This document shows positions 1 through 64,000 of a stretch of DNA of 64,000 bases, piece after piece. The stretch lies in contig JALHRQ010000002.1 in the NCBI GenBank assembly GCA_022841375.1, positions 124,001 to 188,000 on the forward strand, given 5' to 3'. Numbering within the stretch: position 1 is the stretch's first letter; every line of letters starts with the position of its first letter. Origin of the DNA: Burkholderiales bacterium (GTDB lineage Bacteria > Pseudomonadota > Gammaproteobacteria > Burkholderiales > SG8-41). The notes under the pieces are model-generated. The model was given only the letters and a program-made list of their open reading frames with translations, was not told the origin of the DNA and ran no database searches. The position numbers were made by a program, and so were the translations under genes.

Positions 1-19
1 AACCAACTGCAACCCAGGG

Positions 20-1078
20 ATGACAAGGTATCTGATCGAAAATACAGATATCTTCAAGGAAGATCCGATCACAATAGTAGATGTGGGGGCACGCTGGGGA
101 TACAACGCGGAATGGGACGTATTCAAGCCTTATCTGCATGTCTACTGCTTCGAGCCCGACGCGGAGGAATGCAAGCGCCTCAACGCGACCTCAGAACCGT
201 ACGTCAAATACCTGCCTTACGCCTTGGGACGCGATGCCGGGGAGGCCGTTCTATACGAAGCCAAACTCAGCGCCAGCACCGGCCTTTATAAGACTAACTC
301 CAGCTATTTTTCGCGGCTACTGAACCGTGATAACGGCATCACGGTCGCCGAGACTACGCTCACGGTACACACGCTTACAGAGGCACTGCAGGAATTTGGC
401 GTCGAATCCATTGACTTCATCAAGCTGGATGTAGAAGGTGCTGAGCTGGATGTGCTGCAGGGGGGGAAGCCATACGTGGAACATCCCGCATTAGTCGGCA
501 TCCTCACCGAGGTGCGGTTCCAGGAGGAAATCAACGGCTGCCCGATTTTCTGGCAGATGGACCAACATGTGCGCCAGTCTGGGTTCCGCCTCTACGACCT
601 GAAGTTCCATTACCAGAGCCGGCACGCGCTGCCCTACCCCGGGCTGGCTAATTACCGCACAACCGACGGCCAGCGCTTCTTTGCTTACACCACGCACGGG
701 CAGATGATGGACGGTGATGCCCTGTATTTCCGGGACCTGCTCGTACCCGCAAACCGGCAGTCCCGTGCTTCGGCCAGTGTCAGTCGACTGCTCAAAGCAG
801 CTGCGTTCTACGAGCTGTATTGCCTAAACGATTGCGCGGCCGAACTGATTATTGAGCACCGCGAACAGTTGGCCAGCAAGGTCGACTGTGACCGGCTACT
901 CGACCTACTGACCCCGCCTGCCGCTAATTCGCAGGGTTACAAAGCTTACGTCGCGCGCTATTTTGATCCGAACCGGGGTGTAATTGCGGCTGCAACACCG
1001 GGGTGCTATGCCACAGCGGCTACTCCCGGGTTGGCCGGAAGAATACTGCGCAGGTTGAAGCGCATGCTTGCAGGCTGA
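20..1078 (+). CDS. FkbM-family SAM-dependent methyltransferase
   Basis: The protein is 352 residues. Its N-terminal half has the FkbM/Methyltransf_21 layout: a SAM-binding motif I (VDVGARWGYN, about residues 20-29), an acidic strand end in CFEPD, and IDFIKLDVEGAELDVLQGG near residue 135, the usual FkbM signature. FkbM enzymes O-methylate sugars or secondary metabolites in the cytoplasm. The C-terminal third has no motif I recognise. No stop codon precedes the chosen ATG within the window and no good ribosome site is visible, so the true start may lie before base 1. It converges tail to tail with the next gene, one base apart. Family call is firm; the substrate is unknown, but the setting suggests a surface glycan. 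Confidence 0.8.
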   Translation: MTRYLIENTDIFKEDPITIVDVGARWGYNAEWDVFKPYLHVYCFEPDAEECKRLNATSEPYVKYLPYALGRDAGEAVLYEAKLSASTGLYKTNSSYFSRLLNRDNGITVAETTLTVHTLTEALQEFGVESIDFIKLDVEGAELDVLQGGKPYVEHPALVGILTEVRFQEEINGCPIFWQMDQHVRQSGFRLYDLKFHYQSRHALPYPGLANYRTTDGQRFFAYTTHGQMMDGDALYFRDLLVPANRQSRASASVSRLLKAAAFYELYCLNDCAAELIIEHREQLASKVDCDRLLDLLTPPAANSQGYKAYVARYFDPNRGVIAAATPGCYATAATPGLAGRILRRLKRMLAG

Positions 1079-1079
1079 T

Positions 1080-3647
1080 TCAGACCACACCTTCGAGCGC
1101 CTTGCGGGATTGTACCTGACTAATTCCCGCGCCTTCCGTGCGGTCAAGTAACTCCACCATCTCAGCAAAGGCCTGCTCAAGCTTGCGCGCGAAACCTGCT
1201 GCGTCTGAAAGACCACTATCGACTGCCATGTCGCGGAGATTACTGCGGTAGTGTTCGAGGCGGGCCGGGCTGCGGCTCAGTTTAGCGGCAATGCGGACGT
1301 ATTCCTCCGGCGTCTCCGCTACCAGTTCTGGGGTGCCCGCCACAGTCACCAGCGCCGCCCCGTAACGCCCGGAGAACCGGTTGCCCTTCAGAGTCACTAC
1401 CGGGACTCCCTGCCAAAACGACTCGGCAATGGTGTTGCCACCGCAGTATGGCCAGGTGTCGAGACTGATATCGATCTCGTCATAGCATTTGAGAATGGTC
1501 TGCTGATCGGCACCGGACATCAGCTTCAGCCGGTTCTCGGCGATGCCAAAGCGGCGGAAGCGGTCGATCATGAACTGGCGGTTGAGTTCGCTGTCCAACT
1601 GACGGTTGCGTAGGAACAGCACGGCGTCAGGTACCTCGTGCAACAATTGGGCCCAAAGGCGGATCAATTCCAGGCCGATCTTTCCTCCGCTGCCGAAACA
1701 GCCGAATACCACATGACCACTCCTCTTGCTGGGTACCGGCGCAACCGGTGGCATCTTGAATCCATCATAGTTGTAATTCAAGAAACAATCCGGCAGCCGC
1801 CAGACTTTTTCCGTAAACCAGCGGTCACTCTCCGGTGGTACTGAGATGGCGTCCGCAAGTACATAATCGACATTGGGCACCGCACTGGTGCCGGTATGAT
1901 TCAGATAGGACACTTGGATTGGGGCACAGCGCGAGGCCATCGTGGAATAACGGTTTTGCGGCGAAAAACCTGAAGTCTCCATGAATATGTCCAATCTGTC
2001 GGATCGTACGGTCTCGACAAACTCTCGGTCCGACAAAGACCCGGTTATCACGAAACGCTCAAACAAGCTTTCCACGTCGGCGGGTACCGGCGACGGCGCA
2101 TAACCGTAAAGCTCAAATCGTTCTCGGTCGAAATGCTTCAGTGCGGAGAGCACTATGACACGGATGACGTAGCTTTCCATGAACGCCGAATAGATACCCA
2201 CACGGATTTTATCGATGGAACCTCGAGTCCTGCGGCTAAGCGACCCGAGAATCACATCGGGTATTGCATGACGCGAGGCCCAGCGTTGCTGAATTTCCAG
2301 TAATGCTGGATAGGTTGCATTGGCTGACATCAGGAGGGCCTGACACGCCAAGCCGTCAATCTCAGGATCTTGCAATGTCTCCGCATGTTTCCAGTTCTCT
2401 ACTGCCTCGTCGATCTGGCCACGTTGGTAATAGATCAGGGCAATATCGTGGTAAAGCCGAGGGGAATGCACCGGCTCAATTGCCAGCGCAAAATCCTTGG
2501 GAGCGTTACGTATCAAATCAACCCAGTTTCGCTTACCCCACCGCAACAACGTTTTCCCCGTGATGAGGACGTATAAGGTGGACGTGAAAAAATGTCGCAG
2601 AGCCTGCTTTAACTTCAGAGGCAGTAGGCTGCGTAACGAGGAAGGTAATGATAGCGAGCCTCGCACCCAAAAGCTCGAAATGCGCCGAAAGATTGCGGAC
2701 TCATCGACAAAAGCACCCGTGGGAACGCCCAACAAATTAGGCTGCGGCTTGTCGAGGAAATTGAAATACTCCTTGTATTGGACGTATTTCCAGAGAGGTA
2801 TACTTTGTTGCAATTCCTTGATATGGCTATAAATTAGTTCTTCCTGTTCTTGAAAGCGATAAGCACGAACGTGGTTATATAAGAGATAGAGCTGGTTGTA
2901 GAGGCAGCCATTCAGCTTAACGTCGTCTTCGCCGAAAAACTGCCCCTCAGAGAACATCTTGCGAATGACCTTGGCGCGATTGTCGAAGTGCTCGTGGAAT
3001 GCGCGCTCGGTATTGCTGAGCTGCGTTGCGTGAACCGAGTATTTGGACATGCGCACAGGAACATGCTTGATCACATGTTGAGTGGCCAGCCGGCACCATG
3101 TTTCGAATTCGAGGCACTCGATGGTCCAGTCATGCGATTTCAGTCCAACATCGATCAGCGCCTGCCGCCGGAAAAAAGTTCCAGGCCAGAACGGGCAATA
3201 CTTGCCAAACAGGTAGTCGATAAAATTGAATTCGCCGGCATTGAATTCGTTAATGATCTTGCCGTCCATGTCCGTAACCCACCCGTCGCAGGTCATGGCC
3301 CCCACATCCGGGTTGTCACGAAAGAATTCCACAGCCTTCTCGATAGCATCGGGCAGCAGCTCCTCGTCGGAAAGGCAGGTGCCGATGATGTCGCCCTCGC
3401 AACGATTTATTACCTTCCAGAAAGCTTCCGCCGGGCCAGAATCCGGCTCGGAAACGATCTTGATACGAGAATCGTCATAGCTGCGGAGAGCTTCAAGTGT
3501 GCCGTCAGTTGACGCGCCATCCTGCACAACAAATTCCAGATGCCGATAGGACTGACTGACTACGCTGTCCACGCTACGCCGGATGGTTTTGACGCGGTCT
3601 TTGCAGAAGGAAATAATGGAAACGAGGGGCTGAGAGCTATCAGTCAT
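1080..3647 (-). CDS. GT2-TPR-GT41 fusion glycosyltransferase (OGT/SPINDLY-like C-terminus)
   Basis: 855 residues with two glycosyltransferase modules. Residues 8-230 are a GT-A family 2 domain (VSIISFCKDR start, QDGASTDG at 42-49, acidic LSDEE at 92-96). Residues about 400-450 look like one or two TPR units. Residues 480-840 match the GT41 O-GlcNAc transferase core: YLNHTGTSAVPNVDY at 581, CFGSGGK at 650-656 with the lysine that binds the donor pyrophosphate in OGT, and GGNTIAESFWQGVPVVTL at 736. The His that follows the VGYVSSDF strand in animal OGT (H498) seems to be Ser at about 495 here, so activity or acceptor may differ. It could glycosylate a protein or a glycan; I cannot tell which. 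Confidence 0.82.
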   Translation of the reverse strand: MTDSSQPLVSIISFCKDRVKTIRRSVDSVVSQSYRHLEFVVQDGASTDGTLEALRSYDDSRIKIVSEPDSGPAEAFWKVINRCEGDIIGTCLSDEELLPDAIEKAVEFFRDNPDVGAMTCDGWVTDMDGKIINEFNAGEFNFIDYLFGKYCPFWPGTFFRRQALIDVGLKSHDWTIECLEFETWCRLATQHVIKHVPVRMSKYSVHATQLSNTERAFHEHFDNRAKVIRKMFSEGQFFGEDDVKLNGCLYNQLYLLYNHVRAYRFQEQEELIYSHIKELQQSIPLWKYVQYKEYFNFLDKPQPNLLGVPTGAFVDESAIFRRISSFWVRGSLSLPSSLRSLLPLKLKQALRHFFTSTLYVLITGKTLLRWGKRNWVDLIRNAPKDFALAIEPVHSPRLYHDIALIYYQRGQIDEAVENWKHAETLQDPEIDGLACQALLMSANATYPALLEIQQRWASRHAIPDVILGSLSRRTRGSIDKIRVGIYSAFMESYVIRVIVLSALKHFDRERFELYGYAPSPVPADVESLFERFVITGSLSDREFVETVRSDRLDIFMETSGFSPQNRYSTMASRCAPIQVSYLNHTGTSAVPNVDYVLADAISVPPESDRWFTEKVWRLPDCFLNYNYDGFKMPPVAPVPSKRSGHVVFGCFGSGGKIGLELIRLWAQLLHEVPDAVLFLRNRQLDSELNRQFMIDRFRRFGIAENRLKLMSGADQQTILKCYDEIDISLDTWPYCGGNTIAESFWQGVPVVTLKGNRFSGRYGAALVTVAGTPELVAETPEEYVRIAAKLSRSPARLEHYRSNLRDMAVDSGLSDAAGFARKLEQAFAEMVELLDRTEGAGISQVQSRKALEGVV

Positions 3648-3923
3648 GAATTTGAAGGGTGTATTTATTATTGACCGGTTCGGCGGGATGGACTGCTTAT
3701 TGCTGACTTATATCCAGCTTGCCAATGATAATCGACGAGCCTCCGACATTGGAAGCGCCGCAATTGGAAAAAAGGGCGTAATACCGTAGAATAATCATGG
3801 ATTTATAAAAAGTGACGTGGGGTCGATGCGTCGCCTTCCGACAACACTTACACCCCGTGATGCAAACACATCCCATCTACTCACAAATGGTCGCTGCATT
3901 TATGTCGACCAAACCTCCAGTCC
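3648..3923. promoter_or_regulatory. Divergent intergenic region with a forward promoter
   Basis: This 276-base gap separates the reverse GT2-GT41 gene from the forward sugar operon. On the forward strand TTGGAA (3764-3769) and TAGAAT (3787-3792) are 17 bases apart, a good sigma-70 pair, leaving a leader of about 125 bases before the ATG at 3924. Nothing else coding or structured was seen. No experimental support; prediction from spacing and match only. Confidence 0.5.
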
Positions 3924-4940
3924 ATGGCTAAACTCCGCGCCCTCATTACCGGCATCAGCGGCATGGTCGGCTCCCACCTCGCCGATTTTCTGCTTGCTGA
4001 AACGGACTGGGATATCGTCGGCATGTGCCGTTGGCGCAGTCCGTTGGACAACGTCAGCCACCTGCTGCCACGGGTCAACCAGAAAGACCGCCTGTCCTTT
4101 GTTTACGGCGACCTGCGGGATTACATTTCGCTGCAGAACGTGGTCGATGCCGCCAAGCCCGATTTCGTATTTCACCTGGCGGCGCAGAGTTACCCCCAGA
4201 CCAGCTTCACCGCGCCGCTCGACACACTGGACACCAACATTCAGGGCACCGAGCGATTGCTCGAGGCGCTGCGGCGCTGTCCGGGCATTGATCCGGTGAT
4301 CCATGTCTGCGCCTCCTCAGAAGTTTACGGGCGCGTGCCCAAGGAAAAAGTGCCGATTAACGAGGAATGCACTTTTCACCCGGCCTCGCCATACGCCATT
4401 TCGAAAGTGGGCACAGACCTCATTGGTCGTTACCATGCCGAAGCCTACGGCCAGAAGGTGATGACCACGCGCATGTTTACGCATACCGGGCCGCGGCGCG
4501 GTGATGTATTCGCTGAATCCACATTCGCCAAACAGATCGCGATGATCGAAGCGGGGCAAATCCCCGCGGTCATCAAGGTCGGCAATCTTGATTCGCTGCG
4601 CACCTGGTCCGACGTGCGCGATGCCGTGCGCGCCTACTACATGCTGGTCACCGTCAATCCGGTGCCGGGGCAGTACTACAACATTGGCGGCAACTGGTCC
4701 TGCACCATCAGTGAAATGCTCAAGCATCTGCTGTCGCTATCGACCCGGAATGACATCCGTATCGAGACCGATCCGGAACGCCTGCGTCCGATCGATGCCG
4801 ACCTGCAGGTGCCCGACACCTCGAAGTTCCACCAACACACCGGGTGGAAACCGCTGATTCCGTTTGAGCAGACGATGCGTGACCTGCTGGATTACTGGCG
4901 CAACCGTATCAATAACGGCGAAAAATTTCTGACCCGCTGA
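3924..4940 (+). CDS. GDP-sugar 4,6-dehydratase (Gmd/LegB-like extended SDR)
   Basis: 338 residues, an extended short-chain dehydrogenase. The NAD-binding GISGMVGSHLAD lies at about residue 9, the VFHLAAQSYPQTSF stretch near 80 is typical of Gmd-type dehydratases, SSEVYG carries the catalytic Ser region, and YAISKVGTD supplies the YxxxK pair. RTWSDVRDAVRAYYML and the RLRPIDADLQVPDTSK end are also shared with GDP-mannose dehydratases. From memory it is nearer to LegB (GDP-GlcNAc 4,6-dehydratase of Campylobacter legionaminate synthesis) and to GDP-heptose dehydratases than to canonical Gmd, so the substrate is open. First gene of the forward sugar operon; the Nudix gene starts on the next base after its stop. 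Confidence 0.78.
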   Translation: MAKLRALITGISGMVGSHLADFLLAETDWDIVGMCRWRSPLDNVSHLLPRVNQKDRLSFVYGDLRDYISLQNVVDAAKPDFVFHLAAQSYPQTSFTAPLDTLDTNIQGTERLLEALRRCPGIDPVIHVCASSEVYGRVPKEKVPINEECTFHPASPYAISKVGTDLIGRYHAEAYGQKVMTTRMFTHTGPRRGDVFAESTFAKQIAMIEAGQIPAVIKVGNLDSLRTWSDVRDAVRAYYMLVTVNPVPGQYYNIGGNWSCTISEMLKHLLSLSTRNDIRIETDPERLRPIDADLQVPDTSKFHQHTGWKPLIPFEQTMRDLLDYWRNRINNGEKFLTR

Positions 4941-5528
4941 ATGACTTCGCGCTACAACAATGCGTCCTACCCTCCAGCAGGCCCCTGGGATCGCAGGCTG
5001 ACTGAAGCCGTCTGCCCGGAACTGTCTCCCGTAGAAACTTTGCACGATAACCCCTGGTTCACAGTACGCCGGCGCGGCGCTTATTACACTGCGGAATACC
5101 GCATGCCACAGGTGATCGTGCTGCCGGTAGTCGATGGCGAAGCCTTCGTCATGGTGCGTGTAAAACGCCCGGTGCTGAATGACATCACCCTCGAACTTCC
5201 TGCTGGTGGTGCGGAAGATGGCGAAGCACCCGAGTTCAGCGCTGCGCGGGAACTTGAGGAGGAAGCGGGAATCAGAGTCAGTGACCTGACCCGCATCATT
5301 CCGATGCCGCCTCTGGCAACTTCACCAAATCGCATGCCCAAGCTGGTTTATGTGTTTCGGGTCGATCTTAGCCGGCAGGAATTCGAACAGCGCCGCCCCC
5401 ATGACGATGAAATTGAAAGTGTCGAGCTGGTTCCAGTCGGGGAAGCCATCCGGCTCATGACCAGCGGTGGCATCTACGTAGCAGGTATTATCGCCATCAT
5501 CAGCATGTACCTGCTGGCCCGCAAATAA
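4941..5528 (+). CDS. Nudix hydrolase, ADP-sugar pyrophosphatase-like
   Basis: 195 residues. A complete Nudix box sits at about residues 89-111 (GGAEDGEAPE...ARELEEEAGI), matching GX5EX7REUXEEXGU, so metal-dependent cleavage of a nucleoside diphosphate linked to another group is expected. Length and the GXXXX upstream strand region resemble the ADP-ribose/ADP-sugar group. Its ATG directly follows the stop of the dehydratase, indicating translational coupling. Within a sugar-nucleotide operon it may remove a nucleotide sugar or a damaged by-product, but this is inference. Confidence 0.8.
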   Translation: MTSRYNNASYPPAGPWDRRLTEAVCPELSPVETLHDNPWFTVRRRGAYYTAEYRMPQVIVLPVVDGEAFVMVRVKRPVLNDITLELPAGGAEDGEAPEFSAARELEEEAGIRVSDLTRIIPMPPLATSPNRMPKLVYVFRVDLSRQEFEQRRPHDDEIESVELVPVGEAIRLMTSGGIYVAGIIAIISMYLLARK

Positions 5529-5593
5529 TTGGTTTAAATATATTTAATCATCTGCATTCAAGAACGATCACCTCACTGGATAAACATCAAACC

Positions 5594-6547
5594 ATGAAAG
5601 ATCTCAACATCGAGCTGTACCGCAAGCTCTACCTGATACGGAAAGCTGAAGACGCCGTACGCCGGGACTATTTCAGTGACAAGATGAAAACCCCGATGCA
5701 CATGTCCACCGGCGGCGAGGCTATTTGCGTGGGCGTCTGCCACGCCCTTGCCAACACCGATCAGGTCATGGGCACCTACCGCTCCCACGGTATCTATCTC
5801 GCCAAGTCCGGCGAAACCGACCAGTTTTTTGCCGAAATGTACGGCAAGGCCACCGGCATGGCCAAAGGCAAGGCCGGCTCCATGCACCTGACATCGCCCA
5901 AGTCCGGGCTGATCTGTACCTCGGCCATTGTCGGCACCACGATTCCCGTAGCGGCCGGTGCAGCCTATGCCAACAAAATGCAGAAAAACGGCAAGATGGT
6001 CGCGGTGTTTTTCGGTGACGGCGCCATCGACGAGGGCGTGTTCTGGGAAACCCTGAATTCGGCCTGCGTCATGAAACTGCCGGTGCTGTTCGTGTGCGAA
6101 GACAACGATATCGCCGTGCACATCCCGGGCAAGGACCGCCACGGCTACCGCTCGATCAGCGAAGTCGTCGAGCGCTTCGACTGCACGGTATTCACTTCTG
6201 ATTCAACCGACGCCGAGGTCATCCACAAGCTGACGCAGGACGCGCTCAAGACCATCCGCGACAGCGGACGCCCGGCGTTCATGCATCTTAAATATTTCCG
6301 TTATCTCGAACACGTCGGCGTTAACGAGGATTTCAACCAGGGCTACCGCGACCGCATAGAGTACGAAAAGTGGCGGGCGAAGGATCCGGTTGATCTGCAA
6401 CGGGCAAAACTGCTGCGCTGGTGCAAGGAGGACGAGATCCGCGCCATCGAAACCGAAATCGAGTCCCGCATCGAGCAGAGCATCAAAAAAGCCGATGCCG
6501 CGCCCTTCAGCGCCCCGAACGAACTTTACGAGGATGTACTGGCATGA
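5594..6547 (+). CDS. Thiamine diphosphate-dependent E1 component, alpha subunit
   Basis: 317 residues of the pyruvate/acetoin/branched-chain 2-oxoacid dehydrogenase E1 alpha family. The ThDP motif begins GDGAIDEG at 141 and ends with Asn at 171 (CEDND). RSHG at 63-66 and GKAGSMHL at 92-99 are conserved E1 alpha positions. It overlaps the beta-subunit gene by four bases (ATGA), so the two are made together as a heterotetramer. No E2 acyltransferase or E3 flavoprotein gene is in the window. The enzyme could decarboxylate a 2-oxo acid and pass an acyl unit to a sugar instead of to lipoamide; that role is inference. Confidence 0.85.
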   Translation: MKDLNIELYRKLYLIRKAEDAVRRDYFSDKMKTPMHMSTGGEAICVGVCHALANTDQVMGTYRSHGIYLAKSGETDQFFAEMYGKATGMAKGKAGSMHLTSPKSGLICTSAIVGTTIPVAAGAAYANKMQKNGKMVAVFFGDGAIDEGVFWETLNSACVMKLPVLFVCEDNDIAVHIPGKDRHGYRSISEVVERFDCTVFTSDSTDAEVIHKLTQDALKTIRDSGRPAFMHLKYFRYLEHVGVNEDFNQGYRDRIEYEKWRAKDPVDLQRAKLLRWCKEDEIRAIETEIESRIEQSIKKADAAPFSAPNELYEDVLA

Positions 6548-7587
6548 CCCGCATGATTACCTACCGCGACGCTATCCAGGAAGCCACCGCCGAGGAAATG
6601 CGCCGCGATTCCGGCGTCTTTACCTACGGCATCGACGTTGCCGACCACAAACGCATTTTCAACAGCTCCAAAGGCCTGGTCGAGGAATTCGGCCCGGACC
6701 GCTGCTTCAGCACCCCGCTGGCCGAAGATGCGATGACCGGTTTCGGCCTGGGTGCGGCCATTAATGGCATGCGCCCCATCCACGTGCACATGCGGGTGGA
6801 TTTCCTGCTGCTCGGCATGAACCAGTTGGTGAACATGATCGCCACCCACCATTACGGCTCGGGCGGCACAATGAAGGTGCCGATGGTGATTCGCGCCATC
6901 ATCGGTCGCGGCTGGGGTCAGTCGTACCAGCATAGCAAGGCGCTGCATTCCTGGTTTGCTCACGTGCCGGGCCTAAAGGTGGTCATGCCTTCGACACCGC
7001 GCGACGCCAAGGGCATGCTGATTGCGGCGATTCGCGACGATAATCCGGTGGTATTCATCGAGCACCGCTGGCTGTACGATGCGGTGGGCGAAGTGCCGGA
7101 AGATTGCACTTCCATTTCACTTGAAGGGGCGCGTGTATTGCGCCCGGGCAAAGACATTACGGTTGTCGGCACCTCGTGGATGAACGTCGAGGCCATCCGG
7201 GCCGCACAGATCCTCGAGAAGCACGGCGTGGATGTCGAAGTGGTGGACGTGCGCTCGATCGCACCGTTCGACAGCAAGACAATCATTGATTCGGTGAAAA
7301 AGACCGGTCACTGTGTTGTTGCCGACAACGACTGGGTGCACTGCGGCTTCAGCGCCGAGGTCGCCGCCGCCGTCTACGAAGCGTGCTACAAACAGCTGAA
7401 ATCTCCCGTCGCCCGCATTGGCTACGCGCCCGTGCCCTGTCCGTGTACGCGCCCTCTCGAGGACGAGTTCTATCCCAATGCCATCGACATTATCCGTTCC
7501 GTCGAGTCAAAACTGGGATTGAAGCCCATTGACCTCTCCGGCGAGGATTTCTACAGCTACGAGAACAAGTTCAAGGGACCCTTCTGA
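6544..7587 (+). CDS. Thiamine diphosphate-dependent E1 component, beta subunit
   Basis: 347 residues. The ATG at 6544 overlaps the alpha stop, and the protein starts MTRMITYRDAIQEA as E1 beta proteins do. TPLAEDAMTGFGLGAA carries the conserved Glu that activates ThDP; GQSYQHSKALHSWFAHVPG and VMPSTPRDAKGML are the phosphorylation-loop-like and dimer-interface segments; the C-terminal transketolase-type domain ends with PLEDEFYPN. Both halves look intact. It completes the alpha2beta2 E1 enzyme with the gene upstream, in an operon of sugar-nucleotide enzymes instead of a dehydrogenase-complex operon. Confidence 0.85.
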   Translation: MTRMITYRDAIQEATAEEMRRDSGVFTYGIDVADHKRIFNSSKGLVEEFGPDRCFSTPLAEDAMTGFGLGAAINGMRPIHVHMRVDFLLLGMNQLVNMIATHHYGSGGTMKVPMVIRAIIGRGWGQSYQHSKALHSWFAHVPGLKVVMPSTPRDAKGMLIAAIRDDNPVVFIEHRWLYDAVGEVPEDCTSISLEGARVLRPGKDITVVGTSWMNVEAIRAAQILEKHGVDVEVVDVRSIAPFDSKTIIDSVKKTGHCVVADNDWVHCGFSAEVAAAVYEACYKQLKSPVARIGYAPVPCPCTRPLEDEFYPNAIDIIRSVESKLGLKPIDLSGEDFYSYENKFKGPF

Positions 7588-7590
7588 CCC

Positions 7591-8514
7591 ATGAACTATT
7601 CCGCTGAGGATTTTGCCCGGCTGTTCGGGATTGCGCCGACCGCCTTGCCCGCCGAATGTCTGGATCTGATCAAGAGCGCTGACTTCAACTACGAACAGCC
7701 GGCGCCCGCCAAGCGCGATGAGATCATTCTCGGCGTCATGAAACACGTTGACTCCGACCAACCCACCCAGGTCGGTGCGCAGCGCTCCGAATTGTGGGAA
7801 CGCTGCTGGTCGGAAAACCTGCAGAATTTCGTCACCTCGGAGTTCGAGCTGGAGAAACTGGTGCCGAAGTTCATCAAGCCGGGCCAGCCGATCCGCCTCA
7901 ACCAGCAGTACGTGATGCCGCGCAATCCGGCGTTCGAGCTGGCGTTTTTCCAGGTGTGCCGTGCTTACTACGGACTGAAATATTTCGCCCAGGCGAAGTC
8001 GCTGCATGAGTTCGGCTGCGGCACCGGTTTCAACCTCGTCGCACTGGGCAAGCTGATGCCCCACCTGCAACTGCATGGCCTCGACTGGTCGCCTTCGGCA
8101 TGCGAAATGGTGAACCTGATCGGCAAACACCATGATCTGCACATCACCGGCACCCGCTTTGATTTCTTCGCGCCCGATGCGACACTGCCAATCACGGCAG
8201 ACAGTGCCGTTATGACCATGGTGGCGCTGGAACAAACCGGGCCGCGCAATGGTGCATTCATCGACTTCCTGCTGGCCAAGCGGCCGCTCATCTGCCTGCA
8301 CATGGAGCCGTTGCTTGATCTGTATGACGAGAACAACCTCGTCGACTACCTGGCCGCGCGTTATCACCGCAAGCGCGGCTACCTCTCCGGGCTGCTGCCG
8401 CGCCTGCGCGAACTCGCTGCAGCCGGAAAAATCGAGATTCTGGAAACACGGCGCATGTTTTTCGGCAGTCTCTACCACGAGGGGTATTCCTTCGTGGTCT
8501 GGCGACCCCTGTAA
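7591..8514 (+). CDS. Class I SAM-dependent methyltransferase
   Basis: 307 residues. Motif I is LHEFGCGTGFNLVALG at about residues 136-151, followed by a second strand ending in HGLDWSPSA. The first 130 residues form an N-terminal region of unknown fold that includes a QQYVMPRNPAFELAFFQVCR segment. It starts three bases after the E1 beta stop, so it is part of the same transcript. Likely a C-, N- or O-methyltransferase for the sugar made by this operon; the substrate is not readable from sequence. Confidence 0.72.
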   Translation: MNYSAEDFARLFGIAPTALPAECLDLIKSADFNYEQPAPAKRDEIILGVMKHVDSDQPTQVGAQRSELWERCWSENLQNFVTSEFELEKLVPKFIKPGQPIRLNQQYVMPRNPAFELAFFQVCRAYYGLKYFAQAKSLHEFGCGTGFNLVALGKLMPHLQLHGLDWSPSACEMVNLIGKHHDLHITGTRFDFFAPDATLPITADSAVMTMVALEQTGPRNGAFIDFLLAKRPLICLHMEPLLDLYDENNLVDYLAARYHRKRGYLSGLLPRLRELAAAGKIEILETRRMFFGSLYHEGYSFVVWRPL

Positions 8515-8562
8515 CGACGCGTTATCCTTGCGCCCGGCGCAATCACTTACGACAGGCCATTC

Positions 8563-9078
8563 ATGCAAATCAGCAAAACCAAACTCGACGGCGTCCTGCT
8601 GCTCAAACCAGAGGTTTTCGAAGATTTCCGCGGACAATATGTCGAAACCTACAATGAGCAGTTCTGCCGTGATAACGGCATCAATGTGAAGTTTGTCCAA
8701 GACGACATATCGGTCTCCTCTCAGCACGTATTGCGCGGCATCCATGGCGACGCGGAAACCTGGAAGCTCGTCTCCTGCATGCACGGCAAGTTTTACCTGG
8801 TCGTCGTCAATTGCGACAAGGAATCCCCCAACTTCGGCAAGTGGCAGTCCTTTGTATTGTCCGACGTCAACCGCCACCAGGTGCTGATCCCGCCGAAACA
8901 CGGCAACGGCCATGTAGTGCTGAGCGAAACGGCGATATTCCATTACAAGCAGAACACTTACTACAACCCCAAGGGCCAGTTCACCTACATCTGGAACGAC
9001 CCGCAGCTGAAGATCTGGTGGCCGATCAAGAACCCGCTGATCTCGCAACGCGATGAGGTCGGTCATTTCGTCGACTGA
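8563..9078 (+). CDS. RmlC-like nucleotide-sugar 3,5-epimerase (DdahB/MlghB-like)
   Basis: 171 residues in the cupin fold of dTDP-4-dehydrorhamnose 3,5-epimerases. FEDFRGQYVETY and VLRGIHGDAETWKLVSC contain the conserved substrate loop and the catalytic-His region, and PPKHGNGHVVLSE and FTYIWNDPQLKIWWP complete the family pattern. The HGD in place of the RmlC HxQ motif and the QFTYxWND segment resemble, from memory, the Campylobacter DdahB/MlghB enzymes that epimerise GDP-6-deoxy-4-keto-heptose. With HddA/HddC-like genes in the same operon this favours a GDP-heptose derivative, but a hexose substrate is not excluded. Confidence 0.72.
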   Translation: MQISKTKLDGVLLLKPEVFEDFRGQYVETYNEQFCRDNGINVKFVQDDISVSSQHVLRGIHGDAETWKLVSCMHGKFYLVVVNCDKESPNFGKWQSFVLSDVNRHQVLIPPKHGNGHVVLSETAIFHYKQNTYYNPKGQFTYIWNDPQLKIWWPIKNPLISQRDEVGHFVD

Positions 9079-9118
9079 AGCACACAACCCTACGCAACCC
9101 CGAACGGAATAAAATCCC

Positions 9119-10117
9119 GTGATCATCAGCAGGACACCTTTCCGCATCTCCTTTTTCGGCGGTGGCACTGACTATCCAGCCTGGTATCGCGAACATGGCG
9201 GCGCGGTGCTCAGCACCGCAATTAACAAGTATTGCTACATCACCTGTCGCTATCTGCCTCCGTTCCATGATTTCAAACACCTGATTCGTTATTACAAGCG
9301 CGAAGAGGCCCAGACCGTCGATGACATCCAGCATCCTTCGGTGCGCGAATGTCTCAAATACCTGGAGTTCGAACAGGGTATTGACCTTGTGCACCATGCC
9401 GACCTGCCCGCGCGCTCCGGTCTCGGCTCCAGTTCGACCTTCACGGTGGGTCTGTTGCACGCGCTATATGCCCTGAAACATGAGATGGCGACCAAACGGC
9501 AACTGGCAATTTCCGCAATAAAGGTGGAGCAGGATCTCATCGGCGAGAACGTCGGCTCCCAGGACCAGGTTGCTGCTGCCTTTGGCGGACTTAACAAGAT
9601 CGAGTTCGGCGGGCCGCACGAAATCAGCGTACGGCCGTTGATCATGTCCCCGGAGCGCTTTGACAGCCTGCAGCAGCACATGATGCTGTTCTTCACAGGC
9701 TATTCGCGAATCGCATCAGAAGTGGCTGCTGACCAGATTGCGCAAATCCCCAATAAAAAAGCCAACCTGCGGGAGATGATGCAACTGGTTGAGGAAGCTG
9801 AGGCGCTGCTGCTCTCGAAGGAGGATCGCCTGGCCGAGTTCGGCAAATTGCTTAACGACCAGTGGATGGTCAAGCGGGGTATGTCTTCGCGGATTTCCAC
9901 TCCCGAGATCGACCAGATCTACGAAACCGGCATGAAAGCGGGCGCACTCGGCGGCAAGCTGCTCGGTGCTGGCAGCGGCGGCTTCATGCTGATGTTCGTG
10001 CGGCCCGAACAGCAAAAAGCCGTTAAAACAGCGCTCGGCAAGCTGCTCCACGTTCCCTGCCGATTCGACACGCTGGGCAGCCAGATCATTTACTACTCTC
10101 AGCACGACCAATACTGA
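9119..10117 (+). CDS. hddA: GHMP kinase, D-glycero-D-manno-heptose 7-phosphate kinase-like
   Basis: 332 residues starting at GTG. N-terminal IISRTPFRISFFGGGTDYP is the hallmark of the HddA/FKP-type GHMP kinases. The ATP loop is ARSGLGSSST at 98-107, and GGKLLGAGSGGF near residue 283 is the C-terminal GHMP motif. HddA phosphorylates heptose 7-phosphate at O-1 for GDP-D-glycero-alpha-D-manno-heptose. An HddC-like nucleotidyltransferase lies four genes downstream, but no GmhA isomerase or GmhB phosphatase is in the window. Related kinases act on other sugars, so the symbol is by family and context. Confidence 0.72.
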   Translation: MIISRTPFRISFFGGGTDYPAWYREHGGAVLSTAINKYCYITCRYLPPFHDFKHLIRYYKREEAQTVDDIQHPSVRECLKYLEFEQGIDLVHHADLPARSGLGSSSTFTVGLLHALYALKHEMATKRQLAISAIKVEQDLIGENVGSQDQVAAAFGGLNKIEFGGPHEISVRPLIMSPERFDSLQQHMMLFFTGYSRIASEVAADQIAQIPNKKANLREMMQLVEEAEALLLSKEDRLAEFGKLLNDQWMVKRGMSSRISTPEIDQIYETGMKAGALGGKLLGAGSGGFMLMFVRPEQQKAVKTALGKLLHVPCRFDTLGSQIIYYSQHDQY

Positions 10118-10250
10118 ATCGACTAAGTAGGCGCGAATCGTAACTCATTGATAGTATGTAAATAAGTTGAAAATACTTGACTGATATGCTTTACCTTTCG
10201 GGGTGCAGGCGGGCATAATTGGGCTTGGCGGACCCTCTGGATAGCTTTTA

Positions 10251-12314
10251 ATGAGCAATATACAAAACCTGAACAAGAAACTAGCCGAGCAGGGGCTTGA
10301 ACGCCTGAAACCCTCCGGCAGTACCAGGACCGAAGTGGACAACACTCTTCCCCTTACGGTCGGGTTGGTGCAGATCAACAACAGTTTTTCGGGACAGAAT
10401 TACCTGCCCTACGCGGCTGGTCTGTTGCAGTCCTATACCCAAAAACACGCCCGGCATCTGGAGCGTTATTCCTTTCAGTTGCCGGTCTATTCGCGTGTCC
10501 CGGTAGAGACGGCGGTCGAGCGCCTGCTTGGGGCCGATGTCATCGGATTCTCCGTTTACGTGTGGAATATCCGCATCTCCCTTGAAATCGCCAAACGCAT
10601 CAAGGCTCAGCGCCCGGAAACACTGATTGTTTTCGGCGGTCCGCAGGTTCCGGATCGGGCAGAGGAATTCCTCCGGCAAAATCCCTTCATCGATATTGCC
10701 TGTCACGGTGAAGGAGAGCAGGTATTTCTGTCCATACTTGAAAATTTCCCCTCCGCCACCTGGGAAAACGTCCAGTCCGTCAGTTATCTTTCGGCCGGCA
10801 CGTTCATCAACAATCCCCGCGCCGAACGCATGCGCGACATCACCATGGTTCCGTCGCCCTACCTGTCGGGCATATTCGAACCGCTGATGCAGGCCAATCC
10901 CGATGAGCGGTGGCTGATTCTCTGGGAAACCAACCGGGGCTGTCCGTTCCAGTGCACTTTCTGCGACTGGGGTTCGGCGACCGCCGCCAAGGTCAGCCAG
11001 TTCGACATCGAGCGTCTTCTGCGCGAAGTCGACTGGTTCGCCGAAAAGAAAATCGAATTCATTTTCACTTGCGACGCCAACTACGGCATGCTCGCTCGCG
11101 ATTTCGACATCACCCAATATGTGGTCGACACCAAGCAGCGCCTCGGTTACCCGCGCGCGCTTTCGGTGCAAAACACCAAGAACGGCACGGAGCGCGCCTA
11201 CAAGGTGCAGAAGCTGTTGTCTGATGCCGGTTTGAACAAGGGCGTGGCCCTGTCGCTGCAGTCGGTTGACCCCGAAACGCTGAAAGCGATCAAGCGAGAC
11301 AACATTTCCACCAAGTCATACCAGGAATTACAGCGTCGGTTTACACGAGACCGCGTTGAGACTTACTCCGATCTTATCCTGGGACTGCCGGGCGAAACCT
11401 ATGACTCCTTCGCCGAAGGCATATCCAGCGTCATTGAAAACGGACAGCACAACCGCATTCAGTTCAATAACCTGTCGATACTGCCCAATGCGGAAATGGG
11501 CGACCCCGAGTATCAAAAAAAATACGGCATGGAAATCATCGAGACGGAGATCATCAACATCCACGGCTCGTTGTCGGAGACGCGTGAAGAAATCCTCGAG
11601 ATGCAGCAATTGGTCGTGGCTACTGCTGCCATGCCGCGCGAAGACTGGGTAAAGACCCGGACCCTGTGCTGGATGACTGCGTTCCTGCATTTCGACAAGG
11701 TACTGCAGATACCATTGATCCTTGTTCACGAGACCAGCTCGATCAGCTATCGCGATCTTTTTGAGGCATTCCTGAATGCCGATGAGGAACGATTCCCGGT
11801 GGTGACGCAAATCAGGAATTTCTTCATCGACAAGGCCCGCGACATCCAGAACGGCGGCGCGGAGTACTGTCATTCCGCAGAATGGCTGGACATCTTCTGG
11901 CCAGCTGACGAATATGTGCTGATCAAGCTTTGCAAGGAAGAAACGCTGCATGGCTTTTATGCGGAGGCGGAGCAACTGCTTGTGGACTTCATGAAATCCA
12001 AGTTCGCGGACCTGCCCCGCGAGTTGCTGCATGAGGCCGTTGAGCTTAATCACAAGCTGATCAAATTGCCTTTCCAGAAACAGGATCTCGAATTCGAGAC
12101 CTCACATAATCTCTGGGAGTTCTACCAGCGCGCTCTGGTCGGCGAGACCACGCCTCTGGAAAAAAAACCGGTCATCAATCGCATCAATCGCACAAAGATT
12201 ACTTACAACTCCTGGGACGACTGGTGCCGGGAAGTCATTTGGTACGGCAACAAGAAAGGCGCCTACCTTTACGGCAACGAAACGGCCGAGCGCGAAATCG
12301 CGGGTCACTACTGA
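10251..12314 (+). CDS. B12-binding-domain radical SAM protein
   Basis: 687 residues. Residues about 34-165 form the Rossmann-like B12-binding domain typical of class B radical SAM enzymes (VGFSVYVWN-like strand, FGGPQVP, CHGEGE). The radical SAM cluster motif is CPFQCTFC, Cys 231, 235 and 238, after ETNRG. The remaining 400 residues include a TIM-barrel part (SLQSVDPETLKAIKRDN, LILGLPGETYDSF) and a C-terminal extension of unknown role. Possible chemistry is C-methylation or a radical rearrangement of the sugar. It follows a 133-base AT-rich gap and is nearly contiguous (4 bases) with the aldo/keto reductase gene. Confidence 0.85.
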   Translation: MSNIQNLNKKLAEQGLERLKPSGSTRTEVDNTLPLTVGLVQINNSFSGQNYLPYAAGLLQSYTQKHARHLERYSFQLPVYSRVPVETAVERLLGADVIGFSVYVWNIRISLEIAKRIKAQRPETLIVFGGPQVPDRAEEFLRQNPFIDIACHGEGEQVFLSILENFPSATWENVQSVSYLSAGTFINNPRAERMRDITMVPSPYLSGIFEPLMQANPDERWLILWETNRGCPFQCTFCDWGSATAAKVSQFDIERLLREVDWFAEKKIEFIFTCDANYGMLARDFDITQYVVDTKQRLGYPRALSVQNTKNGTERAYKVQKLLSDAGLNKGVALSLQSVDPETLKAIKRDNISTKSYQELQRRFTRDRVETYSDLILGLPGETYDSFAEGISSVIENGQHNRIQFNNLSILPNAEMGDPEYQKKYGMEIIETEIINIHGSLSETREEILEMQQLVVATAAMPREDWVKTRTLCWMTAFLHFDKVLQIPLILVHETSSISYRDLFEAFLNADEERFPVVTQIRNFFIDKARDIQNGGAEYCHSAEWLDIFWPADEYVLIKLCKEETLHGFYAEAEQLLVDFMKSKFADLPRELLHEAVELNHKLIKLPFQKQDLEFETSHNLWEFYQRALVGETTPLEKKPVINRINRTKITYNSWDDWCREVIWYGNKKGAYLYGNETAEREIAGHY

Positions 12315-12318
12315 CCGC

Positions 12319-13284
12319 ATGCGTTACCGGCAACTGGGCTCAACCGGGATCAAGGTCTCGGAGATCGGGTTTGGCGCTTGGGGCATCGGCGGCAACAATA
12401 ATGGCGCGGTAGCCTACGGCCCGGTCGATGCCGCGGAAGCACGACTCGCCCTGTTGTCCGCAGTCGACGCCGGCGTCACCCTCTTTGATACGGCCGACTT
12501 TTACGGCTTTGGTCATAGCGAATCCGTACTCGGCGAGACGCTGAAACCACATCGTAGCCGCGTGGTATTCGCCACCAAGTGCGGCATGCTTGATGCTGCA
12601 GGAAATCAGGACTTCAGCGCGCAACACATGCACCAAGCGCTGGAATCCAGCCTGCGACGGCTGCAGACCGACTATATCGATCTTTATCAACTACATAGTC
12701 CTCCGATTGACCTGGTAACCCGCGGCGGGGAAATTCTAGCCACGCTGGAAACCATGAAACAGGCCGGGAAAATTCGCGCCTACGGCATCTCCGTGCGCTC
12801 GCCGGAGGACGGTTTGGTAGCAGTGCGCGACCTGGGGTTCGACTGCCTGCAGACCAATTTCAACCTGATCGACCAACGAGCGCTGGATAGCGGATTGCTC
12901 AGGCTTTGCGAATTTAGCGGCGCCAGCATCATTGCACGCACTCCGCTGGTATTCGGATTCCTCACCGGCCAATATACCGCAACCGATGATTTCGCCCCGG
13001 ATGATCACCGCCGGCGCTGGACCCCCGGGCAACGTGCGCAATGGGCCGCAGCACCAAAACTGTTCGAACCCCTGATCGCCGGCGAGCCACAGACACCGTC
13101 GCAGTTCGCCCTGCGTTTTTGCTTGTCGTTCCCTGCGGTGTCTGCGACGATTCCCGGGATGCTGATCCGCCAGCATGTCGCCGAAAACACAGCGGCCAGC
13201 GACATGGGGCCATTGTCGACAGCGACGCGGGAACAAGTGGTTGCTATCTACAGGCAGAATACATTTTTCGCGAAAAAAAACTGA
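12319..13284 (+). CDS. Aldo/keto reductase
   Basis: 321 residues with a standard AKR (beta/alpha)8 barrel. The catalytic tetrad can be seen: Asp and Tyr in FDTADFYGFG, Lys in FATKCG, and His in YQLHSPP. It is probably NADPH-dependent and reduces a carbonyl. The start is four bases after the radical SAM gene, suggesting that the two act on the same intermediate. AKRs in sugar operons often reduce 3- or 4-keto sugars; the substrate here is not known. Confidence 0.82.
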   Translation: MRYRQLGSTGIKVSEIGFGAWGIGGNNNGAVAYGPVDAAEARLALLSAVDAGVTLFDTADFYGFGHSESVLGETLKPHRSRVVFATKCGMLDAAGNQDFSAQHMHQALESSLRRLQTDYIDLYQLHSPPIDLVTRGGEILATLETMKQAGKIRAYGISVRSPEDGLVAVRDLGFDCLQTNFNLIDQRALDSGLLRLCEFSGASIIARTPLVFGFLTGQYTATDDFAPDDHRRRWTPGQRAQWAAAPKLFEPLIAGEPQTPSQFALRFCLSFPAVSATIPGMLIRQHVAENTAASDMGPLSTATREQVVAIYRQNTFFAKKN

Positions 13285-13301
13285 TCTCCGGAAACTGACC
13301 C

Positions 13302-14273
13302 ATGTTATTCAAAAACACCAAGGTGCTGGTCGCCGGCGCCAGTGGACTGATTGGCAGCAACCTGCTTTTGCGACTGCTCAATGAGGGCGCCACGGTACGA
13401 GCGACACTGCACCGCAAAGATCCTGTAATAGTGGATCCCAGAATTGAATATGTGCGTTGTGATCTGACCAACGGCGCCGACTGCCATCGGGCAGTCGAGG
13501 GCATGCAACATGTCCACTTGTGTGCCGCCAACACCTCGGGAGCAGCCATGATTGCTGCAACCCCGATGATCCACGTCACGCCCAACATCCTGATTAACTC
13601 GCAAATGCTTGAGGCGGCCTATGAGGCCGGCGTGGAAAAATTCATCTGGCTGGGCAGCACTGTGGCCTACCCCAATTCCGATCAGCCCATGACGGAAGAC
13701 CAGGTGCTGACCGGCGAACCGTTCGAGAAATACTATTACGCCGGCTGGGCAAAGCGCTTCATGGAAGTGCTGTGCCGCATGTATGGGGAAAAGCTGCCCC
13801 GTCCCATGACAACCATCGTGCTGCGCCCAACCAATGTCTATGGCCCGCGGGACGATTTTGAATTCGCCACATCGCATGTCATTCCCGCACTGATCCGGAA
13901 ATCGATCGAGCGGTGGGATCCGATCGAGGTCTGGGGCGATGGTAGCGAGGTGCGCGACGCCCTCTACGTCGATGACATGGTCGAAGCCATGGTGCTCGCC
14001 GCCACGAAACTGGATCGTTATGCGACCATCAATATAGGCCTTGGCAAGGGCCACTCGGTGCGCGAACTGCTCAGCCTGATCACCGACCTGGACGGCTATG
14101 CACAAGCCAAAATCAAATACGATCCATCGAAACCAACAATGATTCCAATCCGTCTGATCGACACTGCCAAGGCGGAATCCCTGCTCGGTTTCAGGGCTCG
14201 CGTTGACATCCGAGAAGGTCTGCGCCGCACCATTGAATGGTATCGTTCAAGCCGCGACATACGCCGCCCTTGA
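13302..14273 (+). CDS. NAD-dependent sugar epimerase/reductase (GDP-fucose synthase-like)
   Basis: 323 residues, extended SDR. VLVAGASGLIGSNLL is the nucleotide-binding loop, NTSG and WLGSTVAYPNSD carry the Ser region, and RPTNVYGP is the family substrate motif. The catalytic segment reads KYYYAGWAKRF, so the nearest Tyr is five, not four, residues before the Lys; the position four before it is Ala. This may be a subfamily trait. With the RmlC-like epimerase it could finish a 6-deoxy sugar by reducing the 4-keto group, as Fcl or MlghC/DdahC do. Confidence 0.75.
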   Translation: MLFKNTKVLVAGASGLIGSNLLLRLLNEGATVRATLHRKDPVIVDPRIEYVRCDLTNGADCHRAVEGMQHVHLCAANTSGAAMIAATPMIHVTPNILINSQMLEAAYEAGVEKFIWLGSTVAYPNSDQPMTEDQVLTGEPFEKYYYAGWAKRFMEVLCRMYGEKLPRPMTTIVLRPTNVYGPRDDFEFATSHVIPALIRKSIERWDPIEVWGDGSEVRDALYVDDMVEAMVLAATKLDRYATINIGLGKGHSVRELLSLITDLDGYAQAKIKYDPSKPTMIPIRLIDTAKAESLLGFRARVDIREGLRRTIEWYRSSRDIRRP

Positions 14274-14309
14274 CTCCAGCCTCACCCTCGGTCTGCTAAG
14301 CTCCGCAGC

Positions 14310-15065
14310 GTGCCGATGAAACCGACCCCATCAATGTCTTTGATCGACGCCGTGATCCTTGCCGGGGGTCTCGGCACGCGGTTGCAGACCGTGGTCAGCG
14401 ATCGGCCGAAGCCGCTTGCGACCATCCAGGACCGCCCGTTCCTCGACCTACTGGTGGATGATTTGTTGCACCAGGGCCTGCGTCGATTCGTGCTGTGCAT
14501 CAGCCACCAACGCGAGCAGATCGTGGCGCATTTCCAGGCGCGCAGGGATGCGGAATTTGTGTTCTCGGAAGAGACCCATCCCCTGGGCACCGGAGGCGCG
14601 GTGCGGCATGCACTGCCGCTGATCCGGAGTAATCCTTTTATCCTGTTGAATGGTGATTCGTATTGTCGGGTGGATCTCGATGCTTTGCTCGACTTCCATG
14701 TTACACGCGGCGCCCAGGCTTCGATGGTTGTCACGGCTGCCCGCGGACGCAATGACGGAGGCAATATCGACTTGGCGGCGGACGGACGGATTACGGCATT
14801 TCGCGAAAAAGCAGCGGTCTCAACGGGAGGTCCCGCGCTGATCAATGCCGGCATTTATGTTCTGCCGCGAGACCTGCCTGCCACCTGGAACCATCCCGAT
14901 CCATTGTCACTGGAGCGCGATGTGTTTCCCCAACTTGCGGCCAGCGGAAAATGTTTCGGTTTAATGGTGGAATCGGAAGTTTTTGATATCGGGACCCCGG
15001 ACCGTTATGCCGACGCGCAGCAACGGCTACCGAATACTACCAACAAAAAATTGAACGACTCATGA
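14310..15065 (+). CDS. hddC: Sugar-1-phosphate nucleotidyltransferase, HddC-like
   Basis: Up to 251 residues. VILAGGLGTRL (about 15-25) and RPKPLATI form the nucleotidyltransferase signature; LNGDSYCRVD carries the metal-binding Asp. The sequence pattern IDAVILAGGLGTRLQTVVSDRPKP is that of D-glycero-alpha-D-manno-heptose 1-phosphate guanylyltransferase. The first possible start is GTG at 14310, with ATGs at 14316 and 14334; the last would begin MSLIDAVI and fits the family N-terminus best. It overlaps the next gene by four bases. Confidence 0.75.
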   Translation: MPMKPTPSMSLIDAVILAGGLGTRLQTVVSDRPKPLATIQDRPFLDLLVDDLLHQGLRRFVLCISHQREQIVAHFQARRDAEFVFSEETHPLGTGGAVRHALPLIRSNPFILLNGDSYCRVDLDALLDFHVTRGAQASMVVTAARGRNDGGNIDLAADGRITAFREKAAVSTGGPALINAGIYVLPRDLPATWNHPDPLSLERDVFPQLAASGKCFGLMVESEVFDIGTPDRYADAQQRLPNTTNKKLNDS

Positions 15066-15901
15066 TGAATGCTGCGGCACTGGAACGGGCAACCGTACCT
15101 GTCAGCGTTGTCATACCTTGTTTTTGTTGTTCAGCAACCATCAACCGCGCGGTCCATTCCGTTGCCAGTCAAAGCGTACTGCCTGTCGAAATTATCCTTG
15201 TCGATGATGCCAGTGACGACGACACACCGTCAGTTTTACGCCTGCTGCAGGAACAATTTCACAGCGGCTGGATCAAAATTATCACGCAAAGCACAAACTC
15301 CGGTGCCGGTGCGGCACGCAATTCGGGCTGGGAGGTTGCCAAATCTGAATATGTTGCCTTCCTGGATGCCGATGACGCCTGGCATCCGAAGAAATTGGAG
15401 ATACAGCTTTATGCCATGTCCACACATCCGGATGCTCTGTTGTCGGGGCATCGCTCGGTTATTGGTTCCACATTGCCTGATCCCGGCTCTCCGGACAAAG
15501 TGTTGATCGAAAAAATCACTTTCCGGCAGCTGCTTCTCGCCAACCGCTTTGTTACGCCATCTGTAATGGTCAAGCGCACTGTGCCTTTCCGCTTTCGCAC
15601 CGGTCAGCGGCACATGGAAGACCATCTGCTATGGATGCAGATTGCGGCAAGCGGAGCGCTGGTTTTACGATTGAATGCACCACTGGCCGCCACCTTTAAA
15701 CCGGCTTATGGCGCATCGGGCCTGAGCAGCAACCTCTGGTTGATGGAAAAGGCGGAATGCAGCAATTACCTGCAACTTGCGGGGGACGGCGCCATCTCGC
15801 GCCTTGCCGCTCTGGCGCTCTGCATCTACTCGGTGCTGAAGTTCCTCAAACGCATCGCCGTTAAAGCAACGCGGTCGATGATACCGACGCCTTCAAACTA
15901 A
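15062..15901 (+). CDS. Family 2 glycosyltransferase
   Basis: 279 residues. VSVVIPCFCCSATINRAVHS at about 14, LVDDASDDDT and the metal-binding FLDADDAW are GT2 hallmarks. The last 40 residues include a hydrophobic stretch that may touch the membrane. It is the last gene of the forward sugar operon and its ATG overlaps the stop of the nucleotidyltransferase gene. Its TAA stop overlaps the stop codon of the opposing ABC ATPase gene by three bases (15899-15900 shared), so there is no space for a terminator between the two. Confidence 0.82.
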   Translation: MMNAAALERATVPVSVVIPCFCCSATINRAVHSVASQSVLPVEIILVDDASDDDTPSVLRLLQEQFHSGWIKIITQSTNSGAGAARNSGWEVAKSEYVAFLDADDAWHPKKLEIQLYAMSTHPDALLSGHRSVIGSTLPDPGSPDKVLIEKITFRQLLLANRFVTPSVMVKRTVPFRFRTGQRHMEDHLLWMQIAASGALVLRLNAPLAATFKPAYGASGLSSNLWLMEKAECSNYLQLAGDGAISRLAALALCIYSVLKFLKRIAVKATRSMIPTPSN

Positions 15902-16614
15902 CAAATGCGCTCAAGGCCGGTCATTTCACCGTGATTCAATCGCATCATGATATTGCAGTTTTTACGGATGAGATTTTCGTCGTGGGAAGCCAGAAAAAGA
16001 ATTTTTGACCGGTCTATCATTGCCTTCAGTCGCTGTTGGGCCTTTTCGTAGAACGACGTATCCCCGACACTCAACCACTCGTCCATCACGATAATGTCTG
16101 CCGGTACGCTGGTTGAGATGGCAAAGGCCAGGCGCATGTACATACCGCTCGAAAATGTACGCAGAGGCATATCCAGGTAATCGCCAAGCTCGGAAAAATC
16201 AGCGATGCCTTCAGTCAGCGCTTCGATTTCACGCGGCTTTAGGCCCATGATAGTACCGCGGAGATGAATATTTTCTAGTCCCGTCGCTTCGGCTTCCATG
16301 CCGATAGAAATGCTAAGCATCGACGCCACTTTGCCTTGCACGTTGATTGTACCGCGCGTTGGCTCATAAGCACCCGCAATGACCCGGAGCAACGTGGATT
16401 TACCGGATCCGTTGTGTCCAATAATGCCGACCCGATCGCCCTCCTTGAAGGAAAAGCTGACATTGTTGAGCGCGCGAATGACGACACGCTGCGCAGCATC
16501 GCGGGCCAGAATGCCGCCCGTTGCAGCCCTGATGAAGGTGTTTTTCAGTGAACGACTTTGGGTGCCGTATATCGGGAATTCAACAGCAATGTCTGCAGCT
16601 ATGACTTGTGACAT
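15898..16614 (-). CDS. wzt: O-antigen/polysaccharide ABC exporter ATP-binding protein
   Basis: 238 residues. Walker A GHNGSGKS at 66-73, ABC signature FSSGMYMRLAF, Walker B IIVMDEWLSVGD and the H-loop ASHDEN are all present, and the LRGTIMGL segment is typical of Wzt/TagH-type ATPases. The protein stops soon after the nucleotide-binding domain, so it lacks the C-terminal carbohydrate-binding domain that recognises terminated chains in the E. coli O8/O9a type. It would therefore resemble exporters coupled to synthesis, as in Klebsiella O2a. It lies three bases downstream of the permease gene. Confidence 0.88.
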   Translation of the reverse strand: MSQVIAADIAVEFPIYGTQSRSLKNTFIRAATGGILARDAAQRVVIRALNNVSFSFKEGDRVGIIGHNGSGKSTLLRVIAGAYEPTRGTINVQGKVASMLSISIGMEAEATGLENIHLRGTIMGLKPREIEALTEGIADFSELGDYLDMPLRTFSSGMYMRLAFAISTSVPADIIVMDEWLSVGDTSFYEKAQQRLKAMIDRSKILFLASHDENLIRKNCNIMMRLNHGEMTGLERIC

Positions 16615-16617
16615 GAC

Positions 16618-17421
16618 TTAGACCCAATAGGCGATTCGCGCCCGAAATCTGGAAAATACAGCGAGTGCAGCCAGATAGCCGCAACAGGTAATGGTGATAA
16701 CCACAAACCAAGAAAGTGTTGGCATAGGTCCGCCCAACAAAGGCTGACGCACTATCTCGAGAAAATGGAATAGTGGATTAATTTTTGCGGCGTATATGTT
16801 ACGCCCCAGCATCTCGGCCTTCCACATCACCGGCGTCAGAAACAATGCGACCTGCATCAGGCTGGCAACGATCTGCGGAATATCCCGGAATCGGGCGCAC
16901 ATGAGTCCGAGCAATATCCCCACCCACAGAGCATTAGCCACAATAAAAAATAATGCGACTGGAAACAACAGGAGATTCAGGGATAGCGGTGGCGGATAGA
17001 AAAGGAGTACCAATGCCACGATTACCAGATTATGCGTAAACACGATCAGGTTTTTCCATACCACCCGCAGCACGTGGATCGTCAAAGGCAGTTTAATCTG
17101 CTTGATGAATCCCTCCGCAGCAATGAAGGCCAGGCAAAGCTCGTTGACAGTGGTCGAGATTAACAACCAAGTCACCAGACTGATTGCCAAGTAAGGAAAA
17201 TAAGCCGAGATGTCCTGACCGAAAAGGCGCCCATAGAGCGGGCCCATGGCACCAACGAGGATGCCGGTGCTTATCGTCAGCCAGAACGGGCCCAGCATGG
17301 AGCGCCGATAGCGCTGACGAATCTCCTGCCACCCAAGCATTGGCCAGATGTAAATGCTGCAGACACCGCTCTTCAAATCCTGAAGGGCCAGCGTTAAATT
17401 ACTGTGGCGAGTGGTCGACAA
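16618..17421 (-). CDS. wzm: O-antigen/polysaccharide ABC exporter permease
   Basis: 267 residues of the ABC-2 type permease family. The RQRYRRSMLGPFWLTISTG start is the amphipathic coupling region of Wzm/KpsM proteins, and about six hydrophobic segments follow. With the ATPase gene downstream it forms the inner-membrane exporter that moves an undecaprenyl-linked glycan to the periplasm. It sits in the reverse operon GT2-wzm-wzt. Confidence 0.88.
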   Translation of the reverse strand: MSTTRHSNLTLALQDLKSGVCSIYIWPMLGWQEIRQRYRRSMLGPFWLTISTGILVGAMGPLYGRLFGQDISAYFPYLAISLVTWLLISTTVNELCLAFIAAEGFIKQIKLPLTIHVLRVVWKNLIVFTHNLVIVALVLLFYPPPLSLNLLLFPVALFFIVANALWVGILLGLMCARFRDIPQIVASLMQVALFLTPVMWKAEMLGRNIYAAKINPLFHFLEIVRQPLLGGPMPTLSWFVVITITCCGYLAALAVFSRFRARIAYWV

Positions 17422-17464
17422 TATAAAAACCTGTAATTTTTCAACATTTTAACTCAAGCCCTCG

Positions 17465-18190
17465 TCACCCTACAAACTGCTTCCAGAAAAACCGGAGCAT
17501 GCTCGTCAGGTGCCACCGCAGGTAACGAAGATTGCGGTGGCTTGCACGGCGCGCGTGATGAATAACTTTGACAGCCGGGATCATCTGCACTCGAAACCCT
17601 GCCTGATGCAGCCGGGCACACGCATCAACGTCCTCGTAATACAGGAAAAATCGTTCGTCGAAACCACCAATCCGCCGGAACATATCGGCACGCCAAAGCA
17701 TGAACATGCCCGCAACCCAATCCGGTTGGATAGGTGTCTCTTCGATTGCATAATCAGGACCGTGCTGGCCACAAAAGGCCTTGCGCGCAATGCTTAATGG
17801 CGTGGGGAAGAGCCGGGCGCTGTCTTCAATTTGCCCTTGCGGCCCGGTTACCAGCGGTGCCGTCACCCCTATCGCCGTATCTGCCAAGCCGGCTACCAAA
17901 GCCGGAAAAGGGTCGCTGTGAAATCGAATGTCAGGATTCAGCACACAAAAATATTCGCCATGGGCAACCTTAAACGCTGCGTTATGGTTTGCAGCAAAAC
18001 CCCGGCGATACCGGTTTTTGATTATCTGTATCGGGAAAGGAAACTCCGCCTCATTAAAAGGCAGCTGCTCTTCAATATTCAAGGTCAGCAGCACATGCAA
18101 GGGCATTGACTTGCAATTGGCCCGGATGTCCTGCAGCAATTGCGCGACGAGCTCGCCTTGCCCATGACTGACTATCGATACCGCAATCAT
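17465..18190 (-). CDS. Family 2 glycosyltransferase, rhamnosyltransferase-like
   Basis: 241 residues. The IVSHGQGELVAQLL start, NRYRRGFAANHNAAF and the acidic motif LNPDIRF match the WbbL/RfbN rhamnosyltransferase group, and FDERFFLYYEDVDACARL is the acceptor-side motif of the same group. First gene of the reverse operon that continues into wzm and wzt. The donor sugar cannot be fixed from sequence; rhamnose is the family precedent. Confidence 0.82.
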   Translation of the reverse strand: MIAVSIVSHGQGELVAQLLQDIRANCKSMPLHVLLTLNIEEQLPFNEAEFPFPIQIIKNRYRRGFAANHNAAFKVAHGEYFCVLNPDIRFHSDPFPALVAGLADTAIGVTAPLVTGPQGQIEDSARLFPTPLSIARKAFCGQHGPDYAIEETPIQPDWVAGMFMLWRADMFRRIGGFDERFFLYYEDVDACARLHQAGFRVQMIPAVKVIHHARRASHRNLRYLRWHLTSMLRFFWKQFVG

Positions 18191-18201
18191 TTTGCGTCCC
18201 G

Positions 18202-18231
18202 ATGATGAGAGGCAAAAATAGTTTTGGTCAA
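18202..18231 (-). promoter_or_regulatory. Predicted promoter of the GT2-wzm-wzt operon
   Basis: On the reverse strand TTGACC (18226-18231) and CATCAT (18202-18207) are 18 bases apart. The ATG is at 18190, so the leader would be only about ten bases. A prediction from consensus match only. Confidence 0.35.
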
Positions 18232-18463
18232 TTGCGGAGCATTTTTCATATTTTTGCTTATTTGAATTATTCTCGCATCGCTGCGAAACCTGCTAAACCC
18301 CGGTGTCTGCTTCCCCATATCCATAGCCCATACCGATACTCCGCTCGCATGCTGACTCATTATCCCCAAAAACGGAACCCATTCTCGCCGAGCCGGCCAT
18401 TAGGGCATTTCGGTATTGGTTACCATCTGTTTGCAGTAGATGACGCATCCTGCAATCGTTCAT

Positions 18464-18472
18464 TGCTATGAT
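18464..18472 (+). promoter_or_regulatory. Predicted extended -10 promoter of the salvage/O-antigen operon
   Basis: TGCTATGAT matches the extended -10 form TGNTATAAT. No strong -35 box is seen at the matching distance, which extended -10 promoters can do without. Transcription would begin near 18479, about 44 bases before the ATG at 18523, and a GGAAAG ribosome site precedes that ATG. Confidence 0.4.
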
Positions 18473-18522
18473 AGCGATCAATTTTGCGCCTGCGCACCGC
18501 AGGCCTTGTAGACGGAAAGATA

Positions 18523-20499
18523 ATGCAATCACTCTGGAATAAAAAAGAGGCTTCAGGGGTGGAGTCCGACATCGCACTCCGGGTGTATACCTCGCAGCTG
18601 CTCGGCCGTGATCACACGCTGGTCCTGCACGGCGGCGGCAATACGTCCGTCAAGGTTTCGGCAACCAACATTGTTGGCGAAACCGAGGAGCTGCTGTATG
18701 TCAAAGGCAGCGGCTGGGATCTGGAAACCATCGCTGAAGCCGGCTTTTCGCCAGTGCGCATCGCGCATGTGCTGAAGTTGGCAAAGCTTGAGAAGCTATC
18801 GGATCCGCAGATGATGAACGAACTGTCGACGAGCATGACGCGGGCGGGAGCCCCCGCCCCCTCGGTCGAGACCATTCTGCACGCAATCCTGCCCTACAAG
18901 TTCGTCGACCATACCCATGCTGATGCAGTGCTTGCCATCACCAACACGCCGGATGGGGGGCAGCGCATTCGCGAAATCTACGGCAAGGACTGCGTCATTA
19001 TCCCCTACGTAATGCCCGGCTTTGATCTGGCGCGGCTTTGCGCGCAAAAATTCGCCACTGAGTCTCATGGCGGCACCGTTGGCATGGTATTGATGAATCA
19101 TGGCATCTTCTCGTTCGGTGCTACCGCTCATGAATCTTATGAACGAATGATCGAATTGGTCGGGCGCGCCGAGGCCTATCTTGCCGCCCACAAAGCCTGG
19201 CAGTTGCCAGCGCCGCAGTCCGCGCCCGCCGACCGCACACTAAGGCTGGATATCTGCAGCCTGCGTCGCGCAATTTCGGACTCTGCAGGTATGTCCATGC
19301 TGTTACTGACTGACGGAACGCCCAAGGCGCTGTCCTATGCGTGCCACCCGGATATCGGAGTCATTTCGCAACAGGGCCCGGCGACGCCAGACCACGTGTT
19401 GAGAACCAAACGTGTGCCAATGCACGGACGCGACGTCGCCGCTTACGCCAGGGCCTATGAAGATTATTTCAAACGCAACGCCCCCAAGGCCAAGCAGCCG
19501 AAAACCATGCTCGATCCTGCACCAAGAGTCGTCATTGATCAGGAATTCGGACTCGGATATGCCGGCCGCACAACCAAGGATGCAGCGATCGTCCGCGACT
19601 TGTACACGCAGACCATCGACATCATTTTGCGTGCAACTTCGCTGGGCGGATGGAGCGCACTGCCGGAAGCAGATATTTTTGATGTCGAATACTGGGATCT
19701 TGAACAAGCCAAGATAAAGAAAGCGGGGGCTTCTCCCGCATTTGCCGGTGAAGTAGCCTTGGTCACCGGTGCCGCTTCGGGCATCGGCAATGCCTGCGTG
19801 GAAGCACTGCTTCGGCGCGGCGCCGCGGTCATCGGGGTTGATATCAATCCCGGCATCGCCAAGATTTTCTCCGATCGCACCGATTTTCTTGGTCTTTGCT
19901 GCGACATCACCTCTGCCCAAGCCGTCGCCAACGCCCTCGAAACAGGGGTTCGGGCCTTCGGCGGCATTGACATGCTGTTACTTAACGCCGGCATTTTCCC
20001 GGGCGGACGCAGGATTGATTCGCTGCAGGACAATGAGTGGCGCCAGGTAATGCAGGTGAATCTCGACGCCAATCTGATCCTGATGCGTGAATGCCATCCT
20101 TTGCTGAAACTCGCTCCGCGCGGCGGCCGGCTGGTGATTATCGGGTCCAAAAATGTTCCTGCGCCGGGACCCGGTGCGGGTGCCTACTCAGCGTCGAAAG
20201 CGGCACTCACCCAACTCGCGCGTGTGGCGGCGCTGGAATGGGGCGCCGATGGCATCCGGGTCAACACCGTGCACCCCAACGCCGTATTCGACACCGGCAT
20301 CTGGACCGACGATGTGCTGGCCGCACGAGCTAAGCATTACGGCCTGAGCGTGGAGGAATACAAGACCAACAACGTACTCAAGACCGAGGTCACCAGTCGC
20401 GACGTGGCAGAACTCGCGGCGGAAATGTGCGGGGCTTTGTTTGCCAAAACCACTGGGGCGCAGGTTCCGGTGGACGGCGGCAACGACCGTGTCATCTAG
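18523..20499 (+). CDS. Bifunctional class II aldolase / short-chain dehydrogenase
   Basis: 658 residues with two complete enzymes. Residues 15-210 are a class II aldolase: phosphate loop HGGGNTS at 36-42, KGSG at 61-64, catalytic-type Glu in PSVET at 113-117, and zinc ligands HTH at 130-132 and His 193. From about residue 410 comes an SDR: TGAASGIG, NAG, and Ser plus YSASK. The architecture is that of the RhaE-RhaW/YuxG fusion, where DHAP and lactaldehyde are made from rhamnulose 1-phosphate. Here the next genes are mtnP, apt and mtnA, so 5-methylthioribulose 1-phosphate is the likelier substrate. The ATG at 18523 was chosen over an in-frame upstream codon because of its ribosome site. Confidence 0.82.
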   Translation: MQSLWNKKEASGVESDIALRVYTSQLLGRDHTLVLHGGGNTSVKVSATNIVGETEELLYVKGSGWDLETIAEAGFSPVRIAHVLKLAKLEKLSDPQMMNELSTSMTRAGAPAPSVETILHAILPYKFVDHTHADAVLAITNTPDGGQRIREIYGKDCVIIPYVMPGFDLARLCAQKFATESHGGTVGMVLMNHGIFSFGATAHESYERMIELVGRAEAYLAAHKAWQLPAPQSAPADRTLRLDICSLRRAISDSAGMSMLLLTDGTPKALSYACHPDIGVISQQGPATPDHVLRTKRVPMHGRDVAAYARAYEDYFKRNAPKAKQPKTMLDPAPRVVIDQEFGLGYAGRTTKDAAIVRDLYTQTIDIILRATSLGGWSALPEADIFDVEYWDLEQAKIKKAGASPAFAGEVALVTGAASGIGNACVEALLRRGAAVIGVDINPGIAKIFSDRTDFLGLCCDITSAQAVANALETGVRAFGGIDMLLLNAGIFPGGRRIDSLQDNEWRQVMQVNLDANLILMRECHPLLKLAPRGGRLVIIGSKNVPAPGPGAGAYSASKAALTQLARVAALEWGADGIRVNTVHPNAVFDTGIWTDDVLAARAKHYGLSVEEYKTNNVLKTEVTSRDVAELAAEMCGALFAKTTGAQVPVDGGNDRVI

Positions 20500-20540
20500 T
20501 CATCAACCACGGCGCAAGCCGGACATTGCAGGAACATAAC

Positions 20541-21404
20541 ATGCTCGCAATTCTCGGCGGCAGCGGCGTTTACAATATTGACAGCCTGACCAATACCCGC
20601 TGGGTCAAGGTTGACTCACCCTTCGGCGCACCTTCGGACGAAATCCTGACCGGCGATCTCAATGGCCAGCCCATGGCTTTTTTGCCACGCCACGGCCGCG
20701 GTCACCGTATTCCTCCCTCCGAAATCAATTTTCGAGCCAACATTGATGCGCTTAAGCGCATCGGTGCAACCTCCATCATTTCGGTAAGTGCTGTGGGCTC
20801 GCTTCGCGAACACCTGCCTCCGGGCATGTTCGTGATCGTCGATCAGTTTATTGATCGTACATTTGCCAGAACCAAGAGTTTCTTTGAAACCGGCCTGGTC
20901 GCACATGTTTCGATGGCGCATCCGGTCTGCCCGCGACTCGGTAACGCCATCGAAACCGCTGCGACAAAATCAGGCCTGCGCTACGTGCGCGGCGGCACCT
21001 ACCTCGTTATGGAAGGTCCCCAGTTCTCCAGCCTTGCCGAGTCGGAGTTGTACCGGTCATGGAATTGCGACGTTATTGGCATGACCAACATGCCCGAAGC
21101 CAAGCTCGCCCGCGAAGCGGAAATTTGTTATGCCACTGTTGCCATGGTCACCGACTACGATTGCTGGCATCCCCAGCATGCCGATGTAACGGTGGACATG
21201 ATCATCAAGACCCTGCTTGCAAATGCAGACAATGCCCGTTCCTTGGTCAAAGTTGCCGCCCCGATCATTGCAAACGAGTCCAGGCCCTGCCCGCATGGTT
21301 GCCAGACCGCACTGGAACACGCGCTGATCACCGCCCCGGATGCACGTGACCCGGCAGCAATACGGCGCCTCGATGCTGTGGCGGGTCGCGTCTTGAATCG
21401 TTAA
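20541..21404 (+). CDS. mtnP: 5'-methylthioadenosine phosphorylase
   Basis: 287 residues of the trimeric PNP/MTAP family. [41 protein letters not shown] and GMTNMPEA are family blocks. TDYDCW keeps the Asp pair that selects adenine, as in human MTAP, which separates it from methylthioinosine phosphorylases. It would convert 5'-methylthioadenosine and phosphate to adenine and 5-methylthioribose 1-phosphate in the cytosol. 5'-deoxyadenosine is a common side substrate of this family. The start has AGGAAC upstream, 41 bases after the aldolase stop. Confidence 0.9.
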
Positions 21405-21420
21405 CTGCAGGAGCCCCGAT

Positions 21421-21948
21421 ATGACCGTCAAATCGCGTATCAGAACCATCCCCCATTACCCGAAACAGGGGATCATGTTCCGTGACATCACCAGCCTGCT
21501 ACAGGATCCCGTCGGATTCCGACTGACCATCAACGACCTGGCACATCGCTATGCCGGGATGAAGATTGACAAGGTCGCAGGCGTCGAATCCCGAGGTTTC
21601 ATTATCGGTGCCGCGCTTGCTTATCAGCTGGGCACCGGGTTTGTACCGATCCGGAAAAAAGGCAAGCTGCCCGGCAAGACGATGGGGCGTGACTATGATC
21701 TCGAATACGGTACTGATCGCATTGAAATCCACGTCGATGCCATCGCCAAGGGCGAGAAGGTGCTGCTGGTCGACGACCTGATTGCAACCGGCGGCACCGC
21801 AGAAGCCGCGGCAGCACTGATCGAAGATCTTGGTGGAAAAATAATCGAATGCTGCTTTGTCATTGATCTGCCCGACATCGGCGGCCGCAAAAGACTGGAG
21901 GACAAAGGTCTAAAGGTTTTTGCTCTTTGCGAATTCGAGGGCGACTGA
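21421..21948 (+). CDS. apt: Adenine phosphoribosyltransferase
   Basis: 175 residues, the normal length. [21 protein letters not shown] is the Apt N-terminus (shown in part), [16 protein letters not shown] is the adenine-side loop, and [14 protein letters not shown] is the PRPP-binding motif. It returns the adenine released by MtnP to AMP. It lies 16 bases after mtnP and two bases before mtnA, so the three are co-transcribed. Confidence 0.93.
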
Positions 21949-21950
21949 AA

Positions 21951-23012
21951 ATGCCGGACCAGTCTTCAACGACAGTAGAAACACTGCGGTGGCGCAACAA
22001 CCGTATCGAGATGATCGATCAGCGTATCCTGCCCGGCCGCATTGAATACCCTGGTTTTGATTCCGCCGCTGGCGTAGCGCAAGCCATTCGCGACATGGTC
22101 ATTCGCGGCGCACCGGCAATTGGCTGTGCTGCGGCGTACGGTGTTGCTGTGGAGGCTTTGCGCCTCTCAACGTTGTCACAGGCCGATTTTGCACGTGGAT
22201 TGGACAACGCTTTTGCTGTTCTCGCCCAAAGCCGCCCGACAGCGGTTAACCTTTTCTGGGCTCTTGACCGGATGCGAAAGCTTCATGCCAACCTGCTGGG
22301 TCAGCCCGTTGCTGCAGTGGCTCAGCGGCTGCTTGAGGAAGCACATAACATCACCGCGCAGGACATCACCATCAACCAGAAAATGGGGGGGTTTGGTGCC
22401 GCGCTTCTTCCCGACAAATCCAGAGTGCTGACTCATTGCAATGCAGGCGCGCTGGCGACCGCTGGACATGGCACCGCCCTCGGGGTCATCCGGTCCGCCG
22501 TGTTGGCGGGGAAATCACTGAAGGTGTTCGCTGACGAAACACGCCCTTTCCTGCAGGGCGCACGATTGACGGCGTGGGAACTTTTGCAGGAAAAGATTCC
22601 GGTAACGCTGATCACTGACAATATGTCCGGTCATCTGATGAGTTGCGGCGAAATCGATGTGGTGGTGGTAGGTACGGACCGCGTCGCAGCCAATGGAGAT
22701 GTTGCAAACAAGATCGGCACCTATATGGTGGCTGTGCTCGCCCGACGTCACAACATCCCGTTTTATGTAGCCTGCCCGCTTTCCACGATTGACCGCTCAA
22801 TTACCGACGGAAGTCAGATCCCGATAGAGGAACGCTCTGATGCAGAAGTGCGGGGTTACGGAGGGATCGAATGGGCCCCGATCGGCGTATCCATCAGGAA
22901 TCCGGCATTCGACATTACGCCAGCAGAGCTTGTTACCGCCCTGATAACCGAAAATGGAGTTGTTACAGCCCCGGACCGGCAAAAAATTGCTGCGCTATTT
23001 GCGGAATCCTAA
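21951..23012 (+). CDS. mtnA: S-methyl-5-thioribose-1-phosphate isomerase
   Basis: 353 residues, eIF2B-alpha-like fold. RGAPAIGCAAAYG, THCNAGALATAGHGTALG with the catalytic Cys, and VVGTDRVAANGDVANKIGTY with the catalytic Asp are all intact. It turns the aldose product of MtnP into 5-methylthioribulose 1-phosphate. None of the downstream aerobic salvage genes (mtnB, mtnC, mtnD) is nearby; the only enzyme next to it that could use the product is the fused aldolase. The ATG at 21951 was chosen over an upstream in-frame codon that would overlap apt. Confidence 0.93.
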   Translation: MPDQSSTTVETLRWRNNRIEMIDQRILPGRIEYPGFDSAAGVAQAIRDMVIRGAPAIGCAAAYGVAVEALRLSTLSQADFARGLDNAFAVLAQSRPTAVNLFWALDRMRKLHANLLGQPVAAVAQRLLEEAHNITAQDITINQKMGGFGAALLPDKSRVLTHCNAGALATAGHGTALGVIRSAVLAGKSLKVFADETRPFLQGARLTAWELLQEKIPVTLITDNMSGHLMSCGEIDVVVVGTDRVAANGDVANKIGTYMVAVLARRHNIPFYVACPLSTIDRSITDGSQIPIEERSDAEVRGYGGIEWAPIGVSIRNPAFDITPAELVTALITENGVVTAPDRQKIAALFAES

Positions 23013-23024
23013 AGTCTGAACACG

Positions 23025-24002
23025 ATGCCCGAAGTAACCCCCCGTACAATACTAGTCACAGGCGCTGCAGGATTCATCGGCAACGCCTTGCTGACAGCCT
23101 TGAGCGGACGGCAGGTGCGGCGCGTGCTACGTCAGGCAGAAGAGAAAGCCTTGCCAGGGGATGTGATTGTCGGCGACATCAGTCCCGATACCGACTGGAG
23201 GCCTCTACTTTGCGGTGTCGATTGCGTGGTGCACTTAGCCGCGAGAACCCATGTACTCGACGACTCTTCGATCAATCCGCTGGAAGCCTACAGACACAGC
23301 AACGTCGAAGTGACACGTCGACTGGCACAACAGGCCTCTGCCGCGGGAGTACGCCGATTCGTGTTCCTGAGCTCGATCAAGGTCAATGGCGAGGCTACAC
23401 CGGGAAACCCGTTCTCGGAATCCGACCCCCCTGCTCCACAGGACGCTTACGGCATCAGCAAGCTCGAAGCAGAAAACGTGCTGCGGACCGTGGGCGACCA
23501 TTCAAAAATGGAATGGGTCATTCTCCGCCCACCGCTAGTCTACGGGCCGGGCGTTAAAGGTAATTTTCTGCGTCTGATGAATCTCATCTCCCGAGGCACA
23601 CCGCTGCCGTTGGCCTCGGTTCGAAACCAGCGAAGCTTGATTCATGTTGAAAATCTCGCTGGTGCCATTGTCATTTGTATTGACGCGCCAGCCGCCGCTG
23701 GACAGCAATGGTTGATCAGTGATGGCCATGACATCTCCACGCCCGACCTGATCCGTACCTTGGCCCTGGGCCTGAACCGTCCAGCACGTCTGCTGCCGTG
23801 CCCGTTAGCGCTACTTAAATTCGGCGCAGCACTTTGTGGCCAGCAAGCTGCCATGGCACGTCTTACCGGATCACTCAGGGTGGATGCTTCTGCATTGCGC
23901 CACACACTGCGCTGGGACCCGCGAATCCCACTGGAACAAGGACTTACCGACACTGCCCGGTGGTATCATCGGCTCAAATACAACGCGGGTTATGACCCAT
24001 AA
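23025..24002 (+). CDS. NAD-dependent epimerase/4-reductase, WbpV-like
   Basis: 325 residues, extended SDR. ILVTGAAGFIGNALL starts the Rossmann fold, LSSIKVNGE gives the Ser, YGISKLEAE the YxxxK pair. Followed directly by WbpL- and WbpM-like genes, the same trio as in Pseudomonas aeruginosa O6-type loci, where WbpM dehydrates UDP-GlcNAc and WbpV reduces the 4-keto group to give UDP-QuiNAc. A UDP-FucNAc product is the alternative. Confidence 0.8.
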   Translation: MPEVTPRTILVTGAAGFIGNALLTALSGRQVRRVLRQAEEKALPGDVIVGDISPDTDWRPLLCGVDCVVHLAARTHVLDDSSINPLEAYRHSNVEVTRRLAQQASAAGVRRFVFLSSIKVNGEATPGNPFSESDPPAPQDAYGISKLEAENVLRTVGDHSKMEWVILRPPLVYGPGVKGNFLRLMNLISRGTPLPLASVRNQRSLIHVENLAGAIVICIDAPAAAGQQWLISDGHDISTPDLIRTLALGLNRPARLLPCPLALLKFGAALCGQQAAMARLTGSLRVDASALRHTLRWDPRIPLEQGLTDTARWYHRLKYNAGYDP

Positions 24003-24008
24003 ACTATT

Positions 24009-24992
24009 GTGCCGCATGTTGTCGTTATCACACTGATTGCATTCCTGGTTTCGGCCTCCGCCGTGGCTTGGCTCGCGCGCAGCCGCGCTGCGCAACTTGC
24101 GTTGGATGAGCCCAACGCGCGCTCGCTGCACACTTCACCGGTTCCGCGCACAGGCGGCATTGGCCTGCTGCTGGGCATCGCGGTCCCCTGGCTTGTTATT
24201 GCTCCACAGCTACCTTCCGCCTGGTGGCTTGCCCTCGCAGTTGTCATTACGGTGTCGCTAGTCGATGACCTCCACGGGCTGCATGCTGGCGCGCGCTTCA
24301 GTGCACACCTGCTGGCCGCCAGTCTCGCCGCATTTGCACTCTTACCCTCGGATGCGGCGCCATGGCTGGTCGCGGTGATCATCCTGGGCATTGGCTGGAT
24401 GGGCAACCTTTATAATTTCATGGATGGATCCGATGGGCTGGCGGGGGGTATGGCGGTGATCGGCTTCAGCACTTATGCAGCAGCAGCGTGGTTCGCCGGC
24501 AGCACCCAATTCGCGCTTTTGAATGTGGCGATCGCTCTGGCGGCTGCGGGATTCCTGCTGCACAACTTTCATCCTGCACGCATATTCATGGGCGATACAG
24601 GTTCCGTCACTCTGGGGTTTCTTGCCGCGACTCTGGGACTGCTCGGCTGGATGCAGCGCGACTGGGCCTGGTGGTTTCCGTTATTGGTATTTTCACCGTT
24701 TATTGCGGACGCCAGCCTGACTCTGGTGCGTCGCATCGTGGCACGGGCTAGGGTTTGGGAAGCTCACCGCGACCACTACTATCAAAGACTGGTGCAGTTG
24801 GGGCTTGGTCACCGTAACACCGCGCTGGCTGAGTATGTACTGATGGCCTGCTGCTCGGCTTCAGCACTTTGGGCACTGACGCAGCAACCTGTTACACAGT
24901 GGCTTGCACTGACTACAGCCATCATCTTCTACCTCGCCACGGCCGCCGCCATCAGCCGGGCCTGGCAACAGCGGGGGCCCGATGCCGCTTAA
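24009..24992 (+). CDS. Undecaprenyl-phosphate sugar-1-phosphate transferase, WbpL-like (GT4 family)
   Basis: 327 residues, starting at GTG, with about ten hydrophobic segments. DEPNARSLHTSPVPRTGG, VDDLHGLHAG, YNFMDGSDGLAGG, FMGDTGSVTLG and the cytosolic loop EAHRDHYYQRL are the WecA/MraY-family motifs. It would start glycan assembly by linking HexNAc-1-phosphate to undecaprenyl phosphate at the inner membrane. It overlaps the dehydratase gene by 11 bases. Confidence 0.87.
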   Translation: MPHVVVITLIAFLVSASAVAWLARSRAAQLALDEPNARSLHTSPVPRTGGIGLLLGIAVPWLVIAPQLPSAWWLALAVVITVSLVDDLHGLHAGARFSAHLLAASLAAFALLPSDAAPWLVAVIILGIGWMGNLYNFMDGSDGLAGGMAVIGFSTYAAAAWFAGSTQFALLNVAIALAAAGFLLHNFHPARIFMGDTGSVTLGFLAATLGLLGWMQRDWAWWFPLLVFSPFIADASLTLVRRIVARARVWEAHRDHYYQRLVQLGLGHRNTALAEYVLMACCSASALWALTQQPVTQWLALTTAIIFYLATAAAISRAWQQRGPDAA

Positions 24993-26796
24993 CTGGCGTG
25001 CCTTGTTTGCCTTTTTGCATGACATCTTCGCAGTTTCTACTGCCTGGATAATCGCATTTTCGCTGCGCTTCAACCTTGACCTCCCCGCACCCTATGTCGA
25101 GTTGGCAGTCGAAAGTGCTTTTCGTGTAGTGCCGCTGTATGCGCTTATTTTTTTGGCATCCGGCCTGTACCGCGGATTCTGGCGATACGCCAGCCTGCCT
25201 GATCTGCAGCGCATAATCATTGCCGTAATTGTCGGCGCGCTGGCGTCAACCGCCCTTTTGGTCATGTTGCAAATTGCTGTTCCGCGTTCCGTGCTCGCGG
25301 TCAGCCCCGTCCTGTTGGTGATGATCATGGGTGGCAGCCGGCTTGCTTACCGGGGCTGGAAGGAGCGACGGCTTGGCGCACTAATTCCTGCTACACGAGA
25401 ACCCGTTGTAGTACTGGGCGCGACTGAAGCTGCAGCCAGCCTGATCAAGGACCTGGCCCGTAGTCCGCAATGGCAGGTGGTCGGGGTATTCGACGACGAC
25501 AGCACGCACCATCATCGTCAGATTCACGGCGCCATGGTTTACGGTGCAATCAGCGCCTTGTCTGCGCTGCAATCACGACTCAATGCACGCCATGCAATCA
25601 TTGCCATGCCCGAGGCTGATCACGGCACTCGCAGACGCGCGGTGGAGCTTGCCCGGGCCGCAGGCCTGCAAGTACTTACCGTGCCATCCTTCGATGATTT
25701 GATCAGCGGTCGCGTCACGATCTCGCAAATCCGCAACGTTGAACTGGACGATTTGCTCGGACGGGATCCTGTGAAGCTGGATACAGCCGGTCTGCATGAA
25801 TGGCTGGGACATCGCATAGTCCTGGTATCGGGTGCGGGCGGGTCGATCGGCGCTGAATTGTGCCGCCAGATCGCACGCTACGAACCCCGGCGCATCGTAC
25901 TTCTCGATAACAGTGAATTCTCGCTTTACAGCATTGAACAGGAATTTTCGCGCCGCTTTCCCGGGGTGGCCATCAGCACTCTGATTGGGGACGTCAAGGA
26001 TGCTCAGCGCATCAGGCAGCTATTCGCTGAGCTGCAACCCACGGTCATATTTCATGCTGCAGCCTACAAACATGTTCCATTAATGGAAAACGACAATGCT
26101 TGGCAGGCGGTGATGAACAATGTGCTCGGGACACGTGTTCTTGCTGAAGCCGCCATCGCGCACGGCGTCGAAAAATTTGTATTGATTTCCACTGACAAGG
26201 CCGTAAACCCCACCAACGTGATGGGTGCAACCAAGCGCCTCGCCGAGTTGTTGTGCCAATCGCTGCAGCGACCCGACGGTACGCGCTTTATCATCGTGCG
26301 CTTCGGAAACGTGCTGGGCTCTACAGGCAGCGTGATTCCTAAATTCCGGGTCCAGATTGCTGATGGCGGGCCGGTCACTGTTACCCATCCGGAAATTACC
26401 CGCTTTTTTATGTCGATCCCCGAGGCGGTACAACTGGTAATGCAAGCCGGATTGATGGGTGGCAATGGTGAAATTTTTGTGCTTGATATGGGTGCGCCGG
26501 TAAAAATTGCCGACCTGGCACGCGACATGATACGGCTGTCCGGTTTCGACGAAAGCGATATCAAAATTGTATACACGGGTTTGCGGCCCGGCGAAAAACT
26601 CTACGAAGAAGTACTTGCTGCTGATGAAAATTCATTGCCTACGCCTCATCCTAAATTGCGTATCGCCAAAGCGCGTCCGGCGCCGACAGATCTGCTAAAC
26701 CAACTCACGCCCTGGTTGGCGTGTACGACGCCACCCGACGATTCCGGGGTGCGAAGGCAATTGGTGCTCTGGGTGCCGGAGTACCGTCCGCAATGA
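24982..26796 (+). CDS. wbpM: Membrane-bound UDP-GlcNAc 4,6-dehydratase, WbpM-like
   Basis: 604 residues. Four N-terminal hydrophobic segments are followed by a first Rossmann-type domain (PVVVLGATEAAASLIKDL) and the catalytic SDR domain (VSGAGGSIGAELCRQI, FHAAAYKHVPLME, STDKAVNPTNVMGATKR). The MxxxK in place of YxxxK is typical of this family. It makes UDP-2-acetamido-2,6-dideoxy-4-keto-hexose at the membrane, feeding the WbpV-like reductase. It shares four bases with the ligase gene. Confidence 0.9.
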   Translation: MPLNWRALFAFLHDIFAVSTAWIIAFSLRFNLDLPAPYVELAVESAFRVVPLYALIFLASGLYRGFWRYASLPDLQRIIIAVIVGALASTALLVMLQIAVPRSVLAVSPVLLVMIMGGSRLAYRGWKERRLGALIPATREPVVVLGATEAAASLIKDLARSPQWQVVGVFDDDSTHHHRQIHGAMVYGAISALSALQSRLNARHAIIAMPEADHGTRRRAVELARAAGLQVLTVPSFDDLISGRVTISQIRNVELDDLLGRDPVKLDTAGLHEWLGHRIVLVSGAGGSIGAELCRQIARYEPRRIVLLDNSEFSLYSIEQEFSRRFPGVAISTLIGDVKDAQRIRQLFAELQPTVIFHAAAYKHVPLMENDNAWQAVMNNVLGTRVLAEAAIAHGVEKFVLISTDKAVNPTNVMGATKRLAELLCQSLQRPDGTRFIIVRFGNVLGSTGSVIPKFRVQIADGGPVTVTHPEITRFFMSIPEAVQLVMQAGLMGGNGEIFVLDMGAPVKIADLARDMIRLSGFDESDIKIVYTGLRPGEKLYEEVLAADENSLPTPHPKLRIAKARPAPTDLLNQLTPWLACTTPPDDSGVRRQLVLWVPEYRPQ

Positions 26797-28040
26797 CCGC
26801 AGCTGCGGCATCGCTGAACATAACAGTCGGCGCCGGCCTGCTCGGCCGCTGGAGTACTCTCGGGATAGGCGCATCGATTCCGGTTTCAATCGCAATCGAC
26901 AACTTGCTGCTGGCTACGGCTTTGCTAGCCTGGTTGGCTGGCTGGTCTTTCCGGGACAAACTGATGCTGGCCTGGAATAACCCTGTTTACCGGGCCACCC
27001 TGTTTTTGTTCGCGATATTGCTGTTGGGCACGGCGTACGGCCAGCAGGCGCCTGGGGATGCAAAACTGTATCTGCTGAAATACCTTGATCTCGCGTTAGT
27101 CCCCGTGTTGGGATGGGCTTTTGCAAGAAAATTACATCGCGAATACGCGTTATGGGCTCTTGCCGGCGGCCTCGCACTGGTATTGTTAATCTCCTGCTCG
27201 CTGAAAATCGGGCTGCTTCCACCGATTTCCTGGCTTAAAGGTGTTGAAGACTCACCATTCGTCGTATTCAAACCGCGATTGACGCACAATATTCTGATGG
27301 CCTTTGCTGCGTTCCTGTTCGCATGGCTGTCTTGCACGGCCAGAAACCGCAGGGCCCAACTGGGGTGGGGCATATTGGGCGCCCTGGCTGTCATCAACAT
27401 CACCATGATGGTCGAAGGGGCGACCGGCTACATCCAGTTGATTGCACTCGTGTTGTTATTTGGTTGGCAACGCGCCCGCATTCGTGGCATCGGCATTGCA
27501 ATCGCAGGGGCGCTGATAACAATCGCGATTCTGACAACCATCCCCGGCCCATTCCAGGCACGTGTCCAGGAAATCTTCTTTGATCTCAAGCGCGCTGACA
27601 CCGATCGACCCGCTTCGACTTCTGCTGGATACCGCATGGAGTTTTACAGGAACACGCTGGCATTGATTGAACAGAATCCAGTCTTCGGTACGGGTACAGG
27701 AAGCTTTCCTGCAACGTACGCCGCTTTGGTTGAGGACACCGGGAAAAAGCTGTCCCGCAATCCGCACAACGAATTCATGTTAATCACCGTACAAACCGGT
27801 ATTTTCGGGCTCATCGCACTTCTTTGGTTGTTATGGCTCCAATGGCGGCTGGCTCCCCAGCTACCCACGCCACTGGAACGCGGGCTCGCCCAAGGTCTGG
27901 TATTGATGATGGGCATAATTTGCATGCTTAATTCCGCGTTACTTGATCACACCGAAGGCCTGCTTTATGCCTGGCTGACCGCGTTGCTGTACGCCGGATT
28001 GACCCCTGAAAAAACCAATACCTCTGCTGCGCCTGCCTGA
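26793..28040 (+). CDS. O-antigen ligase family protein (WaaL/Wzy_C)
   Basis: 415 residues from the ATG at 26793 (ATGA overlap with wbpM); about ten to twelve hydrophobic segments and a periplasmic loop at 60-75% of the length. The loop has GTGTGSFPATY and NPHNEFM, which carry the conserved His of the Wzy_C domain. Since the locus uses an ABC exporter instead of Wzx/Wzy, a ligase joining exported chains to lipid A-core fits better than a polymerase. Confidence 0.78.
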   Translation: MTAAAASLNITVGAGLLGRWSTLGIGASIPVSIAIDNLLLATALLAWLAGWSFRDKLMLAWNNPVYRATLFLFAILLLGTAYGQQAPGDAKLYLLKYLDLALVPVLGWAFARKLHREYALWALAGGLALVLLISCSLKIGLLPPISWLKGVEDSPFVVFKPRLTHNILMAFAAFLFAWLSCTARNRRAQLGWGILGALAVINITMMVEGATGYIQLIALVLLFGWQRARIRGIGIAIAGALITIAILTTIPGPFQARVQEIFFDLKRADTDRPASTSAGYRMEFYRNTLALIEQNPVFGTGTGSFPATYAALVEDTGKKLSRNPHNEFMLITVQTGIFGLIALLWLLWLQWRLAPQLPTPLERGLAQGLVLMMGIICMLNSALLDHTEGLLYAWLTALLYAGLTPEKTNTSAAPA

Positions 28041-28041
28041 C

Positions 28042-28791
28042 ATGCGCGTCTCCGCCATCATCATCACCAAAAACGCCGGCGCCATGATCCGGCGCTGCGT
28101 TGAATCGGTGGCATGGACCGACGAAACCATCGTCGTCGATTCCGGCAGCACCGACGACACCGCCGCCATCTGCCGCGAGATGGGGGTAAATTTCTCAGTC
28201 ACATCGGATTTTCCCGGTTTTGGTCCGCAGAAAAACCGCGCGCTCGACTTGGCCACTGGCGACTGGGTGGTTTCGATTGATGCCGACGAATGGATCACGC
28301 CGGAACTGCGCGATGAAATGTGCGCCGCCATGGCCCATCCGGCCGCGGCAGCTTACGCGGTTCCGCGGCGTTCCAGTTTTTGCGGCCGTTACATGAACCA
28401 TTCGGGCTGGTGGCCGGATCATGTCATCCGGCTGTTCCGTCGCAATGCTGCGCGGTTTTCCGATGACCGCGCGCACGAACGCCTGCTGGTCGAAGGCAAC
28501 ACGCGCAAACTCAAAATGCCGCTGATGCACGAGGCGATCTCGAACATGGACCAGATGCTGGGCAAAATGAACCTGTATTCGACCGCCAGCGCGCGCATGC
28601 TGCACGAGCGCGGCCGCAAAGCCTCGCTGGCGACGGCGGTTTTCCACGGCAGTTGGGCGTTCTTCAGGACGTACGTCCTGCGGCTCGGCTTTCTCGACGG
28701 GCGTGAAGGTTTCATCCTCGCCGTCGCCAACGCAGAGGGTTCCTACTACCGCTACGTCAAGCTGATGCTGGAAAACGGAAAGTCGCGTTGA
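28042..28791 (+). CDS. Family 2 glycosyltransferase, LgtF/WaaE-like
   Basis: 249 residues. SAIIITKNAGAMIRRCVES, VVDSGSTDDT, GFGPQKNRALD and SIDADEW are the signature of the WaaE/LgtF group of LPS-core beta-1,4-glucosyltransferases. The C-terminal part has the FFRTYVLRLGFLDG stretch also common there. It starts two bases after the ligase stop and overlaps the next gene by four bases. Confidence 0.83.
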   Translation: MRVSAIIITKNAGAMIRRCVESVAWTDETIVVDSGSTDDTAAICREMGVNFSVTSDFPGFGPQKNRALDLATGDWVVSIDADEWITPELRDEMCAAMAHPAAAAYAVPRRSSFCGRYMNHSGWWPDHVIRLFRRNAARFSDDRAHERLLVEGNTRKLKMPLMHEAISNMDQMLGKMNLYSTASARMLHERGRKASLATAVFHGSWAFFRTYVLRLGFLDGREGFILAVANAEGSYYRYVKLMLENGKSR

Positions 28792-29597
28792 ACCCCGCGG
28801 TCATCGTCACCACCTACAACCGGCCCGATGCGCTGGCCGCGGTGCTGGAAGGTTATCTTGCCCAGACCGATCAGCGCTTTGAACTGCTGGTCGCAGATGA
28901 CGGCTCGACTGACGACACCCGCAAGGTTGTGTTGGATCATGCGGCACGGGCAACATTTCCGCTGCGCCACGTCTGGCAGGAAGACCAGGGCTTTCGCGCC
29001 GCTGCAGCGCGCAATCGAGCCATCGCCGCCACCCGCGCCGACTACATCCTGTTTACCGACGGCGACTGCATCCCGCCGCGGGATTTTGTTGCTCAACATT
29101 GCCGGCTGGCCGAGCCCGGTTATTTTCTGTCCGGCAACCGCATCCTGTTATCCGAAGCGTTTGCCCGGCAGGCTCTCTTCCAACATCTGCCGCTGCACGA
29201 TCGCAGTCTTGCGGCCTGGCTGCTGCCGCGCCTTCGCGGCGACATCAACCGCTGGATTCCGTTGCTGCGTCTGCCGGATGGTGACTGGCGTCGTTCAACG
29301 CCCCGACGCTGGGCCGGTGCCAAAACCTGCAATCTTTCGGCGTGGCGCGACGATCTGCTGCGCGTCAACGGACTGGATGAGACGTACTCAGGCTGGGGCC
29401 TGGAAGACTCAGACCTGGTGATCCGCCTGCTGCACGCCGGTGTGCGCCATAAAAACGCGCGCTTTGCCGCACCGGTGTTTCATTTGTGGCATCGTGAAAA
29501 TGACCGCAGCCGGCTTCAGGAAAACCAGCGCCAGCTCGATGCCCTGCTTACTTCAAAACGGATCACCGCGCAGCTGGGCTTGAGCCAGTATCAATGA
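28788..29597 (+). CDS. Family 2 glycosyltransferase with galactosyltransferase-type C-terminus
   Basis: 269 residues beginning at TTG that overlaps the preceding stop (TTGA). VIVTTYNRPDALAAVLEG and LVADDGSTDDT belong to GT2, FTDGDCIPP is the acidic motif, and YSGWGLEDSDLVIRLLHAG matches the Glyco_transf_7C acceptor motif. A role in LPS core or O-chain assembly is inferred from its neighbours. Confidence 0.82.
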   Translation: MNPAVIVTTYNRPDALAAVLEGYLAQTDQRFELLVADDGSTDDTRKVVLDHAARATFPLRHVWQEDQGFRAAAARNRAIAATRADYILFTDGDCIPPRDFVAQHCRLAEPGYFLSGNRILLSEAFARQALFQHLPLHDRSLAAWLLPRLRGDINRWIPLLRLPDGDWRRSTPRRWAGAKTCNLSAWRDDLLRVNGLDETYSGWGLEDSDLVIRLLHAGVRHKNARFAAPVFHLWHRENDRSRLQENQRQLDALLTSKRITAQLGLSQYQ

Positions 29598-30679
29598 GTT
29601 CCATACCTGCAGCGCCGCGCCGGATTCTTGTCATCGTCACCCGTCGCATCGGCGACGTCTTGCTGGCCACCCCGCTGATCCGTTCACTGAAACAAGTCTG
29701 GCCGCAATCGCGGATTGAAGTGCTGGTGTTTGCCGGCACTGAAGGGGTTCTGCCCGGCAATACCGATATTGATCATGTGCTGACTGTCGCTGCGCGTCCG
29801 CGATTGGTCCGTCATGCCGCGCTGATCACCCGTCTGTTTCGCCGCTACGACCTGGCGTTGTCGCTGATACCCGGTGACCGACCCACGCTTTACGCTTGGC
29901 TCGCCGGCCGGCACAGCATCGGATTAATTGTCGACCAGCCGGGGCAGCGCTGGAAGCAATGGCTGCTGGATCAGTGGGTCGCGTTCGATCCCTTGAATAC
30001 GCATACCGTACGCGCCCATCTGGCCCTGGCCATCGCGCTCGACATCCCTTCACTGGGGGAAGTAGTGCTGTCATCACGACCAGATGACCGTGCTGCGATC
30101 GATGCAGCGTTGGGCACGCTCTGCACACCGCTCGCCGTACTGCATCCCTACCCCAAATTCCGTTACAAGATGTGGCATGAGGCCGGATGGATTGAAATCG
30201 CACGCTGGCTGATCGGCAATGGATTCCGTGTTGCGCTAACCGGCAGCCCGGATGCCGACGAACGCGCTTACGTCGATGCCATCGCCGCGCAGGTTCCGGA
30301 AGCACTCAATCTCTGCGGACAGTTGACGCTGGGCGGCACCGCTGCGCTGCTGACGCGGGCGCGATTCTATGTCGGGCCGGATACTGCGGTCACACACATG
30401 GCTGCTGCATCCGGCGTGCCTACGATTGCTCTGTTCGGGCCATCCGATCCGGTCAAGTGGGGGCCATGGCCGCAGGGGCATTCTGCAGCAACCAATCCCT
30501 GGCAACGCCTGGGCAATCAACGCCGCGGCAATGTGCAACTGGTCCAGGGCCCGGGTCCCTGCGTACCGTGCAAGCTGGAGGGCTGTGACCGTCATATCAA
30601 CAGCGACAGCGCCTGTCTGCAGGCCATCTCCGCCGAAGTTGTAATTAATTATTTAAAAACAATGGGTTATGGAAAATAA
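29594..30679 (+). CDS. Family 9 glycosyltransferase (LPS heptosyltransferase family)
   Basis: 361 residues. ILVIVTRRIGDVLLATPLIRSL is the WaaC/WaaF/WaaQ N-terminus and VGPDTAVTHMAAASGVPTIALFGPSDP is the ADP-heptose-binding half (shown in part here). A CKLEGCDRHINSDSACLQ tail holds four Cys in 20 residues, as in WaaQ-type proteins (CxxC...C...C). It would add heptose, or a similar sugar, to the inner core. Start overlaps the preceding stop by four bases. Confidence 0.83.
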   Translation: MSSIPAAPRRILVIVTRRIGDVLLATPLIRSLKQVWPQSRIEVLVFAGTEGVLPGNTDIDHVLTVAARPRLVRHAALITRLFRRYDLALSLIPGDRPTLYAWLAGRHSIGLIVDQPGQRWKQWLLDQWVAFDPLNTHTVRAHLALAIALDIPSLGEVVLSSRPDDRAAIDAALGTLCTPLAVLHPYPKFRYKMWHEAGWIEIARWLIGNGFRVALTGSPDADERAYVDAIAAQVPEALNLCGQLTLGGTAALLTRARFYVGPDTAVTHMAAASGVPTIALFGPSDPVKWGPWPQGHSAATNPWQRLGNQRRGNVQLVQGPGPCVPCKLEGCDRHINSDSACLQAISAEVVINYLKTMGYGK

Positions 30680-31532
30680 CGCTCGGGCCTATGTGATCGT
30701 CTGTCCCGTCGGTTGCACAGCGCCGCTGAGGGATTCCGGTATCACGCTTCAGCAAGGTCCGCTACGGTGTTGCAGCGAGTGTGGACAACTGCTGAGCAGC
30801 GCCACCGAAGCGCAGTATCTGCGCTCGCTCGGCCGCTTCGACACCTCGGCGGGAACCCTCCCTGATGCCCGTTCGCAATCGCGCCATGACAAAAACAGCG
30901 CACGGCGGCTGGGCAAGCTGCTGGCGGTACTGGGGCACCCTTCCACCACGGTCCGCTTGCTCGACGTCGGTTGTTCCAGCGGTGCATTTCTGCAATCAGC
31001 CCTCCGCCTCGGCTTTCACGCTGAAGGCGTGGAACCTTCGGCTGAAGCGGCACAGACCGCGCGTGCCGCCGGACTGAAAGTATTTACCGGTTATCTGGAA
31101 CAGGCGCAGTTTCCCGATGCAACCTTCGACGCGATCACGCTGATCGAAATTGTCGAACACCTGCGTGATGCACACAGCCTGCTGCAGGAATGTGCGCGCA
31201 TACTCAAACCCGGCGGTGTGGTGCTGGTCACCACCCCCAACGCACACAGCTGGACCGCCCGTGCGATGGGCGAGCGCTGGGCAGGCTTCAGCCTGAACGA
31301 CATGGGCGGTCACATCAGTTTTTTTAATCCGCATTCGATCGGATTGCTGGCGACGCGCTGCGGATTGCGGACGCATCACCTGGAAACCAGCAACGTACGT
31401 TTTTTTGAGCGCGGACAATGCCGACCTGCGATGCACACTATCGCAAAGATTGCCGCCGAACTGCTGAACTGGCCAGCGCGCCTTGCCGGGACCGGGCATG
31501 ACCTGCACGCTTATTTGCAGCGCCCGAAGTAA
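30669..31532 (+). CDS. SAM-dependent methyltransferase with N-terminal Cys-rich segment
   Basis: 287 residues. Residues 10-45 contain CPVGC and CCSEC, a CxxxC plus CxxC pair that could bind zinc. Motif I is LLDVGCSSGAFLQSAL near 100, and ITLIEIVEHLRD and LKPGGVVLVTTPN are the later motifs of Methyltransf_11/23 proteins. Last gene of the forward O-antigen operon, overlapping GT9 by 11 bases and converging on the next gene with an 18-base gap. Confidence 0.75.
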   Translation: MENNARAYVIVCPVGCTAPLRDSGITLQQGPLRCCSECGQLLSSATEAQYLRSLGRFDTSAGTLPDARSQSRHDKNSARRLGKLLAVLGHPSTTVRLLDVGCSSGAFLQSALRLGFHAEGVEPSAEAAQTARAAGLKVFTGYLEQAQFPDATFDAITLIEIVEHLRDAHSLLQECARILKPGGVVLVTTPNAHSWTARAMGERWAGFSLNDMGGHISFFNPHSIGLLATRCGLRTHHLETSNVRFFERGQCRPAMHTIAKIAAELLNWPARLAGTGHDLHAYLQRPK

Positions 31533-31550
31533 TAGTCAGGGCGATAGACC

Positions 31551-32942
31551 CTATCGGGCCGCGCACGCCCTGCCGCGACAGAGCAGGTAAATAGCGTTGC
31601 CGCCAAGCCGGTACTGCGCGGCCGTCACCCCCAGCTTCGGGTCGGGCTCGTAGGCAATGACGAATCCGTCTTGCCACTCCGCAGGCGGGAACACCAGGGC
31701 CGGTTGCGGCAAACGCATGACGTCAATATGTGCTGTCACGGCAAGACCGCTGGCACTGACATCCGTGGTGTACAACACATGCCCCGCCGTACGCTGCAGG
31801 ATGGCGGCTGCCGCCTCAGCATAGTTGGCGCCGCGATAGCGCTGCTGATACTGCGGAAACGCAATCACGACAAAAATGAACTTGACCGCAACAACCAGCC
31901 ACATGCTGCGCCAAGCGTTACGGCGCACACGTTCGCTGCCCTGCGCGATCAGTGCCGCGCACACCATCGCCGCCAGCGGAACTATCGGCAGCAGATAACG
32001 GAAATGACTGTGCGGGGCGAACCAGTACGGCAGGAACCCCAGCAACGCAATCCACACCGCCGTTAACGCCACCGTATCGGCGCGCAACCCCGCCCGTACT
32101 CCAGAATTGCGCGCATACAGATACAGCGCGAAGCCACTTGCGGGAAGCAGTCGCAACACCGTTTCCGCCAGATACGACAACAGTTTCAGCACCCAGGCGC
32201 CGATACTCGGCGGCACCAGTTTGGCGCCGATCTCCGAGGAGTAGCGCAGGGCCTGCGTGCTGCCGGTTTGCACGCCGTACATCCAGGCCAAAGGTAACGC
32301 CAGCGAAGCGGCGGCAACGGCCCAGGTTCCGGGCCGCAGCAATGCGGCGCGCGTTTCACGCATGGCCAACAACACCAGTACGGCGCTACCGACAAAAATG
32401 TAAGTGGTGATGCCCTTGGTCAGATACGCAGCAAACGCCAGCACCCCGGATACCGCAAACCAGTGCAGGCGCGATTCGCGCGCGCCGATCCACAGTGCGG
32501 CGATGGCGCCGAACACCAGGAATCCAAACAGCGGATCTCGATACGCCAACCAGCCGCGGTATAAAAGCACATCGGCAAAAGTGATATAGATCACCGCCGC
32601 GAGTGCAGCGAATCCCGCATCGCGGCCCAGCCGGCGGAGCAGGCCATAAACAACCAGGCCCGTCGCCACCGTGGCCATCACCATCACCGCTCGCGCCGCC
32701 GCCAGCACGTGGTCCCAGCCGATCAATGACGCCAGCGGGATGATCAGCCAGTTGGCAAACACGCCATGCTGCGCGTCACCACCATACATCCACAGCCGCA
32801 GCCAGTCGCCGCGCTGCCACATTTCCAGTGACGTGATGGTGAGGATGCCTTCCTCGCCAACGTAGTAAAACCCCAGTGTGCCAATGGAACTCAGCGCGGC
32901 GAGCAGGTACAACAAAACCGCCTGGCGCGGCATGCCGTTCAT
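31551..32942 (-). CDS. GT39/ArnT-like membrane glycosyltransferase
   Basis: 463 residues from the ATG at 32942, which overlaps the stop of the upstream SGNH gene (ATGA). About ten hydrophobic segments. The YYVGEEGILTITSLEMW region near residue 27 places acidic residues in the first periplasmic loop as in the PMT/ArnT superfamily, and YRGWLAYRDPLFGFLVF resembles the second conserved loop. It would move a polyprenyl-linked sugar in the periplasm, which fits the GtrA/GtrB-like pair of the same operon. Confidence 0.68.
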   Translation of the reverse strand: MNGMPRQAVLLYLLAALSSIGTLGFYYVGEEGILTITSLEMWQRGDWLRLWMYGGDAQHGVFANWLIIPLASLIGWDHVLAAARAVMVMATVATGLVVYGLLRRLGRDAGFAALAAVIYITFADVLLYRGWLAYRDPLFGFLVFGAIAALWIGARESRLHWFAVSGVLAFAAYLTKGITTYIFVGSAVLVLLAMRETRAALLRPGTWAVAAASLALPLAWMYGVQTGSTQALRYSSEIGAKLVPPSIGAWVLKLLSYLAETVLRLLPASGFALYLYARNSGVRAGLRADTVALTAVWIALLGFLPYWFAPHSHFRYLLPIVPLAAMVCAALIAQGSERVRRNAWRSMWLVVAVKFIFVVIAFPQYQQRYRGANYAEAAAAILQRTAGHVLYTTDVSASGLAVTAHIDVMRLPQPALVFPPAEWQDGFVIAYEPDPKLGVTAAQYRLGGNAIYLLCRGRACAAR

Positions 32943-34129
32943 GGCTGCAGTATTCCGTGCGAAGCGCGACCTTCTCGTTGTGCCTGAAAATAGAAACCCA
33001 TCACGCGACGATAACATTCGGGGTAAGCATGATGCTCATCAAGAAACTCCCCTGCGGTACAGCCGTAACGCTCGGATCTCCCGGCATCCAGGACCGTAAC
33101 GCCAGTTTGCTGCGCCCAGGCGCCCAGCGTCTGGCGGGTGCGCATAAGGCAGGCCTGGTTTTCAGAATCCGCGGTTATCGCCTGCTCCAGGCCCGGCACC
33201 AGCGGTGGCAGGATGAACAGCATGTCGCCTCCGGACTTTTTGATGAGATGCACCGCATCTGCCAGGCGTTGCAGATATTGCAGATTGGGTTGTCCGCCGG
33301 TCGAACACAAGGCACGCGAAAATTTGGAACTGCGTGCGGCCGCAGAACGTGACAATGTAGCAGCCTGTGCCGCCGTCAACCGCTTCTCGCCGCCGAAGGA
33401 CCAACTGCCGTCATAACGGAACCCTGCGCACAAACCGCGGTTGACCACATCAAAATCACGCGCCGGCGTGCCGTCGGCACAGGCGTACTGCAGTCCTGCA
33501 CCGCCAATAAACAGATCGCGCGCCGCCACCAGCGGTTCAGGCCCTCTGGCCACTGCACGCAAGGCCTGTAGCAGATTGACGACTTTGGGATAAGCCCAGG
33601 CGTCCTGGATCCTGCGCAGTACCGACACCGTCGATGACCGGCTTTCCGCGAGAGCGGTTTCCGGGGAGAAATCCACGGCCGGCGGCGGGGTCCGATCGTA
33701 GAGGCCGCCGATCGCCCACTCCAGCGGCACCACCATCCATTTCAGCCTTTCGGAATGGTGCTGCTGCAGATATTCGATTTCACCGATGATGCTGTTCAGG
33801 GGATTGCCGGTACTGGCCAGGTTGTACAACCGGTATCGTTCGGGCAAGGCTTCAGCGTCAATGCCCCAAGCGGTGGAAGAACCAAACACAAACGTGTTGA
33901 TTTCGGGCAACCGGTCCGACAGCCGAAGTGCCTTGAACCGGCGGCTGCCGGTGATCGGCGGTGCATAAGTCACGCCGCGGGTGATCTGCTGCCAGGCGCT
34001 GGCGGATCGCATCACCTCCGGTCCACCGAGCCCCCGCTCGCCCAGCAGCAGATTCAGCCCGAGGATCAAGCCAAGCACCATCCCCGCAACCGCGAGCAAT
34101 ACCGATAAATAGCGCGCACCTGAACGCAT
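32939..34129 (-). CDS. SGNH-like protein paired with MBOAT acyltransferase
   Basis: 396 residues from the ATG at 34129, giving a protein that starts MRSGARYL and then a single hydrophobic anchor. VFGSSTAWGID and YNLASTGNPLN resemble block I and II of SGNH-fold proteins such as AlgJ/AlgX/DltD, and MLFILPPLVPG fits a later strand. The gene follows an AlgI-like MBOAT gene by one base, the usual partner order for extracytoplasmic polysaccharide acylation. The full catalytic triad is not certain. Confidence 0.6.
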   Translation of the reverse strand: MRSGARYLSVLLAVAGMVLGLILGLNLLLGERGLGGPEVMRSASAWQQITRGVTYAPPITGSRRFKALRLSDRLPEINTFVFGSSTAWGIDAEALPERYRLYNLASTGNPLNSIIGEIEYLQQHHSERLKWMVVPLEWAIGGLYDRTPPPAVDFSPETALAESRSSTVSVLRRIQDAWAYPKVVNLLQALRAVARGPEPLVAARDLFIGGAGLQYACADGTPARDFDVVNRGLCAGFRYDGSWSFGGEKRLTAAQAATLSRSAAARSSKFSRALCSTGGQPNLQYLQRLADAVHLIKKSGGDMLFILPPLVPGLEQAITADSENQACLMRTRQTLGAWAQQTGVTVLDAGRSERYGCTAGEFLDEHHAYPECYRRVMGFYFQAQREGRASHGILQP

Positions 34130-34130
34130 G

Positions 34131-35690
34131 TCAGAACTGGAAATAGAGAAATTCGGAGTGCTTGTGCAGATTGACCACGCACAGTACGGCAAGCAGCCCG
34201 AGTGGAACCGCGAACCATTGCACTGGGCTCCATGACCAGCGACCGGCATAAGGTGCCACGCCCGGGATTGGCAGGGCGGGGCGGGCACGCGTCATGATCT
34301 GTTGCGAATTCGGTGCAAACCAGACGATCGCGAACAGGATGATGATCCAGTTGATCAAGCCCGTGCGCACCAGGCCGCGAGTGTCATCAAAGCTGACGCC
34401 ATGCCCAACGAGCCACTGTCCGAAATGGCCCCACTTCGCCAGCCAGACATCCGGCAGCGCAAATCCGTTAAACCCGGCCATACCGGACAGCATGTTCAAG
34501 GCGGCCGGAACCGACTCCGCACGAAACACCACCCAGCCGACAACCACCGCCGCAAAGGTTAGCAGGCAGGCAAAACCGCGGCCCCACGACGTCGAATGTC
34601 GCAGATCGTGCCCAAGACTTCGGCGCATTGCATGCCAGGCGTGGTAAATGACCAGATAAACGCCGTGCAGGGCGCCCCAAAGCACAAAGGTCCAGCCCGC
34701 GCCATGCCAGAGCCCGCCCAGCAACATGGTCAGCAGCAGATTCATATAACGTCGCACCTTGCTCTTGCGATTGCCACCCAGCGGCACGTAGAGGTAGTCG
34801 CGCAGAAAACGCGACAAAGTCATGTGCCAGCGGCGCCAGAAATCGGCAATGTTGACGGCCTTGTACGGCGAATGAAAATTGACCGGCAGGCGCACGCCGA
34901 ACAGCAGTGACAGTCCGACCGCCATGTCGGAATAACCGGAGAAATCGAAATACAGCTGGAAGGTATAAGCGAGGGCCCCGCACCAGGCTTCCAGGAAAGT
35001 CAGGGTTACCCCCGCCTGTGCGGCCTCGAAGAATGGTGTGCCATAGGGTCCGATTTCGTCAGCGATCATGACTTTCTTGAACAGACCGATCAGGAACATC
35101 GTCGCACCCGCCGCTAGATTGTCCCAGTCGGCACGGTAAATTTCCGGCCGCGCAAACTGCGGCATCATCTCGCTGTGATGCAGGATCGGCCCTGCGATCA
35201 AATGCGGAAAATAAGTAACGAACAAACCGTAGTGCACCAGATTGTATTCGCGGGCCTTGCCCTGGTAGGCATCCACCAGAAAAGCAATCTGGGTAAACGT
35301 GAAAAACGAAATGCCCAGCGGCAGCAGGATCTGCCCGACACTCAACCCTGCACCGGTCAGGGCATTGAAGTTGTCGAGAAAGAAATTTGCGTACTTGTAG
35401 TAGCCGAGCAGCGCCAGGTTGGCGATGATCGCCAGCACCAGCAGATGCCGGCTGCGCCTCTTCCGGTCCGTTGCTACAGCACGTGCAATGGCCATGCCGG
35501 CGGTATAGTTAAAAAGGATGGATCCGGACAGCAGCAACAGATATTTGGGATTCCACCAGCCGTAAAAGGCAAAGGACACCAGCGCAAGAAACGCCGCCGC
35601 CGCGAGTTTGCTGAAGCGGCCCAAAACAAAAAAGCCGATCAGGACGACCGGCAGAAATAAAAACAGAAATGGCAGCGAATTAAACAGCAT
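34131..35690 (-). CDS. MBOAT O-acyltransferase, AlgI-like
   Basis: 519 residues. LLPLGISFFTFTQIAFLVDAY, YFPHLIAGPILHHSEM and the ADFWRRWHMTLSRFLRDYLY block (part shown) with the conserved Trp/His are MBOAT features; GGLWHGAGWTFVLWGALHG carries the catalytic His of the family. It is a multi-span inner-membrane protein that would pass an acetyl or acyl group across the membrane to a glycan with the SGNH partner downstream. Confidence 0.88.
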   Translation of the reverse strand: MLFNSLPFLFLFLPVVLIGFFVLGRFSKLAAAAFLALVSFAFYGWWNPKYLLLLSGSILFNYTAGMAIARAVATDRKRRSRHLLVLAIIANLALLGYYKYANFFLDNFNALTGAGLSVGQILLPLGISFFTFTQIAFLVDAYQGKAREYNLVHYGLFVTYFPHLIAGPILHHSEMMPQFARPEIYRADWDNLAAGATMFLIGLFKKVMIADEIGPYGTPFFEAAQAGVTLTFLEAWCGALAYTFQLYFDFSGYSDMAVGLSLLFGVRLPVNFHSPYKAVNIADFWRRWHMTLSRFLRDYLYVPLGGNRKSKVRRYMNLLLTMLLGGLWHGAGWTFVLWGALHGVYLVIYHAWHAMRRSLGHDLRHSTSWGRGFACLLTFAAVVVGWVVFRAESVPAALNMLSGMAGFNGFALPDVWLAKWGHFGQWLVGHGVSFDDTRGLVRTGLINWIIILFAIVWFAPNSQQIMTRARPALPIPGVAPYAGRWSWSPVQWFAVPLGLLAVLCVVNLHKHSEFLYFQF

Positions 35691-35696
35691 CGATGG

Positions 35697-36812
35697 TCAA
35701 CCGGGCCAGGCATTGCATGCGGTTATCACGGCATCCGCATCAGAATCGCTTAGCACCGGGCTGATGGGCAGGCTCAGCACCTCGGCATGAATACGCTCGG
35801 TCACCGGGTAGGAACGGACGTTCCATTCTGAATAAGCACGCTGCCGATGGGGCGGGATCGGATAGTGGATCAGCGTGCCGATGCCACACTTCTGCAGATA
35901 CTGTTGCAGTCCTGCGCGATTCGGCGTCCGAACGACGAACACATGCCACACAGCTTCGTTACCGGTTGTCACTACGGGGAGGGTGATGGCGGGATGACGG
36001 ATACGGGCAAGGTAACGACCGGCAATGGCGCAGCGCCGCGCGTTGTCGGCATCCAGTCGCTGCAGCTTGACGCGCAACAATGCAGCCTGCAGCTCATCCA
36101 GCCGGCTGTTGACGCCCTGACGGTCATTGACATATTTCTCTCGTGAACCGTAATTGCGCAGCGCGCGTACTACTTCAGCGAATTGCGCATCATCGGTAGT
36201 CACCGCGCCGGCATCACCGAGAGCGCCAAAATTCTTGCTCGGGAAAAAACTGTGGCCCGAGGCGTCACCCAGGGCGCCGGCCCGGCGTCCGGCATGACGG
36301 GCGCCATGCGCCTGCGCGCTGTCCTCAATGACGATCAGACCATGCTCCTTGGCTACCGCATTGATCGCCGTCATGTCAGCCGTTTGCCCATATAGATGAA
36401 CCGGCAAAATGGCCCGCGTCGTAGTCGTCAGCGCCGGCGCAATCCGTGCGGCATCGAGATTGCAGCTGGCCAGGTCTGGCTCCACCAATACAGGTGTCAA
36501 TCCGTTTTCACTGATCGCCAGTATCGTTGCAATATAAGTATTGGCCGGCACGATGACTTCGTCGCCCACCTGCAGACGGCCCAGCTCGCGATAGGCACGC
36601 AGGCTCAACGTCAGCGCATCGAGTCCGTTGCCGACGCCAACCGCGAACTGCGTGCCGCAGTATTGTGCATACTCGCGCTCGAACGCGGCCACTTCTTCGC
36701 CGAGCACATACCACCCGGAATCCAGCACGCGCGTAAATGCCGCGATCAGCGCATCACGCTCGCGCGCGTTGATCGCTTTCAGATCCAGAAACGGGACCGG
36801 ATGCGCGCTCAT
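35697..36812 (-). CDS. DegT/DnrJ/EryC1/StrS sugar aminotransferase (FdtB/QdtB-like)
   Basis: 371 residues. [19 protein letters not shown] start, [18 protein letters not shown] with the cofactor-binding Asp, and [17 protein letters not shown] containing the PLP Lys are all present. Upstream in the same operon are an FdtA-like isomerase and a hexapeptide acetyltransferase with overlaps, so it most likely adds an amino group at C-3 of a dTDP-3-keto-6-deoxyhexose. Confidence 0.82.
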
Positions 36813-37288
36813 TGCCCGGATCGGGGAACGCGTCCCGCTGCCCGCGCCGGATTGCCGCAGACGATGACGCCGGGGGGCACGTCGCGGGTCACCACGCTGC
36901 CGGCACCGACGATGGCACCCTCGCCGATAGTGACACCGCCCAGAATGGTGGCATTGGCGCCGATCGAAGCGCCGCGCTTGAGTACGATACGCTGAAACTC
37001 CGCCGGGGGTTGCCGCGAGCGCGGAAACTTGTCGTTGGTAAACGTGGCGTTGGGCCCGATGAACACGTCATCCTCCACCGTCATGCCATCCCACAGGAAA
37101 ACACCGCATTTCAGCGTGACGCGATCACCGATGACTACATCGTTCTCGACCAGACAATGCGCGTTCAGATTGCAGTCACGGCCGATGCGCGCACCGGGCA
37201 GCACCACCGTGTGCTGCCAGATCTGCGTGCCCGCGCCGACTTCCGCCGTCTGCACGTCCGCCGTCGGATGAATGCGGCTCACCGGCAC
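36809..37288 (-). CDS. Left-handed beta-helix acetyltransferase (FdtC/QdtC/WbpD-like)
   Basis: 159 residues made of hexapeptide repeats: repeated [LIV]GxxxxI units from about residue 17 to 150, a [20 protein letters not shown] loop with the NDKFPRSR insertion typical of nucleotide-sugar N-acetyltransferases, and a C-terminal [10 protein letters not shown] end. It would acetylate the amino sugar made by the next enzyme. Overlaps its downstream aminotransferase gene by four bases. Confidence 0.8.
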
Positions 37289-37674
37289 AGCTCCTTGAAC
37301 AGGGCGTAGTCACGAATGTAATCAGCCTCGTCATACCAGTCATCCGCCAGCACGATCAATACGCAGCCGGGCGAAAAATCATACATTTCGTGCCAGATCA
37401 TCGGGTCTAGTACGAGGCCCTCTGTATTGCCGGTAAGGCGCACTTCTTCCCGCTGCCGGCCGTCATCGAGGAGGATGGTGCAGGCCCCGTTGAGGCAAAC
37501 CGCGACCTGACGTAACTTGCGATGGGCATGCCGGCCACGATGCACGCCGGGGCGGGTGCCGTAGATGTAATACACACGACGCACCGGGAACGGCACATTG
37601 TGCTCGGCTTCGAGCGCCACCAGCCAGCCCTGGTCGTCGCCCATCTCCCTGAATTTGATAATGTTCTTGAGCAT
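37279..37674 (-). CDS. Sugar 3,4-ketoisomerase, FdtA-like cupin
   Basis: 131 residues, the usual length for FdtA/Qdt[16 protein letters not shown] contains the His residues of the active site, and [15 protein letters not shown] is the second cupin motif. It would convert dTDP-4-keto-6-deoxyglucose to the 3-keto isomer. The rmlA and rmlB genes needed to supply its substrate are not in the window. It overlaps the acetyltransferase gene by ten bases. Confidence 0.82.
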
Positions 37675-37689
37675 GTTTTAGTTTCCCGG

Positions 37690-38112
37690 TCACTCGGCGC
37701 GCAGACACCAGCGTGAACCGAAATAATTGACCGGCAACATCACGGTTATGGTGAAAAAAATGGCCAGCCTTTCCGCCACGCCCAGCATTTCGATCAGGAC
37801 AGCATTGAGCCCGGCACCTGCAGCCAAACTGACACTATAAAACAGTACAAACGCGCCGAACCGTCTGGCATTGAATGCCGCGTTAAATACATGGCGCGAG
37901 TACAACAGGTAGGCGATGCCAATTCCGGCAACATAGGAAATCACATAAGCTGGCGTATGAGGCAGCACAAACAGCGCGGCCTGGTAAACCAGCACCGAGA
38001 GTCCGGTATTGACTGCGCCGGCAGCGACAAAACGCCCGATTCGCCGCGTTTCAGGATGCGCCAGCGCAGCTTTCAACGAGCGGTCTTCATTGTGCTCAGC
38101 CACGGTCGTCAT
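37690..38112 (-). CDS. GtrA-family membrane protein
   Basis: 140 residues from the ATG at 38112 (MTTVAEHN). Four hydrophobic segments and RFVAAGAVNTGLSVLVYQAAL are GtrA family features. GtrA proteins are thought to help move undecaprenyl-linked sugars across the inner membrane. The reading frame overlaps the upstream GtrB-like glycosyltransferase gene by 17 bases, matching the common gtrA-gtrB pairing. Confidence 0.82.
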   Translation of the reverse strand: MTTVAEHNEDRSLKAALAHPETRRIGRFVAAGAVNTGLSVLVYQAALFVLPHTPAYVISYVAGIGIAYLLYSRHVFNAAFNARRFGAFVLFYSVSLAAGAGLNAVLIEMLGVAERLAIFFTITVMLPVNYFGSRWCLRAE

Positions 38113-39061
38113 GCATCGGTACGCCGGGAAATTCCTTTTGTGCGCGGATAATACCCAGCGGCCGGCGTTTGGTGTTTTCGTAGGTGCGCCACACGTAGTT
38201 GCCGACAATACCCAGCCCGAGCAGGATCAGAGAGGCCGAAAACAGGATAGCCACCATGATCGCGGTATAGCCCTCGACTTCAATGACTCCCGCCAGCCGC
38301 AAGCCCAGCAGCATGACACCCAAGGTGAGGAACATGAAGGTGCCGGCAAAACCGATCAGCGTCAGTATGGTAATCGGGATGTCGGTGAACGAAAACAGAC
38401 TGTCAAACAAGTAACGCATTTTTTTGCGCAGCGTCCAGCCGCTCTCGCCATGCGCTCTCGCGCGGCGTGCATAAGGCACTTCCGCACGTTCAAATCCGAT
38501 CCACAGCAATTGCGCCACCAGCGAACTGTGCGATTCATCGAGCTGCAGCAGCGCATCGCGCGCCTTGCGCGTAAGTGCGAACATGTCGACGCCGGCTACG
38601 GGCATTTCCGGCTGGATCAGCGCCCGGTACAGGCGCCAGAACAGTCCCGAGGCCATCTTTCCTGACAGCGAATCCTCTCGGCTCGCCCGCACACCCACCG
38701 CGACATCGTGCCGGCCTTCGCCCAGCACCCGGAAAAAATCGGTTACCAGTTGGGGGGGTTCCTGCAAATCGGCCGCCATCACAGCGATGAATTCGCCGCG
38801 GGCCTCGGCCAGCCCGACACGAATAGCCGTAAAGGAGCCAAAATTGCGCGACAGCGCCACTAGCCGTGCCGGCACGGGGAACGGCTGAAGATTCTTCAGC
38901 AGCCACTCTTCGCTGCGATCCGGACTGCCGTCGATCACAAAAACAACTTCCATACGCCCGGACACTTTGACGGCAATGCCTTCGATTGCACGCAGCAACT
39001 CCGGCATGAAGGCTTCATTGCGATAGACCGGGATGATCAACGAGTGTGTGATCCCGCTCAT
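38096..39061 (-). CDS. GtrB/ArnC-like polyprenyl-phosphate glycosyltransferase
   Basis: 321 residues. LIIPVYRNEAFMPELLRAI, FVIDGSPDRSEE and MAADLQEPPQL with the DxQ metal motif are those of dolichyl/undecaprenyl-phosphate mannose or glucose synthases. Two C-terminal hydrophobic segments follow (about residues 235-295). It would charge undecaprenyl phosphate with a sugar that GtrA flips and the GT39-like enzyme at the end of the operon transfers. One-base overlap with the ABC exporter gene. Confidence 0.84.
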   Translation of the reverse strand: MSGITHSLIIPVYRNEAFMPELLRAIEGIAVKVSGRMEVVFVIDGSPDRSEEWLLKNLQPFPVPARLVALSRNFGSFTAIRVGLAEARGEFIAVMAADLQEPPQLVTDFFRVLGEGRHDVAVGVRASREDSLSGKMASGLFWRLYRALIQPEMPVAGVDMFALTRKARDALLQLDESHSSLVAQLLWIGFERAEVPYARRARAHGESGWTLRKKMRYLFDSLFSFTDIPITILTLIGFAGTFMFLTLGVMLLGLRLAGVIEVEGYTAIMVAILFSASLILLGLGIVGNYVWRTYENTKRRPLGIIRAQKEFPGVPMHDDRG

Positions 39062-40812
39062 CAGGACTCTCCAGCGCTGGTGAACTGATTGCGATACAAC
39101 TGCGCATATTTGCCGCCGCGCCCCAGCAGTTCGGCATGGGCGCCGCTTTCGGCAATGCGTCCCCCGTCGAGCACGACGATGCGGTGCGCGTTTTCAATAG
39201 TGGACAAGCGGTGTGCAATGACAATCGTGGTGCGTCCGCGCATCAGCACTTCCAATGCGGCCTGTACATGGCGTTCGGATTCGGTGTCGAGTGCCGAGGT
39301 CGCTTCGTCGAGGATCAGCACCGGCGCGTTTTTCAGCAGCGCGCGCGCGATCGCCAGCCGCTGGCGCTGACCGCCGGAGAGTTTGACGCCGTTTTCGCCG
39401 ACCATGGTGTCCAGACCCTCGGGCATTGCATTGATGAATTCCATCGCATGCGCGGCCGTGGCTGCGGCAATGATTTCGGCGCGTGAAGACTGGTTCATCG
39501 CGCCGTAGGCAATGTTCGCTGCCACGGTGTCGTTGAACAGCACCACGTCCTGACTGACCAGCGCGATGTTGGCGCGCAGCGCCGCGAGCTTGAGGCCGGC
39601 GATGTCCTGTCCGTCGAGCAGGATGCGTCCGCCCGTCGGCTGGTAAAAGCGCGGCACCAGATTCGCCAGCGTGGTCTTGCCGCTGCCGGAAGCGCCGACC
39701 AACGCCAGAGTTTCGCCAGGTGCGATCACCAGATCAATGCCGTCCAGTGCCTGTCGCGACTCGGCGCCGTAGGAAAAACGCAGCCGTTCGAAACGGACTT
39801 CGCCGCGCACGCGGCCCGGATCAATGCTGCCGGCATCGGTTTCGCTGTGTTGGTCGATCAGCGCGAACACGCTCTCCGCCGCGGCTAGGCCGCGCTGCAG
39901 CGGTTCGTTGACGCTGGTCACTCGCTTCAGCGGCGCGGTCAGCATCAGCATCGCGGTGATAAAAGATACAAATCCGCCGACGGTGATCTGGTCGGTGTTC
40001 GACTGCTGGGTGGCAAGATAAACAATGGTGGCCAGCGCCAGCGCGGCGACGAACTGCACGATGGGCACGCTGGCGGCGGATGCGGCGACCTGCTTCATCA
40101 GCTGGCGGCGCACGTTGTTGGCCTGGGTATCAAAACGCTGCTGTTCATAACTCTGCCCGCCGAACAGTTTGACCACCCGGTGGCCTTCAATGGTTTCCTG
40201 AATCACCTGCGTCATATCACCCATCTGCTGCTGCACCTGACGGCTGGAATTGCGCAGACGCACGCTGATCAGCCGCACCACCAGTACGATCACCGGGGTC
40301 ATCACCAGCGACAGCAGTGTCAGCTTCCAGTTCAGCCAGAACATCCAGCCGAGCAGGCCGATGATCACCAGCGAGTCCTTGAACACCGCGGTCAGCACGC
40401 TGGTTGCTGCGGTAGTCACCTGCATGACATCAAATGTCAGCCGGGAAATCAGGTTGCCCGAAGCCTGGTCATCGTAGTAACGCGCCGGCAGCGTCAGCAG
40501 CTTGCGGAACATGATGCCGCGCAGGTCCATCACCAGCCTGTTGCCGACCCAGTTCAACGCAAACTGCGCGACATATTCGGCGAGCCCGCGCAGTACAAAC
40601 AGCCCGACAATAAACACCGGCGTCCAGCGGATCACCGATTCGTCCTTGTTGACGAATACGCCGTCGAGCAGCGGCTTCAGCAGTGCCGGCAATGCCGGTT
40701 CGGTGGCAGCCACGACGATGATGCCCAGCACCCCGATGACGAACGTGCGCCAGTACGGCCGCACGTGGCGCAGTAGTCGAAAATAAAGCTCGGTTCCGGA
40801 CATCGATTGCAC
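39061..40812 (-). CDS. msbA: Lipid A export ABC transporter, MsbA
   Basis: 583 residues: six-helix ABC exporter domain, then Walker A VGASGSGKTT, signature LSGGQRQRLAIARAL and Walker B PVLILDEATSALD, with H-loop AHRLST. Full length and the YYDDQASGNLISRLTFD coupling region match MsbA, which flips lipid A-core at the inner membrane. An alternative ATG nine bases further in would start MSGTEL. It heads the reverse operon of glycan-modification genes. Confidence 0.9.
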   Translation of the reverse strand: MQSMSGTELYFRLLRHVRPYWRTFVIGVLGIIVVAATEPALPALLKPLLDGVFVNKDESVIRWTPVFIVGLFVLRGLAEYVAQFALNWVGNRLVMDLRGIMFRKLLTLPARYYDDQASGNLISRLTFDVMQVTTAATSVLTAVFKDSLVIIGLLGWMFWLNWKLTLLSLVMTPVIVLVVRLISVRLRNSSRQVQQQMGDMTQVIQETIEGHRVVKLFGGQSYEQQRFDTQANNVRRQLMKQVAASAASVPIVQFVAALALATIVYLATQQSNTDQITVGGFVSFITAMLMLTAPLKRVTSVNEPLQRGLAAAESVFALIDQHSETDAGSIDPGRVRGEVRFERLRFSYGAESRQALDGIDLVIAPGETLALVGASGSGKTTLANLVPRFYQPTGGRILLDGQDIAGLKLAALRANIALVSQDVVLFNDTVAANIAYGAMNQSSRAEIIAAATAAHAMEFINAMPEGLDTMVGENGVKLSGGQRQRLAIARALLKNAPVLILDEATSALDTESERHVQAALEVLMRGRTTIVIAHRLSTIENAHRIVVLDGGRIAESGAHAELLGRGGKYAQLYRNQFTSAGES

Positions 40813-40854
40813 GGCCCGAACAATAGCAAACTTTTGATAACAAAGGAAAAGCGC

Positions 40855-40890
40855 CGGAAAAAAAGCCGCGGGATGCGCGGCTTTTTAAAC
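40855..40890 (-). terminator. Intrinsic terminator downstream of the TonB receptor gene
   Basis: The stem AAAGCCGCG/CGCGGCTTT (40862-40870 with 40876-40884) has a five-base loop. On the reverse strand the hairpin is followed by seven T residues, so it terminates the receptor transcript; the forward side is also T-rich. Confidence 0.8.
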
Positions 40891-40968
40891 TACCACTTCG
40901 GGTTTAGCGGAAGGATAACTTACCGTCACATACAACTGCGCTCCGGAGACGGCAGCATTGGATGCAAA

Positions 40969-42930
40969 TCAACGGAAACTGTGCTGCAAGCTGACATAAC
41001 CATTGCGTTCAGCGGCAGGAAACACCCGGATCACCCCGGCGCCGCTAACCCCGCCCTGCGTATAGTACTGACGGTCAAACAGATTGCGCACACCTGCCTC
41101 CAGCGTCCAGCCTGCCAATTGGTGAGCAAACCGAAGATCGACTACGGTGTACGCCGGGATTTGCTGCACTTGAGTGTTGGTTTCATCATTGGCCAAACGT
41201 TGTTCACCGACGTGGCGCAGGGTCGCACTAAGCCGTGTCTTGGGTCCCGTCAGCCAGGATGCCCCTGCGCTAAGCGCATTTCGCGGCACCAGCGGCACCG
41301 CATTGCCAGTGAGATTAACTCCACTGTAGACGCCGCTGCGAAACTGCGCCCGGACATGCGCGTGGTTCAAAAATAAATCCAGTGTGGGCGTCACCCTAGT
41401 GCGGGCTTCAAACTCCACACCCTCGCGTCGCGTGGGCGACAGATTGATATTGTCGAACACAAGCGGATTGAAGGCGATTTCATTTTCGAGATCAGAGCGG
41501 TAGATGGAGAGGCGGGCACTGGTGCTGGCGATCCGGTAATCGATGCCAACCTCGCGGTCACGCGAAGTCTGCGGCTCCAGTAACGCAGGACTGGTGAAAT
41601 TGGTTTCCTCCACCGACGGCAAACGGAAACTGCGCCCCGTCTTGCCATAAACAGCAACCCCCGGGGCGACCTTGTACCGCAAAGCAAGCTCCGTGGCGCT
41701 GAGCGAGTAGTTCTTGCGCAGCAGAGAACCAAAGGAAGCAGCATCATCCACCGTGTTTTCAGCACGCTGGCCGCGGACACCCACGGTCAGCAGCCAGTCA
41801 TGTCCGATTGTTGCGTTGTTTTGCAGATAGGCCCCGCGTTTCTGCTGCCGGGCCTTGCTGCGCCCGGAAAAGAACGTACCGGTCACATTTCGATCCAGCG
41901 TTCCTTCCTCGACGTCAATCCCGGCAATCAGCTTCTGGTCGAATCCGCCGAGGTTATGGCTGATTCTTACGCGCGGCGAAAATGCGATGTTGTCGGTGTC
42001 GTTGACCACGTCCGAGGAAAACGCCGCAAAAAACGCTTTTGTCTGTTGCGTCCGATAGGCCAGGTTAGCCGCCCACTCCACATTGCCGGACTGTACTGAG
42101 CCGCCAAGATCAGCACGCAGGCCGTCGCGTGAACTGAAATCGCGCGGGGTTTGCGAGCCACGGCGATTGACGGCCATTTCAGCCAGGGTCAATTGACCGG
42201 GATTACGCAGGTCCTGCGCATCAGAGGCCAGCTTCATGTAAAGCTGGGGGCCGGAGCCCAGTGTTCTTACATCCGCCAGCAGGTTGCGTTGGATCAGCCG
42301 ATTGTTGTCGCGATAATTGTCAGAACGCTGTTCGGAGGCCTGAACGCGCAGCCCCAGTCGATCCCCGGCCAGGGAAGCTGCGATCTGGAGATCGCTTGCG
42401 TTGTAACTTCCGACGCCTGCTTGTACGTTAAGTTGCCGGTCTCCGGACACCGGTTGTCGCGTGATGATGTTGATAACGCCACCGGTCGCCCCGCTGCCGT
42501 ACATCACAGCGCCACTCCCCGGCAAGATTTCGATGCGCTCTACGGCGGATAGCGGAATGGCTGACCACTTCACCGGACTGGTATCGATGTCGTTATAGCG
42601 TTGGCCATCGACCAACACGGTCGTGTTGAGGTCGCCGGTTTGCCCGAAACCGCGCATATCTATCTGCAGATCAGGGCTACCGGTGCTGTCGCGCACCTGA
42701 ATACCTGCCTGCAGCGACAACAGTTCGGGAACACTGCGTGCAGTGCTGCGGGTTATGGCTTCCCGGCCAATGACGGTCACACCGACAGGAAACTGCTGGC
42801 GCTCGTCGGGGAATCGGGTGGCAGTCACAACCACTGGGGACAGTTCACTGGCCAAAGCCGGGGCATCCGCCGCGTAAGCGGGAATGGCAGCCGCAGACAG
42901 CGCTGCGGCGACAACGGAAAAACTCTTCAT
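40969..42930 (-). CDS. btuB: TonB-dependent outer-membrane receptor, BtuB-like
   Basis: 653 residues from the ATG at 42930, which has AAGGAAATCGC upstream and gives a signal peptide (cleavage after AYA, about residue 20). A TonB box-like PVVVTATR is at 33-40, and the plug domain carries SGAVMYGSGATGGVINIITR. A beta-barrel follows; the last residues are HSFR, not the usual terminal Phe. A cobalamin riboswitch lies directly upstream, so vitamin B12 or another corrinoid is the likely ligand. Ends before a strong terminator. Confidence 0.85.
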   Translation of the reverse strand: MKSFSVVAAALSAAAIPAYAADAPALASELSPVVVTATRFPDERQQFPVGVTVIGREAITRSTARSVPELLSLQAGIQVRDSTGSPDLQIDMRGFGQTGDLNTTVLVDGQRYNDIDTSPVKWSAIPLSAVERIEILPGSGAVMYGSGATGGVINIITRQPVSGDRQLNVQAGVGSYNASDLQIAASLAGDRLGLRVQASEQRSDNYRDNNRLIQRNLLADVRTLGSGPQLYMKLASDAQDLRNPGQLTLAEMAVNRRGSQTPRDFSSRDGLRADLGGSVQSGNVEWAANLAYRTQQTKAFFAAFSSDVVNDTDNIAFSPRVRISHNLGGFDQKLIAGIDVEEGTLDRNVTGTFFSGRSKARQQKRGAYLQNNATIGHDWLLTVGVRGQRAENTVDDAASFGSLLRKNYSLSATELALRYKVAPGVAVYGKTGRSFRLPSVEETNFTSPALLEPQTSRDREVGIDYRIASTSARLSIYRSDLENEIAFNPLVFDNINLSPTRREGVEFEARTRVTPTLDLFLNHAHVRAQFRSGVYSGVNLTGNAVPLVPRNALSAGASWLTGPKTRLSATLRHVGEQRLANDETNTQVQQIPAYTVVDLRFAHQLAGWTLEAGVRNLFDRQYYTQGGVSGAGVIRVFPAAERNGYVSLQHSFR

Positions 42931-43059
42931 GCGATTTCCTTGTTTGCGCGTGCCCGCCGCACGCAGGTTGCAACACAAAGGAAAGTCGAGAGTTCGCCCA
43001 AAGGAATGAAATGCACGATGTGCATGATCCGGTAGGCCGCCCTGCGCGACTGTTCCTGA

Positions 43060-43290
43060 CTGACGAACCAGGCCGGTCTCCGGGCTTGCAACCTTGGGCG
43101 CATCGCCTTCCCATCCCCGGAGGGACAGTGGCTTTGACGCGTCATGGCGTTCGTTGCTTTGAACGCCGGTTGCTTACCGTTGCGGGGGCAGCACAGGAAT
43201 CGGCCTCACGGCCTCACCTGTTTCCCGTTTCACTGACGTCCCTTGCGGGGTGCGTCGGCACCTGAAACGTGTCCGGGACGCTTCGCATGC
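43060..43290 (-). promoter_or_regulatory. Cobalamin riboswitch
   Basis: Read on the reverse strand, the leader shows the B12 box AAGCCCGGAGACCGGCC at 43071-43087, a conserved GCCACTG at 43126-43132, the CCCGCAACGGTAAG segment near 43170-43190, an AAACGGGAA stretch, and CAGGTGCC at the 5' end near 43260. These are the conserved blocks of adenosylcobalamin riboswitches, in the right order. It lies 130 bases before the receptor gene and should turn that gene down when corrinoid is plentiful. Edges are approximate. Confidence 0.92.
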
Positions 43291-43317
43291 GGTAGCGATT
43301 CGTCCTAGACAGGCAGA

Positions 43318-43323
43318 ATTGTA
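43318..43323 (-). promoter_or_regulatory. Candidate -10 of the riboswitch-btuB transcript
   Basis: TACAAT on the reverse strand lies about 30 bases upstream of the riboswitch 5' end. No strong -35 is seen at 16-18 bases. Prediction only. Confidence 0.3.
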
Positions 43324-43506
43324 GCGCAGGCCGGTTACGGTTTCGCCGCCAGCGAATGAAAAAATATATTCAATTAAAACAGATACTTATTGTTAAATCC
43401 GACTATAACTGTCCGGGGGCGGCGGGATCAATGCGCCAACTGATGACGGCATCTGCGCCGTCAGTGGCAAACATGCCAAATCACATTCAAAACGATGCCT
43501 TAACGG

Positions 43507-43536
43507 TTGACCCTGCTGGATTTTCCCCACTATAGT
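43507..43536 (+). promoter_or_regulatory. Strong predicted promoter of the zapB-like/zapA/6S locus
   Basis: TTGACC (43507-43512) and TATAGT (43531-43536) are 18 bases apart. Transcription would start at about the A of the ATG at 43543, making the first gene leaderless. No other structure was found in the 220 bases between this and the divergent riboswitch leader, an AT-rich stretch that also serves the reverse promoter. Confidence 0.55.
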
Positions 43537-43542
43537 GCGGCC

Positions 43543-43743
43543 ATGGAAGCGGAACTTAAAACGCTTGAAGACAAGCTGACCCAGTTCGTTGAGGTCAACC
43601 AGCGGTTGCGTGACGACACGCAGCGGCTGCGCCAGGAATTGGCCTCGGCTTTGCATCGCAACAAGCAGCTTGAAGACAAAATTCAAACAGCCAGCAGCCA
43701 GCTCGAGGTGCTCGTCCAGCAAATTCCCGCAGAGGAAACATGA
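43543..43743 (+). CDS. ZapB-like coiled-coil protein (TIGR02449-type)
   Basis: 66 residues, almost all coiled coil: heptads run from about residue 2 to 60 with no Pro until the end. The small coiled-coil protein encoded right before zapA in beta/gammaproteobacteria is the ZapB-like/TIGR02449 family, thought to bridge ZapA to other division proteins. The ATG at 43543 lies seven bases after the predicted -10 and has no ribosome site. Its stop overlaps the zapA start (ATGA). Confidence 0.75.
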   Translation: MEAELKTLEDKLTQFVEVNQRLRDDTQRLRQELASALHRNKQLEDKIQTASSQLEVLVQQIPAEET

Positions 43744-44051
43744 GCGCCGACGCAAAGGGTTTACAGATCAACATCATGGGGCGCGAATTTCGCGTCGCTT
43801 GTGCGGAAGACGAGCAAAAAGGCCTGCTCGAAGCCGTCGATTACCTCAACGGCAAAATGCAGGAAATCCGTGATCGCGGCAAAGTCATCGGCCTGGAACG
43901 GGTGGCGATCATGGCGGCACTCAACATCGCGCACGAATTTCTTTCGATGAAAGTTGGCGGCAGTTTTGATATCGCCGAAACCAAGCGTAGAATTCAACGC
44001 ATGGAGACGGCCATCGATCAGGCGATGGCGGAACAAAGCAAATTGTTCTGA
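43740..44051 (+). CDS. zapA: Cell division protein ZapA
   Basis: 103 residues. INIMGREFRVACAEDEQKGLLEAVDYL (part) is the ZapA globular head, which binds FtsZ, and the C-terminal 40 residues form a coiled coil (IAETKRRIQRMETAIDQAM). ZapA promotes FtsZ bundling at mid-cell. It is translationally coupled to the small coiled-coil gene and followed by 6S RNA, a common arrangement in proteobacteria. Confidence 0.92.
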   Translation: MSADAKGLQINIMGREFRVACAEDEQKGLLEAVDYLNGKMQEIRDRGKVIGLERVAIMAALNIAHEFLSMKVGGSFDIAETKRRIQRMETAIDQAMAEQSKLF

Positions 44052-44098
44052 GGTTGCTTGTTCCCCCGGTATTTCGCTGATCCTCAAGCCGTCCAGAG

Positions 44099-44279
44099 AT
44101 TCCCCTGCGGTGTTCGTTCAGGCCATATACTCTTTGAGCCAATAGACATTGCACAGGTCGCCGACCATAGCGGTTTCGGTGTGCGCGTCCCACGCGGACG
44201 TGCCTGAAGAAATCCGGAAGGTGGCCGCCTTGAACCCTAGGTTCAGGATGCTGGTCTGTGACGGCACATGCGGGGGACC
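44099..44279 (+). ncRNA. ssrS: 6S RNA
   Basis: Immediately after zapA. TTCCCCTGCGGTGT (from 44100) pairs with the ACATGCGGGGGA arm (about 44267-44278) to form the closing stem. CCTTGAACC-CTAGG-GGTTCAGGATG near 44229-44250 matches the 3' small hairpin typical of 6S RNA, and a large open bulge lies between. It would bind sigma-70 RNA polymerase in stationary phase. The ends are set from the closing stem and are approximate. Confidence 0.9.
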
Positions 44280-44286
44280 CATTCAG

Positions 44287-44312
44287 AAAATGCGGCTGAG
44301 CCGCATTTTTTA
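44287..44312 (+). terminator. Intrinsic terminator after 6S RNA
   Basis: Ten-base stem AAAATGCGGC/GCCGCATTTT (44287-44296 with 44300-44309), three-base loop TGA, then a run of T. Eight bases after the 6S RNA closing stem. Confidence 0.85.
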
Positions 44313-44336
44313 TGTACAGCATTTGAACAATTCAGC

Positions 44337-44415
44337 TACAGAGAGAACCAAAAACGCAGACATCCTGATGTTTTTCTCTGTGCTCACTGTGCCCTCTGTG
44401 GCTAAAGGTTTTTTC
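44337..44415 (+). repeat. Intergenic hairpin with 9-base CTGTG periodicity
   Basis: ACAGAGAGAA (44338-44347) pairs with TTTTCTCTGT (44372-44381), enclosing a smaller ACATC/GATGT hairpin. Three CTGTG units then follow at 44378, 44387 and 44396, exactly nine bases apart. The whole is noncoding and sits between the 6S terminator and the EVE gene. It looks like a single copy of an intergenic repeat; one copy only in this window. Confidence 0.45.
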
Positions 44416-44431
44416 CGGACTTCTATTCAAC

Positions 44432-44884
44432 ATGCGCTACTGGCTGATCAAATCAGAACCCGACGTTTACGGCATCGATGCCCTCGCCCGCGACAAAACC
44501 ACGCCATGGACCGGTGTGCGCAATTACCAGGCGCGCAATTTCATGCGCGACCAGATGAAGTCCGGCGACCAGGCGTTTTATTACCACTCCAACTGCGACG
44601 AACCCGGCATCGTCGGCATCGCCGAAGTCAGCAAGGCGGCCTATCCCGACGCCACGCAATTCGACCGCAAGAGCAAGTACTACGACGACAACGCGACGCC
44701 GGAGAATCCGCGCTGGCTGCATGTCGATTTCCGTTTCGTCAGAAAAACGCCGCTGATCTCCCTGACCGAACTGCGCAAACACAAGCCGCTGGCAAAAATG
44801 CGCGTGCTCGCCAAAGGCAACCGGCTGTCGATCACGCCGGTCGATCCCGACGAATGGAAATTCATTCTCGGCCTGATGAAATGA
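44432..44884 (+). CDS. EVE domain-containing protein
   Basis: 150 residues, the full length for bacterial stand-alone EVE proteins. YWLIKSEPDVYGIDAL at the N-terminus, WTGVRNYQARNFMRDQMKSGD and AFYYHSN are the PUA-like EVE signature, the fold that recognises modified bases in DNA or RNA. It lies between the 6S RNA locus and the TauE gene, with an ordinary start context. Cellular role unknown; the position next to zapA/ssrS occurs in many proteobacteria. Confidence 0.88.
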   Translation: MRYWLIKSEPDVYGIDALARDKTTPWTGVRNYQARNFMRDQMKSGDQAFYYHSNCDEPGIVGIAEVSKAAYPDATQFDRKSKYYDDNATPENPRWLHVDFRFVRKTPLISLTELRKHKPLAKMRVLAKGNRLSITPVDPDEWKFILGLMK

Positions 44885-44900
44885 AGCGGGCCTGACGCCG

Positions 44901-45698
44901 ATGTTCGAATGGTGGTGGGTCTACCTCGCCCTCGGCGCCTTTGTCGGTTTTTTTGCCGGTTTGCTGGGCATCGGCGGCGGCGCAGCGATGGTGCCGGTGC
45001 TGGCTTTTATTTACGCCGCGAAAGGTTTCGATCCTTTGCAGATCGTGCATCTGGCGCTTGGCACTTCGATGGCGACCATCCTGTTCACTTCGGTCTCAAG
45101 CGTTCGCGCGCATCACCGCCACGGCGCGGTTAACTGGTCGATCGCCAAACGCATGGCGCCGGGCATCATCATCGGCACCTTTTGCGGCGCATTGCTGGCC
45201 AGCGTGCTGAATGTGCGGCTGCTGACCGTGGTATTCACGCTGCTGATTTATTACATCTCGGCGCAGATGCTTTTCGGCAAAAAACCCGAAGCCGGCGCTG
45301 CGCCGATGACCACGGCGGGACTGAATCTTTCGTCCGGCATCATCGGAGTTATTTCCAGCCTGACCGCCACCGGCGGCGCATCGCTGGTGGTGGCCTATCT
45401 GGTCAAGCGCGGCATCAACATCCACCAGGCCATCGGTACTGCCGCGGCGATCGGCTGGCCGCTCGCGGCTGCGGGCACAGCGGGCTTTCTGGTCACCGGC
45501 TTCGGTCAGGCGGGACTCCCCGCTTACAGCCTGGGATTCGTTTATTTGCCGGCGCTGGCCGGCATTGTCATCGCCAGCGTGTTACTGGCGCCACTCGGCG
45601 CGCGCCTCGCCCATCGCACGCCGGGCGCGCTGCTGAAAAAAATCTTCGCTGCCGTGCTGTTTACGCTGGCGACGAAGATGCTGATCAGCTTCTTCTAG
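44901..45698 (+). CDS. TauE/SafE family anion permease
   Basis: 265 residues, about eight hydrophobic segments in two repeats. GFFAGLLGIGGGAAMVPVL and VISSLTATGGASLVVAYL are the paired Gly-rich motifs of the family. Family members export sulfite or other organosulfur/sulfur anions; the substrate here is not identifiable. 16 bases after the EVE gene, so probably co-transcribed. Confidence 0.85.
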   Translation: MFEWWWVYLALGAFVGFFAGLLGIGGGAAMVPVLAFIYAAKGFDPLQIVHLALGTSMATILFTSVSSVRAHHRHGAVNWSIAKRMAPGIIIGTFCGALLASVLNVRLLTVVFTLLIYYISAQMLFGKKPEAGAAPMTTAGLNLSSGIIGVISSLTATGGASLVVAYLVKRGINIHQAIGTAAAIGWPLAAAGTAGFLVTGFGQAGLPAYSLGFVYLPALAGIVIASVLLAPLGARLAHRTPGALLKKIFAAVLFTLATKMLISFF

Positions 45699-45772
45699 TG
45701 GCTGGTGGCTGGTAATTGGATCGGTGCGCAGCGACGGATTTCACCAATCTCCAGCCACCAGCCACCAATTAC
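45698..45772. repeat. Inverted repeat between convergent genes
   Basis: A perfect 15-base arm GTGGCTGGTGGCTGG at 45698-45712 pairs with CCAGCCACCAGCCAC at 45751-45765. A second inverted pair, GGTAATTGG (45711-45719) with CCAATTACC (45764-45772), overlaps the first in another register. Each arm also has an internal GGCTGGT tandem repeat. It could end transcription both ways or be a small mobile repeat. No T tract follows. Confidence 0.6.
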
Positions 45773-46996
45773 CTAAACCGCCCCGGCGGCTTTCAGCGCG
45801 GCAATTTCAGCGTCGGTTTTCTTGAGCACCGTACGCAGGATTTCATCGGTGTGCTGTCCCACCACAGGCGGCGGAAGTTCGTGCTGCAGCGGCGTGCCTG
45901 AAAACCGCATCGGGCTTGCAACCAGCGACACCTTCCCCGCCGCCGCATGCGGCAATTCGAATTTCATGCCACGGGCGATCACCTGCGGCTCCTCGAACAC
46001 TTCCTTGATGGTGTTGATCGGCCCGTTGGCCACGCCCGCGTCGTCGAGCAGCTTGACCCATTCCTTGGTCGTGCGCTGCTCGAACACTTCATTGAGCAGC
46101 CGCGTGATCTCGACGCGGTTTTTCACGCGCTCGGCATTGGTGGTAAAACGCGCATCCTTGGGCAGATGGGCGCAGCCGGCGGCCTCGCAGAACTTGTTGA
46201 ACAGGTTGTCATTGCCGCAGGCGAGGATGATGGCACCGTCTTTGGTCTTGAACGTCTGATAGGGCACGATGTTCGGGTGCGCGTTGCCGATGCGTGTGGG
46301 CGACTCGCCGGTGGCGAAATAGTTCATCGCCTGGTTGGCGAGGAACGCAACGCAACTGTCGAGCAGCGCGACATCGATCCACTGCCCTTTGCCGGTCACC
46401 GCACGGTTGGTCAGCGCCGCACAGATCGCGATCGTGGCGTACATGCCCGTGGTCATGTCGATGATCGGAATGCCGACGCGTTGCGGTCCGCCGCCGGTCA
46501 CACCGTCGGCTTCGCCGGTAATGCTCATCAGCCCGCCCATGCCCTGGGCCATGAAATCGTAGCCGGGACGATCCTTGTACGGGCCGGTCTGGCCGAAGCC
46601 GGTGACCGAGCAGTAGATCAATCCGGGATTGAGTTTGGCGAGGTCGTCATAGCCCAGCCCGTAGCGCGCCAGATCACCCACCTTGTAGTTCTCCACCAGC
46701 ACGTCGACGCCTTTGGCCAGTTCGCGCACCAGTTGCTGGCCCTCGGGCTTGCTCAGGTTCACCGTGATCGATTTTTTGCCGCGGTTCGCAGCGCAGAAAT
46801 AAGCACCTTCCCTGGTCTCGCGGCCCTGCTCGTCTTTCAGGAACGGCGGCGCATAGCTGCGTGAATCATCGCCCTTGCCGGGGCGCTCCACCTTGATCAC
46901 CTCTGCCCCCAGATCGGCAAGGTTCTGTGCGGTCCACGGCCCCGCGAGCACGCGGGAAAGATCGAGTACTTTGATATGCGATAACGGTCCAGCCAT
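45773..46996 (-). CDS. Class III CoA-transferase (CaiB/BaiF family)
   Basis: 407 residues. IKVLDLSRVLAGPWTAQNLADLGAEV, ENYKVGDLARYGLGYDDL and SVTGFGQTGPYKDRPGYDF are the CaiB family blocks (partly shown), and IPIIDMTTGMYA holds the nucleophilic Asp. It moves CoA between acyl groups. A glutaryl-CoA dehydrogenase-like gene in the same region suggests a dicarboxylate such as glutarate could be its substrate, but other acids are equally possible. Confidence 0.87.
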   Translation of the reverse strand: MAGPLSHIKVLDLSRVLAGPWTAQNLADLGAEVIKVERPGKGDDSRSYAPPFLKDEQGRETREGAYFCAANRGKKSITVNLSKPEGQQLVRELAKGVDVLVENYKVGDLARYGLGYDDLAKLNPGLIYCSVTGFGQTGPYKDRPGYDFMAQGMGGLMSITGEADGVTGGGPQRVGIPIIDMTTGMYATIAICAALTNRAVTGKGQWIDVALLDSCVAFLANQAMNYFATGESPTRIGNAHPNIVPYQTFKTKDGAIILACGNDNLFNKFCEAAGCAHLPKDARFTTNAERVKNRVEITRLLNEVFEQRTTKEWVKLLDDAGVANGPINTIKEVFEEPQVIARGMKFELPHAAAGKVSLVASPMRFSGTPLQHELPPPVVGQHTDEILRTVLKKTDAEIAALKAAGAV

Positions 46997-47040
46997 GATG
47001 TTTCCCAGTGTCGTAAATAAAACGCGTCAGCGCCCCGGCG

Positions 47041-47826
47041 TCAACGTCCTTGAAAGCGGGGCTTCTGCCGGTTGATAAAGGCATCGTAGCCGATGCGGTA
47101 ATCTTCGGTGTTGAAGTAATCGAAATTGGCGTTGATCTCGGCCTCGGTCAGCGGCACCGGCTGCGGCGTCAACCGCCGAATGAACTGCTTGTGCCAGCGC
47201 GCCACCAGCGGCGCGCCATCGGCCACGCGCCGTACGGTCGCGGCGGTTTCAGCCGCAAGCGCATCATCGGCGACCAGCCGCGTCAGCAGGCCCTTGGCAT
47301 AGGCTTCCTCGGCGCTCCACATCCGCCCCTCGACCAATATCTCCAGCGCAGCAGCACGGCCGATCAACGGCAGCAGCGCGGCCAGTTCGTCGTACGCAAT
47401 CGCAAAACCGAGCCGGTTGATTGGCACGCCGAAACGCGCGCTATTGCCGGCGAGACGCAGATCGCACTGGCACGCCAACTCCAATCCGCCGCCGGCGCAG
47501 GCGCCGTGGATCATCGCCACCGTCGGATGGCGGCATTCGCCGACGGCGCGCAAGGCGCCGAACACCAGTTCACGGTGATACAACTTGCCTTGTTCTACGG
47601 TATTGCGTTCCTGCGCAAACTCGGCGATGTCGGCGCCCGCGGCAAACGCTTCGTTGCCGGCACCGCGCAACACCACGCAGCGCAGGCTGTCGTCATCCGA
47701 CAGGCGATGCATCGCCACCGCCAGTTCGCGCCACATCGCGACCGTCAGTGCATTCAGTTTCGGGGGATTGGACAGGGTGACGGTGGCTGTATCAGCCTCG
47801 CGCGTCACCAGGATTTCGCCGTTCAT
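47041..47826 (-). CDS. Enoyl-CoA hydratase/isomerase family protein
   Basis: 261 residues. Crotonase motifs AFAAGADIAEF (oxyanion-hole Ala/Gly) and GACAGGGLELACQCDL with the first catalytic Glu. The position of the second catalytic Glu in classical hydratases (QPEI) reads GVPINRLG, Asn in its place, so simple hydration is doubtful and isomerase, lyase or hydrolase chemistry is possible. It is close in sequence to the protein at 58320-59099. Part of a reverse group with azlD, azlC and a dehydrogenase gene. Confidence 0.83.
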   Translation of the reverse strand: MNGEILVTREADTATVTLSNPPKLNALTVAMWRELAVAMHRLSDDDSLRCVVLRGAGNEAFAAGADIAEFAQERNTVEQGKLYHRELVFGALRAVGECRHPTVAMIHGACAGGGLELACQCDLRLAGNSARFGVPINRLGFAIAYDELAALLPLIGRAAALEILVEGRMWSAEEAYAKGLLTRLVADDALAAETAATVRRVADGAPLVARWHKQFIRRLTPQPVPLTEAEINANFDYFNTEDYRIGYDAFINRQKPRFQGR

Positions 47827-47835
47827 GACGTAATT

Positions 47836-48177
47836 TTAGAGGAATACGCTGCGCAGATGCGTTGCCGCGACAAAAATGAGCACCCCGCTGATGAGCCCGA
47901 CAAACATGTTGCGACGGGCCAGGCGGTAAGCGACAAACGCAGCCACACAGGCCAGCAGGCGGTCGGTCAGCGCGGTCTGCGCCATCAGCCCCGATGGCGC
48001 AACGATGATGCGTGCAATCAGTCCGGCGACCAGCGCATAAGCCACGCACGATACCCATTCAAATATTGCGCTCTGCGGATTGAGCCGGCCCGACAGCAGC
48101 ACACCCAGGCCACGCCACAGATAGGTGGCTCCGCCGCAGGCGAGCATCAGCAACCAGAGTTCAGCGGCGGCGGACAT
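47836..48177 (-). CDS. azlD: AzlD family branched-chain amino acid exporter small subunit
   Basis: 113 residues from the ATG at 48177, about four hydrophobic segments; VAYALVAGLIARIIV is a typical AzlD stretch. Overlaps azlC by 17 bases. AzlC/AzlD pairs export branched-chain or related amino acids (BrnFE type). Confidence 0.8.
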   Translation of the reverse strand: MSAAAELWLLMLACGGATYLWRGLGVLLSGRLNPQSAIFEWVSCVAYALVAGLIARIIVAPSGLMAQTALTDRLLACVAAFVAYRLARRNMFVGLISGVLIFVAATHLRSVFL

Positions 48178-48871
48178 GCGATCCCTGCCACAACCAGGCC
48201 ACGGTGCCGCCGATGAATCCGGCGCCGAACAGGCTCCACGCCGGGGCGTAGGCATGCAGCAGCAACGCCACCCCGGTGCCGCACACCAGCGCGGCGATGG
48301 CCATACGCGTCCGCGCTTCACCCACCAACGTTACAAAAAAATACAGTGGTGTCAGCAGCGCCAGGCCATAACGCGCCAGCGGCGGCAATGCACCGATCAG
48401 CAATTGCCCGATCACCGCGAACAGCATCGATGAACCGATACATACCGCGGAGAAGCCGAGAAAATAATGCCAGCGCGCGTCGACATCCATTTCTTCGAAA
48501 CGGCGCATCGCCACCGCCCAGGTGGTCATCGAAACCAGCTGCGCCGCGAGCAGAAACTGCCACAACCGGCGCACTCGGCAGCCGCCGCGCATCAGCGGCA
48601 TCAGCGTCAATGTCATCGGCAGGAAACGCGCGGCGCTCAGCGACACCGCGAACACCGTGGCCAGAAAAGCGGCTTCGCGCGCGTGCATTTCCATCAGCAC
48701 CAGCTGCCCGGGCAACGCCCAGATCGCCAGTGTTGCGGTCAGCGTCAGCCAGATGGAATAACCCGCATCACCCGCCAGCGAGCCATAACCGAGAAAACCG
48801 GCGCCGAGTACGGCAGCCGGCACGCCCAGCGCCTCGCGCGCACCGGCGCGCAGCGCGTGGCGCGGGGTCAC
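48161..48871 (-). CDS. azlC: AzlC family amino acid exporter large subunit
   Basis: 236 residues with six to seven hydrophobic segments. GFLGYGSLAGDAGYSIW and ALPGQLVLMEMHAREA match the N-terminal AzlC pattern, and PMTLTLMPLMRG the conserved loop. It forms the membrane pair with AzlD and overlaps the upstream dehydrogenase gene by four bases, so the three are one transcript. Confidence 0.82.
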   Translation of the reverse strand: MTPRHALRAGAREALGVPAAVLGAGFLGYGSLAGDAGYSIWLTLTATLAIWALPGQLVLMEMHAREAAFLATVFAVSLSAARFLPMTLTLMPLMRGGCRVRRLWQFLLAAQLVSMTTWAVAMRRFEEMDVDARWHYFLGFSAVCIGSSMLFAVIGQLLIGALPPLARYGLALLTPLYFFVTLVGEARTRMAIAALVCGTGVALLLHAYAPAWSLFGAGFIGGTVAWLWQGSHVRRR

Positions 48872-49785
48872 TGCCGCGGGTCGCGCGGCTTGGGCTGGGT
48901 CCTGGGCGCGGCCTTGAATACGTCGGAGTCGAGAAACTCGGTCAGCTTCGCCAGTTGTACCGAAGCCTGTTTACGCACCGCTTCGGTGTCACAGCCATCC
49001 CAGTCATAAAAACCCTTGCCGGCAGCCGTGCCGGTCTCGCCGCGCTTGACCATGTTCTGCAGCATCGGGTTGGGCACGCCATTGTGAAACAGTTTCGGCA
49101 CGATCGAAGCCTGGGCCCCGGCGTGGATGCTTAATCCGCTCAGATCCTTCTGCGCGATCAGCCCGTTGATACACATCCGCGGCGCGAGCATGCGCCGCGC
49201 GGCGTGGTCGATGTCGGCGGCGCTCGCCACGCCGGCCTCGATCAGATAGTAGGCCTCATGCAGGATCGCATGCTGCAGGCGGTTAACCAGAAAACCGACA
49301 ATGGGTTTGTACAGCACCACCGGCTCCTTGCCGGTGCGGCGCAGCACCTCGGTACACAGATCGACCAGTGCCGGCGGCGTGCTTGGGCCCGCCATCACTT
49401 CGACTACTAGCGCTTGGTCTGCCGGCATGAAGTAATGCAGGCCGAGGAAACGCTCGGGATGTTTCAGCGGCTTCGCCAGTTCCACCAGATCGAGACCCGA
49501 CGTGCCGGTGGCGATGATCACCTCGTTGCCGGGATAGGCGGCTTCGACTTCCAGATAAACCGCCTGCTTGGTTTTGACCTCTTCCGGCACCAGTTCCAGC
49601 ACCAGATCCGGCGGCGTTGCCGGCAGCTTGGCCACGGCGCGCACGCCGGCGGGAAGATCCTTCAATTCAGCGGCACGGCTGCTGCGGATGATGGTGTCAA
49701 AACCGGCCTTGGCAAAAGTGCGGGCCACGCCCTGTCCCATGACGCCATAACCATAGATCAGGACGGTGTGGATTTTTTTGGTCAT
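48868..49785 (-). CDS. 3-hydroxyacyl-CoA dehydrogenase-like NAD-dependent enzyme
   Basis: 305 residues. NAD-binding GYGVMGQGVARTFAKAG at 11-27. LHYFMPADQALVVEVM gives the His and Glu of the 3-hydroxyacyl-CoA dehydrogenase active site, although the usual Asn after the His (HFFNP) is Met here. The C-terminal domain ends with GKGFYDWDG, a conserved end of this family. With CoA-transferase and crotonase-like genes nearby, an acyl-CoA pathway is likely. It is the first gene of the reverse group. Confidence 0.8.
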   Translation of the reverse strand: MTKKIHTVLIYGYGVMGQGVARTFAKAGFDTIIRSSRAAELKDLPAGVRAVAKLPATPPDLVLELVPEEVKTKQAVYLEVEAAYPGNEVIIATGTSGLDLVELAKPLKHPERFLGLHYFMPADQALVVEVMAGPSTPPALVDLCTEVLRRTGKEPVVLYKPIVGFLVNRLQHAILHEAYYLIEAGVASAADIDHAARRMLAPRMCINGLIAQKDLSGLSIHAGAQASIVPKLFHNGVPNPMLQNMVKRGETGTAAGKGFYDWDGCDTEAVRKQASVQLAKLTEFLDSDVFKAAPRTQPKPRDPRQ

Positions 49786-49855
49786 TGTGCTGAGTAATTC
49801 CGAAGAAGGTTGCGTTTACGCAGCGCTGATCGCCGCCGACTGAGCGCTTAGGCTA

Positions 49856-49870
49856 ACGAGTTTGACTCGT
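49856..49870. promoter_or_regulatory. Palindrome, possible operator
   Basis: ACGAGT-TTG-ACTCGT is a perfect six-base inverted repeat about 35 bases upstream of the predicted -35 of the next gene. Could be an operator; no regulator can be assigned. Confidence 0.25.
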
Positions 49871-49902
49871 ATTGCCAACTGCCGGCGGAGGTCCGAATCC
49901 GG

Positions 49903-49931
49903 TTGACAGCGTGTAGCGTACGGTTTAACGT
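49903..49931 (+). promoter_or_regulatory. Predicted promoter of the first Bug gene
   Basis: A perfect -35 TTGACA (49903-49908) is followed after 17 bases by TAACGT (49926-49931), a weak -10. The ATG is 82 bases further on. Confidence 0.4.
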
Positions 49932-50012
49932 TTTTGCGCGAGATTCCCTAGAAAATCAATACCACCGGCCGCAACTCATGCAGCCGCAAAAATCACATTG
50001 GAGGAGTACCTG

Positions 50013-50969
50013 ATGAAACGTATGCTGCTGGCCGTTGCCTGTGCTGTTGTGGGCTCATCCGCACTGGCCCAGGGCTTCCCGAACAAGGCAATGACCGTCG
50101 TTGTGCCCAATCCGCCGGGCGGCATGAACCAGATTCACGCCCAACCGCTGTCGGCGATCATCGAACGTCTGACCAAACAACCCGCACCCGTGGTCAACCG
50201 CTCCGGCGGCACTGCCGCTGTCGGCACTGCTTTTGTCGCCAACCAGCCGGCTGACGGCCACACACTGCTGGTGACCACACCGAACCTTTATCTGGTAATT
50301 GAAAAGGACAAGCTCTACGGCATCAAGTCGCCGTACACGCTGGCGCAGATTCAGCCGGTCGCGCTGATGAGCGCCGACCCGCTGATCATGGTGACTCACC
50401 CTTCCGTACCGGTGAAAACCGCCAAGGAATTTGCAGCCCTGCTGAAAAAGAAAACCGGCGTTTACACCTTCTCGTCGTCGGGCCCGTACGGCATCACCCA
50501 TGTTCCGTTCGAGATGTTCATTGACAGCGTCGGCATCAAGATGCGCCACGTGCCAACCACCGGCGGCGGCCCCGCCATCACCCAGGCGCTGGGCGGCCAT
50601 GTCGACGCCACGGCAAGCGGCGCGGCGGCGATCCATCCGCATGTCGTGTCTGGCAAGCTCAAGCCGATCAGCAATACCGGCGCGAAACGTCATCCGTCGT
50701 TCCCGGACACGCAAACCTTCCAGGAACAGGGCATCGACGTTGAAGCTTACCTGTGGGTTGGCCTGTTTACGACAGCCGGCCTGCCGGAAGCCACGTTGAA
50801 CCAGCTGCGCGAGCTAATCCGCAAGGCAGCGCATGATCCGACCTTCGTTGAAGCGCTGAAAAACGTGCAGGTGATCCCGGATTACCGCGACATCAACGAG
50901 TTCAAGACCTTCTTCGAAGCTGACTACAAACGGATGGCCAAAGCCGTACAGAAAATCGGCAAGATTTAA
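50013..50969 (+). CDS. Bug/TctC family periplasmic solute-binding protein
   Basis: 318 residues from the ATG at 50013, with GGAGGA upstream and a signal peptide (MKRMLLAVACAVVGSSALAQ, cut near 20). FPNKAMTVVVPNPPGG, PAVVNRSGG-like and TTGGGPAITQALGGHVD are the Bug family blocks. It would bind an organic acid in the periplasm. No TctA/TctB membrane genes are near, so it is an orphan receptor. A terminator follows. Confidence 0.88.
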   Translation: MKRMLLAVACAVVGSSALAQGFPNKAMTVVVPNPPGGMNQIHAQPLSAIIERLTKQPAPVVNRSGGTAAVGTAFVANQPADGHTLLVTTPNLYLVIEKDKLYGIKSPYTLAQIQPVALMSADPLIMVTHPSVPVKTAKEFAALLKKKTGVYTFSSSGPYGITHVPFEMFIDSVGIKMRHVPTTGGGPAITQALGGHVDATASGAAAIHPHVVSGKLKPISNTGAKRHPSFPDTQTFQEQGIDVEAYLWVGLFTTAGLPEATLNQLRELIRKAAHDPTFVEALKNVQVIPDYRDINEFKTFFEADYKRMAKAVQKIGKI

Positions 50970-51015
50970 ATTTATCGTAATTATTTGATTTAATTGAACT
51001 AAATACGTCGATGTA

Positions 51016-51042
51016 AAGCGGCGCTGCGGCGCCGCTTTTTTT
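51016..51042 (+). terminator. Intrinsic terminator after the first Bug gene
   Basis: GCGGCGC (51018-51024), loop TGCG, GCGCCGC (51029-51035), extended by an A-T pair, then seven T. It separates the Bug gene from the enolase-superfamily gene, which begins 16 bases after it. Confidence 0.85.
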
Positions 51043-51057
51043 ACCGGAACCTCCGCC

Positions 51058-52164
51058 ATGCGTATCAAGCGAATTCAAGCTATCGCCATCAGCCTGCCGA
51101 TGATCAAGCCGGTGAAGATGTCGTTCGAAGAAGTGCGCAACGCCGAGAACGTGCTCACGCGCATCGAAACCAGCGACGGCATCGTCGGCTGGGGCGAAGC
51201 GGCCTCGGCGCCGACGATGACCGGTGAAACCCCGGGCAGCATGGTCGCGGCGATCCGCTACCTTGCTGACAAACTCGAAGGCCTGCCGGCCGACGACATC
51301 AGCGCTGCGATGCATCGCGCCGGACAATATTTGTATGGCAACAACAGCGCCAAGGCTGCGATCGAAATGGCGCTGTGGGATGCTCTGGGCCAGGCCAAAG
51401 GCAAACCGGTGTATGAACTGCTCGGCGGCGCCAAACGCACGCGGGTGCCCGCACTGCGACTGATCGGCACCGGCAGCACCGAAGGTGACATCGCCGAAAC
51501 ACAAAAGCGGCTGGCCGAAGGTTATGTCGCGATCAAGATCAAGGTCGGCGTCGCTTCACCGGAAGCCGATGCCGAACGCGCGCGCGCGATCTGCGACACG
51601 GTGAAAGATGACAAAGTGCTGATCTGCACTGATGCGAATCAGGCGTGGACGCCGGATGAAGCGATCCGCTTCGTGTGCGGTATCGCCGACACCCGCATCG
51701 AATTTTTCGAGCAACCGGTTGCCGGTCATGACGTCGCCGGCATGGCGCGTGTTGCCGCTGCCAGCCGGGTCAAGATCGGCGTTGATGAAGGCCTGCACAG
51801 CATCGAAGACCTGCAGCACCACCATGACCTGAAAGCCGCGCAGGGCTGCAGCCTGAAAACCATCAAGCTCGGCGGCATGCGTCCGGTGTATGACTCGGCG
51901 CTGCTGTGCGAAAAACTGGGCATGAAGGTCAATCTCGCCTGCAAGATCGCCGAAGCCGGTATCGCCAGCGCCGGGCTGCTGCATCTCGCCGCGGCGATTC
52001 CCGCAGTGGACTGGGGCGTCAGCCTGTCCAGCCCTTATCTGGCGGACGACATTGTCAGCGAACCCATCGCGCTGGCCGGCGGCTGGCTCAACGTGCCGAC
52101 CGGCCCGGGGCTGGGCATCCGCGTTGATGAAGAAAAAATGCGACGCTACACGCGGGAAGCCTGA
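51058..52164 (+). CDS. Mandelate racemase/muconate lactonizing enzyme family protein
   Basis: 368 residues. AIKIKVG holds the KxK pair of the enolase superfamily near residue 160, CTDANQAW the first metal Asp, FEQPV the Glu and GVDEGL the third acidic ligand. The capping domain (TRIETSDGIVGWGEAAS) is in front. Cycloisomerase, racemase or dehydratase activities are all possible for this set. The terminator just upstream means that it has its own transcription start or depends on read-through. Confidence 0.85.
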   Translation: MRIKRIQAIAISLPMIKPVKMSFEEVRNAENVLTRIETSDGIVGWGEAASAPTMTGETPGSMVAAIRYLADKLEGLPADDISAAMHRAGQYLYGNNSAKAAIEMALWDALGQAKGKPVYELLGGAKRTRVPALRLIGTGSTEGDIAETQKRLAEGYVAIKIKVGVASPEADAERARAICDTVKDDKVLICTDANQAWTPDEAIRFVCGIADTRIEFFEQPVAGHDVAGMARVAAASRVKIGVDEGLHSIEDLQHHHDLKAAQGCSLKTIKLGGMRPVYDSALLCEKLGMKVNLACKIAEAGIASAGLLHLAAAIPAVDWGVSLSSPYLADDIVSEPIALAGGWLNVPTGPGLGIRVDEEKMRRYTREA

Positions 52165-52173
52165 CGCCAGCGA

Positions 52174-55077
52174 TCAGTCCGCGAGAGCGGACTCCAGCAC
52201 CCGCGCGACGTGGATCGCGTTACGTTTTGCACCATCGTGAATCTGATGCCGGCAGCTGGTGCCGTCGGCAACGATCAGCGTGTTTTTTCCGGCTTCACGG
52301 ATTTTCGGCAGCAATGACGCCTCGGCCATCCGCATCGACACGTCGTAATGCCGCGCCTCATAACCGAAACTACCGGCCATGCCGCAGCAGCTCGACTCGA
52401 TGACCTCGACATTGAGACCCGGCACCAGGCCGAGCACCTTTTTGACCGCCGGCATCGCTGCGAATGCTTTCTGATGGCAGTGACCGTGCAGCAGCGCCTT
52501 CGGTTGCGGCAACGCTTTCAGTTTCAGCTGCAACCGGCCGGCGTCGTGCTCCTGCGCCAGAAACTCCTCAAACAGGAATGCGTTCAGCGCCAGTTCCGCA
52601 CTGTCGCCGCCGGGAAGCATCGAGATGAACTCGTCGCGCAGGCCGAACAGGCACGACGGTTCGAGGCCGACGATCGGCACGCCGCGTTCGACATAGGGTT
52701 TCAGCGTGGCGATCATGCGCTGCGCTTCGGTCCGCGCTTCATCGACCAGGCCGCTGGCGAGGAAAGTCCGGCCGCAGCACAGCGGCCGCGCTTCATCTGC
52801 CGGTAGCGGCAGGTGCACCGTATAACCGGCGGCTTCCAGCACGCTGATCGCAGCACGCGCATTTTCCGGTTCGAAATAGGTGCTGAAGGTATCGACAAAC
52901 AGTACGACTTCACGTCCTGCAGCGGGTTTGCCTGCCACCGGCGCAACAAACGCATCGCGGCGCCACGCCGGCAAGGAACGTTTGGACGCAAATCCCAGTA
53001 AGGGCTTGGCGATACCCTGCAGCAGGTTCAGTAACGGCGCGAACCGGCGCGCCCACGGCGCATACCGCGGCAGATAAGCAATCAGTCGTTCTTTCAGCGG
53101 CAGGCCGTGATGCCGCCGCCAGTGATGCAGGAACTCGATTTTCATTTTCGCCATGTCGACGCCGGTCGGACATTCGCGTTTGCAGCCCTTGCACGACACA
53201 CACAGGTCCATCGCCTCGCGCACGGCTTTGGATGTCAGCGCATCGGGACCGAACTGACCCGACAGCGCCAGCCTGAGCGTATTAGCGCGACCGCGGGTCA
53301 GGTGTTTTTCATCGCGGGTGACGCGGTATGACGGACACATCGTGCCGGCATCGAATTTGCGGCAGTGGCCGTTGTTGTTGCACATCTCCACGGCCTTGTC
53401 GAAACCACCCCACTCTGACCAATCCAACGCGGGCACCGGCGGCTGCGCCTGATAGTCGGGCTTGAAGCGGAACAGGCTGCGATCGTCCTGCTTCGACGGC
53501 CGCACGATCTTTCCGGGGTTGAGCAATCCCTTGGGGTCGAACATGTCCTTGATTTCTTCAAACGCAGCGGTGATCTTCGGTCCGAAAAACGGCGCGATCC
53601 ATTCCGAACGCACCAGTCCGTCGCCGTGTTCGCCCGAGTAAGAACCCTTGTACTGCTTGACCATCGCCGCAGCTTCTTCGGCAATGGCGCGCATTTTCTC
53701 GGCACCGTCGCGGCGCATGTCGAGTATCGGCCGCACGTGCAGGCAACCCACCGACGCATGGGCATACCAGGTGCCCTTGGTGCCATGCTTGTGGAACACC
53801 TGCGTCAGGCGGTCGGTGTATTCGGCGAGATGCTCCAGCGGCACCGCGCAATCCTCGATGAACGATACCGGTTTACCGTCGCCCTTCATCGACATCATGA
53901 TGTTGAGCCCGGCCTTGCGCACTTCCCAGAATTCGCGCTGCACGGCGGGATCAATGACCTCGACGACGCTGCCGGGCAGGCCGCGGTCAGCCATCAGCTC
54001 GACCAGTTCTTTCAGCTTGCGGATCTGTTCGTCGCGATCATCGCCGGCAAATTCCACCAGCAGGATGGCCGCGGGCTCGCCTTTGACGCACTGGTCAACA
54101 ATGGACCGGAACGCCGGATTGCTGCGCGCCAGTGCGATCATCGTGTTGTCCACCAGCTCGACCGCAGCCGGTTTTAGCTTGACGATGTGCTGCGGCGCTT
54201 CCATCGACTGGAAAAACGTCGGGAAATGACAGACGCCGAGGGTTTTATGTTTCGGCAGCGGCGACAACTTGAGTTCGATGCGCCTTGAAAACGCCAGCGT
54301 GCCTTCGGAGCCGACCAGCAGATGCGCCATGTTGGCGCCGACCGGCAGCATCATATCGAGGTTGTAACCGCCGACGCGGCGCAGCACTTTCGGATAGCGG
54401 TGTTCGATTTCCTCGGCTTCGCGCCGCGCAATTGAATTGATACGTCCCACCAGGTCGCGATAGCCCTGCGGCGCATCAAGCAATTCCAGATTTTCCGGCA
54501 GGGCGCCGAAACGGTATGAGCCGCCGTCCGCCAGCCACGCATCAATGCCCAGCACGTTGTGCACCATGTTGCCGTACTGGATCGAGCGCGAACCGCAGGA
54601 GTTGTTGCCGGTCATGCCGCCGATGGTCGCCTGCGCGCTGGTCGACACATCGACCGGAAACCACAGGCCGTGCGGTTTCAGCCAGGCATTGAGATGGTCG
54701 AGCACCAGGCCCGGCTGCACCGTCACCGTCGCGGCATCCTTGTTGAAAGAAATGATTTCATTGAGATGTTTAGATACATCGAGCACCAACGCGGCGCCGA
54801 CCGTCTGGCCGCATTGCGAAGTGCCGCCGCCGCGCGGCAGCACCGGCACGCCGGCGTCGAGCGCGATCTGCATCGCAATCAGCGCATCGTCCTCGTCCCT
54901 GGGCACCACCACGCCGACGGGTTCGATCTGGTAAATCGATGCATCGGTTGAGTAGCGGCCGCGCGAGGCCGCATCAAACAGCACAGCACCGCGCACTTCG
55001 CGGCGCAGGCGCTGCGCCAGCGCGCTGCGGTCCGGGGTTGAACGTACAAACTGCACAGGCTGAGCGTGTGCGTTCAT
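52174..55077 (-). CDS. FAD-linked oxidase fused to Fe-S oxidoreductase (GlcD/GlcF-type, YdiJ-like)
   Basis: 967 residues. N-terminal FAD-binding_4 domain (PRGGGTSQCGQTVG at about 82, GNNSCGSRSIQYGNMVHN), FAD-oxidase C domain with the YSGEHGDGLVRSEW His, then a 4Fe-4S segment CVSCKGCKRECPTGVD near 640 and two CCG domains (CCGRTF, SSCCGMAGSFG). Similar in size to E. coli YdiJ, a D-2-hydroxyglutarate dehydrogenase, and related to D-lactate/glycolate dehydrogenases. Overlaps the upstream regulator gene by four bases. Confidence 0.87.
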   Translation of the reverse strand: MNAHAQPVQFVRSTPDRSALAQRLRREVRGAVLFDAASRGRYSTDASIYQIEPVGVVVPRDEDDALIAMQIALDAGVPVLPRGGGTSQCGQTVGAALVLDVSKHLNEIISFNKDAATVTVQPGLVLDHLNAWLKPHGLWFPVDVSTSAQATIGGMTGNNSCGSRSIQYGNMVHNVLGIDAWLADGGSYRFGALPENLELLDAPQGYRDLVGRINSIARREAEEIEHRYPKVLRRVGGYNLDMMLPVGANMAHLLVGSEGTLAFSRRIELKLSPLPKHKTLGVCHFPTFFQSMEAPQHIVKLKPAAVELVDNTMIALARSNPAFRSIVDQCVKGEPAAILLVEFAGDDRDEQIRKLKELVELMADRGLPGSVVEVIDPAVQREFWEVRKAGLNIMMSMKGDGKPVSFIEDCAVPLEHLAEYTDRLTQVFHKHGTKGTWYAHASVGCLHVRPILDMRRDGAEKMRAIAEEAAAMVKQYKGSYSGEHGDGLVRSEWIAPFFGPKITAAFEEIKDMFDPKGLLNPGKIVRPSKQDDRSLFRFKPDYQAQPPVPALDWSEWGGFDKAVEMCNNNGHCRKFDAGTMCPSYRVTRDEKHLTRGRANTLRLALSGQFGPDALTSKAVREAMDLCVSCKGCKRECPTGVDMAKMKIEFLHHWRRHHGLPLKERLIAYLPRYAPWARRFAPLLNLLQGIAKPLLGFASKRSLPAWRRDAFVAPVAGKPAAGREVVLFVDTFSTYFEPENARAAISVLEAAGYTVHLPLPADEARPLCCGRTFLASGLVDEARTEAQRMIATLKPYVERGVPIVGLEPSCLFGLRDEFISMLPGGDSAELALNAFLFEEFLAQEHDAGRLQLKLKALPQPKALLHGHCHQKAFAAMPAVKKVLGLVPGLNVEVIESSCCGMAGSFGYEARHYDVSMRMAEASLLPKIREAGKNTLIVADGTSCRHQIHDGAKRNAIHVARVLESALAD

Positions 55078-55793
55078 CGTGCGATCTCCGCCTTGTTGTT
55101 CTTGTTCAAAGCTTCCATGACGAGTACCAGTTTGTTGGCCAGATGATCGCGCAGCAGCGCCTGCAGCCGCACGCCATCGCGATGTGTCAGCGCATCGAGA
55201 ATTTCACCGTGTTCATGCACCGCCTTGTCCCAGCGCTCGCGCGACAGGTTGGCCAGGTAACGCGCGCGTTTCACATGCGCATTGAGGCTGCGGTACGAAG
55301 CCGTCAGCGTCGCATTGCCGGCGCAATCCATGATCCGGCTGTGGATCTGCTGGTTGTATTTGAAGTACTGCGCCAGTTCACCGCGGGCATGATGGGCAAG
55401 CATGTGGAAATGCAGTGCGCGGATGTCGGCGATGTCATCCTCGTTCGCATTGCGGCAGGCAAGTTCGCCGGCCAGCGCTTCCAGCGCGCCAAGCACGACA
55501 AACACTTCCTTCATCTTTTCCGGCTTCAGCGGCGCCACCACCGCGCCGCGATTCGGTAGCAGTTCGACCAGACCTTCCGAGGCGAGAAACTTGATCGCTT
55601 CACGCAAGGGCGTGCGCGAAGTGCCCAGCCTTTCGGCCAGCACCCGCTCATTAAGCTTGGTTTCCGGGGCCAGCTCGCCCTGCACAATGAGGTCGCGCAA
55701 CTGGTCGATGACGGTTTCATGGAGCAACCGTCGGTCGATCAGCGAGGTCACATTGGATGGGTTAGGCAGGGTATCGGGCATAACGTCAGGCAT
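55074..55793 (-). CDS. GntR family transcriptional regulator with FCD domain
   Basis: 239 residues. N-terminal winged helix-turn-helix (ETKLNERVLAERLGTSRTPLREAIKFL, part) and an all-helical FCD domain with metal-binding type His residues (LHFHMLAH, HEGEILDAL-like). FadR subgroup regulators usually sense organic acids. It is in one transcript with the FAD/Fe-S dehydrogenase and divergent from the aminotransferase gene, so both are likely targets; palindromes lie between. Confidence 0.88.
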   Translation of the reverse strand: MPDVMPDTLPNPSNVTSLIDRRLLHETVIDQLRDLIVQGELAPETKLNERVLAERLGTSRTPLREAIKFLASEGLVELLPNRGAVVAPLKPEKMKEVFVVLGALEALAGELACRNANEDDIADIRALHFHMLAHHARGELAQYFKYNQQIHSRIMDCAGNATLTASYRSLNAHVKRARYLANLSRERWDKAVHEHGEILDALTHRDGVRLQALLRDHLANKLVLVMEALNKNNKAEIAR

Positions 55794-55805
55794 AGCAGGG
55801 CTCTA

Positions 55806-55819
55806 TTTGTATGCATAAT
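55806..55819. promoter_or_regulatory. Candidate operator half-palindrome
   Basis: TTTGTATGCATAAT contains the palindrome TATGCATA (55810-55817). The outer bases resemble the more perfect TTTGTATACAAA site at 55926-55937, so the two may be a regulator site pair on the two sides of the divergent gap. Confidence 0.35.
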
Positions 55820-55882
55820 ACCCTCGATCCTCATTATTCGCAATTCAAAATAAATATGAATTAAAACAAATATTTATATACG

Positions 55883-55898
55883 TATTCCACGTGGAACA
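55883..55898. promoter_or_regulatory. parS-like palindrome
   Basis: TATTCCACGTGGAACA matches the parS-type 16-mer TGTTCCACGTGGAACA at 15 of 16 bases; the core TTCCACGTGGAA is perfect. It lies in the AT-rich gap between the GntR gene and the aminotransferase gene. It may instead be a regulator site. Confidence 0.4.
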
Positions 55899-55925
55899 TT
55901 TAAAAAATGTCCCGTGAATATCATG

Positions 55926-55937
55926 TTTGTATACAAA
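55926..55937. promoter_or_regulatory. Candidate GntR/FCD operator
   Basis: TTTGTATACAAA is a perfect 12-base palindrome of the TTGTATACAA type used by FCD-type GntR regulators. It lies 69 bases before the aminotransferase ATG and 133 bases from the regulator start. Confidence 0.5.
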
Positions 55938-56005
55938 AAAGATTGCCTAGGTCCCGTAACCGGTATTACCATGCCGGCTCAACCCTCGCCTCCTGGAGCC
56001 CCATC

Positions 56006-57205
56006 ATGACCTACGCCGCCGGCCGCCACTTCCTGCAAATCCCCGGTCCGAGCACCGTGCCCGAGCGTGTGATGCGCGCCATCGACATGCCGGTCATCGA
56101 CCATCGCGGTCCCGAGTTCGCGCAACTCGGCAAGGATGTACTCGCCGGCATGAAGCGCGTGTTCAAGACCCAGGGCGACGTGGTCATTTACCCGGCCTCC
56201 GGCACCGGCGCCTGGGAAGCCGCGCTGGTCAACACGCTGTCGCCGGGCGACACCGTGCTGATGTACGAAAGCGGCCAGTTCGCCACGCTGTGGCAGAACC
56301 TTGCGATGCGCCTGGGCCTGAAACCCGAATTCATCGCCGGCGACTGGCGCCACGGCGCCGATCCCGCGGCGATCGAAGCCCGCCTCGTCGCCGACACCGC
56401 ACACGCCATCAAGGCGGTGTGTGTCGTGCACAACGAAACCTCCACCGGCGCCACCTCGCGCGTCGGCGAAGTACGCAAGTCCATAGACCGCGCCAAACAT
56501 CCGGCGCTGTTTTTGGTCGACACCATCTCCGGACTCGGCTCGATCGACTACCGCCATGACGAATGGGGCGTCGATGTCACCGTCGGCGGTTCGCAAAAAG
56601 GCCTGATGCTGCCGCCGGGGCTGTCGTTCAACGCGATTTCGGCAAAAGCCCTCGCCACGAGCAAAGCCGCGAAGTTGCCGCGTTCCTACTGGTCATGGGA
56701 TGAAATGCTTGCGCCCAACAAAAACGGCTTTTTCCCTTACACCCCGGCGACCAATCTGCTCTACGGGCTGCGCGAAGCGCTGAAAATGCTGCTCGATGAA
56801 GAAGGCCTCGACAACGTGTTCGCGCGCCACCAGCGCCATGCCGAAGCGACGCGACGCGCGGTCAATGCCTGGGGCCTCGAAATCCTCTGTCAGAACCCCG
56901 CCGAATATTCCGGCGTGCTGACTGCGGTGCTGATGCCCGCCGGCCACAGCGAAGTGGCGTTCCGCAAGGTCGTGCTCGAGCGCTTCAACATGTCGCTGGG
57001 CAGCGGGCTGGGCAAAATCGCCGACAAGGTGTTCCGCATCGGCCACCTCGGCGACTTCAACGATCTCACGCTGCTGGGTACGCTCGCTGGCGTCGAAATG
57101 GGCCTCGAACTCGCCGGCGTGCCGCACAAAAAGGGCGGCGTTGATGCCGCGATGGCCTGGCTCACTGGCGCGAGCGCAGCGGCAAAAACGGCAAAAGCCG
57201 CCTGA
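56006..57205 (+). CDS. Serine-glyoxylate/alanine-glyoxylate aminotransferase family protein
   Basis: 399 residues from the ATG at 56006 (CTGGAG upstream). IPGPSTVPERV and HRGPEFAQL are N-terminal family motifs, and VGGSQKGLMLPPGL has the PLP Lys. The family makes glycine or hydroxypyruvate from glyoxylate and an amino donor in the serine cycle or photorespiration-like pathways. Divergent from the GntR/FAD oxidase operon, which may supply 2-keto acids. Confidence 0.85.
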   Translation: MTYAAGRHFLQIPGPSTVPERVMRAIDMPVIDHRGPEFAQLGKDVLAGMKRVFKTQGDVVIYPASGTGAWEAALVNTLSPGDTVLMYESGQFATLWQNLAMRLGLKPEFIAGDWRHGADPAAIEARLVADTAHAIKAVCVVHNETSTGATSRVGEVRKSIDRAKHPALFLVDTISGLGSIDYRHDEWGVDVTVGGSQKGLMLPPGLSFNAISAKALATSKAAKLPRSYWSWDEMLAPNKNGFFPYTPATNLLYGLREALKMLLDEEGLDNVFARHQRHAEATRRAVNAWGLEILCQNPAEYSGVLTAVLMPAGHSEVAFRKVVLERFNMSLGSGLGKIADKVFRIGHLGDFNDLTLLGTLAGVEMGLELAGVPHKKGGVDAAMAWLTGASAAAKTAKAA

Positions 57206-57230
57206 CCCTGTCGGCATGGCGTGACCCGGC

Positions 57231-57257
57231 GGCCCGCGATACAGTAGCGGGCCGTTT
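57231..57257 (+). terminator. Possible terminator after the aminotransferase gene
   Basis: GGCCCGC (57231-57237) pairs with GCGGGCC (57247-57253) across a nine-base loop, followed by only GTTT. The weak U tract makes it a doubtful terminator. Confidence 0.4.
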
Positions 57258-57302
57258 CACGTACAACACAATAAAACAAACCGGTTTCCGGAGGAGAACG
57301 CC

Positions 57303-58271
57303 ATGAATCGCAGACTACTCGCCGCCCTGCTGCTGGGCACCACGCTGGGTACGCCCCTGGCCTCGGTCGCCCAGGAATACCCGTACAAGGCTATTCGTTT
57401 TGTCGTACCCTTCGCCCCCGGCGGCGGCACCGACATCATCGGCCGTATCGTCGCCCAGGCACTGAACGAAACCCTGGGACAGCCAGTGGTGATCGACAAC
57501 CGCGGCGGCGCCGGCTCGACACTCGGCACCGAAATCGTCGCCAAGTCGCCGGCCGACGGCTACACCATCCTGTTTGGCAACATCAGCCTCGCGTTCAACG
57601 CCACGCTGTACACCAAACTGCGCTACGACACGCTGCGCGACCTCGCGCCGATTTCACTGTCCGCCGTGCAGCCCAACATCCTGGTCATACACCCCAGCCT
57701 GCCGGCGAAGAACCTCAAGGAGTTCATCGAACTCGTGCGCGCCAATCCGGGCAAATACAACTACGCTTCGGCCGGCACCGGCGCCGGCACCCACCTCGCC
57801 GCCGAACTGCTGAAGCTGCTGACCAAAATCGACATCGTCCACGTGCCGTACAAAGGCACCGGCCCGGCGCTGAGCGACCTGCTCGGCGGCCAGATCAACA
57901 TGATGGTTTCGACTTTCGCCTCAGCGCTGCCCCATGTCCGCAGCGGCCGCATGCGCGCGCTCGGCGTCACCACTGCCAAACGCTCGCCTGCCGCGCCGGA
58001 CGTGCCGACGCTGATCGAAAGCGGCGTCGCCGGCTACGACTACAGCACCTGGTACGGCCTGCTTGCGCCCACTGGCACCGCCAAACCGATCATCGACAAG
58101 CTCAATGCCGCCAACCGCAAGATACTGGCGCGCGACGACATCAAACAGAAACTGGAAAGCCAAGGCGTCGATCCGATCGTCAACACGCCTGCGGAATTTT
58201 CCGCCTACATGAAATCCGAGACCGAAAAATGGGGCAAAGTGGTCAAGGCCACCGGCGCCAAGGCCGAATAA
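57303..58271 (+). CDS. Bug/TctC family periplasmic solute-binding protein
   Basis: 322 residues with a signal peptide cut after SVAQ (about residue 22). YPYKAIRFVVPFAPGGGTDIIGR, VIDNRGGAGSTLG and GPALSDLLGGQINMM are Bug blocks (partly shown). GGAGGAG is close before the ATG. Second orphan Bug protein in the window; it is followed by a crotonase-like gene. Confidence 0.9.
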   Translation: MNRRLLAALLLGTTLGTPLASVAQEYPYKAIRFVVPFAPGGGTDIIGRIVAQALNETLGQPVVIDNRGGAGSTLGTEIVAKSPADGYTILFGNISLAFNATLYTKLRYDTLRDLAPISLSAVQPNILVIHPSLPAKNLKEFIELVRANPGKYNYASAGTGAGTHLAAELLKLLTKIDIVHVPYKGTGPALSDLLGGQINMMVSTFASALPHVRSGRMRALGVTTAKRSPAAPDVPTLIESGVAGYDYSTWYGLLAPTGTAKPIIDKLNAANRKILARDDIKQKLESQGVDPIVNTPAEFSAYMKSETEKWGKVVKATGAKAE

Positions 58272-58319
58272 AACGGCAACTGAAAACAGGCGATGGGCGT
58301 GGCCGTTTAGAATATCCCC

Positions 58320-59099
58320 ATGAATGACAGCATCCTCACTGCGCGCGACGGCGACATCGCCACCGTCACGCTGAACCGCCCCGACAAACTCAACGCGCTG
58401 AACCGCGCGATGTGGGATGGTCTCGGCGAGACCATGCGCCTGCTGTCCGGCAACGACAGCCTGCGCTGCGTGGTGCTGCGCGGCGCCGGCGGCAAGGCCT
58501 TCGCCGCGGGCGCCGACATCGCCGAATTCGCCACTGAACGCGCCAATGCGCGCCAGGCCAAACACTACGGCGACCTGATCCACGCCACCATGCAGGCCGT
58601 CGCGCAATGCCGGCATCCCACCGTTGCGCTGATCGAAGGCGCCTGTGTCGGCGGTGGCCTGGAAATCGCCGCGATGTGCGACATGCGCGTCTGCGGCACT
58701 TCCAGCCGCTTCGGCGTGCCGATCAACAAGCTCGGCCTGACCATGGGTTACGGCGAACTCGCCGGCCTGCTGGCGCTGGTCGGCCGCGCCGTTGCGCTGG
58801 AAATCCTGCTCGAAGGCCGCGTGTTCACTGCCGACGAGGCCTACCGCAAAGGCCTGGTCAATCAGGTAGTCGCCGATGACCAGGTCGAAAGCGAGGGCTA
58901 TGCGCTGGCGAAACGCATCGCCAGCGGCGCGCCACTGGTCGCGCGCTGGCACAAGCAATTCATCGAGCGCCTGACTGTGCGCGCCGACATCCCGCCCGAG
59001 GAATGGGACACCGGTTTCGCCTGCTTCGACACCGACGACTACCGCACCGGCGTCAAAGCCTTTCTCGACAAAACCAAACCGAAGTTCGAAGGCCGCTGA
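58320..59099 (+). CDS. Enoyl-CoA hydratase/isomerase family protein
   Basis: 259 residues. AFAAGADIAEF and GACVGGGLEIAAMCDM are the crotonase motifs. As in the paralog at 47041-47826, the second catalytic Glu position reads GVPINKLG (Asn). The two share long identical stretches, such as DSLRCVVLRGAG and GAPLVARWHKQFI, so they arose by duplication. The stop overlaps the next start by one base. Confidence 0.85.
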   Translation: MNDSILTARDGDIATVTLNRPDKLNALNRAMWDGLGETMRLLSGNDSLRCVVLRGAGGKAFAAGADIAEFATERANARQAKHYGDLIHATMQAVAQCRHPTVALIEGACVGGGLEIAAMCDMRVCGTSSRFGVPINKLGLTMGYGELAGLLALVGRAVALEILLEGRVFTADEAYRKGLVNQVVADDQVESEGYALAKRIASGAPLVARWHKQFIERLTVRADIPPEEWDTGFACFDTDDYRTGVKAFLDKTKPKFEGR

Positions 59100-59836
59100 T
59101 GCGCCATTGGCTTGCACTGGCGCTCGCACTGATCAGCTTCAGCTGTTTTGCCCAGGCCGATTACGCCCGCGAGCAGCGCTGGGCCGACGAAATCACCCCC
59201 GCCGTGCTCGTCGGCGATCCAGTGCAGCTGGCGCTACCGGCCGGCCGCAAATTCCTCGGCATCTATGCGCCGAACAGCAAGGCGCGCGCCGGTGTTGTGA
59301 TCGTTCATGGCCTCGGCATGCACCCGGACTGGAGCGTGGTCCATCCGTTGCGCAGCCAGCTCTCGGAACAGGGTTACGCCACGCTGTCGGTGCAGATGCC
59401 GGTAATGGCCGCCGGCGTGCCCGGCGAACAGTATTCACCGCTGTTTCCGGAAGCCGCGGCGCGCATTGCCGTTGCGGTGAAATTCCTGCGTGACAAAGGT
59501 CTGCAGAAAATCGCCATCGTCTCGCACAGTTACGGCGCGCGCATGACCAACGTGCTGCTCAACCAGCCGGATGCGCCGACGATCAGCGCCTGGGTTGCCA
59601 TCGGCATCATGGGGGAATACACCCAACCCGCGACCTTCAAGGCCCCGGTGCTCGATCTCTACGGCGAACATGATTTCCCCGGCGTGCTCGAACTCGCCGC
59701 CAAACGCGCCAATGCCATCAAATCCGTGCGCGGCTCCGCGCAGATCCACGTCGCCGGCGCCGATCATTTTTTCTATGGCATGGACAATGAACTGGTACGC
59801 AACGTAAAGCTGTTCCTCGACCGCGCCACCCGTTGA
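59099..59836 (+). CDS. Exported alpha/beta hydrolase fold protein
   Basis: 245 residues from the ATG at 59099. Signal peptide of about 18 residues ending CFAQA. GVVIVHGLGMHPDW forms the oxyanion region, VSHSYGAR the nucleophile elbow Ser, DLYGEHDFP a possible Asp and GADHFF the His. The pattern is near DUF3530/dienelactone hydrolase-like proteins. A periplasmic ester or thioester substrate is possible; not known. Confidence 0.72.
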   Translation: MRHWLALALALISFSCFAQADYAREQRWADEITPAVLVGDPVQLALPAGRKFLGIYAPNSKARAGVVIVHGLGMHPDWSVVHPLRSQLSEQGYATLSVQMPVMAAGVPGEQYSPLFPEAAARIAVAVKFLRDKGLQKIAIVSHSYGARMTNVLLNQPDAPTISAWVAIGIMGEYTQPATFKAPVLDLYGEHDFPGVLELAAKRANAIKSVRGSAQIHVAGADHFFYGMDNELVRNVKLFLDRATR

Positions 59837-59863
59837 CCGCCTTCATTTCCCGGAACACCCGAT

Positions 59864-61066
59864 ATGTCGATAGACCACACTTCCGTCACGCTGACCGGCG
59901 GCCAGTTCCAGTGGGATGACCCGCTGCTGATCGAAGCTCAACTAACCGACGAAGAACGGATGATCCGCGACACCGCGCGCCATTACGCGCAGGAAAAACT
60001 CGCGCCGCGCATCCGCGACTGGAACCGCAACGAAACCTTCGACCGCGAAGTGATGCGCGAAATGGGCGCGCTGGGTTTCCTCGGCGCGCCGCTCGAAGGT
60101 TATGGCTGCGCCGGCATCGGCTACGTCGCCTACGGGCTGATCATGCGCGAACTCGAACGCGTCGACACCGCCTTCCGTTCCGCCTGCGGCGTGCAAAGTG
60201 GACTCGCGATGACGCCGATCTACGCCTACGGCACCGAGGAACAAAGACAAAAGTATTTGCCCAAAATGGTCACCGGCGAACTGCTCGGCTGTTTCGGCCT
60301 GACCGAACCCGACCACGGATCCGACCCCGGCAGCATGTTGAGCCGCGCGCGCAGCGTCGACGGCGGCTGGCGGCTCAGCGGCAACAAGATCTGGATCACC
60401 CACGCCCCGATCGCCGACATCATGATCGTCTGGGCCAAGGACGACGGCGGCGTGATCCGCGGCTTCATTCTCGAGCGCGGCATGGAAGGGCTGGCTACGC
60501 GCAAGATCGAAGGCAAATTTTCGGTGCGCGCCTCGCCCACCGGTGAAATCATCATGGACAACGTGTTTGTACCCGAAGCCAACCTGCTGCCCAATGTGTC
60601 GGGCCTCAAAGGCCCGTTCGGCTGCCTCAACAACGCCCGTTTTGTGATCTGCTGGGGCGCGCTCGGTGCCGCCGAGGCCTGCTGGCACACTGCACGCCAG
60701 TACACCATGGACCGCAAACAATTCGGCAAACCGCTGGCGGCGAACCAGTTGATCCAGAAAAAACTCGCTGACATGCAGTCGGAAATCGCGCTGGGCCTGC
60801 TCGCCTGCCTGCATGTCAGCCGGCTGCGCGACCAGGGACTGGCGACGCCGGAAATGGTATCGCTTCTCAAGCGCAACTCCACCGGCAAGGCCCTGGACAT
60901 CGCCCGCGCCGCACGCGACATGCTCGGCGGCAACGGCATCTCCGACGAATTCCCGGTTATCCGCCACATGCTCAACCTTGAAACCGTCAATACGCTCGAA
61001 GGCACCCATGACATCCATGCACTGGTACTGGGCCGCGCCCAGACTGGACTGTCGGCTTTTAACTGA
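59864..61066 (+). CDS. gcdH: Acyl-CoA dehydrogenase, glutaryl-CoA dehydrogenase-like
   Basis: 400 residues, length and sequence of [19 protein letters not shown] and [21 protein letters not shown] are acyl-CoA dehydrogenase motifs. [15 protein letters not shown] has the catalytic Glu in the setting typical of glutaryl-CoA dehydrogenase, and [10 protein letters not shown] the residues around the carboxylate-binding Arg loop. It would oxidise and decarboxylate glutaryl-CoA to crotonyl-CoA with electron transfer flavoprotein. The CoA-transferase 13 kb away could make its substrate. Confidence 0.84.
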
Positions 61067-61121
61067 GCGGTGCTAAGCTGTTGATGTAGATCATGTCGTA
61101 ATACCCGTGGCGTGATTCACT

Positions 61122-61619
61122 ATGGTTGTCCATCGGGTCTGGAAAGGTTCGATTTTGTCTGGCATTGCCGGTGTTTATCGCAGCGAGAAGTATGTGGTGG
61201 TTGAACGTCATCGCCACCAGTTCCCCCAGCAGTGCATCTGGTGCGGCCGCGCCGTAGCGGCAGATAACGTTCCCGTATCGCCAACTGCAGACGGTGACGT
61301 CAAGCCGCCGATGTGCGTCACCTGCACCGCCACGCGCAATCGTCTGCCCAAATCCGTCGGTTTTTTCGGCCTCATCACGTTCGCCGCGGCGCCCTTTGTC
61401 TATTCCAGTTTTGGCGCGCTGATTGCGGGCGCATTACTTCTGACCGGGTTTATTGATCTGGTTATTGCCTGGCGGCTGCATGTCGCAGCCAGTGGTTTCC
61501 AGGCGGTGCGGCAGGACCCGCAATATGTGTGGATTGGCGGCGCTCACAACGTTTTTCTTGACGCAATACCCTCCTGGCACGGCATGAAACTGGGTGAGAT
61601 GGCCGCCCATCACAACTGA
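61122..61619 (+). CDS. Small membrane protein with zinc-ribbon-like Cys pairs, function unknown
   Basis: 165 residues. CIWC (about 38-41) and CVTC (about 65-68) form a CxxC...CxxC set that could bind zinc. Two hydrophobic segments follow (about 80-115), then a soluble tail with DAIPSWHG. I do not recognise the family. The ATG at 61122 has no clear ribosome site; a TTG 33 bases on is a possible start. It lies 55 bases after gcdH and 18 bases before the AlkC-like gene. Confidence 0.62.
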   Translation: MVVHRVWKGSILSGIAGVYRSEKYVVVERHRHQFPQQCIWCGRAVAADNVPVSPTADGDVKPPMCVTCTATRNRLPKSVGFFGLITFAAAPFVYSSFGALIAGALLLTGFIDLVIAWRLHVAASGFQAVRQDPQYVWIGGAHNVFLDAIPSWHGMKLGEMAAHHN

Positions 61620-61637
61620 TTTACGGCGTACGGCGCT

Positions 61638-62759
61638 GTGGCCGCATCACTGAAGAGCCGTTACGGTCCTGAAATCCCGGCGCGCATCGCCGACATGATC
61701 GCGCGCGTCTATGGCGCATTCCCGAAACGCGACTTCCTGCGCGATGCGCTGGCCGGTTACGAGGCCCTGGAACTGATGCCGCGCGGCCGGCACATCGCCC
61801 GCGCGCTGCGCACCCATCTGCCACAGGATGTGCCCGCCGCACTGGAAATCCTGATCGCCTCGATATATCCACTCCGCGCTGAAACCGAAGGCACCGGCCT
61901 CGCGCCTTTCCTGTACTTGCCCCACACCGTCTATGTCGCCGAATACGCGCTGGAGCATTTCGACGCCGCGATGCGCGCCCAGCACGCGCTGACCCAGCGC
62001 TTCACCGCCGAATTCAGCATCCGCCCGTTCATCGAAAAATACCCAGAACGCACGCTGGCGCAATTGCGCGCATGGACCCGGGATCCGAGTCCGCATGTGC
62101 GGCGGCTGGTATCGGAAGGCACGCGCCCACGACTGCCGTGGGCGCCGCGGCTGCGCGAATTGCAGCGCGATCCGCATCCCGCCCTCGAATTGCTGGAATT
62201 GTTGAAAGACGACCCGGTGCTTTATGTGCGCCGCTCAGTCGCCAATCATCTCAACGACATCGGCAAGGATCACCCGCAACTGCTGGCCGCGACGGCGCGG
62301 CGCTGGCTGAAGGATGCGGGGCCGGAACGCGCATGGATCGTGCGCCATGCCCTGCGTTCGGCGGTCAAACGCGGCGAGGCCGGCGCGCTCGCCGTCTCGG
62401 GCTACGGCGCCAAAGCCGAAGTCACGGTGCGCGGCAAAACAATCACGCCGCAACGTGCACGCATCGGCAGCGCCGTCACCATCTCTTTTGAACTGCTCAA
62501 CAAGCTGCCGCGCAAACAGCGCGTGCTCGCCGACCTGCGGGTGCATTACATGAAAGCCAGCGGCAAAACTGCGCCCAAGGTGTTCAAACTCAAAACCGTG
62601 GAACTCGCGCCCAAAGCTGTTCTGACTTTTTCAAAAAAACTGTCATTGGTCGAACTGACCACGCGCAGGCATTACCCGGGACTGCACAGCGTGGACGTTG
62701 TTCTCAATGGCCGTGCCGTAAAAATCGGCGACTTCATGGTCAGCAAAACCCCGCGCTGA
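61638..62759 (+). CDS. AlkC-like DNA glycosylase (AlkD/HEAT repeats plus Ig-like domain)
   Basis: 373 residues starting at GTG. Residues 1-250 are HEAT-like repeats of the DNA alkylation repair family (DPSPHVRRLVSEGTRPRLPW, DPVLYVRRSVANHLNDI). Residues about 260-370 form a beta-rich, Ig-like domain (KAEVTVRGKTITPQRARIG). HEAT plus Ig-like ending at about 370 residues is the layout of Pseudomonas AlkC, which excises 3-methyladenine and 3-methylcytosine. AlkD proteins lack the Ig part and are near 240 residues. Substrate specificity is inferred. Confidence 0.75.
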   Translation: MAASLKSRYGPEIPARIADMIARVYGAFPKRDFLRDALAGYEALELMPRGRHIARALRTHLPQDVPAALEILIASIYPLRAETEGTGLAPFLYLPHTVYVAEYALEHFDAAMRAQHALTQRFTAEFSIRPFIEKYPERTLAQLRAWTRDPSPHVRRLVSEGTRPRLPWAPRLRELQRDPHPALELLELLKDDPVLYVRRSVANHLNDIGKDHPQLLAATARRWLKDAGPERAWIVRHALRSAVKRGEAGALAVSGYGAKAEVTVRGKTITPQRARIGSAVTISFELLNKLPRKQRVLADLRVHYMKASGKTAPKVFKLKTVELAPKAVLTFSKKLSLVELTTRRHYPGLHSVDVVLNGRAVKIGDFMVSKTPR

Positions 62760-62769
62760 ACAACCGGCA

Positions 62770-63327
62770 TCACGTCTGCGGCGCAGCCTCCGCGCGTCGA
62801 CGCCGCCACCACGCCACCAGCCGGCTCAATCCCCAGGTCAGCACCACGGCGGGAATCAGTGCCAGCAACATCGACGACGGGCCCCAGATGCGGAAATTCA
62901 CCGGCGTAATTTTGCTGCCGTCGGTAATGTAGGTCGAATACAGCACATAGTCGTCATCGGTCACTGTCACCGACACGCGCGCGCGCCCATCCGCTTCCGG
63001 TGACACGCTGAAACGAACCAGGGGCACATACTGGCCGATAGCGGGCAGCTCGAATTCACCCTCGGGCTCCGCCAGTCTGAACCGCGGCGCCGGCTGCAGT
63101 TCGCGCAGGCGGCCCCAGTACAGCAATTGATATTTCGGGGAAACCTGCCCCTCAATCACATCGCCCGGTTGCGGCACTGCAATGATCGGAAACAACCGGT
63201 TGGGCTCTCCGACCCCTGTATAACGCTCCGCGGTCACAAAAGTGATGGCCTTGGACAGCACGGCCAGCAACACCAGAAAAGTCACCAGCTGCAGCAACAT
63301 CCGGCCCGTACGCTTCAAAAAAGCCAT
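62770..63327 (-). CDS. Membrane protein of unknown function with an extracytoplasmic domain
   Basis: 185 residues. One hydrophobic segment at about 10-27, a 120-residue beta-rich middle (DDDYVLYSTYITDG), and another hydrophobic segment at 150-170 followed by RRRR. Likely two spans with the middle outside the cytoplasm. Family not recognised. Convergent to the AlkC-like gene with ten bases between. Confidence 0.55.
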   Translation of the reverse strand: MAFLKRTGRMLLQLVTFLVLLAVLSKAITFVTAERYTGVGEPNRLFPIIAVPQPGDVIEGQVSPKYQLLYWGRLRELQPAPRFRLAEPEGEFELPAIGQYVPLVRFSVSPEADGRARVSVTVTDDDYVLYSTYITDGSKITPVNFRIWGPSSMLLALIPAVVLTWGLSRLVAWWRRRRAEAAPQT

Positions 63328-63487
63328 GAACCCTCATCCCGGTTGATCAACGCCCTAATGTAATGCTTCCGGGTCTGCGGCGACACCACCACAACGGCGG
63401 TCCATAGCGCGTACACTGCACCCACGCGGCCGGCGCCGCTGTTCCCGCTGCCGATCCTGGTAGCCTCCACTTCACTGAGAGCGCCCT

Positions 63488-64000
63488 GTGCCTGGTTACG
63501 AGGTCGAGACACTCACCTATCACATCGGCGGCAGCGACTTCCGCATCCGTGCGTTGCTCAACCGCCAGCAGTTTTCCGATCCTGACGGTTCGGCCGAACG
63601 CGCCGGTGTGGCACCGGCTTCGTGGCCGCTATTCGGCGTGGTGTGGCCCGCGGGCCTGGCGCTGGCGGAAGAGATGTGCCATTTCCCGATCGCCGGCAAA
63701 AGCATTCTTGAAATCGGCTGCGGCATTGCCCTGACCAGCCTGGTGCTCGCGCGGCGAGGTGCCAACATCACCGCCTGCGATTACCATCCACTGGCCGAAA
63801 CTTTTTTGCAGCACAACGTCGCGCTGAACGATCTGCCGGCGCTGCCGTTCTGCACCGCGCCGTGGCTGGGACCCAATCCCTTGCTCGGCCGTTTCGACCT
63901 GATCGTTGGCAGCGACCTGCTGTATGAACCCGATCATGCCGAGCTGCTCGCCGGTTTCATCGGCCGGCATGCGCAGCCCGCGTCGCAAGTGCTGATCGCC
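63488..64000 (+). CDS. SAM-dependent methyltransferase, cut by the window end
   Basis: Open frame of 171 codons from GTG at 63488 (GAGAG about eight bases upstream) to the end of the window with no stop. Motif I is ILEIGCGIALTSLVLARRG at about 82-100; a D-H type post-I acid (ACDYHPLA) and DLIVGSDLLYEPDH fit the lysine-methyltransferase-like METTL/FAM86 group of class I enzymes. 160 bases separate it from the unknown membrane gene and hold no other clear feature. Substrate unknown; the C-terminus is missing. Confidence 0.7.
   Translation, partial: MPGYEVETLTYHIGGSDFRIRALLNRQQFSDPDGSAERAGVAPASWPLFGVVWPAGLALAEEMCHFPIAGKSILEIGCGIALTSLVLARRGANITACDYHPLAETFLQHNVALNDLPALPFCTAPWLGPNPLLGRFDLIVGSDLLYEPDHAELLAGFIGRHAQPASQVLIA

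Follow-up and report, generated by a model that had tools for sequence, protein, structure and literature searches.

A four-gene module in the window (the whole 64,000-nucleotide stretch of Burkholderiales DNA analysed here) likely encodes a DHAP shunt that salvages the 5′-deoxynucleoside by-products of SAM, by means of an aldolase of the RhaE lineage fused to an NAD(H)-type SDR; its substrates, cofactor and direction are predictions from sequence. As the initial annotation had stated, the module comprises four tightly spaced forward genes: the ORF list of the window revealed four consecutive + strand ORFs with gaps of 41, 16 and 2 nt, and NCBIfam/TIGR families and Pfam domains confirmed their identities, as follows:

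18523..20499, + strand: class II aldolase-SDR fusion, 658 aa (PRK08324.2-4, 1082 bits)
18586-19182 (residues 22-220), + strand: aldolase domain of the fusion (Pfam Aldolase_II)
between the aldolase and SDR domains, + strand: linking region of the fusion (Pfam boundaries)
19753-20481 (residues 411-653), + strand: SDR domain of the fusion (Pfam adh_short 411-593, adh_short_C2 416-653)
20541..21404, + strand: mtnP, 5′-methylthioadenosine phosphorylase (PRK08931 / NF006492, 504 bits, cut-off 437)
21421..21948, + strand: apt, adenine phosphoribosyltransferase (PRK02304 / NF002634, 282 bits, cut-off 170)
21951..23012, + strand: mtnA, 5-methylthioribose-1-phosphate isomerase (TIGR00512, 444 bits, cut-off 279)
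23025..24002, + strand: NAD-dependent epimerase-type gene, the first downstream O-antigen gene (type assigned by visual inspection of the translation)

The fusion ORF has an alternative start upstream (TTG at 18484), and a promoter scan found no promoter-like site on the + strand immediately upstream of the fusion. The module copy of mtnA is the single mtnA match at E 1e-40 in the window's genome.

The proposed pathway and the fate of the aldehyde

The inputs of the pathway would be 5′-methylthioadenosine and probably 5′-deoxyadenosine as well. MtnP would phosphorolyse the nucleoside to adenine and a 5-substituted ribose 1-phosphate, Apt would convert the adenine to AMP, and MtnA would turn the sugar phosphate into a ribulose 1-phosphate. 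The aldolase half of the fusion would split this compound, releasing DHAP together with a short aldehyde, either methylthioacetaldehyde or acetaldehyde. By removing this aldehyde, possibly with some channelling between the two halves, the SDR half would drive the cleavage, the equilibrium of which lies on the side of the sugar phosphate (Keq of about 1e-4 for such reactions; PMC6079011). This scheme resembles the DHAP shunt with Ald2 or DrdA described for R. rubrum, R. palustris, E. coli and B. thuringiensis, where MtnP (or a nucleosidase plus kinase) and MtnA feed a class II aldolase (PMC5893883, PMC10986504, PMC6079011). The window likewise encodes an MTA/5′-deoxyadenosine phosphorylase and MtnA together with a class II aldolase, the gene set of a DHAP shunt, and its genome shares with the published shunt the lack of a detectable acireductone dioxygenase. 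The aldolase, however, is of the RhaE lineage instead of the Ald2/DrdA type and carries an SDR, and the module is therefore expected to work in a shunt-like manner with a different aldolase.

The initial annotation had seen no genes for aerobic salvage, and genome searches for mtnD and mtnB agree with this. No acireductone dioxygenase (mtnD) match was obtained in the window's draft genome, with a B. subtilis control matching, and six other class II aldolase loci of this genome (three checked as domain only, three listed at E 1e-20) matched no MtnB model. In a survey of 300 genomes of the order, 27 of which (the window's genome included) carry a full-score fusion, acireductone dioxygenase was found in only four, none of them among the 27. 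Arabidopsis DEP1 and Tetrahymena MtnBD are likewise fusion proteins built on an aldolase-superfamily reaction of methylthioribulose 1-phosphate, but they are part of the dioxygenase route and have other partner domains (PMC6079011, PMC6302742, PMC2759508, PMC3698126).

The fusion is a full member of NCBIfam PRK08324.2-4 (NF006196; cut-off 831 bits, model positions 1-657 of 657), whose name, bifunctional aldolase/short-chain dehydrogenase, gives the domains and no substrate. Its AlphaFold model was only fair (pLDDT 78, with a low SDR C-terminus), and we therefore make no pocket argument; the best Foldseek match of this model was the class II aldolase domain 3m4r. The same chain was the sole phmmer match of the aldolase half among PDB sequences at E up to 10, with no DrdA, FucA or RhaD chain appearing in that search. 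Sequence comparison thus assigns the aldolase half to the RhaE lineage and not to the FucA-like Ald2/DrdA type. In an alignment of 107 fusion rows (104 distinct sequences), the aldolase residues E116, H130, H132 and H193 were identical throughout. The classical SDR signature consists of a glycine-rich cofactor motif, an NAG motif and an Asn-Ser-Tyr-Lys tetrad, of which N513 occupies the position of the usual fourth member. All 107 rows carry this signature, with G416, G420, G422, D440, N488, A489, G490, N513, S542, Y555 and K559 identical in each.

As to the product, we lean slightly towards the alcohol over the acid. An NAD+-dependent oxidation that yields acetate or methylthioacetate, by analogy with the action of RhaW on lactaldehyde, would leave the role of the aldolase the same, and we regard it as a serious contender that falls somewhat short of an even chance. 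Among characterised proteins, the closest fusions are the RhaEW enzymes from Chloroflexus aurantiacus and B. subtilis, which are reported to oxidise their aldehyde (PMC3870299), so that reduction by the SDR of the fusion is not a given, and Ser-Tyr-Lys and the NAD-site Asp are common to both types. However, N513, invariant in the fusions, is replaced by Leu in 32 of 33 RhaEW rows (32 distinct, G056 entering twice as L076 and L191), which suggests different chemistry. Moreover, R. palustris with Ald2 yields 2-(methylthio)ethanol according to PMC5893883, where the dehydrogenase of the shunt is only putative and no enzyme is assigned to it. The SDR half is thus nominated for a step that the papers call putative.

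Linkage to mtnA and decay of the SDR half

The initial reading of the module as a DHAP shunt with a fused SDR gains support from the company that the fusion keeps with mtnA, from SDR decay beside mtnA and from the replacement of an ancestral gene pair. Within the order, mtnA was present in all 27 genomes with a full-score fusion versus 124 of the 273 others (Fisher p 4e-9, uncorrected for relatedness of the genomes). Since mtnA lies within 1.5 kb of the fusion in 25 of these 27 genomes (the window counted), the pairing is not due to chance. The gene order fusion-mtnP-apt-mtnA itself recurs at six further loci (L052, L053, L057, L101, L109 and L152).

In other taxa, mtnA was found in 36 of 39 fusion genomes tested, the exceptions being G306, G314 and G315, drafts that may be incomplete. 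Because mtnA is common in some of these groups, co-occurrence within them says little. Among 77 distinct fusion loci there, 19 were linked to mtnA, 48 were unlinked and 10 were truncated. The neighbours of unlinked fusions include a cyanobacterial gene set and betaproteobacterial housekeeping genes, and dehydrogenase-like and phosphodiesterase-like genes lie near unlinked fusions in 6 of 80 loci.

In one related clade located beside mtnA, the SDR is vestigial in eight proteins and absent in three, while the mtnA neighbour is kept in 11/11. As this clade manages without an SDR, the SDR step is not indispensable. This might in turn indicate that the aldolase serves the shunt while the SDR half acts on something else or is there chiefly for structural reasons. 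We consider this unlikely, however, given that the eleven cofactor-site and catalytic residues of the SDR are identical in every full fusion, and that decayed and SDR-free forms are confined to a single clade (support 100 in a quick tree with some long rows). With an intact, a decayed or no SDR next to the same isomerase gene, mtnA, these proteins constitute a natural experiment.

In the window's genome, the site at which genus mates carry an aldolase-mtnA pair retains only a 61-residue mtnA scrap, and the ancestral aldolase is gone. The present module has therefore probably replaced this pair. A single origin of all fusion-mtnP-apt-mtnA modules is disfavoured: a tree that places the window fusion within a group of seven other mtnP-linked fusions (a group chosen after a first tree) was rejected with an AU p of 0.0016. 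The mtnA tree was weakly resolved and placed the window beside the module member L057 (support 88), so this gene arrangement may have had several origins. A contaminating contig is unlikely, with tetranucleotide correlations to the rest of the genome of r 0.94 and 0.99 for the window flanks and 0.93 for the module.

The O-antigen setting

The initial annotation had placed the module in an O-antigen operon. Spacing fits this claim, since the O-antigen-type epimerase gene starts 12 nt past mtnA, but such a setting is found near only some relatives: polysaccharide-gene homologues occur near 10 of 120 relative loci, most clearly in L053 and L057. Many fusions sit among other kinds of genes. The placement is real but looks incidental. 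Physical closeness and these ten loci could suggest a role of the module in O-antigen synthesis, such as disposal of the 5′-deoxyadenosine that the B12-radical-SAM enzyme (gene at 10251-12314) would release. We consider such a role very improbable and reject a tie to the radical-SAM gene, of which a homologue was found near none of the 120 relative loci (many of them shorter than 20 kb), and the varied surroundings of the fusions likewise argue against it.

The PRK08324.2-4 family and its distinction from RhaEW

We think it fairly likely that PRK08324.2-4 represents an independent and widespread DHAP shunt, in which a RhaE-lineage aldolase was recruited apart from Ald2/DrdA, its polypeptide also houses the aldehyde dehydrogenase/reductase that the pathway was missing and so drives the unfavourable cleavage, and one betaproteobacterial clade has decayed to a bare aldolase. 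The family, found in 17 of 292 cyanobacterial genomes, would also be a candidate for the 5′-deoxyadenosine route of this minority of cyanobacteria; according to PMC8102628, cyanobacterial strains that lack Ald2 have to rely on a different route. The initial annotation had called a fusion serving methionine salvage in this way undescribed; the protein itself belongs to a catalogued family, while its salvage role does appear to be new, with no description of it found in full-text literature searches. A family named by its domains alone thereby receives a concrete substrate prediction, with aldehyde removal as a rationale for the fusion, and its members a warning against the tempting annotation as rhamnulose aldolase.

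RhaEW/YuxG (rhamnulose-1-phosphate aldolase plus lactaldehyde dehydrogenase) indeed shares with the fusion Aldolase_II and SDR in one chain, end-to-end homology and the proposed logic of cleavage followed by aldehyde removal; without NAD+, neither DHAP nor lactate was formed by RhaEW (PMC3870299). Nevertheless, the aldolase part of the window fusion is only 29-30% identical to that of RhaEW, 37 alignment columns are near-fixed for different residues, and the fusion falls below both RhaEW cut-offs (413 versus 568 bits for TIGR02632; 397 versus 634 bits for NF006189). RhaEW moreover forms a separate branch (support 100, in a tree with three RhaEW rows), and an RhaI-type model that matched its E. 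coli control found no such isomerase in the window's genome. The initial annotation had named clear RhaE/W orthology with a rhamnose operon elsewhere and a full aerobic salvage pathway among the findings that would overturn its reading. Neither check overturned it: orthology is rejected on these grounds and on the different neighbours, and no acireductone dioxygenase was found. That the fusion is a RhaEW lying beside mtnP-apt-mtnA by accident is barely credible, despite the identical domain order and the 413 bits, when its linkage to mtnA recurs and RhaEW is instead linked to rhamnose isomerase: among 32 distinct RhaEW loci, RhaI was found in 22 flanks, whereas mtnA was absent from them all. 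In the same 300-genome search, G056 and G105 carried an RhaEW-type protein beside rhamnose isomerase and no mtnA.

The module and its linkage to mtnA

The four module genes (window 18523-23012, forward strand) were read as full-length ORFs with little space between them, and all four products exceeded the curated cut-offs of their families: bifunctional aldolase/SDR, MTA phosphorylase (mtnP), adenine phosphoribosyltransferase (apt) and MTR-1-P isomerase (mtnA). The close-set genes and identities proposed in the initial annotation were thereby borne out. A domain search of the 658-residue fusion placed its two halves as follows:

Residues 22-220: PF00596 domain
Residues 411-653: SDR domain

The genome that carries the module (window at G000:C2:124001-188000) is a draft assembly of 4.08 Mb in 66 contigs, with a completeness of 99%.

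Across a sample of 300 genomes of the order, the NF006196 fusion profile (E 1e-100) matched in 51, of which 27 were over the cut-off (full-score fusions). An mtnA match was found in 151 of the 300, comprising 27/27 genomes with a full-score fusion versus 124/273 others (Fisher p 4e-9, kinship among genomes ignored). In 25 of the 27, the window counted, mtnA lay within 1.5 kb of the fusion, downstream and on the same strand (strand exception, locus L050); the two other genomes also carried mtnA, in G295 on the fusion's contig at 13 kb and in G002. The order fusion-mtnP-apt-mtnA recurred at six loci (L052, L053, L057, L101, L109 and L152), while L114 and L120 showed fusion-mtnP followed by the contig end, and L058 and L061 the order apt-fusion-mtnA. 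Lower-scoring genomes had mtnA in 22 of 24 cases. Both exceptions (G056 and G105) carried RhaEW, the rhamnulose-1-phosphate aldolase/lactaldehyde dehydrogenase fusion, adjoining L-rhamnose isomerase, and are an unplanned control within the same search.

At L050, L058, L061, L109, L139 and L160 the mtnA adjoining the fusion shared 42-47% identity with the window mtnA and fell on a deep branch of its own in the mtnA tree, implying that different isomerases are paired with the same fusion.

Probable SDR decay and a lost aldolase-mtnA pair

Loci were taken from 14 of the 24 lower-scoring genomes and sorted into two RhaEW, one fusion cut at contig ends (G135, excluded from the tree), three with the aldolase alone and eight with a truncated SDR. 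In this last group the aldolase was complete, and Y555 was missing in 8/8 together with most other motif residues:

L071, L072, L073, L074, L077, L081, L082, L083: vestigial-SDR class II aldolases adjoining mtnA, no catalytic Tyr

All 11 truncated-SDR or aldolase-only loci had mtnA as a neighbour, and their proteins formed one clade with support 100 (the tree flags three long rows). Because the remnants are visibly SDR, the simple reading is that this clade would have lost the SDR from a fused ancestor.

Two genus mates, G090 and G203, carry an aldolase-only gene with mtnA (L078 and L079). At L078 the pair is flanked by FabG and an acetyltransferase-like gene (identity read by eye; no NCBIfam match), a homologue of which, at L055 in the same family, immediately precedes a full fusion with mtnA. 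The corresponding site is kept in the module's own genome (L208, on G000:C5), with FabG 92% identical, the acetyltransferase-like gene 60% identical and homologues of four more neighbours. Between FabG and the acetyltransferase-like gene of L208 there was no aldolase, and the following remnant was found:

L208:5906-6088 (G000:C5): mtnA scrap, 61 C-terminal residues, 37/61 identical, E 1e-20

At E 1e-40 the mtnA search matched this genome only once, at the window gene. On the simplest interpretation, the module replaced the lost aldolase-mtnA pair, which implies the same job. Profile searches of genus mates G046 and G233 matched neither fusion/aldolase nor mtnA.

Separation from RhaEW and wider distribution

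Orthology to RhaE/W alongside a rhamnose operon was weighed against the methionine-salvage reading. In a quick aldolase tree (121 rows), the three RhaEW rows split off with support 100. Alignment of 107 fusions with 33 RhaEW rows (32 distinct) set the two types apart at 37 columns, each near-fixed for a different residue (in at least 97% of the fusions and at least 31/33 RhaEW). At two of these columns, E116 of the fusion is Asp in 33/33 RhaEW rows, and its SDR residue N513 is Leu in 32/33. Within flanks of mostly 1.5 kb, rhamnose isomerase was found at 22 of the 32 distinct RhaEW loci and mtnA at none, and the module's own genome gave no match to a RhaI-type isomerase. Tree branch, columns, mtnA-free RhaEW flanks and the lack of a RhaI-type match in the genome speak strongly against the window fusion being RhaEW.

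A wider scan over named genomes, with the best 80 matches listed, placed fusions in at least Pseudomonadota, Cyanobacteriota, Verrucomicrobiota, Chloroflexota and Myxococcota. Among the matches listed, the 77 distinct loci comprised 19 linked to mtnA, 48 unlinked and 10 ending less than 900 bases downstream. From the same matches, 39 hand-picked, mostly unlinked fusion genomes were tested, and 36 had mtnA (34/37 minus the linked L101 and L122). The cyanobacterial share of these 39 tested genomes, 13/13, says little, since mtnA is also reported in cyanobacteria without the shunt (PMC8102628). The fusion was present in 17 of 292 cyanobacterial genomes.

Six loci with no linked mtnA (L113, L133, L144, L147, L150 and L156) shared two recurrent gene types within 4 kb of the fusion, named by eye as glycerophosphodiester-phosphodiesterase-like and FAD-dependent dehydrogenase-like.

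Proposed chemistry and genomic setting

In the proposed DHAP shunt, MtnP, MtnA and the aldolase half would yield DHAP and an aldehyde. For sugar phosphates of this kind the equilibrium of aldol cleavage strongly favours the substrate (Keq ~1e-4; PMC6079011), RhaEW yielded no DHAP and no lactate without NAD+ (PMC3870299), and the DHAP-shunt dehydrogenase is called putative and unknown (PMC5893883). A fused dehydrogenase would remove the aldehyde and pull cleavage forward. Under the Asp440 and tetrad rules for SDRs, the residues of the fusion point to a functional SDR of NAD(H) type. RhaW is oxidising; the fusion SDR keeps Asn513, and this retention leans weakly towards aldehyde reduction.

MTA and 5'-deoxyadenosine could each plausibly feed the module: descriptions of MtnA and Ald2 cover the two compounds (PMC10986504), and Synechococcus MtnP acts on 5'-deoxyadenosine (PMC8102628). 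We found no assignment of an aldolase-SDR fusion to either compound in searches of an open-access library, nor in passages of PMC10986504, PMC6079011, PMC6302742, PMC5893883, PMC8102628, PMC3870299 and PMC12632272; within these bounds, the earlier statement that such a fusion is not described in methionine salvage held. The module's own genome also encodes:

L166:1474-2337 (-), on G000:C5: S-methyl-5'-thioinosine phosphorylase, 349 bits (cut-off 223)

This gene adjoins hypoxanthine-guanine phosphoribosyltransferase, and the pair is a predicted second nucleoside route to the module's sugar phosphate.

The initial annotation had placed the module in an O-antigen operon. Locally this fits, as an O-antigen-set gene begins 12 nt past the end of mtnA, but homologues of the window's polysaccharide genes lay near 10 of 120 relative loci, most clearly at L053 and L057 (both with the fusion-mtnP-apt-mtnA module), and other fusions sit among other genes. 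The module's O-antigen location looks like hitchhiking on a variable island. The O-antigen region also encodes:

Window 10251-12314: radical-SAM protein that binds cobalamin; it scored highest against the KedN5 C-methyltransferase subfamily, though at 279 bits this lies far under the cut-off of 700
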